Of a stretch of 36,022 nucleotides of DNA, positions 1 through 36,022 are shown one piece after another. Below the pieces are notes generated by a model. The model made no database searches, had not been told where the DNA came from, and worked only from the letters and a program-made list of their open reading frames with translations. The DNA is from Gemmatimonadales bacterium (GTDB taxonomy: Bacteria > Gemmatimonadota > Gemmatimonadetes > Gemmatimonadales > GWC2-71-9): NCBI GenBank assembly GCA_013140635.1, contig JABFSM010000341.1, positions 1 to 36,022 on the forward strand, given 5' to 3'. The position numbers and the translations under genes are program-made. Each line of letters opens with the position of its first letter. Within the stretch, counting starts at the first letter, position 1.

Positions 1-122
1 TCGCCTGGTTGCAGAACTTCCGTCGCATCGTCACCCGCTACGAGTATCACGCCGGGAACTACCTCGGTTTTGTCCAGCTCGGCTGCATTATCATCCTGTT
101 ACGCCATTTGTGAGATGGCTTC
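1..122 (+). mobile_element. Right end of an insertion sequence (IS5/IS4-like), left part outside the window
   Basis: The first 113 bases encode the tail of a DDE transposase. Within about ten bases of its stop the reading changes to subtilase sequence, so the element's right end must lie close to position 120. The bases after the stop (gagatggcttcta) look like a short terminal inverted repeat, but the left end is not in the window, so the exact edge and any target duplication cannot be confirmed. The element interrupts the protease gene that continues to 1794. Confidence 0.7.
3..113 (+). CDS. IS5/IS4-family transposase, C-terminal fragment (runs off the left edge)
   Basis: Reading from base 3 gives 36 codons, [20 protein letters not shown] followed by [16 protein letters not shown], then TGA at 111-113. 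This matches my memory of the extreme C-terminus of IS5-type DDE transposases, where an FAWLQNFRR block follows the catalytic Glu region and the protein ends on a hydrophobic VQLxCIxILLR helix. The DDE residues lie upstream, outside the window, so activity cannot be judged. The frame differs from that of the following protease, which shows that the two are separate genes. Confidence 0.8.
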
Positions 123-1794
123 TAGTCTTGGCCTACCCTGGGGCACTGGGGTGATCACCGACTCCGTCTCTCGAGGTGCCACTGAGGGCCTGTGGACCGC
201 ACTGGAAATGGCTAGAAACTTCGGCCCCATACCTCTTATGGTAATCTCTGCGGGTAATGACAGTCGCGATGCCAAAATGTCGGGGTATCCGAGGCTCAGA
301 GACAGCTTCCCCACCCAAGTGATTGTCGTTGGAGCTTCATCACCCAGGGTCGGGAGTACCCGAAGTCGGTGGGGAGGTCCGAACTTCACTCCCGCTAAGT
401 CTAGCGGCTCAAACTGGGGAACTTTGATCGATGTCTATGCGCCTGGGGAGGGTGTTGGCTTCTACAATGACCCAACCGCTGCGTTTCGTACCGGCACAGG
501 TGCGTCTTTATCCGCCCCGATTGTCTCTGGTATCGCGGCGTTGCTGCTCTCATTTGACTCGACCTTGACTTCAGCTCAACTGAAGGATCTCATCATTCAA
601 GGAGCGGCTGCTGGTGGCCGGAGCATTCAGAATGATCCTACAAAGTTTCTCGTCAACGCCTACGAATCTCTGAAACTGGCTGGCGCCTCAAGTGGCAAGC
701 GGATCTGCGACGCGCCTAGCGCATACGAGCTCGACGGGGCAGGCGGCTACCGAGTCGTCGTCAAGCGCCAAGGTGGGGATGATGTACTTCCGCTCTCCTT
801 CAACCCCCTCACCCAGTACTTCTACGAATTGTCGGTTGCGCCAAGTGGAAGTGCTTTTGCCACCACTCGCATCGACAATGATCCGTCGCTTCCAGATCCA
901 ATTTATCTGGTGAGCGAAATCCACACGCTGTCAAACGGTGTCTGGACGACTCAAGACGCCACCGGCGTCTCGGAGCGGATGTATCTTGAGCGCGACACCG
1001 TCGACGTGGTGCATAACGAGATAGGTAGTACGGCTGTTGTGCGCGGGCCGAACGCGAAGAACCTCGGAGACCTGGACGTACTCGTGAAACGGCTCTCTGG
1101 AGTCACGTATGCTGACTATCAATTCCTGTCGTTTTCGCCAGATGGCAAGTATTTGCTGGTGGGCGCCACGATCCGGAAGACCCCATGCACGGCCGTGGTC
1201 GGTGCGACGATTCTCTTCACCGTCTCGACCTTGGCGCCTACGCTTGTGACAATGGGACCATGCATTTCCGATGATCAATATTTTCCAAGACGACCACTTC
1301 ACGCCGCTTGGGGTCCCTACAGCGATCGCTTTGTAGTGGCAGAAGAAGATAGTTCTTACACTACCGGTACTGCGCTGCACTACATAGCACGGACAATCGT
1401 TGGTGGTGCCGTTCAAATAAATGGAGCTGACCAGGAGATCGCCGGACGGAATAGTTCTGAACACGTCGGCATCGCCCTCGGAGCACTCACCTTCCCGGGA
1501 AGAGGCAGGATGAATCCCACGGGAACACTGATGTACCGAATGGAGTCGACTCCTGCAGACTGCCGTCGGACAGGCCGGTCTGCTACCTCGCCGTTCGCCA
1601 TCGTCACCGACGATGTATTCAATCCCTGGGCACCGTACCCTTGCTATGCCGCGACGGTGCCCTATTGGGCCCCATCGATGAGCCGAGCAACGTCGCCTGT
1701 TGGCGTGCGCTTACCGAAGAATCCACGGGTGCGACGAATCCTTGAACAACAGAGGCAACTCGTCAGGATGCCCGAGGCCCAGAGAATGAAGTGA
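115..1794 (+). pseudogene. Subtilisin-like serine protease (S8), 5' end removed by an IS insertion
   Basis: The remaining frame starts inside the subtilase fold at SLGLPWG, the strand before the large helix. It keeps the oxyanion Asn (VISAGND, codon 256-258) and a catalytic Ser block (GTGASLSAPIVSG, Ser codon 505-507, with Ala in place of the usual Thr before Ser). The Asp and His catalytic blocks, signal peptide and propeptide are missing and were presumably left of the IS. About 380 residues follow the protease domain and include a propeller-like strand (FLSFSPDGKYLLVG). An in-frame ATG at 115, at the IS junction, could allow a 559-residue fragment to be made, but it would lack two catalytic residues. 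Base composition is lower in G+C than the rest of the window. The subtilase call is firm; loss of activity is inferred. Confidence 0.8.
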
Positions 1795-1823
1795 TGCGGC
1801 TGTAGATCGCTGGGACGCACAGA

Positions 1824-1858
1824 GCAGGGGCCGCAGCATGTGGAGCTGCGGCCTCTGC
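1824..1858. terminator. Strong hairpin between convergent genes (probable terminator)
   Basis: Two 14-base arms, 1824-1837 and 1845-1858, pair with one mismatch (core GGCCGCAGC / GCTGCGGCC) around a 7-base loop. The hairpin lies 30 bases after the subtilase stop and 120 bases beyond the 3' end of the leftward thioredoxin gene, so it could act for both. No T-run follows on either side, so it is not a textbook intrinsic terminator. Confidence 0.55.
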
Positions 1859-1978
1859 CGCTGCTGTCAACACCGGTTGAAATTGTGCACTTTCACCGAT
1901 TGCAGTTGCACAGTCGGTGGGTGACGATCCATTGGTCGGTCGACCCGCGGACCAAGGCGATCCTCCGTTCCCGAGCGG

Positions 1979-2530
1979 CTATTTCTTTGCAAACAGCTCA
2001 TGAATCTTGGGAAGGTCGTCGTCGGAGAGTACCCCGATCTTTGCAAAGGCGATTCTTCCATCTGGTCGAACCACGAGTGTGGTAGGAACAAAGCTCGAAG
2101 GGAAGCTCCCCTTAAGACGGGCGCTTGAGGCCACATGATAGACTACTACACCGGGTTCATCAAAGAAGCCAGATATGTTCGGTGGATCTAGAGTCAGAGC
2201 GAGAGCCGCACCGCTTTGAACTGCTGGTGCAGTCGTGAGCCTTCGCCATGTCTCCTTGGTAGCCTGACATGCCGGGCAGTCGTGCCTATAGATCATCACG
2301 AGCGTCGGAACGCCCTTATCAAATCGGAGCATGGAGTCGCCATGTTCGCTCGTTATGACCGCTAAGGGTCTCGGTGCGCGTGAAAGCAGCTCCTTTTCTT
2401 CCGTCTCGGCCAGTGGTGGAGGAGTTGCAGGACTGTCGCGGCGCAACAGCCCTCTTGCCCCCATGAGAAGTGCTGCCAGTACGACAACGCCGGTTGCAGT
2501 GTCTGCGAGCTTGCTCTTGATGTTAATCAT
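1979..2530 (-). CDS. Membrane-anchored thioredoxin-fold protein (CPAC)
   Basis: This 183-residue protein has one N-terminal membrane segment (about residues 13-29, followed by arginines), a proline-rich linker, and a thioredoxin-like domain with the redox pair C85-P-A-C88 (YRHDCPACQAT) and a cis-proline context FVPTT near residue 149. The layout fits TlpA/ResA-type thiol-disulfide proteins facing the periplasm, although the active-site dipeptide PA is not typical of any one named member. The start is supported by GAGGAA five bases before the ATG. It lies 27 bases downstream of the beta-propeller gene on the same strand and is probably in the same operon. Its likely role is making, breaking or isomerising disulfides in the two upstream products; that partner assignment is inference. 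Confidence 0.8.
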   Translation of the reverse strand: MINIKSKLADTATGVVVLAALLMGARGLLRRDSPATPPPLAETEEKELLSRAPRPLAVITSEHGDSMLRFDKGVPTLVMIYRHDCPACQATKETWRRLTTAPAVQSGAALALTLDPPNISGFFDEPGVVVYHVASSARLKGSFPSSFVPTTLVVRPDGRIAFAKIGVLSDDDLPKIHELFAKK

Positions 2531-2557
2531 CAGTTCCTCGGCTGTTTCACGACGAGA

Positions 2558-3610
2558 CTAGAATGTGACTTGAAATACAGTGAGTGTCTTGTCGCCCCCA
2601 TTCGACTCCTCGACCGCGATCAGCACAGTTCCGCGCAGCTGGAGCATCGTTAGATTTCTGCGGAGAGCAATCCGTCCGAGAAACTGTCCGGACACGCCAA
2701 ATACGTCGAAGGATCCGCGTTGGATGCCGATCCCATAGGGCTGCACCCACAGTTGGCCGCGTTCGTCAAACGTCATTCCTCTTGACAGAACGCGTCGTTG
2801 GAACCTATTGGGAGCTGGAAGTGTCACGCTTCGACCCGTGCCCGCCATCATCGCGTTTGCTTCCTTCACTCGCCTTGACAGAGCTTCGTACTCCTCAGCC
2901 CCAAGTGGAACCGCGCCGACGTCTGAGCGCCCAGCGTATGCCTTGAGACTGCCGTCCTTGTCCACAGAAAAGATCTGGTACGCTGTATCGGGACTGGCAA
3001 GGACGATCCGTCCGGTGGGGGACAGAGCTATAGCGCAATACTTGCAGCTTCCGCCATTGGCGGTCCCTGCGATTCTCACCGGGACGAGTCCGACACGCGC
3101 GCCCACCGCGAACTTCTTGGTGTCGATGCGTACAAGGGCAGAGACTTCTGCCCCGGTACTTGTCTTGGCATACAACCCTGAGACATTCCATTCGAGCCAG
3201 GGCTCAAATGGAGTGGTGCCTGTCACCTGACCCAGAAGTGCCCCGTTGCGATTCCATATTTGAATTCGGTTTGCCCCGGGATCCAAGACCGCAATCTCGC
3301 CTTGAGGGCCGACTTCGACATCGGTTGGCGTCCTGAGTTCGCCGGGCCCGCTACCTATGGCAGAGATAGTGAGTCGCAGGTTACCAGAAGGATCGAACAA
3401 CACTACCGCTGGGTCTTTCCCCGCAAGAACGACAATCATACCGTCAGCTCCAATATCAGCGTCGGTAATCTCCTTCATGTTCGCCAAGGCATCGTTCTTG
3501 AGATGGGACGTCAGCCGAAGCTTCGGCAACGCGCTATTCTGTCGCGTCGGCAGCGACAATGAGATCGGTATCATCGCTGCAATCGCGAGGAAAGGAAGGT
3601 GTCGAAGCAT
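2558..3610 (-). CDS. Secreted six-bladed beta-propeller (NHL-like) protein with a CKYC motif
   Basis: This 350-residue protein has an N-terminal signal-like segment (about residues 5-20) and repeated propeller strands of the form DGMIVVLxxxDPAVVLFDPSGN, then GEIAVLDPGANRIQIWNRNG, spaced about 45 residues apart. This is typical of 6-bladed beta-propeller proteins common in Bacteroidota and Gemmatimonadota. C189-K-Y-C192 sits in a loop between blades. No catalytic motif is seen, so binding or scaffolding is the likely role. No good Shine-Dalgarno precedes the ATG at 3610. It is the middle gene of a minus-strand trio, 92 bases after the peptide gene and 27 bases before the thioredoxin gene. A related propeller protein is encoded at 14736. 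Confidence 0.8.
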   Translation of the reverse strand: MLRHLPFLAIAAMIPISLSLPTRQNSALPKLRLTSHLKNDALANMKEITDADIGADGMIVVLAGKDPAVVLFDPSGNLRLTISAIGSGPGELRTPTDVEVGPQGEIAVLDPGANRIQIWNRNGALLGQVTGTTPFEPWLEWNVSGLYAKTSTGAEVSALVRIDTKKFAVGARVGLVPVRIAGTANGGSCKYCAIALSPTGRIVLASPDTAYQIFSVDKDGSLKAYAGRSDVGAVPLGAEEYEALSRRVKEANAMMAGTGRSVTLPAPNRFQRRVLSRGMTFDERGQLWVQPYGIGIQRGSFDVFGVSGQFLGRIALRRNLTMLQLRGTVLIAVEESNGGDKTLTVFQVTF

Positions 3611-3702
3611 ATGATCCGACTTGGCTAAGGGAAAGGAGAGAGGGCGGCTCGCTCCACGGTTAACTCACTGTGACCAGCTGAACCTAATCCTTCATCTGCA
3701 CG

Positions 3703-3915
3703 CTATGTTGCATTGCAGAGGTGGTCAGCGCAGAAATTGAATGTTCCGATACACATGGAAATCGGGTAGTTCGTCTCGAGGGCGCACTCCCAGTACTGAT
3801 CGATGCAAACTTGGCACCAACCTCTTGCTTCCGCGGGCTTAGGTGCTGCCGTTGCCCAGATCATGACCGCAGACGAGAGCAACAGGATCCTTCTTCGAAT
3901 TGGACTCATGAGCAT
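3703..3915 (-). CDS. Small secreted six-cysteine peptide
   Basis: This 70-residue product has a clear signal peptide: RRR at 7-9, a hydrophobic core at 10-24, and a probable cleavage after AEA (28-30). The predicted mature peptide is about 40 residues with six cysteines at 34, 37, 44, 55, 62 and 67 (spacing CX2CX6CX10CX6CX4C), enough for three disulfides. I recognise no family. AGGAG lies 3 bases before the first ATG and 9 bases before a second in-frame ATG (codon 3, 3907-3909), so the second may be the true start. It leads the operon with the propeller and thioredoxin genes. Short signal-peptide peptides beside beta-propeller genes are known in Bacteroidota (NVEALA-type peptides). I see no NVEALA motif here, so this is an analogy only. 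Confidence 0.65.
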   Translation of the reverse strand: MLMSPIRRRILLLSSAVMIWATAAPKPAEARGWCQVCIDQYWECALETNYPISMCIGTFNFCADHLCNAT

Positions 3916-3951
3916 ACTCTCCTAAAGGGAATGGATCGGTACGAGGAGTCA

Positions 3952-3977
3952 AGCCGCCTTTACCTAGGACGGCGGCT
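3952..3977. repeat. Inverted repeat in the leader of the six-cysteine peptide operon
   Basis: Seven-base perfect arms AGCCGCC (3952-3958) and GGCGGCT (3971-3977) flank a 12-base loop, 37 bases upstream of the peptide start. This position suits an operator or a 5'-leader hairpin; which one cannot be told from sequence. Confidence 0.45.
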
Positions 3978-4163
3978 GTCCGCTTCGCGCCCAACATCGT
4001 GCGTGGGCAGCTGACAACGCGCGCCGTCACTCAGTCGAGACTTGGAAATCTGGTTTCTTACTGGCCCGACGACTTTGTGGGCAGAATGGACCAAGGCGGG
4101 ACTAGAGTATGGGCTGCAGGTGTCAACGCCTATATGCGGTTTCTCTGAATCTCTTCATGAACA

Positions 4164-4183
4164 GACTGTGGTTGTCCACAGTC
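4164..4183. repeat. Perfect 8-base inverted repeat with a 4-base loop
   Basis: GACTGTGG (4164-4171), loop TTGT, then CCACAGTC (4176-4183). The arms match perfectly. No T-run follows on the plus strand. It could be a regulator binding site or a short hairpin. Confidence 0.4.
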
Positions 4184-4391
4184 GCCTTACGCCATGTCAG
4201 CCTCTCTCAACCACTTGGGCCGTTAAGCGCAAACCTATATGTTGGGGATCTTTCACCAACTCGTTACATTGATTGAGACCCCACGCGCCCCTTGAATGGG
4301 CTTGGCAGGCCGGATTCGTCCGCTCGCGTGAGGCGGCGCATGATAAGTCTGCGCTGATTACAGGATGTCTCAGCCGCGTCTCGAGGGACAA

Positions 4392-4781
4392 ATGCGCTTC
4401 GTCATCGTGTTGATGCTCGCGATAGGGATCCCGGCCTCACTTCCAGCGCAATTTGCAGGGGGCAGCGCCGGCGGACAGCTGGCCCCCGGACTCTCCTATG
4501 ACGCCATCTATGGCACCGACGAGCTCAACCGACACTGGCTCCGGGCGGTCTCTGGCGAAACCAGCCTGGTGTGGACGAGGCTATGGTGCGTCCGCAGAGC
4601 GCTGAAGAGCGGCAAGCGACCGGTCGGTACATCACGGCCATGCGTCAGGCAGCCGAGGACGCCAACCGCCGAGTCCTGAGTCGGCAAAGAGCGCTTCATC
4701 CTTCCTCCTGCCGATGTCGCGCTCGTCCTTCTCATCGATGATCACTCGGTCCGCCTTGACAGTTATTTGAGACTTGATTGA
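4392..4781 (+). pseudogene. Small secreted protein gene broken by two apparent frameshifts
   Basis: An ATG at 4392 preceded by GAGG starts a good signal peptide (MRFVIVLMLAIGIPASLPAQ) and about 40 further sensible residues. Around 4571 the frame turns Arg/Pro-rich, while the frame starting at 4571 gives VDEAMVRPQSAEERQATGRY and continues plausibly to about 4676. From 4680 the original frame becomes sensible again (GKERFILPPADVALVLLIDD) and stops at 4779-4781. Stitched together this gives roughly 125 residues with one signal peptide. Either the gene has decayed or the assembly carries two compensating indels. I recognise no family. Confidence 0.5.
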
Positions 4782-4805
4782 TACCCGAGTGCGATTTAAT
4801 GGTCC

Positions 4806-5270
4806 ATGACGCTTGAAGAGGCTGTGCTCGGGAGCCTCCCCGACTGCTGTGATCGGTGTCGGGCCATTTTGGCCTTCATGGTGCGAGAGGCGGATGGCGA
4901 TCTTGCCATGGAAAGGTGCGCCGCCAACGCTGGATTCTCGAATCGGCACCTGTTCTCCCGCTGGTTGGCGCGTCATGGCTTCCCTCCATTTCGTACTCTC
5001 TCCGGCTGGGTCCGGGTACTCGGATGGATCTTGGAGTGGAGTGAACGCCGTCTCTCTTTGGCGCGGCAGGCATGGCAGCGGGGGATCGAGCCCTCGGTCT
5101 GTCATGGGACGGTACGGCGCATTGTGGGAATACGGTGGAGCGAGGTTAAACGGGTCGGCGTGGCCGCCATCGCCTATCGCTTTCGATGCGAAGTTGCTCG
5201 GAGAGCGAGGTGTCGCGATGCGACGCGCGCCAAAAGCCTCCGCAGATATGCCTCACGAGACGCTCTTTGA
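4806..5270 (+). CDS. AraC-like helix-turn-helix regulator
   Basis: This is a 154-residue protein. The segment AANAGFSNRHLFSRWLARHG (about residues 38-57) reads as a recognition helix-turn-helix. It is followed by a hydrophobic Trp-rich helix (GWVRVLGWILEWSERRLSL) and a second block (CHGTVRRIVGIRWSEVKRVG) that resembles the second helix-turn-helix of AraC-like proteins. No ligand-binding domain is present, so it is a DNA-binding-only regulator. No Shine-Dalgarno precedes the ATG. TTTAAT ends five bases before it and a TTGACA lies at 4756-4761, so a leaderless start is possible. It precedes the lipoprotein/receptor genes by 59 bases and may control them. A longer overlapping frame (4813-5823) has shadow composition. 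Confidence 0.65.
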   Translation: MTLEEAVLGSLPDCCDRCRAILAFMVREADGDLAMERCAANAGFSNRHLFSRWLARHGFPPFRTLSGWVRVLGWILEWSERRLSLARQAWQRGIEPSVCHGTVRRIVGIRWSEVKRVGVAAIAYRFRCEVARRARCRDATRAKSLRRYASRDAL

Positions 5271-5329
5271 CGATTGTCCCCGAACTGCTAGCTCTTGGGT
5301 GTTCTCTCACCACACACCCTGGAGGAGTC

Positions 5330-6499
5330 GTGGTTCGACACGCTTGGCGGCTTACCGCCGCCGCAACACTCATCGGCTCGCTTGTGGCATGCGAAGGCAC
5401 CCGGTCGGGACCGGCCGAACCCACCGAGACAGCACCCCGCCAGGCGGCAAAACCACGCCTCGGCACGAACGGGTTCCCGGTGGCGACCGCTCGGGCGATG
5501 GAAGAGCTTGCACGCGGCCTCGCCCTTGTCCTCGGCGAGGAATCTGCGCGGCAAATGCTGTACCGGTCAATCCATGGGTCGGAGTTGCTGGAGAACAAAC
5601 TTGCCCTCAAAGCCTACTTCACCGGCTCGAAGGGGAAGTCGATTCTTGCGAGTGCCCAACAAGGCGCCGCCGCTTCGGACCCGATGCTGCGGGTGGACCT
5701 CTCCTCGGCCCTTGCGGCACTCGTCGCCGCGCTCCCCGACCTCGATGTCTACATTGCTCATCCTGTGCATCGGGCCCGATGGCGCCCGGATCAGCCCCTT
5801 GCTGTCGTCGCCCTGGTAGATGAGTACAGTCCGTTGGCCGCCTATCTTGCCGATGGCTCTCGGATGCCGATCGATCGGCTTTCCACCGTTCCGACAGAAA
5901 CGGCGGTACTCTTCCTTGGGCCTAAAGAGAGTCGTATCGTTCCCCGTGTGGGACTGCTTTTGGACGAAGAAGGAGAACTTGAGTGCCTTCGTATGGGCTC
6001 CGGATCCCAGTCTAACAGCTGTGGCGGTGGGTCTTCGGCGCCTCCGGTGCCATATCTCCGGGCAGACAAGATCGAAACGTTTAACATCTGCGATAACGGC
6101 AATTGCTGGGAAGGCAATGAATTTGAGTTTCGGGCCAGGACGCCGGGAGGTCCCCTGTTCAGCCCGGTCCTCCGCTGCGAAGGCGTCGGCTCCTCAGAAC
6201 TCTACGACGTCCGGACTCGGTGCGGTTCGTTCTACGACAAGGTACACAGCGCAACACCCCTCACGGTGGCATATATCGATGTCCACATCTACGAAACCGA
6301 TTCGTGGCCGTCCGCGGATGACGACTACAAGAACTTCCTTACGCCGACATCGGGAGCTTGCGCTGATGCGCCGCACGTCACCTCTACTCACACAGAATTC
6401 ACTCTGTATGAAGTTCCATGGGGGATCGACTACTCCGGACTATGCCATGGCCCTTTCGACCCGGCTCCGCAGTGGGTCGGTGTGAGCTTCCACTGGTAG
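5330..6499 (+). CDS. Predicted lipoprotein of unknown function (possibly DUF3103-like)
   Basis: The chosen start is GTG at 5330, three bases after GGAGGA. It gives a 389-residue protein with a lipoprotein signal and lipobox L-V-A-C21. The longer frame upstream has no signal at its N-terminus and overlaps the regulator gene. The first half contains LPDLDVYIAHPVHRARW and VALVDEYSPLAAYLADG, which remind me of DUF3103-type secreted proteins. The second half is rich in Cys, Gly and aromatic residues, begins after a Gly/Ser linker (GSQSNSCGGGSS), and looks like a separate beta-rich domain. No catalytic motif was found. It overlaps the start of the next lipoprotein gene, which suggests co-translation. 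Confidence 0.6.
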   Translation: MVRHAWRLTAAATLIGSLVACEGTRSGPAEPTETAPRQAAKPRLGTNGFPVATARAMEELARGLALVLGEESARQMLYRSIHGSELLENKLALKAYFTGSKGKSILASAQQGAAASDPMLRVDLSSALAALVAALPDLDVYIAHPVHRARWRPDQPLAVVALVDEYSPLAAYLADGSRMPIDRLSTVPTETAVLFLGPKESRIVPRVGLLLDEEGELECLRMGSGSQSNSCGGGSSAPPVPYLRADKIETFNICDNGNCWEGNEFEFRARTPGGPLFSPVLRCEGVGSSELYDVRTRCGSFYDKVHSATPLTVAYIDVHIYETDSWPSADDDYKNFLTPTSGACADAPHVTSTHTEFTLYEVPWGIDYSGLCHGPFDPAPQWVGVSFHW

Positions 6500-7230
6500 G
6501 GCCCGCGACGGTCTGGTCGTTGACCTGCTTCGGCATGGTGGCGCTCGGTGCGTGCGCCACCACGCCGACGGCGGGGAGCGAACCGAACCCGATCGTTAGC
6601 CTTACGCTGGTGGCCGGGCATGCGAGCCACTTCGCCTTTGTCACGAGGGGGGCGCGGCCCGACAGCACCATTCCGGCGTATCTCGACCCGATCGTCATCC
6701 CTCCCCATCTGGTTGCTCTCAGGATCGTCGACCCGTCTGGCGCCGTACACGCGGTTGTTCCGGATGTTGTCGCCGGGCGGTACCGGGCGGAGCTGAGCGT
6801 TGTGCCCGGCGGCAGGTATCGCCTCGAAGGGACTATAGCGGGACGTTCTGTGAGTGCGATGACCGAGATCCCCGGCGAGTTCGAGCTGCTACAACCGACC
6901 CAGGATACGATTCGCCTGACGAAGACCGGCCCCTCGCCCGTGGTGAGCGCAACGATTCCGCTACAATTCCGCGGCGAGGGAGTGGCCTTCGTTGCCGGAC
7001 GCGGGGCCGGTGTTCAAGGGGGGGCCGTGCTCGGCGCTGGTCTCACCTTGGGCGGAGATGGGTTGGTCCTCACGGTGTTTGGGCCAGGGGTCTATACGCT
7101 GGAGCTCTACGCCTACAACCGAGACGCCTACGACTGGCTGGTACGGAAGAACCCGCGGGGCAACATGTCGGGAGCCTTCGGCGGCTTCACGGGCGCCATC
7201 CTGCGAACCCGCACTGTCATTGCTCAGTGA
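6472..7230 (+). CDS. Predicted lipoprotein with beta-sandwich-like sequence
   Basis: The frame is open from 6418. I place the start at GTG 6472, which gives 252 residues with a signal segment and lipobox A-L-G-A-C28, but ATG at 6442 or 6418 is possible. The body has evenly spaced short strands (LVALRIVDPSGAVHAVVPDV, GRYRAELSVVPGGRYRLEG) like an immunoglobulin- or carboxypeptidase-regulatory-type fold, and then a Gly-rich region. No enzyme motif is seen. It overlaps the preceding lipoprotein gene, and its stop overlaps the next start by GTGA, so these genes are almost certainly co-transcribed. It may be a surface partner of the receptor encoded next; that is inference. Confidence 0.6.
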   Translation: MGRCELPLVGPATVWSLTCFGMVALGACATTPTAGSEPNPIVSLTLVAGHASHFAFVTRGARPDSTIPAYLDPIVIPPHLVALRIVDPSGAVHAVVPDVVAGRYRAELSVVPGGRYRLEGTIAGRSVSAMTEIPGEFELLQPTQDTIRLTKTGPSPVVSATIPLQFRGEGVAFVAGRGAGVQGGAVLGAGLTLGGDGLVLTVFGPGVYTLELYAYNRDAYDWLVRKNPRGNMSGAFGGFTGAILRTRTVIAQ

Positions 7231-9473
7231 ACCGACTCTTCGGTTTGCTGTTCATCGCAGGACTCCTGGCTCCCGGTCGGGTGTCGGCGCAGGGGAACGT
7301 GGTGCTTCGCGTCCGCCGGGCGGACGCTGAGAGTCCGATCGAGGGCGCTACCATCCGCCGCGTCTCAAGCGGGGAGGTGGTCGCGACCAATCGCAGCGGG
7401 ACTGGCCGATTGCCGGCTAGAGATGGAGCGGATACGCTCGCCATATCGGCCGTTGGCTTCGTGCCGAAGTGGATCGCCATCACTGGCGAGGAGCGCGATA
7501 TCCTGGTCCTCCTTGAATCGGCTCCGCTCCACCTGGCCGATCTCACCGCCTCTGCCTCGCGTCCCGCCATCGGAACCCCAGCCTTTACCGGGGCGTGGGT
7601 CCTCCCCCGAGAAGCGCTCGAGACCGTTCCGGCTGCTATCGAGCCCGATCCGCTTCGTGCGCTGTCGCTGGTGCCGAGTATCTCTTTCTCGAGTCTGCTG
7701 TCGGCCCGCCCGAATCTCCGAGGGTACGACGCCGCCGAAACGGTCATGCGTCTTGATGGGTTCGACCTCCACAGCCCATACCATGTTGGGCGTGCCTTCT
7801 CCTCGCTGCCGATTCAAGCGCTGGCATCAGCCACCGTTCGCCCAGTACCCGGCGCGGCCGACGCCGCGACACTGGCGGGCGTAATCGACCTTGAGGGGCG
7901 CGCGGGTGGAGGCGATGAGGACCGCGCCACGGGTGGTGGACAGGTGGGACTCGTATCTGCGAGCGCCTGGCTCGCGGCCCGAAGCCCAGCCGTCTTCGTG
8001 GCCCCACGTGTGGCTTTCCTCGAAGCCGCCGGGCAGGTTCTTCGCGAGGGTGGAGTGCCCTATGGATTCCAGGATGTGTATGTCAGCGCGCGCACAGGCC
8101 TTGGCGGGAATCGCCGTGCCTCGTGGACCCTCTTCGCTACCCACGATGATCTCGGCGATCGGGCGCAAGGGGGAGGGATGGACTGGCACAACGTGCTGCT
8201 TGGCTCGCGCTGGCGTCTCTTCGACGGGCCGACCGGGAGCATTGAGGTCACCGCATCGGCTAACCATTTTGCATTGAAGGGAGAGCGGGTCGCTCGGGGC
8301 CCGGAGAACGTCGATCTCGAGAACCGGCTCACCCGTGCTCAAGTCGGTTTCTTCGGTGAGTTCCATCGGGGCATGAATCGTCTCGAGATCGGTGGCAACC
8401 TCGGCCGTCGGCGCACCCGGGCAATCGTCTCGAGCGCGGAACCGATCCCTCAGTCCCAAGAGACCGACGATGGCACAGATCGCACCGAGGCGCGGGCCTT
8501 CGCGACGGGCACGCTGGGCCTCGGGCGCTTCGAGTTCCAGGCGGGCCTGCTCGTCGACGCCACCTCGAATGTCACCTTATGGCAACCGAGGGGGCGGTTG
8601 GCGCTTCGGCTCGGTGGGCACGGCGGCGCCTCACTCTCATTCGCTAGGGCGAGTCGCCCGTTCCAGGTTCTCACCGACTCACAAGCTGAGCCGACGCTTT
8701 CGTTTTTCGAAGTGTGGCGAGATGCTGGGGCGGCCGGCATTCCAGTGCCGAGGGTCGACCACATGGCTCTGGCCTTCGACGCATCACTAGGCTCGTGGTC
8801 ACTCTCGGCCAGCGCATTCGGATCGCGAGGGAAAGGTATAGGAGAGCCGCGGCCGGAGTCGGATCCTGACGCGGGGCTCTCAGCCTATCGGTTCGGTGAC
8901 TCGCGCACGCTCGGGCTCGAACTGCGCGTCGCGCGGGTGCCGGCCCGCGAAGGGAGCGGTTCGTGGGCGGTGACCTACGTGTTGAGCCGATCGGATCGGA
9001 GTTTCCTCGGTTCCTGGAGACCCTGGCGACTCGATCGGCGTCATCTGGTCCGGTTGCAAGGAGAGGCGATGGTCGGCCGGCGCTGGATGCTCTTCGGAAT
9101 GGGAGAGTTCGCCAGCGGGCAGCCGTACACGCCGATCGCCGAGGTGGTGTGGACCCACCCACCGCAGCCGGACGCCATCTTGCCGCCGCAGACGAATCCA
9201 GCGTACCGCTTTGCCGACGAGAATTCAGGTCGGAGCGGGGCGATCTACACTCTCTCGGTCGGCATTCGCCGGAACTTCAAGGGACCGTTCGGGCTGCACT
9301 CGAGCCTGGTAGGCTCGATCACCAATCTTAACTTCGGGCCGGTCGCTCCCGAGGAGCCCATCTCGATTCCGGAGCTCTACCGGCTCAACGGCACTCGCGC
9401 GAATGGCGTGCCCCTCGCCCGGCGGTATAAGATGCCCGCCGTCCCTTCCATTCTCTATTCAATCTACTTTTAG
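7227..9473 (+). CDS. TonB-dependent receptor-like outer-membrane protein
   Basis: This 748-residue protein has a signal peptide ending near VSAQ, a carboxypeptidase-regulatory-like domain (about residues 24-95, IEGATIRRVSSGEVVATN...), and a plug (about 115-230, with LRGYDAAETVMRLDGFDLHS and GVIDLEG). A long C-terminal region of alternating strands ends in Phe (SILYSIYF), as expected for a beta-barrel. No TonB box could be assigned with certainty. The GTG start overlaps the preceding stop by four bases. It may import a ligand captured by the two lipoproteins, or help display them. Confidence 0.8.
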   Translation: MNRLFGLLFIAGLLAPGRVSAQGNVVLRVRRADAESPIEGATIRRVSSGEVVATNRSGTGRLPARDGADTLAISAVGFVPKWIAITGEERDILVLLESAPLHLADLTASASRPAIGTPAFTGAWVLPREALETVPAAIEPDPLRALSLVPSISFSSLLSARPNLRGYDAAETVMRLDGFDLHSPYHVGRAFSSLPIQALASATVRPVPGAADAATLAGVIDLEGRAGGGDEDRATGGGQVGLVSASAWLAARSPAVFVAPRVAFLEAAGQVLREGGVPYGFQDVYVSARTGLGGNRRASWTLFATHDDLGDRAQGGGMDWHNVLLGSRWRLFDGPTGSIEVTASANHFALKGERVARGPENVDLENRLTRAQVGFFGEFHRGMNRLEIGGNLGRRRTRAIVSSAEPIPQSQETDDGTDRTEARAFATGTLGLGRFEFQAGLLVDATSNVTLWQPRGRLALRLGGHGGASLSFARASRPFQVLTDSQAEPTLSFFEVWRDAGAAGIPVPRVDHMALAFDASLGSWSLSASAFGSRGKGIGEPRPESDPDAGLSAYRFGDSRTLGLELRVARVPAREGSGSWAVTYVLSRSDRSFLGSWRPWRLDRRHLVRLQGEAMVGRRWMLFGMGEFASGQPYTPIAEVVWTHPPQPDAILPPQTNPAYRFADENSGRSGAIYTLSVGIRRNFKGPFGLHSSLVGSITNLNFGPVAPEEPISIPELYRLNGTRANGVPLARRYKMPAVPSILYSIYF

Positions 9474-9474
9474 A

Positions 9475-9492
9475 CTCCGGCCTCCAGCGGAG
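9475..9492. terminator. Weak hairpin after the receptor gene
   Basis: Five-base arms CTCCG and CGGAG with an 8-base loop lie just after the receptor stop, and TGTTTT follows a few bases later. The stem is short, so this is tentative. The rest of 9493-9706 shows no gene. Confidence 0.25.
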
Positions 9493-9706
9493 AGCTTGCC
9501 TGTTTTCTTGGCCGAACTCTCGTTCGAACCACCGTGGCATTTTCGCGAAACACTTGGTGAAGATGGCTTGAGTTTCGACTGTCGGACTCGGCCCAGGGTG
9601 CGACGACTCGTACTGCGATTGCGCCGCTGGAGGGTTCCGGGACACCTGCCATGGCTATAGCGCACGCTCGCGATCGTGCCGCGTCACTCGAAGGGCGAAG
9701 TACAGG

Positions 9707-10387
9707 TTAGGCTTTGGTCACCACCACCAAGTCCTTGTCATTGAACCCCACTTTCGACACCACTGTCGCCCCGGTTCCGAACACCGCCTGATACGCCCCC
9801 AACCCCCGCGCCTTCTCGATCCGGTTGAGCCGCTGCCGGGCCCTGAGCACGATCGTCTCCGCCGGCTCCCAGACCGTGATGATCAGGTGCCCCCCCTGCT
9901 TGATCGACTTCCAGAGCCGTTCCATCGCCAGCTCGAAACGGCGATCGTCGGTGATATGCTGGGTCACGTCGATCATCACCGCTAGATCGAACTCGTTTTC
10001 CGGAAGCGGGGTCTCGCTAATGTCCCCCTGCACGAACTCGTATTCCGGAAACCGCTTCCGCAGCGTCGTCACCGACACGTCCGTGATATCGTTGCCCAGG
10101 TAGTGCCTGACGCCCAACGACTTGAGATATTCGGTCCAGTACCCGACGCCGCACCCCACCTCAAGCACTCGGCTATCGGCCCTCAGCGCTATGCCGGCCC
10201 GGCGCATCTCACCTTCGAGAATCTGCTTCTTCCGCTCGTACATCTTCAGATTCTCTTCGTTGCTCATCCGGTAGTGCCCGACACCCTTCAAATCGAACGA
10301 ATGCGACAATAGCTCATTCCAGTATCGCTTGGGGCGGTAGTGGAAGAGCATTCGGAAGTAGATCTTGGCCTCATGCACCAACCCCAT
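9707..10387 (-). CDS. Class I SAM-dependent methyltransferase
   Basis: This 226-residue protein carries the Rossmann motif I VLEVGCGVGYWTEYL (about residues 74-88), an acidic residue ending strand 2 (GNDITD), a motif II-like FVQGDISETPLPENEFDLAV, and a downstream GGHLIITVWEP strand, typical of the methyltransferase 11/25 type. The substrate is unknown. The short N-terminal region (YFRMLFHYRPKRYWNELL) is basic and aromatic. It starts 2 bases after the stop of the MoxR gene, so the two are co-transcribed. The 3' end faces the receptor gene across 233 bases. Confidence 0.8.
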   Translation of the reverse strand: MGLVHEAKIYFRMLFHYRPKRYWNELLSHSFDLKGVGHYRMSNEENLKMYERKKQILEGEMRRAGIALRADSRVLEVGCGVGYWTEYLKSLGVRHYLGNDITDVSVTTLRKRFPEYEFVQGDISETPLPENEFDLAVMIDVTQHITDDRRFELAMERLWKSIKQGGHLIITVWEPAETIVLRARQRLNRIEKARGLGAYQAVFGTGATVVSKVGFNDKDLVVVTKA

Positions 10388-10389
10388 CC

Positions 10390-11403
10390 CTAACGCCCTC
10401 CCTGCCAGGCTTGGCCCGCCACCAGCTCGGTGACCAAGTCCTCGCTGGTTCGGTCCGCCGCCTCCGCGCTGAAGTTGGTCACCACCCGGTGCCGCAACAC
10501 CGCCGGCGCCACCGCCTTCACGTCATCCAGGTCGGCCAACGGCCGCCCATCCATCGCCGCCCGCGCTTTGGCGCCTAACACGAGGTACTGCGAGGCCCTG
10601 GGCCCGGCGCCCCACTCGACGAACTCCTTCACGAGGGCAGGGGCCTCCGCGTCGTGCGGTCGAGTCATCCGCGCCAACGACACCGCCGCCCGCACCAACC
10701 CCTTCGATACCGGAATCCGCCGGACCAGATGCTGCATCTCCCTGAGCGCCGCGGCATCGAGCACCGGCTTGACCGACTGCACCAGATCGCCGGTGGTGCG
10801 CTCCACGATCTGCTCCTCCTCGTCTCGATTCGGATACCCCACCCGGAGTTCCAGCATGAAGCGGTCGAGTTGCGCCTCGGGCAGCGGATAGGTCCCCTCT
10901 TGCTCGATCGGATTCTGCGTGGCCAGCACGAAGAACGGCTCGGGCAGGGGATAGGTCTTTCCCGCCGCCGTCACCTGGTGCTCCTGCATGGCCTGCAGCA
11001 GCGCGGCCTGGGTCTTCGGCGGGGTCCGGTTGATCTCGTCGGCCAGGAGCACATTGGCAAAGACCGGCCCCGGCACGAAACGGAAACCGCGGCGGCCGGT
11101 GGCGGGATCCTCCTCCACCAGCTCGGTGCCCGTTATGTCCCCCGGCATCAGGTCGGGGGTGAACTGCACCCGGTTGAAGGAGAGTTCCAGCGCCTCGGCG
11201 ATGGTGGACACGAGCAGCGTCTTGGCGAGCCCCGGCACCCCGATCAGCAGCGAGTGGCCGCCGGCCAGGAGCGCCGTGAGCACCCCGTCGACCACCTGCT
11301 GCTGTCCCACGATCCGGTTGGCCACCTGCTGCCGAAGGCCCCGGACGGCGCCGGCCAGCTGTTCGAGCCGGGCTATGTCGTCGCTCTGTTGGACGGGGGT
11401 CAT
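10390..11403 (-). CDS. MoxR-family AAA+ ATPase
   Basis: This 337-residue protein has a Walker A motif GVPGLAKT (about residues 55-62), a Walker B motif VLLADEINR (118-126), the family block TPPKTQAALLQAMQE, and a sensor block LATQNPIEQEGTYPLPEAQL. MoxR ATPases act as chaperones that help activate or assemble partner proteins, often with a DUF58/VWA protein encoded beside them. No such partner is present here; a methyltransferase gene follows immediately. It is divergent from the ATP synthase operon. Confidence 0.92.
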   Translation of the reverse strand: MTPVQQSDDIARLEQLAGAVRGLRQQVANRIVGQQQVVDGVLTALLAGGHSLLIGVPGLAKTLLVSTIAEALELSFNRVQFTPDLMPGDITGTELVEEDPATGRRGFRFVPGPVFANVLLADEINRTPPKTQAALLQAMQEHQVTAAGKTYPLPEPFFVLATQNPIEQEGTYPLPEAQLDRFMLELRVGYPNRDEEEQIVERTTGDLVQSVKPVLDAAALREMQHLVRRIPVSKGLVRAAVSLARMTRPHDAEAPALVKEFVEWGAGPRASQYLVLGAKARAAMDGRPLADLDDVKAVAPAVLRHRVVTNFSAEAADRTSEDLVTELVAGQAWQGGR

Positions 11404-11509
11404 TTCAGGGGGTGGATCGCGTTGCTGGGGTAGGAGGACGGGGGTTCAAAGGGCCCTAAATGCGCCCGTAATCCATCGTTACGAGCCAAGGGCCCGAGAG
11501 GTTGCCGAG

Positions 11510-11527
11510 CGGGGGAGATTACCCCCG
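11510..11527. repeat. Short GC hairpin upstream of the Fo operon
   Basis: CGGGGG (11510-11515), loop AGATTA, CCCCCG (11522-11527). It is a perfect six-base stem in the divergent region between the MoxR gene and the ATP synthase operon, upstream of the proposed promoter, so it is more likely a protein or structure site than an attenuator. Confidence 0.35.
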
Positions 11528-11558
11528 GAGAGGCCCCATCCGGAAGGGCCAAATTCGC

Positions 11559-11587
11559 TTGCGAAATATTTCACAAGGGCGTATTTT
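11559..11587 (+). promoter_or_regulatory. Candidate promoter of the ATP synthase Fo operon
   Basis: TTGCGA (11559-11564), a 17-base spacer, then TATTTT (11582-11587). Each box matches the sigma-70 consensus at four of six positions. The -10 box ends ten bases before the ATG at 11598, and no Shine-Dalgarno is present, so the transcript would have almost no leader. The -35 overlaps a small palindrome TTCGC-TT-GCGAA (11554-11565). Confidence 0.4.
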
Positions 11588-11597
11588 GACCCCGGAT

Positions 11598-11855
11598 ATG
11601 GTGCCAGAAAGCCCGGAACGCGAGCTTGGCCAAGGGTACAAATACCTGGCCACGGGCCTCCGATTCGGCGGCGCTATCGTGATGTTCGTGCTGGCGGGAT
11701 GGGCCCTCGACCGGTGGCTCGGAACCAACCCGCTCTTCGTCCTGGCGGGCACCGTGCTTGGCTCGATCTTGGGGTTTGTGAGCGTCTGGCGCGAGCTGCA
11801 GGCGGATCGCGCAAATAGGCCCACTTGGCGCGACCGCCACGGGCCGCCCAAGTGA
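11598..11855 (+). CDS. AtpZ/AtpI-like ATP synthase accessory membrane protein
   Basis: With the start at ATG 11598 this is an 85-residue protein with two membrane helices (about GGAIVMFVLAGWALDRWLG and FVLAGTVLGSILGFVSVW), the hairpin typical of the AtpZ/AtpI-like family encoded first in many atp operons. The family is implicated in Mg2+/Ca2+ supply or in c-ring assembly. The frame is open further upstream (to 11502), but that part is not hydrophobic or conserved-looking. Its last four bases overlap the next gene's GTG start. Confidence 0.75.
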   Translation: MVPESPERELGQGYKYLATGLRFGGAIVMFVLAGWALDRWLGTNPLFVLAGTVLGSILGFVSVWRELQADRANRPTWRDRHGPPK

Positions 11856-12196
11856 AGTCCATGGCGGTTGGCGGGGCGATTCTGACCGCGCTGGTGGCGC
11901 TGGTGTGCCACCTGATCTGGGGTTCGAGTGCCGCGCTCGCGGCGGGAATGTTCGGTGCCCTGGCTACAGTCATCCAAGTGGCCGCCGTAGCGCTGCTCAA
12001 GCCGGTGCGCGGCGCCGGAATAGAGAAGTTCATCATCCGGTGGGGCGCCGGGATGGGGCTTCGGGTGCTCGGCGTGATTGCGATCGCGGTGGCGTCGGGG
12101 CTCGACCGCGCGCACTTCCCTCCGCAGGCATCGGCAACAGGGTTTCTCGGGGTGCTGCTTCCCTTGCTCTTTTTCGAGGTGCGGCTGATTCGATGA
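11852..12196 (+). CDS. AtpI-like membrane protein of the Fo operon
   Basis: With a GTG start overlapping the preceding stop (GTGA), this is about 114 residues; ATG at 11861 is the alternative start. Four hydrophobic segments (AILTALVALVCHLIWG, AALAAGMFGALATVIQVAAV, GMGLRVLGVIAIAVASG, GFLGVLLPLLFFEV) fit the AtpI-like assembly factors for the c-ring, which are poorly conserved. Identification rests on topology and position directly before atpB, with a four-base ATGA overlap. Confidence 0.65.
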   Translation: MKSMAVGGAILTALVALVCHLIWGSSAALAAGMFGALATVIQVAAVALLKPVRGAGIEKFIIRWGAGMGLRVLGVIAIAVASGLDRAHFPPQASATGFLGVLLPLLFFEVRLIR

Positions 12197-13059
12197 TGCT
12201 GGCACAGGAACCGTTCAACATCGGTGAGATGGTCCTCCATCACACCGCCGACGCCTACGCGATCAACTTCGAGCCGTTCTTCGAGGTGCATTGGTCGCCC
12301 ACGGCGTGGCTGCTCCATTTCGGCTCGTTCGAGCTGAACATGACGCCGACCAAGCACGTCATCTTCCTGATGCTCGCCGCGCTCCTCGTCTTCCTGACCA
12401 TGTGGGGCACATCGCGGGCGCTCAAGCGGCAGCGCGCCCACGAGCAGGCACCGAAGGGGTTCGCCGCCGCTATGGAAGGGCTCGTCCTCTTCGTGCGGAA
12501 CGACATCGCCATCGCCAACATCGGGCATGACGGGGCCAAGTTCGCCCCCTTCATCATGACCCTCTTCTTCTTCATCCTCTACGCCAATCTGCTCGGGCTC
12601 ATCCCCTGGGGCTCCTCGCCGACCGGCAACCTGGCGGTCACCGCCGCGCTCGCGATCATGGTCTTCCTGGTCGTGGAAATCGCCGGCATGCGGAAGCTCG
12701 GCTTCAAAGGCTACATGGGAACGATCTTCCCCCATGTGCCGGGCCTCGAGGGCATCGGCGGTACCGTTATGTCGATCGGCATGGCCCCGATCGAAATCCT
12801 CGGCAAATTCGTCAAGCCCTTCGCGCTGGCGGTCCGTCTCTTCGGCAACATGACCGCCGGCCACTTCGTGATTCTCTCGCTCTTCGGCATCGTCTTCCTC
12901 TTCGGCAACCTCGGCGTCTGGAGCCACGCAATCGGCGTCACCACCGCCGCGATCGTCACCGGCATCATGCTGCTGGAGTTGTTCGTGGCGTTTCTGCAGG
13001 CGTACGTGTTCGCGCTGTTGAGCGCGGTGTTTATTGGGTTGATGCAGCATGAGCATTAG
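12193..13059 (+). CDS. atpB: F-type ATP synthase subunit a (Fo)
   Basis: This 288-residue protein carries the subunit a signature KPFALAVRLFGNMTAGH, containing the essential Arg that faces the c-ring, and the C-terminal helix block ELFVAFLQAYVFALLSAVFI. It forms the half-channels for proton movement in the inner membrane. The start is ATG 12193, overlapping the previous stop by four bases; ATG 12196 follows at once. The frame is open upstream to 11905, but that part is antisense-like shadow over the AtpI gene. A 277-base gap with strong inverted repeats separates it from atpE. Confidence 0.96.
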   Translation: MMLAQEPFNIGEMVLHHTADAYAINFEPFFEVHWSPTAWLLHFGSFELNMTPTKHVIFLMLAALLVFLTMWGTSRALKRQRAHEQAPKGFAAAMEGLVLFVRNDIAIANIGHDGAKFAPFIMTLFFFILYANLLGLIPWGSSPTGNLAVTAALAIMVFLVVEIAGMRKLGFKGYMGTIFPHVPGLEGIGGTVMSIGMAPIEILGKFVKPFALAVRLFGNMTAGHFVILSLFGIVFLFGNLGVWSHAIGVTTAAIVTGIMLLELFVAFLQAYVFALLSAVFIGLMQHEH

Positions 13060-13065
13060 CTGCTG

Positions 13066-13144
13066 GGGAAGAGGGAGTAGGGAAGAGGGAAGAGGGGCAA
13101 AAGCAGCGATGGAGCGGATCTCCTATTCCCTCCTCCCTCTTCCC
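13066..13144. repeat. Long purine/pyrimidine inverted repeat between atpB and atpE
   Basis: A G/A-rich arm at 13066-13088 (GGGAAGAGGGAGTAGGGAAG...) and a C/T-rich arm at 13122-13144 can pair at 21 of 23 positions around a 33-base loop. It begins 7 bases after the atpB stop. In RNA this would be a very stable stem; in DNA the polypurine tract is also prone to unusual structures. It may be an interspersed repeat copy, a processing/stability element or an attenuator. Confidence 0.7.
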
Positions 13145-13223
13145 GCTTCCCTCAAAGAGAGCTTCGAGGCTGCGCTGTCCTCCGAGCTTCTTGTATCCCG
13201 CCGGACGGCGGGAGATGTCCGCT

Positions 13224-13235
13224 GGCCCTAGGGCC
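13224..13235. repeat. Perfect 12-base palindrome in the atpB-atpE gap
   Basis: GGCCCTAGGGCC is a perfect palindrome, and outer bases TCCGC (13218-13222) and GCGGA can extend the pairing with a bulge. It lies about 100 bases before atpE, after the longer inverted repeat, and could be a protein-binding site or part of a second hairpin. Confidence 0.4.
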
Positions 13236-13336
13236 GATGGCGGATCACCGCAGGGACGGGCCGGCACGGAGAGACGGCCCCGACCGCGGAAGGCGCGACG
13301 GCTCTTTGACTCTCCCAGGCTGACAGGACCACCGAC

Positions 13337-13609
13337 ATGCTGAACATGCTCATGCTCTTCCAGGCCGCCATGGACCCGCTCGCGGCCAAGAACTACAACA
13401 GCCTCCTCGGCGCCGGCATCGGCCTCGGGCTCGCCATCGTGGGCGCCGGGATCGGCCTCGGCCGCATTGGTGGCCAGGCTGCCGAAGCGATTGCGCGGCA
13501 GCCGGAAGCGGCCGCCGAGATCCGAGGCGCGGCACTCCTCTTCGCGGTGCTTTTGGAGGGCGCCACGATCATCGCGATGGTCTTCGCCCTGCTGTTCAAG
13601 CTGATCTAG
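13337..13609 (+). CDS. atpE: F-type ATP synthase subunit c (Fo ring)
   Basis: This is a 90-residue helical hairpin: helix 1 has the Gly-rich GAGIGLGLAIVGAGIGLG, the polar loop is AIARQPEAA (the conserved RQP), and helix 2 has the ion-binding carboxylate Glu74 in LLEGATIIAMV. The residue after Glu is Gly rather than Ser/Thr, so I see no sodium signature and assume proton coupling. The leader before helix 1 (about 22 residues) is slightly long. The Shine-Dalgarno is weak. The hairpin-rich gap upstream may help raise its expression relative to atpB, as the ring needs many copies. Confidence 0.95.
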   Translation: MLNMLMLFQAAMDPLAAKNYNSLLGAGIGLGLAIVGAGIGLGRIGGQAAEAIARQPEAAAEIRGAALLFAVLLEGATIIAMVFALLFKLI

Positions 13610-13610
13610 G

Positions 13611-14168
13611 ATGCTTCTCGCCCTGTTGGCGCAGGCGCACGAGCCGGCGGCCACGGCGGAACACGCCGGGCCGTCGTCACCATTCGTCGCCCCGAACCCC
13701 GGGTTGATGATCTGGACGGTGATCGTCTTCCTCGTCCTGTTGTTCCTGCTCTGGAAGTTTGCCTGGCCCGGTATTCTCAAGGCCACCGTCGAGCGGGAGA
13801 ACAAGATCAAGGCCGATCTGGCGGAAGCGGAGCGCCAGAACGCCGCGGCGAAGAGCGCCCTCGCCGAAGCGCAGCGTCTTCAACAAGAGGCCCGGAGCTC
13901 GGCGCAGGCGTTGCTGGCCGACGCGCGCGCGGCGGTCGACAAGGAACGGGCCTCGGCGGTCGACAAGATCAAGCAGGAACAGGACGCGCTGCTCGAGCGC
14001 ACCCGCCGGGAAATCGCGTCGGAACGGGACCGGGCGGTGGCCGAACTCCGCCGTGAGGCGGTCGACCTGGCGCTCGGCGCGGCGGCCAAGGTGGTTGGAC
14101 AGCGCCTCGACAGCGACGCCGACAAGAAGATCGTGCTCGACTACCTCTCGAAGGTGGATACCCATTGA
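13611..14168 (+). CDS. atpF: F-type ATP synthase subunit b (peripheral stalk)
   Basis: This 185-residue protein starts one base after the atpE stop. It has a hydrophobic N-terminus that could act as a signal, a single membrane helix (about LMIWTVIVFLVLLFLLWKFA), then a long charged Ala/Glu/Arg/Lys-rich coiled-coil (about residues 60-160) typical of subunit b. It forms the stator with delta. Its end overlaps the atpH start by four bases (TTGA). Only one b-type gene is present. Confidence 0.93.
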   Translation: MLLALLAQAHEPAATAEHAGPSSPFVAPNPGLMIWTVIVFLVLLFLLWKFAWPGILKATVERENKIKADLAEAERQNAAAKSALAEAQRLQQEARSSAQALLADARAAVDKERASAVDKIKQEQDALLERTRREIASERDRAVAELRREAVDLALGAAAKVVGQRLDSDADKKIVLDYLSKVDTH

Positions 14169-14701
14169 GGGACGAGTCGATCGCCCGGAACTACGCCGAA
14201 GCGCTCTTCGCGCTCGGTGAGAAGAGCGGCAACGCCCAGCCGTATGGGGAGTTGTTGTCGGCGCTGGCGGCCGCGATCGCCGCCTCCGAGCCGGCGCAGG
14301 CGGTGCTCATGTCGCCCAAGGTGACGCGGGCGCAGAAGGCCGATATCCTGGCCAAGGCGCTGCCGGGGGCGCCGAAGGAATTTCTGCTCTACCTCGTGGC
14401 GGTCGTAAAGCGGGGGCGGCAGCTGCTCCTCGGCGCCATCGCCTCCGAGTACGACAAGCTCCTCGACGTGAAGCACAACCGGGTTCGGGCCGGCATCACG
14501 CTGGCCCGAACGCCGGACGAGGCGCTCAAGGCGAGTGTGATCCAGGCCCTCGCGAAGGCCCTCGGCAAGGATATCGTGGCCGGCTTTGCGGTCGATCCCG
14601 AGATACTGGGCGGTACCATCGTGCGGGTGGGCGACCGGGTGCTCGACGGGTCGGTGCGGCGGAAGCTCACGCAGCTTCGGAGGCAGCTGCTGGCGAAGTA
14701 G
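14165..14701 (+). CDS. atpH: F-type ATP synthase subunit delta
   Basis: This 178-residue protein begins with the family hallmark IARNYAEALFALGEKSG and ends with the conserved block FAVDPEILGGTIVRVGDRVL DGSVRRKL (two adjacent stretches), which matches the delta/OSCP signature. It caps F1 and binds subunit b. The TTG start overlaps the atpF stop. Normally atpA, atpG, atpD and atpC would follow; here the next gene is an unrelated beta-propeller lipoprotein. Confidence 0.94.
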   Translation: MRDESIARNYAEALFALGEKSGNAQPYGELLSALAAAIAASEPAQAVLMSPKVTRAQKADILAKALPGAPKEFLLYLVAVVKRGRQLLLGAIASEYDKLLDVKHNRVRAGITLARTPDEALKASVIQALAKALGKDIVAGFAVDPEILGGTIVRVGDRVLDGSVRRKLTQLRRQLLAK

Positions 14702-14723
14702 CCGGGCGACCGGGGCGCGGGAG

Positions 14724-14729
14724 TATCTT
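14724..14729 (+). promoter_or_regulatory. TATCTT box before the beta-propeller lipoprotein
   Basis: TATCTT ends six bases before the ATG at 14736, in a place where no Shine-Dalgarno exists. It fits the TAnnTT pattern seen before other starts in this window, but no -35 is recognisable, so it is only suggestive. Confidence 0.3.
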
Positions 14730-14735
14730 GAACTC

Positions 14736-15833
14736 ATGCGCCCAATTGCCGTTGCGCTGTTGTTGGCGGTCGCCTGCTGCCGCGGAGCGAGTAGTCCTAC
14801 GGTGCTCGCCGATTGGGAAGTCGACCCGCAGCCAATTCTCGATATCTCCGGGACCAACCAGTCGGGTCACCCCGTATTCGGTGACCCGATAGGCGCGACT
14901 CGGCTCTCGAATGGCATGATTGTCGTCGCTGACCGCTCCGAATCGGTCATATTGCTCTTTGATTCCTCCGGAACGGTCATCCGTTCCATTGGACGGAAAG
15001 GGAGCGGACCAGGCGAATTCGAGGATATGCTCTGGCTGCGCCGGTGCACGCTCGATTCAGTGTTCGTAATGGACCGCCTGCTGCGCCTGACGGTCATATC
15101 ACCCAATGGCGCAATCGTTCGTCAAGGCGCGTTCCCAATCCCGCTCCACGACGACCGGCTGGCCTGCTCGAAGAGCGGCACCTTCGCCGCCATCACGAAT
15201 GTGCGAGGGGGCGACCAGGTCGACGTGAAGACGTGGACCTTTTCGCAGGCCCGGGGGGCCGTGGCGGTGGCGCAAGGAGGCGGCCCGTTCCGGCCGGTGG
15301 TTGACGACATCCCGGTTCGAGTGCGCCGGCCTCTTGGACAGACCACGACCCTGGCGGTATCCTCCGATCACTTGTTCGTAGGCACCAAGGACTCCGCCTC
15401 GGTGGATCGTTACACTCTCGGCGGACAACATGTTGGGCGGCTTCCGGTCGATGTCGCGCTCCGCAAGACAACTGCGCGGGAGTACGATCTGGCGGTCGAA
15501 GCGCAGCTTGCCTTCCATGAGTCGAGCGCGGTGGAGCGGCGGGAGCACAAGCCGCTTCTCGCGCGAATCCCCCCACCCGAATTCCTCCCCCTCTACGAGG
15601 AACTGTTCGTCGACGCCTTGGATAGTGCCTGGGTCGTCGTATCCTCACTTGGAGATCCTGCCACTCGGCTCCAGCCGCTCTTCGAAGGAGTGTCGCCAAG
15701 GCCCGTAGTGACGTTGCCGCGGGCGGTCCGGGTGTTCGAGATCGGCGCCGACTACATACTCGGGCGTTATGAGGACGATGAGGGCGAAGCACATGTCGTG
15801 TTGTACCGGATGAAGCGGCCCACTGGAAGGTAG
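14736..15833 (+). CDS. Six-bladed beta-propeller lipoprotein
   Basis: With the start at ATG 14736 this is 365 residues with a lipoprotein signal (MRPIAVALLLAVAC, with a second Cys at 15). Propeller strands of the form NGMIVVADRSESVILLFDSS and then TVIRSIGRKGSGPGEFEDM are the same style as the protein at 2558-3610. The GxGPGEF motif recurs in this family. There is no CxxC pair, unlike the other copy. The frame is open further upstream inside atpH, but that part is shadow. Function is unknown; it is likely a periplasmic or surface binding protein. It follows atpH by 34 bases. Confidence 0.75.
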   Translation: MRPIAVALLLAVACCRGASSPTVLADWEVDPQPILDISGTNQSGHPVFGDPIGATRLSNGMIVVADRSESVILLFDSSGTVIRSIGRKGSGPGEFEDMLWLRRCTLDSVFVMDRLLRLTVISPNGAIVRQGAFPIPLHDDRLACSKSGTFAAITNVRGGDQVDVKTWTFSQARGAVAVAQGGGPFRPVVDDIPVRVRRPLGQTTTLAVSSDHLFVGTKDSASVDRYTLGGQHVGRLPVDVALRKTTAREYDLAVEAQLAFHESSAVERREHKPLLARIPPPEFLPLYEELFVDALDSAWVVVSSLGDPATRLQPLFEGVSPRPVVTLPRAVRVFEIGADYILGRYEDDEGEAHVVLYRMKRPTGR

Positions 15834-15940
15834 GTCGCCTTGGCTGCCGTGGGCCGAGTAGTCACCCCCCGCCCGCCACGCTATGTTCCAGCGCCGCCCC
15901 GAGTCACGGTACCCACGCCTTTCCGGACCTCCGACGACCG

Positions 15941-18913
15941 ATGATCGCACCCGCACTCCTGCTCAGCCTGGCGCTGCAAGGGCCAACCGCCGGGGCGCCG
16001 CTCTACTGGCAACAGCGCCTCGAGTACGACATCACCGCCACCCTCGATGAACCGAGGGGAACGCTAGGCGGTACCCAGCGGGTGCTCTATCACAACAATT
16101 CCCCCGACACCCTCCGTACCGTCTCGTTCCATCTCTACCTCAATGCCTTCCGCCCCGGCTCCCGTTGGGCCGCCGCCGATAGCGCCGAGAAGCGGCGCCG
16201 CTTCAACGACCTCAAGGACCCCGACTACGCCTTCAACCACGTCCGCGATGTGACGATTGACGGGCGGGCGGTCGAAGCGATCTACCCCTTCGCCCCCGAT
16301 AGCACGATCGTGCGCTTTACCCTCCCGCGAGCCGTCGCGCCGGGAGAGCAATTCACCGTATCGATGGGCTGGGACGCCCGCCCCTCGACCCTGCCCAGAC
16401 GGCAGGGCCGCCGCGGGCGTGCCTACGACTTCGCGCAGTGGTATCCCCGCGTCGTGGCGTACGATCGCTTCGGATGGGCGGAGCAGCCCCTCTATCCCGC
16501 CGGCGAGTTCTACGGCGATTTCGGTGACTTCCGGGTGTTGCTCGACGTCCCGGACGACCAAGTGATCGGCGCCACCGGCGTTCCCGTCTGCGGCGACCCC
16601 GGCTGGGAGCGGGTCAACCGCGTCCCGGCCCGCCCGGTGGACTACCGCCGAGATGCGTACGGTGCCCCCCGTTGCGACGCCATCGAGCCCGCGGCGGCGG
16701 GGCGGAAGCGGATGCTCTGGGAGGCCAAGGATGTGCACCACTTCGCGATGTCGCTGAACGCCGCCTATCGGTACGAGGGGGGGCGCTACGGCGGCGTCTC
16801 GGTGCATGTGCTCTACCAGCCCGGCGACGACCGAACCTGGGGCGGCGGCGTGGCGGTGCGGAACACCGAGACGGCGCTCCGGTGGCTCGACGAGCTCTTC
16901 GGGCCCTTCCCCTGGCCCCAGATCACCAACGTTCACCGCATCGAAGGAGGCGGCACCGAGTTTCCCATGATGGTGCACGACGGTTCCGCGGGGCTCGGCC
17001 TCATTCTCCACGAGGTGGGACACAACTACTTGATGGGCATTCTCGCGAATAACGAATGGAAGGAAGGATTCCTCGACGAGGGGTTCACCAGTTTCCAGAC
17101 CACCTGGTACCAGGAGACGCAGGGCAACCGAACCGGCTACCCGCAAAACGAGCGGACCTTGGTTCTCTCGGATCTGGACGGCTGGTCGGAGCCGACCAGC
17201 TTCGTGAGCGACAAGTACAACGATTTCTCCACCTACAACCGCATGATCTACAACCGGGGAGAACTCTTCTACCACCAGCTCCGCACCATCGTCGGCGATT
17301 CGACGATGCGGCAAATACTCCGCACCTACTATCAGCGCTGGAAGCTCAAGCACGTAGACGAGCATGCGTTCCGCGCCGTGGCCGAAGAGGTATCGAAGCG
17401 CGACCTCTCCACTTTCTTCGCGCAGTTCCTTCACACCACCGTCCTCTACGACTACCGCGTCGGCAAAGTGAAATCGACGCAGAATGGGACCGGCGGCTGG
17501 ACGACGCGGGTGGAGGTGATTCGCGAGGCGCCGGGGCAATTCCCCGTCGACCTCGTCGTTCGGTCGAGATCGGACTCGGCCATAACGCGAGTCGAGGGAA
17601 TCGCCGAACGGGAGTGGGTCGAAGTGACCACCCAGGCGCGGCCCCGCGAGGTGGAGCTCGACCCCCATACCCGCGCCCACGATTGGAACATGCTCAACAA
17701 TCGGAAAGGGCGGGGGCTCTTGGGCTTCGGCGACAAGCCCAGAACCGAGGTCTATCTCGACAAGTTCTTCTCGCAACCGACTCGTCGGGACCGAAGGAGC
17801 GTCGGCCTGGCGCCGACGATCTGGTACAACGAGGCCGGCGGCGTCACCATCGGCGGTCGGGCCCGAACCGATTACCTCGGCCGGTTCGAGCAGAATACGA
17901 TGTACTACAGTGTGGGCACACGGAAGGCGCGCTCGGCGGACGGGAACCTCGAGCGTGTCAGTCTCTTTGCGCGTTTCAGGAATCCGACGGCGCTCTACCG
18001 CCCCCGAACCACCCAGACCTTCGATCTCTATTTCACCGAAGGGCGGGCCGGCGTTGCCATGAGCGCGGAGCGGCAGACCAACCAGCACAGGTCCTTCGGG
18101 CCGACGAGTTTCGGCGGGGGCTCGCTCCGGTGGCTCACCACCACCGACACCGACTTTCTCGATCCCGCCCTCTGGGAGAACGGGGGCACCGTCGAGGGGA
18201 GCTTCTGGTACCGTTCCTCCGAGCGCCGCGGACCATGGACCGTGTCCGGAAAGGTGACGTTGGGCGGGGGCCTCGAGTATCGCGATGCCGGCGTCGGGGT
18301 GGAGACCGATCACGCTTACGATGCCCAAGGCTTCTTCCGCGGGATGGCCGAAGCGACGGCGCGCCGGAATCTGGGCGCCAAGGCGAGCATGGCCATCCGG
18401 CTATTCGGCGGCATCGCCAAGGCCGACCGCGGTCCCATACGGCAACGCCGAATCTTCCTGGCCGGTGCCGATCCGTACGAGCGGTTCGGCAACCCGTTCC
18501 TGCAGTCGCGGGGCTCTCTCCTGGCGGGCGCCGACGTGCACTACCATTCTCCAGGTGGGGCGGGGGTCCGGGGGCTCGCGGCCGGAGCGGTCGCGACTCA
18601 GGTCGTGTCGGTCAACGCCGAGCTCGACCGCAGCGTACTCTTGCGGAGTCGTGCCCGGCTCTTCAACGATATTCGAGTGGCTCTCTTTGGTGACGCCGCA
18701 TACGGAAATGGTGACATTCCGAGGGATGGCAAGGGATCGGCGTTCGTGGCCGATGCCGGCGCCGGCGTTCGGATCGGGCACCGTGTCGGGCAAACGACCT
18801 TCGTCACCCGATTCGATTTTCCGATCTTCGTTTCCCGTCCGAGGCTTGCGGTCAACGAAACCGAAAGCTCGGCGCGCTTCCGTTGGGTTGTGAGCTTTAG
18901 TCCGGCCTTCTAG
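15941..18913 (+). CDS. M1-family metallopeptidase with a C-terminal beta-barrel-like region
   Basis: This 990-residue protein has an N-terminal signal (about residues 1-18). The gluzincin motif is exact: H357-E-V-G-H361, then 18 residues, then E380 (EGFLDEGF). The exopeptidase block reads GGTEFPM instead of GAMEN, as in other M1-like proteins of this kind. After about residue 600 the sequence turns into alternating strands with many aromatic and Gly residues (YLDKFFSQPTRRDRRSVGLA, TQTFDLYFTEGRAGVAMS) and ends FSPAF, with a terminal Phe. This resembles an outer-membrane barrel of the surface-antigen type. The peptidase would then be held at the outer membrane. It is followed after 28 bases by an S9 peptidase gene. 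Confidence 0.85.
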   Translation: MIAPALLLSLALQGPTAGAPLYWQQRLEYDITATLDEPRGTLGGTQRVLYHNNSPDTLRTVSFHLYLNAFRPGSRWAAADSAEKRRRFNDLKDPDYAFNHVRDVTIDGRAVEAIYPFAPDSTIVRFTLPRAVAPGEQFTVSMGWDARPSTLPRRQGRRGRAYDFAQWYPRVVAYDRFGWAEQPLYPAGEFYGDFGDFRVLLDVPDDQVIGATGVPVCGDPGWERVNRVPARPVDYRRDAYGAPRCDAIEPAAAGRKRMLWEAKDVHHFAMSLNAAYRYEGGRYGGVSVHVLYQPGDDRTWGGGVAVRNTETALRWLDELFGPFPWPQITNVHRIEGGGTEFPMMVHDGSAGLGLILHEVGHNYLMGILANNEWKEGFLDEGFTSFQTTWYQETQGNRTGYPQNERTLVLSDLDGWSEPTSFVSDKYNDFSTYNRMIYNRGELFYHQLRTIVGDSTMRQILRTYYQRWKLKHVDEHAFRAVAEEVSKRDLSTFFAQFLHTTVLYDYRVGKVKSTQNGTGGWTTRVEVIREAPGQFPVDLVVRSRSDSAITRVEGIAEREWVEVTTQARPREVELDPHTRAHDWNMLNNRKGRGLLGFGDKPRTEVYLDKFFSQPTRRDRRSVGLAPTIWYNEAGGVTIGGRARTDYLGRFEQNTMYYSVGTRKARSADGNLERVSLFARFRNPTALYRPRTTQTFDLYFTEGRAGVAMSAERQTNQHRSFGPTSFGGGSLRWLTTTDTDFLDPALWENGGTVEGSFWYRSSERRGPWTVSGKVTLGGGLEYRDAGVGVETDHAYDAQGFFRGMAEATARRNLGAKASMAIRLFGGIAKADRGPIRQRRIFLAGADPYERFGNPFLQSRGSLLAGADVHYHSPGGAGVRGLAAGAVATQVVSVNAELDRSVLLRSRARLFNDIRVALFGDAAYGNGDIPRDGKGSAFVADAGAGVRIGHRVGQTTFVTRFDFPIFVSRPRLAVNETESSARFRWVVSFSPAF

Positions 18914-18941
18914 CCCTCGAACCAGACGAGGAGTCCTCTCC

Positions 18942-21101
18942 ATGAAACGTCTCTTTGCACTCGCCGCGGTGCTCGTGGGGCAAGCCGCCCCCCTCTTGGC
19001 GCAGAGCCGCGCCTTCACCCCGGCCGATTGGTATCGCGTTACCACGGTGGCCGCGCCGGCGGTGTCGCCGGACGGCAAGCAGGTGGCCTTTACGGTGACC
19101 ACGGTGGTGGCCGCCGACAACCGCCGCCACTCCGAAATCTGGACGGCGCCGACGGCGGGAGGAGCTCCGACTCGGCTGACCTCCCCCGGGACGGAAAGCA
19201 CCAACCCGCGCTGGTCGCCCGACGGGAAGTTGCTCCTCTTCGCGTCGACCCGGCCCGGCGGCCGAGGCCGGACCTGGGCGCTGCGGATGGATCAACCGGG
19301 CGGTGAGGCGTTCGAAGTCGACAGCATTCCGAACGGTTCCGTTCCGAAGGATGGACGGTTCGTGGTCTACACCGAAACCGACACCTCGCGGGCCGCCCGC
19401 GACACGACGCGCCGAGATCCCTTTGCGCGGATGCAGCCGATCGCCAGGCCGCCGTTCGGCGCGATCACCTTTCCGGTCGACCCGGCCCGCTTCGATGGGC
19501 GCCATATCACCGAAATGCAGTACAAGGCTAACGGCCAGGGTTTCCTTCCGGGGCCCCGTGAGGCGCGGGCCATCCGTCCGCAGCAGATCTGGAGCCGCAC
19601 GCTCGCGACCGGCGTGAAGAAGCAGATCACCAATACGGTCTATTCGCATCGGAACGTGACGGTATCGCCCGACGGGGAATGGATCGCCTTCACCGCGGAC
19701 CCGGCCTTTCGCAGCGACTCGGCGGTGATCTTGGAGCGCGAGGCGGTAGCCCGGCTGCCCTACGATGCCCGGCGAGACGAAGCGCCCCGGAACGATGCCG
19801 ACATCTTCGTGATTCCGGCGGCGGGCGGGTCGCCCCGGCGCATTACCACCGCTATGGGAGACGAGGGCGGCCTCGAGTGGTCGCCCGATTCCCGGACCAT
19901 TTCCTTCGTGTCGCGCCCCGAGCGCACCAGCAACGCCCGGCTCTACACCGTGCCCGCCGCCGGCGGGACGCCGGTGAACCTGGTGGGCGATTGGCAGTAC
20001 GAGCCGGGCGGCCATTGGTGGGTGTCGAATACCGTGCTGGCCATGAACGCCGAAATCGGGGGCCGCACCGCGCTGCTCAAGGTATTGGCGACCCCGGCGC
20101 CGCTCAGCGAAATGATCAGCGGGCGCCGCCGGCTCACCGGCTTTTCCACCGACGCCAATCTGAGCACCATCGCCTACGTCTCGAGCAGCATGACCAAGCC
20201 GACGGAGCTCTATCTCGCCTCTGGCGACGGCTCCGGAGAGCGCCAGGTTACCCGCTTCAACGAGAAGCTCAACGCCGACGTGGCCTGGGCCGACGCCGAC
20301 CGGTTCACCTACAAGTCGGTCGGGAACATGGAGATCGAAGGATGGCTCATGAAGCCGTACGGTTATGACGCCTCCAAGAAATACCCGGTGGTGCTGTACA
20401 TCCACGGCGGCCCCCACTCGGCGTACGGCGAAAACTGGTTCGACGAGTTCCAGAACCTGGCGGGGGCGGGGATGTTCGTGCTCTTCACCAATCCGCGCGG
20501 CTCGAGCGGCTACGGCGCGCCGTTCACCTTCTCCACCCGGGGCCGCTGGTTCGCCGAGGACTACCAGGATCTGATGCGGGCGGTGGATATCGTGGCCAAG
20601 CGCCCCGACATCGACTCGACCCGCATGGGCGTGACCGGCGGCTCCTACGGCGGCGTGATGACCGCCTGGGTCACGGCCAAGACGAATCGCTTCAAGGCGG
20701 CCCAGGCCGACCGGATGATCAGCGACTTCACCTATTGGTACGGCGCCTCGGAGGCGCAGGGCCTGACCGAGTTCGAATTCTACGGAAAGCCGTGGGAAAA
20801 TCAGGCGATGTACGATTCGCTCTCGCCGATCCGGCGGGTGACCCGGGTCAAGACGCCGACGCTCATCGTGCAGTCGGAGGAAGACCACCGCACCCCGATG
20901 GGGAATGCGGAGCTCTGGTACATGGCGCTCAAGAAACAGGGGATCCCGGTCGAGATGGTTCGGTACCCCCGCTCGACGCACGATCTCTCGCGCACCGGCG
21001 AGCCGTGGCTCTTGGTCGACCGGCTCGGCCGCCTGCGGCAGTGGTTCGGGCACTACCTCCAGGGAACGTCAGGCGGAGGCAACGTCGCCGCCGGTCGGTA
21101 A
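18942..21101 (+). CDS. Secreted S9-family prolyl oligopeptidase / acylaminoacyl peptidase
   Basis: This 719-residue protein has a signal peptide (about residues 1-21, ending LLAQ), a beta-propeller with TolB-like repeats (VSPDGKQVAFTV, WSPDGKLLLFAS, VSPDGEWIAFTA, WSPDSRTISFVS), and a C-terminal alpha/beta-hydrolase domain. The triad is S568 (GGSYGGVMTAW), D648 (SEEDHRTP) and H680 (RSTHDLS), with the HGGPH oxyanion block before it. GAGGAG gives a good ribosome site. It probably degrades peptides in the periplasm together with the M1 enzyme encoded upstream. Its 3' end faces the next gene with 18 bases between stops. Confidence 0.93.
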   Translation: MKRLFALAAVLVGQAAPLLAQSRAFTPADWYRVTTVAAPAVSPDGKQVAFTVTTVVAADNRRHSEIWTAPTAGGAPTRLTSPGTESTNPRWSPDGKLLLFASTRPGGRGRTWALRMDQPGGEAFEVDSIPNGSVPKDGRFVVYTETDTSRAARDTTRRDPFARMQPIARPPFGAITFPVDPARFDGRHITEMQYKANGQGFLPGPREARAIRPQQIWSRTLATGVKKQITNTVYSHRNVTVSPDGEWIAFTADPAFRSDSAVILEREAVARLPYDARRDEAPRNDADIFVIPAAGGSPRRITTAMGDEGGLEWSPDSRTISFVSRPERTSNARLYTVPAAGGTPVNLVGDWQYEPGGHWWVSNTVLAMNAEIGGRTALLKVLATPAPLSEMISGRRRLTGFSTDANLSTIAYVSSSMTKPTELYLASGDGSGERQVTRFNEKLNADVAWADADRFTYKSVGNMEIEGWLMKPYGYDASKKYPVVLYIHGGPHSAYGENWFDEFQNLAGAGMFVLFTNPRGSSGYGAPFTFSTRGRWFAEDYQDLMRAVDIVAKRPDIDSTRMGVTGGSYGGVMTAWVTAKTNRFKAAQADRMISDFTYWYGASEAQGLTEFEFYGKPWENQAMYDSLSPIRRVTRVKTPTLIVQSEEDHRTPMGNAELWYMALKKQGIPVEMVRYPRSTHDLSRTGEPWLLVDRLGRLRQWFGHYLQGTSGGGNVAAGR

Positions 21102-21119
21102 TCGGCACACCGGAGCCGG

Positions 21120-22835
21120 CTACGGCGCTTCGATGGGCAGCCGAAAGAGGAGTTGATCGACCCGGAGAACCAGATCGACGGCGGCGGGCCGCGGGTTGTC
21201 GAACTCGAAGGTGAGCCAGTCGGCTCGCGGTCCCTGTTCCGGTTCGATGCCTACAGCCGCCGCGTCGAGCCCCGGCACGTCGTTGGCCGCCCCCCAGCGG
21301 TCCGCGTTCCGGTGAAATCGGAACGTCCACCGCGTCGCTCCGGGCACCACGATCAAGCTGTAACGCCCCGCCGGAACCACCGATCCCGCCACCCGCATAG
21401 CGTGGGACAGCTCCACGGTGGTGGCTTCATCGGCCCCCGGGTTCCAGAGCGAGTCGAGCGGGATCGCGGTGGCCACGACGCCGCGAAGCCGTCCATACGT
21501 GACGCGGATCGTGCCCGGCCCCGCCGACTGACTGACCGAGGCGCGCGGGCTCTCCCTCCCCGGGAAGGCCGACCGCATCCGCCGCGGCACCGGGCGCCCC
21601 GCCGCGAATGCGGCGATGGCGTCGCCCAGTTCGGCGGGAGCGTCATACGACGTTAGGCCGCGAACCTCTTCGAATGGAGCGATCTGAATCGGAGCCGCGG
21701 GGTGGAGAGCGGCCAGATGCGCCCATTGGGTATGGACCGATCGGCTGGTGCGCTGGGGGGCGCCGTCGTCCGCCGAAGAGGGAATGGCCAGCACCGGCAC
21801 CCGCACTTGCGCCACCGCGCCGCGCAGGTCGGCGGTGAGCCACTCGAAGTAGTACCGCTCCAGGAACGGACGAAAGCTCAGGTGCATCCCGTACACCTTC
21901 TGCAGCCCGACCGAATCGCGCGTGTAGAACCGGACCGGATTTCTGGCGGCGATAGGCCGCCGGGCGAGGACCGCCGCCGAGTCTCCGGTGAGCGCCTCAC
22001 GGGTGAGCAGCACGGAGAGCAGGACGTCCGGGTCTTGGGCCACCGCCGCCGCCCGCTCGGCGGGCGTGGGGTTGGCCCCGATCGAAGCATCGAACAGGGC
22101 GCCGTTGAGCGACACCACGCCACCGACCAACTCCGGGTGGCGGCTCGCAACGGTAACCGCCACGTAAGTGCCGGCCGACAGGGCGCCGACGAGGATCGGG
22201 CGGGTGAGACGACGGGTCCGAATCAGCCGCTCCACCGCGGTGGCAACTCCATCGAGCCAGGCGCGGGCCCCATAGTCGGCCGCCTGCGGCAGCGGGTACG
22301 GCCGGGTGCCGCCGTATCCTGGAAGGCTGAAGGCGTAGCTCCGGAACCTTCCGGCATTGGCCTTCATGAACGGCTCGAAGATCGTCCAGTTCTTTCGGAA
22401 CTCCGGGATGAGAATGAGAGAGACCGGCCCGGTGCCGATCTCGACGACTTCGGGGAGGGTCCCGGTTGGCGTGGACGGATAACGGAAGTCCGGCCCCAAT
22501 CGATGGCCGCCGCGCCCCGCTCGTGCCGCGATGGCTCCTACGGCGGCCGAGTGGGTCGCGGAATCCCGGCCGAGGGCGCGCACCAGAGTGAAAGCGAGGG
22601 TGGTGGCCGCCTGCCGGCGGTCGCTCTCGGTGGCGGTCGTGGAGGTAAGCTGACGCGCCAGGTCGGCGATGCCGGTTCGTTCTGGTCCGGTGAGGGGCCT
22701 GGGGAACTTGAGGTATTCGGCCAGCCGGCCGATTTGCGGCTCCGGTCTGGAATCCTGCGCCTCGAGCGCCTGCCCCAGAGCCGCGACGAAGGCTGCCGCT
22801 CGGGCGGTGCGCCTGATGTATCTGCCGATCTGCAT
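21120..22835 (-). CDS. Secreted alpha/beta-hydrolase fused to DUF2911
   Basis: The start is placed at 22835, after GAGGTC, which gives 571 residues with a basic signal peptide (MQIGRYIRRTARAAAFVAAL). An alpha/beta-hydrolase domain covers about residues 105-390: YAFSLPGYGGTRPY, nucleophile elbow GALSAGTYVAV (A-x-S-x-G rather than G-x-S-x-G), and DGAPQRTSRSVHTQW. The C-terminal 150 residues match DUF2911: VTYGRLRG, WNPGADEATTVELS, VPAGRYSLIVVPG, WTFRFHRNADRWGA. DUF2911 is usually a stand-alone secreted domain of unknown function. It is divergent from the cupin operon. Confidence 0.85.
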   Translation of the reverse strand: MQIGRYIRRTARAAAFVAALGQALEAQDSRPEPQIGRLAEYLKFPRPLTGPERTGIADLARQLTSTTATESDRRQAATTLAFTLVRALGRDSATHSAAVGAIAARAGRGGHRLGPDFRYPSTPTGTLPEVVEIGTGPVSLILIPEFRKNWTIFEPFMKANAGRFRSYAFSLPGYGGTRPYPLPQAADYGARAWLDGVATAVERLIRTRRLTRPILVGALSAGTYVAVTVASRHPELVGGVVSLNGALFDASIGANPTPAERAAAVAQDPDVLLSVLLTREALTGDSAAVLARRPIAARNPVRFYTRDSVGLQKVYGMHLSFRPFLERYYFEWLTADLRGAVAQVRVPVLAIPSSADDGAPQRTSRSVHTQWAHLAALHPAAPIQIAPFEEVRGLTSYDAPAELGDAIAAFAAGRPVPRRMRSAFPGRESPRASVSQSAGPGTIRVTYGRLRGVVATAIPLDSLWNPGADEATTVELSHAMRVAGSVVPAGRYSLIVVPGATRWTFRFHRNADRWGAANDVPGLDAAAVGIEPEQGPRADWLTFEFDNPRPAAVDLVLRVDQLLFRLPIEAP

Positions 22836-22982
22836 GGTGACCTCGCGCTGGGCGTGGCGGTTCTTCACGGGGGATGAGTGACCCCGGCGCGCCCGATGGT
22901 TGCATGATCGTCGGGAAATGCTGTACCGAAGGGCCGCGCCGACGCGTTAGATTTGCCGGATGCTCCTTTCTCGGACCATTTC

Positions 22983-23354
22983 ATGAGCCAACGGGTGACG
23001 CACTACCGCTGGAACGATCTCCCCCGCGAACGGGTGACCGATTCGCTCGACCGCCGCCTCATCACCGGTGACCGGATGATGATCGCGCACGTCTATCTCA
23101 AGAAGGGGTGCGTCGTCGCCAAGCACCAGCACGAGAACGAGCAGCTGACCTACATCCTCGAGGGGGCGCTCCGTTTCTGGATCGGAGAGGATCAACAGGA
23201 GACGCTGGTCGTCGCCGCTGGGGAGGTGCTTCACATTCCCGGCAACGTGCCCCATAAGGCCGAAGCACTCGAAGACACGCTGGATGTGGACGTCTTCTCG
23301 CCGCCGCGGCAGGATTGGCTCGACAAGACCGACGCGTATCTGCGGGAGAAGTAG
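22983..23354 (+). CDS. Small cupin-domain protein
   Basis: With the start at ATG 22983 this is a 123-residue single cupin: motif 1 KHQHENEQLTYILEGALRFW (His, His and Glu metal ligands) and motif 2 GEVLHIPGNVPHKAEA (final His). A metal-dependent enzyme or sensor of the RmlC-like superfamily is likely; the substrate is unknown. No Shine-Dalgarno is present; TAGATT lies at 22948-22953. It leads a tightly packed plus-strand gene set and ends 2 bases before the SDR start. Confidence 0.85.
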   Translation: MSQRVTHYRWNDLPRERVTDSLDRRLITGDRMMIAHVYLKKGCVVAKHQHENEQLTYILEGALRFWIGEDQQETLVVAAGEVLHIPGNVPHKAEALEDTLDVDVFSPPRQDWLDKTDAYLREK

Positions 23355-23356
23355 GC

Positions 23357-24148
23357 GTGGATCTTGGGCTCAAAGGGCGGGTCGCTCTGGTGGCGGCCTC
23401 GAGCAAGGGGCTCGGCCGCGCCATTGCGGAAGAGCTGGCGGCGGAGGGGGCCTCGCTCGTTTTGTGCGCCCGCGGCGAGCCGGCCCTCAGCGCCACCGCG
23501 GCCGAGATTGCCGGGCAATACGGCACCGAGATTCTTGCTCTGCCGGCCGATGTCGGCGTGCCGGGCGAGGCGGCGCGGGTCGTTCGGCAGGGAATCGCGC
23601 GCTTCGGCCGAATCGACATCTTAGTGACCAACAGCGGCGGTCCTCCCGCCGGGAAGTTCGAGGCGCTGACGCCGGAAATGTGGGCCCAAGCCGAATCGCT
23701 GGTGCTCGGCAGCGTCGTGGAATTCTGCCGAGCCGCGCTGCCCGGCATGAAGGAACGCGGCTGGGGCCGCATCCTCAACATCGCCTCGATTGCGGCCAAA
23801 CAGCCGGTCGACAATTTGATGCTCTCGAACTCGATCCGGGCCGCGGTGCTCGGGTTCGCGCGCACTCTCGCGAACGAGGTGGCCAAGACGGGGGTGACGG
23901 TCAACAACCTGCTCCCCGGGTTCACCCGCACCGAGCGGATGGTCGAACTTTCCGAGGTGGCGGCGGCGCGGGACGGGGTTACCCCCGAGCAGGCGCTCGC
24001 GCGCTACGCGGCCGACATTCCGATGGGCCGGCTCGCCGAGCCGCGAGAGTTCTCCGCCCTGGCGGTCTTTCTTGCCTCCGAACGGGCGTCGTATATCACA
24101 GGCCAATCGTGGGCGGTCGACGGCGGCTGGATTCGGGGGTTGCTGTGA
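23357..24148 (+). CDS. SDR-family oxidoreductase lacking the usual Tyr and Lys
   Basis: The GTG start at 23357 gives 263 residues. The cofactor motif is ASSKGLGRAIA (residues 14-24), TNSGGPPAGKFEAL stands in for NNAG, and Ser144 lies in NIASIAAKQP. The positions for YxxxK (157 and 161, by the S-x12-Y-x3-K spacing) are Ser and Arg in MLSNSIRAAV. I know this as a recurring SDR subgroup with GGPP and a SN(S/T)xR block, so the change is probably not decay, and the chemistry may differ from normal ketoreductases. The C-terminus (ITGQSWAVDGGW) is standard. Confidence 0.88.
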   Translation: MDLGLKGRVALVAASSKGLGRAIAEELAAEGASLVLCARGEPALSATAAEIAGQYGTEILALPADVGVPGEAARVVRQGIARFGRIDILVTNSGGPPAGKFEALTPEMWAQAESLVLGSVVEFCRAALPGMKERGWGRILNIASIAAKQPVDNLMLSNSIRAAVLGFARTLANEVAKTGVTVNNLLPGFTRTERMVELSEVAAARDGVTPEQALARYAADIPMGRLAEPREFSALAVFLASERASYITGQSWAVDGGWIRGLL

Positions 24149-24155
24149 GGGCGCG

Positions 24156-24728
24156 GTGAAACTCAATCCCGGCGACCGGCGGGACTTTCTGCGCCAGAGC
24201 TTTGGACAGTGGGCGGAGGGGCTGCTCGAACGGACCGAGGGGCGGATCGTTCAGCAGAAGTACTTCCGCCCGCCGGGCGCGCTCCCGGAGATGGCCTTTC
24301 TCGCGGCGTGCACCAGGTGCGGCGCCTGCGAGCCGGTCTGCCCGGTCAAGGCCATTCAGCCGGTGCCGTCGAGCGGCGGCCTGGCGGCCGGCACGCCGGC
24401 CATCGACCCTCGAAGCCAGCCCTGTATCGTATGCGCCGATATGCCCTGCACGCGCGCCTGCCCGACCGGCGCGCTTACCCTGCCGCCCCATGGGTGGGAG
24501 GGCTATCGTATGGGGCGGCTCGAGTTCCTGCCCGAGCGATGCGTCACCTATCAGGGTACCCCGTGCCGGGTCTGTGCCGATGCCTGTCCGGTGGGGGAAC
24601 GAGCGCTGACGGTCGATGACGGCGGACATCCGGTGCTCCGCCATGAAGGGTGCGTTGGCTGCGGGGTCTGCGTGCGGGAGTGCATCACCTCGCCGCCGTC
24701 GTTTCGACTCGAGATCTTGGAGGGGTGA
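24156..24728 (+). CDS. Four-cluster ferredoxin-type protein (NapG/NapF/MauM-like)
   Basis: The GTG start at 24156, with GAGG upstream, gives 190 residues. Sixteen cysteines form four sets: CTRCGACEPVCP (52-62), CIVCADMPCTRACP (90-103), C129...CRVCADACP (137-145) and CVGCGVCVREC (166-176), enough for four [4Fe-4S] clusters. This arrangement is seen in NapG/MauM-like electron carriers. The N-terminus has RRDFLRQS, like a twin-arginine motif, but no hydrophobic core follows, so export is doubtful. It starts 7 bases after the SDR stop and its own stop overlaps the next start. No nitrate reductase genes are near. Confidence 0.88.
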   Translation: MKLNPGDRRDFLRQSFGQWAEGLLERTEGRIVQQKYFRPPGALPEMAFLAACTRCGACEPVCPVKAIQPVPSSGGLAAGTPAIDPRSQPCIVCADMPCTRACPTGALTLPPHGWEGYRMGRLEFLPERCVTYQGTPCRVCADACPVGERALTVDDGGHPVLRHEGCVGCGVCVRECITSPPSFRLEILEG

Positions 24729-25078
24729 TGGCCGACGTGCCGTACCGGGTGGAGAAGCCGTGGGGCTACGAGCTGATCTGGGCCCGGACCGATCAGTATG
24801 TCGGGAAGATTCTGCACGTCACCGCCGGCCATGTGCTGAGCTGCCAGTACCACAACATCAAGGACGAGACGATGCACGTCTTGTCGGGTGAATTGATTCT
24901 CCGGTTGGGCGAAGGCGCCGACCGGCGCGAACGCCGCTTTACCGCCGGAGAATCGGTGCACATTCCGCCCAAGCTCATCCATCAGATCGAAGCGGTGGTC
25001 GACAGCGACGTGCTCGAAGCGTCGACCCCCCACCTCGACGACTTGGTGCGGGTCAACGACCGTTATGGGAGGACATGA
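24728..25078 (+). CDS. Cupin protein like the C-terminal domain of mannose-6-phosphate isomerase type II
   Basis: The ATG at 24728 overlaps the ferredoxin stop by one base and gives 116 residues. VEKPWGYELIWARTDQYVGK and YHNIKDETMHVLSGELIL resemble the isomerase domain of bifunctional mannose-6-phosphate isomerase/GDP-mannose pyrophosphorylase, with cupin ligands in both motifs (ESVHIPPKLIHQIEA). Stand-alone forms of this domain occur next to sugar nucleotidyltransferases, as here. A role in sugar-phosphate isomerisation is likely but not proven. It overlaps the next gene by four bases (ATGA). Confidence 0.82.
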   Translation: MADVPYRVEKPWGYELIWARTDQYVGKILHVTAGHVLSCQYHNIKDETMHVLSGELILRLGEGADRRERRFTAGESVHIPPKLIHQIEAVVDSDVLEASTPHLDDLVRVNDRYGRT

Positions 25079-26061
25079 TCGTGCAGGTCATCATTCCCCT
25101 CGCCGGGAAGGGCACCCGCCTTCGGCCTCATACCCATCTCGTGCCGAAACCGATGCTCAAGGTGGCGGGCCGGCCCGTGATGGACTGGGTGATGGACCGG
25201 CTCGACGGGCTCGACGTCTCGGAGCTGATCTTCATTACGGGGCATCTGAAGGAACAGGTCGAGGCGTACTCGACCGGCCGGTACGGGGTGCCGTGCCGGT
25301 ACCTCGAGCAGCGGGTGCAGGACGGCACCGCGGGCGCCGTGAATCTGGCGCGGCCGCACGTGCGCGGGCCCGTCCTCATCATCTTCGTCGACACGGTCTT
25401 CGAGGCCGACCTCACGCTGATCAATCGCGCCGAAGCCGACGGGATCATCTGGGCCAAGGAGGTCGAAGACTATCAGCGCTTCGGCGTGGTGGTCACCGAC
25501 GCCGCCGGTTTCATGACCCGGATCGTGGAGAAGCCGAGCGAGCCGATCAGCAAGCTCGCCAATATCGGACTCTACTATATCAAGGATACCGGTGCGCTCT
25601 GGCAGGGGATCGACCACACGCTCGCCTCGCCGGCCAACAAAGGCGAGTTCTTCCTGACCGACGCCTTTCAGTGGATGATCGAGCATGGCCGCAAGATTCT
25701 CACCGCCGAAGTGGGCGGGTGGTACGACTGCGGCAAGCTCGATACCCTGCTCGAAACGAACGAGATTCTGCTCCGGAAGGGCGCGGCCCGCCACGCCGCC
25801 TTCCCGGGGGTGACCATTCACGACCCGGTGCTGATCGAGGATGGCGTGACGATCGAGCGCAGCACGATCGGCCCTAACGTCACGATCGAGCGGGGCACGT
25901 CGATCGCCGATTCGGAGATATCGCACAGCATCATCGGACAGAAGTGCACCCTCGCCGGGGTCCGCCTTACCCAGAGCATGGTCGGGAATCAGGTGGTGCT
26001 CCGTGACTTTCGCGGCACGGCGAGCCTGGGCGACCACAGCGAGCTCGTCGGAAGCGGCTAG
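25075..26061 (+). CDS. Sugar-1-phosphate nucleotidyltransferase with a left-handed beta-helix tail
   Basis: This 328-residue protein has the nucleotide-binding signature PLAGKGTRLRPHTHLVPKPM (residues 8-27), the metal/catalytic Asp region (IIFVDTVFEADL), VVEKP-like IVEKPSEPISK, and an acceptor block GGWYDCGKLDTLLETN. The C-terminal 75 residues show hexapeptide repeats (VLIEDGVTIERSTIGPNVTI). Family members make NDP-sugars for surface polysaccharides; the specific sugar is unknown. In the order upstream cupin, transferase, the pair fits a mannose- or glucose-phosphate activation step. Confidence 0.9.
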   Translation: MIVQVIIPLAGKGTRLRPHTHLVPKPMLKVAGRPVMDWVMDRLDGLDVSELIFITGHLKEQVEAYSTGRYGVPCRYLEQRVQDGTAGAVNLARPHVRGPVLIIFVDTVFEADLTLINRAEADGIIWAKEVEDYQRFGVVVTDAAGFMTRIVEKPSEPISKLANIGLYYIKDTGALWQGIDHTLASPANKGEFFLTDAFQWMIEHGRKILTAEVGGWYDCGKLDTLLETNEILLRKGAARHAAFPGVTIHDPVLIEDGVTIERSTIGPNVTIERGTSIADSEISHSIIGQKCTLAGVRLTQSMVGNQVVLRDFRGTASLGDHSELVGSG

Positions 26062-27605
26062 TGGCCGGCGCCGACGAGCTTTGCCGCTCCTTCCTCGATC
26101 TCTGGTGGCATTTCGACCCCGCCGCGGCGACCCGCGCCGGAGTCTCCGGGCAGGATAGCCGGCTCGGCACCTTCGATGCCGAGGCTCAGCGGCAACATGT
26201 GGCGGCGTTCAAGTCGATCGCCCTCGCGGTGGAGGATTTGGAGATCGAAGCGGCCGACGAGGAAATCGACCGCACCGCGCTGCTCGACCATGTGCGGGTC
26301 CTGCTCTTCCGGCTCGAAAAAGAGCGCCCCTACCAAACCAATCCCGCCCTCTGGGTGGGACATGCCTGCCAAGCCTTCGACGGGCTCCTGGTCAAGCAGG
26401 GAGAGGGTGCCGCGGCCGCGGCGCTCGACCGGCTCCGCGCCCTTCCCGGATTCCTGAACGACGCGCGCCAAACGGTGCGGCAGCCGCCGATGCTCTTCCT
26501 GGAGGCGGCGCTCGCGGAGATCGACGCGCTCGAGCTCCTCCTGGCGGAGGTGGAGCGGCGGTTTACGGCGGACTGGAGCCTGGTCGGGGAGGGAGCCGGG
26601 GAAGCGCTGCGCGACGCCGGCCGGGCGGTGCACGGTATGCGGCATGCGCTGGCCTCCGAGCCGGCTCCGAACCCCGATCCCGGGGCCGTGGCAATAGGGG
26701 AGGAGGAGCTCGACCGCCGCCTGCATCACGAACACGCCAGTGTACATAACGCCGCCGAAGTCTGGCGGGCCACCCTTCGGCTGGCGGCCGAGGTGGAGGC
26801 GGAGGTTACGGCACTGGCCGCCGCGATCGACCCCGCCCGCCCCTGGCGCGACGTCTACGAAGGGGCCGCGGCGGCGGCGAGCGGCGGCGCCTCTCCGCTC
26901 GGCCTCATGGCGGCGGCGCTCGACGGGGCGATCGGGTTCGCCACCGCCCGGGGCTTTGGGGAATGCGGGCCGGTGACGGTGGTGTCGATGGCGCCGCACG
27001 AACGGGTGTTCGAGCCGGTGGCGCGCTATCACTCGGCCGGCGCCGGCATGGCGGCCGTGGCGGTCGCCTTGCCCGACCTCCTCGCGCTCCCGTGGCTTGG
27101 CGTTCGGCTCGGGTCCCCCGGACTTCACCTCTACCACTCGCGGCGCGCGGCGCTCTCGCGCATCGTTCGGCGGCATATCGCCGCCGCGAGCACCCCGCTT
27201 GGGTGGTCGCTCTACGCCGCGGATGGCATCCGGGCCGAGGGGTACGCGGCCGACCCCCTCTTCCGCCTCGCGGAGCGGATACTCTTCCTGACCGACGTGC
27301 AAGTGGCCGTGGCCGACCTCGGGATTCACACCCGGCAATTCACCCCCGATGAGGCGGTCGGGCACCTAACGGCCCGTCTGCCGCTCTCCCGGGCCGCGGC
27401 GATGGCGCATGTCCGGCGGGTCTCGGCCCGGCCGACCGAGGCCGCGGCGGCCATTCTCGGGTGGCGGGAGTTCCGGCGTCTCGAGGCCGATACCCGGGCG
27501 GCACGGGGAGCGGATTTCGACCTGCGCCGCTTCCACGACGATATCCTCGGGTACGGAGGCCTCCCGGTGCCGCTGATGCGCTGGGGCATGGGCCTCGATG
27601 GCTGA
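26061..27605 (+). CDS. DUF885-family protein without its metal-binding motif
   Basis: The GTG start overlaps the preceding stop by one base (TAGTG) and gives 514 residues. The C-terminal third aligns by eye with DUF885 proteins: GWSLYAADGIRAEGYAADPL, LGIHTRQFTPDEAVGHL, then FDLRRFHDDILGYGGLPVPL. DUF885 enzymes carry an HExxPGHxxQ-like metal motif; here the place reads RLGSPGLHLYH (about residues 349-359), so the H and E are gone. The Glu of the GWALYxEGL block is replaced by Ala/Asp. The protein is therefore probably a non-peptidase relative. It has no signal peptide. It overlaps the MFS gene by eight bases. Confidence 0.82.
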   Translation: MAGADELCRSFLDLWWHFDPAAATRAGVSGQDSRLGTFDAEAQRQHVAAFKSIALAVEDLEIEAADEEIDRTALLDHVRVLLFRLEKERPYQTNPALWVGHACQAFDGLLVKQGEGAAAAALDRLRALPGFLNDARQTVRQPPMLFLEAALAEIDALELLLAEVERRFTADWSLVGEGAGEALRDAGRAVHGMRHALASEPAPNPDPGAVAIGEEELDRRLHHEHASVHNAAEVWRATLRLAAEVEAEVTALAAAIDPARPWRDVYEGAAAAASGGASPLGLMAAALDGAIGFATARGFGECGPVTVVSMAPHERVFEPVARYHSAGAGMAAVAVALPDLLALPWLGVRLGSPGLHLYHSRRAALSRIVRRHIAAASTPLGWSLYAADGIRAEGYAADPLFRLAERILFLTDVQVAVADLGIHTRQFTPDEAVGHLTARLPLSRAAAMAHVRRVSARPTEAAAAILGWREFRRLEADTRAARGADFDLRRFHDDILGYGGLPVPLMRWGMGLDG

Positions 27606-28779
27606 CCCCGAAACGCCGCTCCCACCGCCGGTCAAAGGGCTGGCCGCGGTCTCCCTCTTCAACGACTTCGCCAGCGAGATGGTCTACCCTGTGCTCCCCG
27701 CCTTCGTGACGGGAACCCTCGGCGCGAGTCCGTTGGCGCTGGGCGCGCTCGACGGCGCGGCGGAGCTGACCGCCTCCGTCGTGAAGTGGTGGAGCGGGCG
27801 GATGGCCGACCGGCCCGGTTGGGCCAAGCCGCTGATCGTCTTGGGATACTCTCTCGCCATTTTGATCCGACCATTGATCGCCGTGGCCGGCGCGGCCTGG
27901 CAAGTGATCGGCTTCCGGGTGATCGACCGAGTGGGGAAAGGGCTGCGCTCGCCGCCGAGGGATGCGCTCATTGTTACCCTGACACCGAGGGCCCAGGGTG
28001 GCCGCGCCTTTGGCCTAACGCGTGCCGCCGATCATGCCGGCGCGGTCCTCGGCTCCCTGGTGGCCTGGGCGATGCTTTCCGGCGGCTCGGATACTAGAAG
28101 CGTGATTGCCTGGAGCGTGCTGCCGGGGGTTGCCGCGGCGGCGGTGCTGCTGCTGGCGCTCAAGGGTGTGCACGACCGCCCACGGGAGAGCGTCGTTCCC
28201 CAGGGAGCTGCCCCCGCAACAGCTCACGGGCGGGCGTTCTGGATTCCAGTGTCGCTGCTTGTCCTCTTTGCGGTTGGGCGGCTCCCTGAAACCCTGCTGC
28301 TCCTCCGAATCCAAGAGCTCGGCGTGTCGGTGGCCGCGATTCCGCTGGTCTGGGCGGGGCTCCATGTCGTACGGAGCTCGGCGTCGTATCCCGGCGGCCG
28401 TCTCACCGACCGGATCGGGCCGCGTGGCGCAGTGGCGCTGGGAGCGGCCTGCTACGTGCTCGCGGCCGCGGGACTCGCGCTGGTGGCCGGCGCAACGGCG
28501 GCGGTCGCCGTGTTCCTCGGCTACGGCCTCGTGGCGGGTCTGGTCGAGCCGGCGGAACGGGTGGCGATCGCGCGGCTTGCGCCGGTCAGGCCGGGGAAGG
28601 GATTCGGGAGCTACCAGGGGCTGACCGGGTTGGCGGCCCTGCCGGCGGGGCTCGGCTTCGGGGCGGTGTATCGGTCACTCGGGGCGCCCGCGGCGCTGGC
28701 GTTGTCGGCCCTGGCCATCATCGGGTGCATGACGTTATGGTTGCTGGTCGGCCGCACCGTCCTTCGGAGGGTTTCTTGA
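27598..28779 (+). CDS. MFS transporter
   Basis: This 393-residue protein has about 12 hydrophobic segments and the MFS opening FNDFASEMVYPVLPAFV. The loop 2-3 motif is shortened (GRMADRPG) and a basic block RVIDRVGKGLRSPPRDALI follows TM4. This is the pattern of small MFS proteins of the YqgA/RhmT-independent clade that carry DRxGKGxRxxPRDA; the substrate is not predictable. It starts inside the DUF885 gene, and its TGA overlaps the TTG of the next gene (TTGA), so expression is coupled. Confidence 0.88.
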   Translation: MADPETPLPPPVKGLAAVSLFNDFASEMVYPVLPAFVTGTLGASPLALGALDGAAELTASVVKWWSGRMADRPGWAKPLIVLGYSLAILIRPLIAVAGAAWQVIGFRVIDRVGKGLRSPPRDALIVTLTPRAQGGRAFGLTRAADHAGAVLGSLVAWAMLSGGSDTRSVIAWSVLPGVAAAAVLLLALKGVHDRPRESVVPQGAAPATAHGRAFWIPVSLLVLFAVGRLPETLLLLRIQELGVSVAAIPLVWAGLHVVRSSASYPGGRLTDRIGPRGAVALGAACYVLAAAGLALVAGATAAVAVFLGYGLVAGLVEPAERVAIARLAPVRPGKGFGSYQGLTGLAALPAGLGFGAVYRSLGAPAALALSALAIIGCMTLWLLVGRTVLRRVS

Positions 28780-31544
28780 ACGCCGCTATCAGATGGATTG
28801 CCATTCTCGTCGCACTCTCAGGCTCCATCTCTTCCGGCGGCCTGGCCCAGGCGCCGCTGCCGAGGGATCTTGGCTTCTGGTCCGACTCGATCGGCGGGTC
28901 CGAGGTCAACAGAGTGCCGGCCGGGACCCTCCTCGGCGGACTCGCGGGCCGAGTCGCGGGCGCACGGGTCCTGCAACCCTCGGGAGAGCCGGGTTCGGCG
29001 CCCTCGCTTCAACTCCGCGGCGCATCGACGTTGCGCGGGTCGCGGAATCCGCTGCTCATCGTCGACGGCATCCATACCCATGGATCGTTCGCCGATATTT
29101 CCCCGGAAGATGTCGAATCGATCGAGATCGACAAGGGTCCGGCCGGCGCATCACGTTATGGCTTTGCCGGGGCGAACGGCGTCATTCGGGTCTCCACCAA
29201 GCGCGGCCGCGGTCTCCGGGCCGGCACCGTGCAGGTACGGGTGCGGAACGAGATCGGTGGTTCGTCGTTCGGTAGGCGGCTGGAGGAGACGGGGGCTCAC
29301 CGATATCAGGTCGTGACGCTGGACAACGGCCAGATCGATTTCGCCCGCGCGGGCGGCGGCGCCCGGATCGCGGAAGCCGACGGTGTTGCCGACAACCCCT
29401 ATCCGCGCTCCTTCGACCGCGAGGGTGCGATGCGGCGGACGGGGCTCTTCCTCACCAACCATCTGTCGGCCGAGGGCCGGTACGGACGCACCACGTTCTA
29501 TGCCTCGGCGGAGAATGCCCGCGTGGAAGGGGTCGTCTTTGCCCTCGAGGGCTTTCGGAGGCACAACTTCCGGCTCAACGCCGATCATGCTATCGGCAGA
29601 CGCCTGACGATCGGCGTGCATGGTTTCTATGGCGAATCGACCAATGGACAGACGTCTCAAGGTCCTGGAAGTCCGCTCTTTCATGTGCGGTTTGTCGAAC
29701 CCCATGTGAACTTCTTCGAGCCGAATCCCGACGGCAGTCGGTATCAGGCGAGGATCCCGGATCGCTTCGCCAATGCGGCAAACCCTCTCTACACCCTCGC
29801 AAACGCCGTGAACACCACCGGGCGCGAGCGGCTGCAGGGCGGTGTGAAGGCGGAGTGGCGGCCGGCCGGAGGGGTCGTATTCTCCGGCAGCCACAGCATC
29901 TCTCGAACTGATAACAATCATGTCGACGGGCACCGGCCGGGGTTACTCCGTCCTGACGGTTCGGCCTTGCCCGCATCCTCCACATCCGAATCTGATCAAG
30001 AGCGGCGATCGAACACCGGTGTGACAATTGCGTTGAGTCATCGCTGGCATGAGCTCGGCGCATCGATCTCCCTCGGTTACGAGCGGCAGACGCATGAGCG
30101 TGACCGGCGCAAGAGCGAGGGCTCTCCAGCCTGTGTTCCAGAGTTTGGGTGTGGATCTCTGTTACAGGCAACAACACACAGCGAGAGAGCGATCTCGACC
30201 ACGTTTGCCGCCGCCGCCCTGGACCTGCCCCTCGACACTCGGATTCAGGGAACGCTGCGTCGCGACGCCCTTGAGGAATCCCTGATCAGCAGACGCACAA
30301 CGACCTACTACAGCCTCGGTGCCGCGTGGCGGCCGAGCCGGACCACCAGGGTCCATGCGGCGTATGGCACCGCCGGTTTGCCCTTGGACGTGGCGATAGG
30401 CCCTCGGTACGACCCTCTTGACGGCCTGCGGCGTGAAGTCCGGCTACCGACCAGCCGGGAATTCGAGCTCGGGGGCGACCTCTCTACCGGCGATGCGCGG
30501 CTTTGGGTTGGATACGGATATTCGCGGAAGGAGACGAAGGACCAGGTCGATTTTTCGCAGTACGCCACGCCTTCGGGGTTCTTCACCGCCCTCGCGAATG
30601 TGGGCACCGTCGCCTCGAACACGCACGAGCTGACGGTCGGGTACGAGGTCCTTCGCCGGCCCACTTCTGCTTGGACGGTGCGCCTGACGGGGGATCGGAC
30701 ACGGCAGCGGATCACCGCCTTCACCATCCCGTCGGATCTGGGGCCCCCAGACGCCTACCAGCCGGCCATCTTCTTTCACGGCCGTCAATCGGCGTTGGGC
30801 GTAATGTACGGGAACCGCGCCATGCGTTCGATCGGAGAACTGTACGACGACCCGGCCAAGGAAGCCTTATCCGGGCCGGGGCAACCCTATGATCCCGAGA
30901 ATTTTCTGGTCAATGAGGAAGGATACGTGGTATCGAAGGCGCTCTGGCGGACGCCGAACGAACGGCCGATCGACTATGTGGCCTGCCGAACGCTACGGGC
31001 CGATGGAAGTTGCGCCTTGGCGTCGAATATCGTGCCGATCGGAGATGCAACGCCCGACTTCTCGGTCGGTCTGAGCTCCGAGCTGCGCGTTGGCGGGGTG
31101 CGGCTGACCGGTCTGCTCGATTGGAGCCAGGGCGGCGATATCTACAACGGCAGCCGCCAATGGCCGATGCTCGAAGACCGGGACCTGGTCACCGATCAGC
31201 GCCGGAAGCCCGCGGCCGAACGAAAGCCCGCCGCCTACTACGGCTATTTCTATAACAACCTCAACGGGCAGGCGTTCTTCGTCGAATCGGCGACGTGGGT
31301 CAAACTGCGGGAAATGTCGGTGGACTACACCCTGAGCCGGCGCCAGCTTCGGGCGGTGGGTCTCGGGCGGTTGGGTGGCGTCACCATCGGCGTGGCGGGG
31401 CGGAACCTCTTCACCTTCTCCGGCTATAACGGCTACGATCCCGAAACGTCGAGTGTCACCGACGACCCGTTCCAATACCGCACCGACTGGTTTTCCTACC
31501 CCCACTTCCGCACGCTCACCGGCGTGGTGCAGATCACCTTCTAG
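28776..31544 (+). CDS. SusC/RagA-type TonB-dependent receptor
   Basis: The TTG start at 28776, six bases after GGAGGG, gives 922 residues with a signal peptide ending LAQA. The plug holds the SusC signature: LQLRGASTLRGSRNPLLIVD, then SPEDVESIEIDKGPAGASRY, then GANGVIRVSTKRG. The rest is a barrel, ending with Phe (GVVQITF). The N-terminal carboxypeptidase-like domain usual in SusC is absent, and no SusD gene is nearby. It presumably takes up an oligomer or peptide and is linked by overlap to the MFS gene. Its stop shares the bases CTAG with the convergent cstA stop. Confidence 0.9.
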   Translation: MNAAIRWIAILVALSGSISSGGLAQAPLPRDLGFWSDSIGGSEVNRVPAGTLLGGLAGRVAGARVLQPSGEPGSAPSLQLRGASTLRGSRNPLLIVDGIHTHGSFADISPEDVESIEIDKGPAGASRYGFAGANGVIRVSTKRGRGLRAGTVQVRVRNEIGGSSFGRRLEETGAHRYQVVTLDNGQIDFARAGGGARIAEADGVADNPYPRSFDREGAMRRTGLFLTNHLSAEGRYGRTTFYASAENARVEGVVFALEGFRRHNFRLNADHAIGRRLTIGVHGFYGESTNGQTSQGPGSPLFHVRFVEPHVNFFEPNPDGSRYQARIPDRFANAANPLYTLANAVNTTGRERLQGGVKAEWRPAGGVVFSGSHSISRTDNNHVDGHRPGLLRPDGSALPASSTSESDQERRSNTGVTIALSHRWHELGASISLGYERQTHERDRRKSEGSPACVPEFGCGSLLQATTHSERAISTTFAAAALDLPLDTRIQGTLRRDALEESLISRRTTTYYSLGAAWRPSRTTRVHAAYGTAGLPLDVAIGPRYDPLDGLRREVRLPTSREFELGGDLSTGDARLWVGYGYSRKETKDQVDFSQYATPSGFFTALANVGTVASNTHELTVGYEVLRRPTSAWTVRLTGDRTRQRITAFTIPSDLGPPDAYQPAIFFHGRQSALGVMYGNRAMRSIGELYDDPAKEALSGPGQPYDPENFLVNEEGYVVSKALWRTPNERPIDYVACRTLRADGSCALASNIVPIGDATPDFSVGLSSELRVGGVRLTGLLDWSQGGDIYNGSRQWPMLEDRDLVTDQRRKPAAERKPAAYYGYFYNNLNGQAFFVESATWVKLREMSVDYTLSRRQLRAVGLGRLGGVTIGVAGRNLFTFSGYNGYDPETSSVTDDPFQYRTDWFSYPHFRTLTGVVQITF

Positions 31545-33574
31545 TTCTCGAACGCGGTCTCCACATAGGGCGCTTCCTTGACCGTGGCCGGCCGCCGGCC
31601 CCGGAGCACCAGGACCCACTCCCGGATCGAGGCGAGCAGCAGCGCCACCACCATCACCATGAAGATCGCGGCCAGCGCCGCGTCGAGCCGGTCGTTGAAG
31701 ATCATCTGCGCCCCGCGCGCCGGCTCGATGGTGCCGGCGGCCACCTTGGCCGCGGTGTCCCGGGCATGGGCCAGGAAACCGAGCCTGGGGTCGGTGGCCA
31801 GGACCTTCTGCCAGCCGGCGCTGAGGGTGACTACCAAGAGCCAGGCAAGGGGGCCCAAGGTCACCCAGGCATAACGCTGTTTGCCCATCTTGATGAGGAT
31901 GGTCGTGGCCACGCAGAGCGCCACGGCGGCCAGCAACTGGTTGCTGATGCCGAAGAGGGGCCACAGGGAGTTGATGCCGCCCAGCGGATCCCGCACCCCT
32001 TGCACCAGGAAGTATCCCCACGCCGCCGTGATCAGCCCCGAGGCCAGGAGGTTGCTCGGATACCAGGAGGTCCGGCCTAACGGCTTCCAGACGTGGCCGA
32101 GGAATTCCTGCAGCATGAAGCGGCCGACCCGGGTGCCGGCGTCGAGGGTGGTCAGGATGAAGAGCGCCTCGAACATGATGGCGAAGTGGTACCAGAGCCC
32201 CATCATCTGTTTGCCGAACAGGTTGCTGAAGATGTGGGCCATGCCGACCGCCAGCGACGGCGCCCCGCCGACCCGTCCGAGGAGGGAGGTCTCTCCGACC
32301 GACTGGGCGAGTTCGGTCAATTGCGCCGGCGTGACCGTGAACCCCCACTGCCGGATATGCTCGGCCGCCGACTCGACGGTGCCACCTAACGCACCGAGGG
32401 GCGCGTTGATCGAGAAGTAGACGCCGGGATCGAGCGCCGCCGCCGCCGCCAGCGCCATGATCGCCACGAACGATTCCATCAGCATGGCGCCGTAGCCGAT
32501 GGCGCGCGCGTCGGTTTCCCGCCGGATCATCTTGGGCGTGGTCCCGCTCGACACAAGGGCGTGGAAGCCGCTGATCGCCCCGCAGGCGATGGTGATGAAC
32601 GCGAAGGGGAAGAGCTTGCCCGCGAAGACCGGCCCGGTGCCGTCGACGAACTGGGTGAGCGCGGGCATCATGAGCGGCGGCATGGCGATCAGAATGCCGA
32701 TGGCCAGGAAGACGATGGTGCCGATCTTCATGAAGGTGGAGAGGTAGTCGCGGGGCGAAAGGAGCAGCCAGACCGGCAACACGCTCGCGACGAAGCCGTA
32801 CCCCATGAGGCCCCAGGCGATCGGCACCCCGCCGAAGGTGAAGTAAGGGGCCAGCGAAGGGGAGGAAGCCACATAACGCCCACCGACGAGGGCGGCGAAG
32901 AGCAGGATCACCCCGGCCACCGTGGCCTCCACCGTCTTGCCGGGCCGGATAAACCGGGTCCAGATGCCCATGCCGAGCGCGATCGGGATGGTGCAGAGGA
33001 TGGAGAAGATGCCCCAGGGGCTGTCCTTGAGCGCGTTCGTGATGACCAGCGCGAGCACCGCGAGGAGGATGACCATGATGGCGAGAATCGCCACCATCGC
33101 GAAGAGCCCGGTGATCGGCCCGATCTCCTCCTTGGCCATCTGGCCGAGCGATTTGCCGTCGCGCCGCATCGATCCGAACAGAATCACGAAGTCCTGCACC
33201 GCCCCGCCCAGCACCACGCCGAACACGATCCAGAGCGTGCTCGGCAGGTACCCGAATTGAGCCGCCAGTACCGGGCCGACCAGGGGGCCGGCGCCGGCGA
33301 TCGCCGCAAAGTGGTGGCCAAAAAGGACCCACTTCGTGGTCGGGCAATAGTCGCGGCCGTTGTTCAGCCGCTCCGCCGGTGTGGCGCGGCGGGCGTCCAA
33401 GCCAAACACCTTTTCGGCCAGGAACCGGCTGTAGAAGCGGTAGGCGACCAGATACGTCCCGACGGCGGCGAGCACCAGCCATGCGGCGCTGATCGGCTCT
33501 CCACGGGAGAGCGCAATGACGCCCCAGGCGCCGGCGCCCAACAGACTCACGAGAATCCAGATGACTCGATTCAT
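31541..33574 (-). CDS. cstA: Carbon starvation protein CstA family (peptide/pyruvate transporter)
   Basis: With the start at 33574 this is 677 residues, close to the usual 700 or so, with many hydrophobic segments. The conserved CstA blocks are present: DARRATPAERLNNGRDYCPT, KWVLFGHHFAAIAGAGPLVG, GGAVQDFVILFGSMRRDGKS, then SGTTPKM and FEALFILTTLDAGTRVGR. The family imports pyruvate or peptides at low carbon supply. An upstream-extended frame (to 33685) is only shadow. There is no Shine-Dalgarno; TACATT ends six bases before the ATG. It lies divergent from the SDR gene over a 65-base gap. Confidence 0.95.
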   Translation of the reverse strand: MNRVIWILVSLLGAGAWGVIALSRGEPISAAWLVLAAVGTYLVAYRFYSRFLAEKVFGLDARRATPAERLNNGRDYCPTTKWVLFGHHFAAIAGAGPLVGPVLAAQFGYLPSTLWIVFGVVLGGAVQDFVILFGSMRRDGKSLGQMAKEEIGPITGLFAMVAILAIMVILLAVLALVITNALKDSPWGIFSILCTIPIALGMGIWTRFIRPGKTVEATVAGVILLFAALVGGRYVASSPSLAPYFTFGGVPIAWGLMGYGFVASVLPVWLLLSPRDYLSTFMKIGTIVFLAIGILIAMPPLMMPALTQFVDGTGPVFAGKLFPFAFITIACGAISGFHALVSSGTTPKMIRRETDARAIGYGAMLMESFVAIMALAAAAALDPGVYFSINAPLGALGGTVESAAEHIRQWGFTVTPAQLTELAQSVGETSLLGRVGGAPSLAVGMAHIFSNLFGKQMMGLWYHFAIMFEALFILTTLDAGTRVGRFMLQEFLGHVWKPLGRTSWYPSNLLASGLITAAWGYFLVQGVRDPLGGINSLWPLFGISNQLLAAVALCVATTILIKMGKQRYAWVTLGPLAWLLVVTLSAGWQKVLATDPRLGFLAHARDTAAKVAAGTIEPARGAQMIFNDRLDAALAAIFMVMVVALLLASIREWVLVLRGRRPATVKEAPYVETAFEN

Positions 33575-33580
33575 GCGCTT

Positions 33581-33610
33581 AATGTACGGCGCGCCAAGGG
33601 GTTGCTCCAA
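33581..33610 (-). promoter_or_regulatory. Candidate promoter of cstA, nearly leaderless
   Basis: On the minus strand, TTGGAG (33610-33605), an 18-base spacer, then TACATT (33586-33581), six bases from the ATG. The -35 overlaps the -35 of the opposite promoter, so the two may compete for polymerase. Confidence 0.4.
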
Positions 33611-33630
33611 CCCCCGGCGCTCCGTACCTT
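33602..33630 (+). promoter_or_regulatory. Candidate promoter of the SDR operon, nearly leaderless
   Basis: TTGCTC (33602-33607), a 17-base spacer, then TACCTT (33625-33630), nine bases from the ATG at 33640. No Shine-Dalgarno is present. It overlaps the cstA promoter by six bases at the -35 region. Confidence 0.45.
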
Positions 33631-33639
33631 CGCCAGACC

Positions 33640-34497
33640 ATGCCTCCTCCCAGCCTCGATCCTCCCTCGTGGCGCCACGCGGCACGCCCCGGCGGTGCCG
33701 TGCTGGAGCAGCCCCAGGCGGTCGCGCCCTTGAACGGCGAGATGCGCGGGAAAGTCGTGATGGTCACCGGGGGGGCCACCGGGTTGGGCCGGAGCGTGGC
33801 ACTCGAGTTCGGGCGGATCGGCTGCAATGTGGCCTTCTGTTTCGTCGATCTTCCGGGCCGCGACGTCCGCGAGACCGCGCTCCTGACCGAGACCGCCATT
33901 TCGGCGATGGGCGTCGGCGTCTTCGCGGACTGCTGCGACGTTCGGGATCGCGCCCAGGTCGAGCGCTTCGTGGCGCTCGTTCGCGCCAAGTTCGGCACCA
34001 TCCATTTCTTGGTGAACAACGCGGGAGTGGCCAACGACGGCGCCCACTGGCGTCTCGAAGCGGCGGCGTGGCAAGAGGTGCTCGATACCAACCTGACCGG
34101 CGCCTTCCATTGCACCAGCACGGTGGCGCCGATCTTCCGGGGGCAGCGCTTCGGGAAGATCGTGAACGTGAGCTCCCACCTGGCGAGCCACCCCGGGTTC
34201 GGTGTGGCCAGCTACGCGGCGAGCAAGGCGGGACTCGAGGGGTTTACCCGCGCGGTGGCGGTTGAGCTCGGGCCCAGCAACGTGAACGTCAACGCCGTGG
34301 CCCCTGGATTCATCCGCACCGAGCGGCTGGGGCTCCTTCCTCCAGAAGTCATCGACAAAGCTCGCAAGAGCTCCGTGTTGGGCCGCATTGCCGAACCGGA
34401 GGATGTGGCCCGGGTGATCACCTTCCTCTGCTCCGAGGCGGCGCGCCACGTAACGGGGCAGACTATCGTGGTCGACGGCGGGCTTTCGCTGGAATAG
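33640..34497 (+). CDS. SDR-family oxidoreductase (FabG-like)
   Basis: This 285-residue protein has the cofactor motif TGGATGLGRSVA (about residues 43-54), NNAG (126-129) and an intact catalytic set S179, Y192, K196 (VASYAASKAG), with the usual C-terminal block GQTIVVDGGLSLE. About 34 residues precede the Rossmann core; an alternative start is ATG 33742, but the promoter boxes at 33602-33630 favour the longer form. Contrast this with the SDR at 23357, whose Tyr and Lys are replaced. The substrate is unknown. It is followed after 14 bases by a secreted hypothetical protein. Confidence 0.9.
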   Translation: MPPPSLDPPSWRHAARPGGAVLEQPQAVAPLNGEMRGKVVMVTGGATGLGRSVALEFGRIGCNVAFCFVDLPGRDVRETALLTETAISAMGVGVFADCCDVRDRAQVERFVALVRAKFGTIHFLVNNAGVANDGAHWRLEAAAWQEVLDTNLTGAFHCTSTVAPIFRGQRFGKIVNVSSHLASHPGFGVASYAASKAGLEGFTRAVAVELGPSNVNVNAVAPGFIRTERLGLLPPEVIDKARKSSVLGRIAEPEDVARVITFLCSEAARHVTGQTIVVDGGLSLE

Positions 34498-34511
34498 TTA
34501 GTTTTGGTTCG

Positions 34512-35159
34512 ATGCTTCTTTCTCGGTCGCTCCTCCTATTGGCCCTCCCGGTAGCCGCGTTTCCGGTCCAGGGCCAGTCCAAGCCCTCAAAGCCCCAAGT
34601 TCCAGCCATCGCGCTTGCCACCGCGACCCTCGCCGGGCAGCCGGTTGCGGTGCTCCCGATCACGATGCTGGTGAGCGATCCGCGGATTCCTGGCGGAACC
34701 GGGGCCGCGGCTCGGAAGCGGATGCAAAGCTGGGCCGACTCCACGCTGGGCGAGGCGCTCCAGGAGCAAGCCCCGGAGGTCGAGTGGCTCCTTCCCGACG
34801 CCCTCCGCCGGTCGACGCAGCGGACTGGCGGGCTGGTGCCGAGTCCCGACCGGATGGGCCACGCGGTCATGCGGGCCCCGGGGTTCAAGGATCTTCCCGA
34901 CCCGCTCCGCAGCTACGTGCGGCAATTGGTGGCGCTTCAAAACGGCGGGCGATTTGCCCTGATTCCCGCCGCGCTCTACGTCACTCCCGGCGCCGGCGAT
35001 AGCCTCACCGTGCAGCTCTCCGCCGTGCTGGCCGATGGCCGCCTCGGGCGGATCGTCTGGCGGACGCTGGCGGTCGGCACCGGCGAAACGATGGCCGAGG
35101 CTTTCGCCGCCGCAATCGGCACCATCCTCGTCTCAGAGACCACGCCCCCGCCATCATGA
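34512..35159 (+). CDS. Secreted hypothetical protein
   Basis: This 215-residue protein has a signal peptide (MLLSRSLLLLALPVAAFPVQ, cleavage near GQS). The mature part holds VAVLPITMLVSDPRIPGGTG and a later domain with strands LTVQLSAVLADGRLGRIVWR. The layout looks like small outer-membrane-associated or periplasmic proteins that carry a repeated beta-alpha element (VLPI...FALIPAALYV). I recognise no family with confidence. TAGTTT lies seven bases before the ATG. It overlaps the following dehydrogenase start by four bases. Confidence 0.6.
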   Translation: MLLSRSLLLLALPVAAFPVQGQSKPSKPQVPAIALATATLAGQPVAVLPITMLVSDPRIPGGTGAAARKRMQSWADSTLGEALQEQAPEVEWLLPDALRRSTQRTGGLVPSPDRMGHAVMRAPGFKDLPDPLRSYVRQLVALQNGGRFALIPAALYVTPGAGDSLTVQLSAVLADGRLGRIVWRTLAVGTGETMAEAFAAAIGTILVSETTPPPS

Positions 35160-36022
35160 CGTACAACGTGACCCTGATTCCCGGCGACGGGATCGGGCCC
35201 GAGATCACCGAGCAAACCGTTCGGATTCTTGAAGCCACCGAGCTCGGTTTTGCCTGGGACATGCAGCTGGCCGGGATGGCCGCGGTGGAGGCGGGGGGTG
35301 ACCCCCTTCCCGAGGCGACGCTCGCGAGCATTCGCCGGCATTCGGTGGCGCTCAAGGGGCCGCTGACCACGCCGGTGGGCGGCGGATACCGGTCGGTCAA
35401 CGTGGCGCTCCGGAAGGAATTCGAGCTCTACGCCAACGTCCGCCCCGCGGTGACCATCCTTCCCGGGCGGTACGACGGCGTCGATATCGTGATGGTCCGC
35501 GAAAACGTGGAGGGGCTCTACTCCGGCGTCGAGCACTTCATCAAGGTCGGCGACGACCCCCGCGCCGTCGGCGTGTCGCAGGCGATCGTCACCCGGTACG
35601 CCTGCGAACGGGTCATTCGTTATGCGTTCGAGTACGCCGCGAAGCATGCGCGGCGCAAGGTGTCGATCGTGCACAAGGCGAATATCTTGAAGATGGCGAG
35701 CGGCCTCTTTCTCGAAGTCGGCCGCGCGATCGCGAAGGAGTACGAGGGCCGGATCGAATCGAACGATCTGATCGTCGACAATTGCGCCATGCAGCTCGTG
35801 CTCCGGCCGGAACAGTTCGACGTGATCGTCACGACGAATCTCTTCGGCGATATCTTGAGCGACGAGATCTCCGGCTTGGTCGGCGGCCTCGGCCTTACGC
35901 CCGGGGGCAATATCGGGGCGGCGGTGGGGATCTTCGAAGCGGTGCACGGCAGCGCGCCCGACATCGCGGGGAAGGGGATCGCCAACCCGTCGGCCCAGCT
36001 TCTGGCCGCGGCGATGATGCTC
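35156..36022 (+). CDS. Isocitrate/isopropylmalate dehydrogenase family, 3' end outside the window
   Basis: The ATG overlaps the preceding stop (ATGA), and 289 codons are visible. It shows LIPGDGIGPEIT at the start, GPLTTPVGGGYRSVNVALRK and LYANVRP (substrate Ser80, Asn82, Arg86, Arg96), ENVEGLYSGVEH, and the Mg-binding signature NLFGDILSDEISGLVGGLG. The NVEGLYSGVEH form and GPLTTP favour an NAD-dependent isocitrate dehydrogenase-type member over LeuB, but homoisocitrate dehydrogenase cannot be excluded. The role would be oxidative decarboxylation of a 2-hydroxy acid in the TCA cycle or a biosynthetic path. About 40 residues seem missing at the end. Confidence 0.9.
   Translation, partial: MTYNVTLIPGDGIGPEITEQTVRILEATELGFAWDMQLAGMAAVEAGGDPLPEATLASIRRHSVALKGPLTTPVGGGYRSVNVALRKEFELYANVRPAVTILPGRYDGVDIVMVRENVEGLYSGVEHFIKVGDDPRAVGVSQAIVTRYACERVIRYAFEYAAKHARRKVSIVHKANILKMASGLFLEVGRAIAKEYEGRIESNDLIVDNCAMQLVLRPEQFDVIVTTNLFGDILSDEISGLVGGLGLTPGGNIGAAVGIFEAVHGSAPDIAGKGIANPSAQLLAAAMML

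Follow-up and report, generated by a model that had tools for sequence, protein, structure and literature searches.

In methylamine dehydrogenase maturation, a small exported protein, a beta-propeller and a membrane thioredoxin-fold protein belong together: MauA is the small subunit, MauB the propeller and MauD the membrane thioredoxin. MauB has seven blades; MauA, a beta protein larger than the peptides described here, carries a quinone made from two tryptophans. To our knowledge, methylamine dehydrogenase and some bacteriocins are among the few cases in which a disulfide enzyme serves a single small client. In Bacteroidota, the genes of NVEALA (PF14055) neighbourhoods encode a six-bladed propeller next to a short secreted peptide, a precedent that we used as a lead only, and we know of no redox partner or cysteine hairpin there. 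Two antiparallel helices cross-braced by disulfides are found in CX9C/CHCH proteins, in plant hairpinins and in the worm neurotoxin B-IV (1vib). We conclude that some Gemmatimonadota carry an undescribed set, consisting of a tiny six-cysteine secreted protein and an enzyme of its own that handles disulfides, in most cases next to a propeller. The possibility that such a set was new had been raised in an initial annotation of this DNA and stands: no curated family fits the peptide, and a literature search (with subscription papers and preprints mostly outside its coverage) found no paper on the combination of peptide, thioredoxin and propeller.

The set came to light in a window of 36,022 nucleotides, by which we mean the whole stretch of DNA that was analysed, from a Gemmatimonadales genome of 3.8 Mb that is 93% complete. 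Three genes on the minus strand, separated by 92 and 27 bases in agreement with the first annotation, encode a peptide of 70 aa (3915-3703), a propeller of 350 aa (3610-2558) and a thioredoxin-like protein of 183 aa (2530-1979). Genes were called with our own codon-usage script, and some starts are approximate. For the peptide, translation more probably starts at the second of two ATG codons, at 3909 (giving a 68-aa precursor, 3909-3703), because the ribosome-binding-like AGGAG at 3923-3919 is 9 nt from it, compared with 3 nt from the ATG at 3915, and because the homologue at L076, also 68 aa, starts MSP. The peptide has cysteines at positions 34, 37, 44, 55, 62 and 67 (motif CX2CX6CX10CX6CX4C, 3816-3715). 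The propeller has cysteines at 189 and 192 alone (CKYC, 3046-3035), and the thioredoxin-like protein at 85 and 88 alone (CPAC, 2278-2267). The initial annotation was right that all three products carry a CxxC pair and that none is a haem c site (CQVCI, CKYCA and CPACQ, with no CxxCH). However, the pair is not a trait of the set as a whole, since homologous peptides have CX3C and other linked propellers lack CxxC. A scan for promoters and terminators gave nothing convincing, and PADLOC, used to look for anti-phage defence, returned no matches for the window proteins. Near the trio, an open frame at 4806-5105 resembles a short AraC-type helix-turn-helix regulator.

The peptide begins with a Sec signal peptide, cleaved between AEA and R according to its sequence, which leaves a mature part of about 38-40 aa. 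In its homologues, too, a Sec-type signal peptide is followed by six cysteines, which align with one another. All six are invariant in 26 of 26 aligned peptides, almost no other position is conserved, and the same six are kept in the peptides of a genus, g74, whose operons differ in their redox gene (below). The common spacing is C-X3-C-X6/7-C ... C-X6-C-X3-C. The window peptide (CX2CX6C ... CX6CX4C) follows this rule at its inner four cysteines, and its outer two are each shifted by one residue, in opposite senses, leaving the sum unchanged. The family pattern occurs 27 times in 485 kb of loci, always inside such cassettes, and never in Markov-shuffled controls, which give the relevant number since the loci had been picked for such cassettes. 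The peptides fit none of the Pfam or NCBIfam families, and for that of the window there was no match at all; TIGR04453 and TIGR04117 weakly match 5 and 6 of the 26, respectively (best TIGR04453, E 0.0004). A search of PDB sequences with the peptide found no solved-structure homologue, and the window's own genome has no further relative of the peptide outside the window. The initial annotation had mentioned the NVEALA-type neighbourhoods of Bacteroidota for comparison; we rejected membership of that family: PF14055 has no match in the window's genome and none among 12 peptides, and it does match the control, Bacteroides ihuae.

The mature peptide is predicted to be a two-helix hairpin. The AF2 model of the window peptide has helices at residues 27-46 and 52-67, with pLDDT of about 79-90 by block and 86-90 over residues 31-60; a fold search with it gave no significant match (1vib, E 9.8). 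The cysteines, at helical positions 0, 4, 11 and 0, 7, 11, point to one side of each helix, and the natural pairing would therefore be a ladder of three inter-helix disulfides, C1-C6, C2-C5 and C3-C4, which fits the spacing. Helices lined with cysteines can also bind metals, and a different reading is that the peptide binds a metal or other cofactor through its cysteine thiolates while the TlpA-like protein holds them reduced for loading. Two features of the peptides speak against cofactor binding: the cysteine spacing is symmetrical, as in a disulfide ladder, and no residue besides cysteine is co-conserved.

The peptide is not peculiar to the window. The initial annotation had left it to wider searches whether the peptide is conserved beside such genes, and it is. 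We searched 394 genomes of the class and 307 of the phylum, and profile searches found the peptide in at least 19 genomes, in four families of the same class. Within the 394 class genomes, the best relative of the window thioredoxin was in G256, with a six-cysteine peptide just upstream. The nearest thioredoxin is 36% identical to that of the window, and the window trio is without close relatives. Six-cysteine secreted peptides adjoin thioredoxin matches in G256, G141, G177, G153, G188, G162 and G174. A peptide profile (A1) added loci in G131, G134, G147, G215 and G099, and a wider profile (A3) added genus g74 (G102, G109, G167 and G172). Only the peptide profiles led to G131, G134, G147 and the four g74 genomes, and a redox gene lies beside each of their peptides. 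Genes in the peptide operons often overlap or nearly touch. Conceivably, the genes are chance neighbours, each conserved on its own account, and the propeller partner does switch subfamily between lineages. Yet a thioredoxin-fold gene lies within the peptide operon at all 16 loci with intact flanks, even though the window's thioredoxin subfamily has a single copy in its genome. Chance is therefore scarcely credible and is already contradicted.

Gene content and order differ among lineages. The window has the order peptide, propeller, thioredoxin. In G099, which belongs to the same family as the window, the order is thioredoxin, PepA, PepB, propeller; PepA and PepB are paralogous peptides that are found as a pair in most lineages. 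The same four genes are followed in family f10 (G134, G141, G147, G177) by the gene of an ABC ATPase and then by one whose product has about 250 aa. Family f4 (G131, G153, G162, G174, G188) has thioredoxin, PepA and PepB in an operon without a propeller, and several of its genomes have a divergent propeller-like gene beyond a recQ-like gene (sequence match in G188 and G196). Within f4, genus g74 has the order peptide, 420-aa lipoprotein, DsbA-like protein, and family f8 (G256) has only peptide and thioredoxin. In G215 the cassette is cut by a contig end, and in G196 and G204 the peptides and thioredoxin lie at the ends of separate contigs, which is consistent with the same cassette. Overall, a propeller or propeller-like gene is in the operon at 10 of the 16 intact loci and absent from 6, and its subfamily differs between lineages. 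Between families f4 and f10, mature PepA has changed less than the thioredoxin, with 53% identity compared with 32%.

Several other loci combine similar parts. At L092 (3629-5472), the gene order of the window is repeated by genes for a secreted peptide with four cysteines, a propeller with weak similarity to virginiamycin B lyase and a thioredoxin-fold protein with CPWC; this is the same theme recurring with a different peptide. At L083 (5729-6777), a gene for a thioredoxin-fold protein with CPYC precedes one for a secreted peptide of 68 aa, whose six cysteines form another, C-terminal pattern. L144 (5664-8891) encodes an eight-cysteine peptide, a propeller and a further secreted product of 404 aa, and L146 (2545-5043) two six-cysteine peptides and then a propeller; no thioredoxin gene was seen near either.

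The trio has a G+C content of 0.53-0.57, compared with 0.65 for the window, and a GC3 of 0.54-0.62, compared with 0.73-0.87 in three typical genes. Among genomes of the window's family covered by the peptide-profile searches of class and phylum, the cassette was found only in G000 and G099. It is likely that the trio was gained horizontally. The genes at positions 1-4000 of the window have this same low G+C content of 0.53-0.57, and a neighbouring secreted peptidase-like gene may have been acquired laterally together with the trio.

The paired peptides and the end of the f10 operons raise the question of a bacteriocin. At L078, L079, L140 and L141, these operons close with the ABC ATPase gene and that for the protein of about 250 aa, which has no Pfam match and is probably an ABC permease; the PADLOC matches of the ATPase resemble generic ATPase similarity. 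PepA and PepB could be the halves of a two-peptide bacteriocin or toxin whose oxidative folding the redox enzyme would catalyse, as thiol-disulfide proteins are found in some bacteriocin clusters, and the f10 transporter would then serve export or immunity. However, the cassettes of the window, G099, f4 and f8 have no ABC genes, and the mature peptides, with a net charge of 0 to -6, range from neutral to acidic. The peptides are also conserved rather than diversifying. In genus g100, mature PepA, counted from the first cysteine, is under purifying selection (pN 0.05-0.09 versus pS 0.39-0.65), and the signal peptide is freer to vary; these figures describe g100, the window lineage having no other species of its genus among the genomes searched. 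We consider a bacteriocin quite improbable.

The redox partner is a membrane-anchored TlpA/ResA-like protein with a CPxC-type motif at 12 of the 16 intact loci and a DsbA-like protein at the other 4. The window protein has a hydrophobic N-terminal segment, CPAC and a VPTT cis-Pro motif. Across ten aligned thioredoxins, C85, P86, C88, W95, V148 and P149 (the CP-x-C site, the Trp and the VP of the cis-Pro motif) are invariant, and free variation of the CPAC cysteines, which would have spoken against the proposal of the initial annotation, is not seen. The window protein scores below curated cut-offs (Thioredoxin_2, 15 bits versus 27), and we assign it to the TlpA/ResA-like group because the thioredoxin profile (A2) matches solved structures, the nearest being StoA, ResA and DsbE. 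In g74, the redox gene encodes a DsbA-like protein with CPFC or CPCC (PF13462, E 2e-18; PF01323, E down to 6e-13), which the TlpA-like profile does not detect at E 0.01. The linkage to the peptide is thus kept with a different thioredoxin-fold family and survives replacement of the enzyme. This swap is the strongest evidence that the enzyme serves the peptide's cysteines.

We regard the link between peptide and redox enzyme as strong, and we only infer what the peptide does and in which direction the redox reaction runs. Of the redox pairing first proposed for the window, the association itself is upheld by its conservation in four families and by the DsbA-like swap, and the enzyme probably makes or edits the peptide's disulfides. 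The window's genome encodes elsewhere a VKOR and two DsbD/CcdA-type proteins, so oxidising and reducing supply are both possible. The direction may be reducing, because the closest relatives of the thioredoxin (StoA, ResA, DsbE) are mostly reductases. This kinship also favours cofactor loading: ResA, CcmG and StoA act as reductants, and the two DsbD/CcdA genes could supply the reductant. The g74 partner, however, belongs to the DsbA-like family of oxidases and isomerases, and, together with the symmetry of the spacing, this makes cofactor binding unlikely.

The propeller is the looser member of the set. The secreted window protein scores 21 bits against PF17170 (DUF5128), just under the gathering score of 22.9, and also matches NHL; its close relatives L096 and L011 score 26 bits against PF17170. 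Its AF2 model (pTM 0.76, about 24 strands) has the six four-stranded blades of an NHL-type propeller, and Foldseek matches it to the NHL domains of TRIM71, Thin and Brat (E 1e-12 to 6e-11; 1q7f, TM 0.60/0.74). CKYC lies in a low-confidence loop just ahead of a strand. The initial annotation had counted this motif as part of the redox set and asked whether it is confined to peptide-linked propellers; the tree and alignment show otherwise. The window propeller groups (SH-aLRT 95) in an SCxxC subfamily with a paralogue from its own genome, L096 (SCGLC), with L011/L097 (SCDLC) and with the frameshifted L013/L095 (SCIFC), and no peptide or thioredoxin gene was found near the L096, L011 and L013 propellers (the L011 contig is only 3.7 kb long). 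The six peptide-linked propellers of G099, G134, G141, G147, G177 and G215 lack SCxxC, and those of f10 and G099 sit elsewhere in the tree. CKYC was therefore inherited from the propeller's own lineage. A scan of the collection with the propeller found one relative only, on a peptide-free Gemmatimonadota contig. In g74, the second gene of the operon (the 420-aa lipoprotein) aligns with propellers in hhalign (probability 89%, E 2.5e-6, 87 columns), and it is likely, though not certain, to be a propeller itself. The propeller is therefore common in the set but exchangeable.

Some further features of these propellers are worth recording. At L096 (6604-7680, on contig C128 of the window's genome), the SCGLC propeller gene lies between E1- and E2-like 2-oxo acid dehydrogenase genes, with no cysteine-rich peptide. 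The propeller of L013/L095 (genome G032) is interrupted by several in-frame stops. A second clade (L015, L020, L022, L028, L030; SH-aLRT 96) has GCxxC near the N-terminus, at a place different from that of SCxxC. Another NHL-like secreted propeller gene, without CxxC, lies at 14586-15833 of the window, just after an ATP synthase delta-like gene.

Based on these results, we think it probable that a dedicated disulfide catalyst matures one or two hairpin peptides and that these serve thereafter as small subunits outside the cytoplasm, in many cases together with a propeller. Sec would export the peptide, which would lose its signal peptide. Its disulfides would then be made or proof-read by the thioredoxin-fold protein, anchored in the membrane on the periplasmic side; we infer this step from the invariant linkage and the exchange for a DsbA-like protein. 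The product would be a small helical hairpin braced by the ladder, and this peptide, or the PepA/PepB pair in most lineages, would be a stable small extracytoplasmic subunit. The co-encoded six-bladed propeller might, in many lineages, be its binding partner, a weaker suggestion. Against this explanation, we count the kinship of the thioredoxin with reductases, the absence of the propeller from 6 of 16 operons and its change of subfamily between lineages, which do not bear out a fixed three-protein complex, and the slight shift of the outer cysteines in the window peptide. More tentatively, we speculate that the cassettes represent a new class of system working outside the cytoplasm, in which single or paired six-cysteine hairpin proteins, a dedicated but replaceable disulfide enzyme, an exchangeable propeller serving as receptor or scaffold and in some cases an ABC transporter form a ligand-binding or signalling surface module of Gemmatimonadota.

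An arrangement with a single client that recurs in four families and outlasts replacement of the enzyme is a natural experiment on the purpose of such enzymes, and the gene set allows a direct test of dedicated disulfide folding in a small bacterial protein. Small secreted proteins of this class may also have gone unnoticed so far, because they have no curated family, their genes are short enough to escape gene callers and the phylum has few cultured members.

Other known systems share parts of the cassette. The DUF5128/NVEALA neighbourhoods likewise have a short secreted peptide adjoining a six-bladed propeller. TIGR04453 (Lepto_8Cys) and TIGR04117 are also small cysteine-rich proteins and, judged by their names, differ in cysteine number or repeat. 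The helical-hairpin proteins share the disulfide-braced two-helix form, whereas the peptides here have six cysteines, three per helix, and no sequence match in the PDB. With TlpA, ResA, StoA and CcmG (PF08534, PF13098; DsbE, TIGR00385), the thioredoxin shares the fold, the N-terminal anchor, the CPxC-type site and the cis-Pro; it differs in being tied to six-cysteine peptides, and the window member falls under every curated cut-off. The parts list resembles that of methylamine dehydrogenase, where a small exported protein rich in disulfides is likewise encoded together with a propeller and with a thioredoxin-fold protein dedicated to it in the membrane. Taken literally, this parts list would make the cassette an enzyme built of small subunit and propeller, comparable to methylamine or quinohemoprotein amine dehydrogenase, in which the thioredoxin plays the role of MauD, and 4 of 10 thioredoxins do match MauD weakly (best E 0.0012). 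However, the propeller is of the six-bladed NHL type and often absent from the operon, the peptide is a predicted helical hairpin without a conserved tryptophan, and the window proteins match no MauA or MauB family, so that such an enzyme is very improbable. The cassette is not a member of the methylamine dehydrogenase sets, because folds and sequences differ, but by analogy it may work somewhat like methylamine dehydrogenase maturation.
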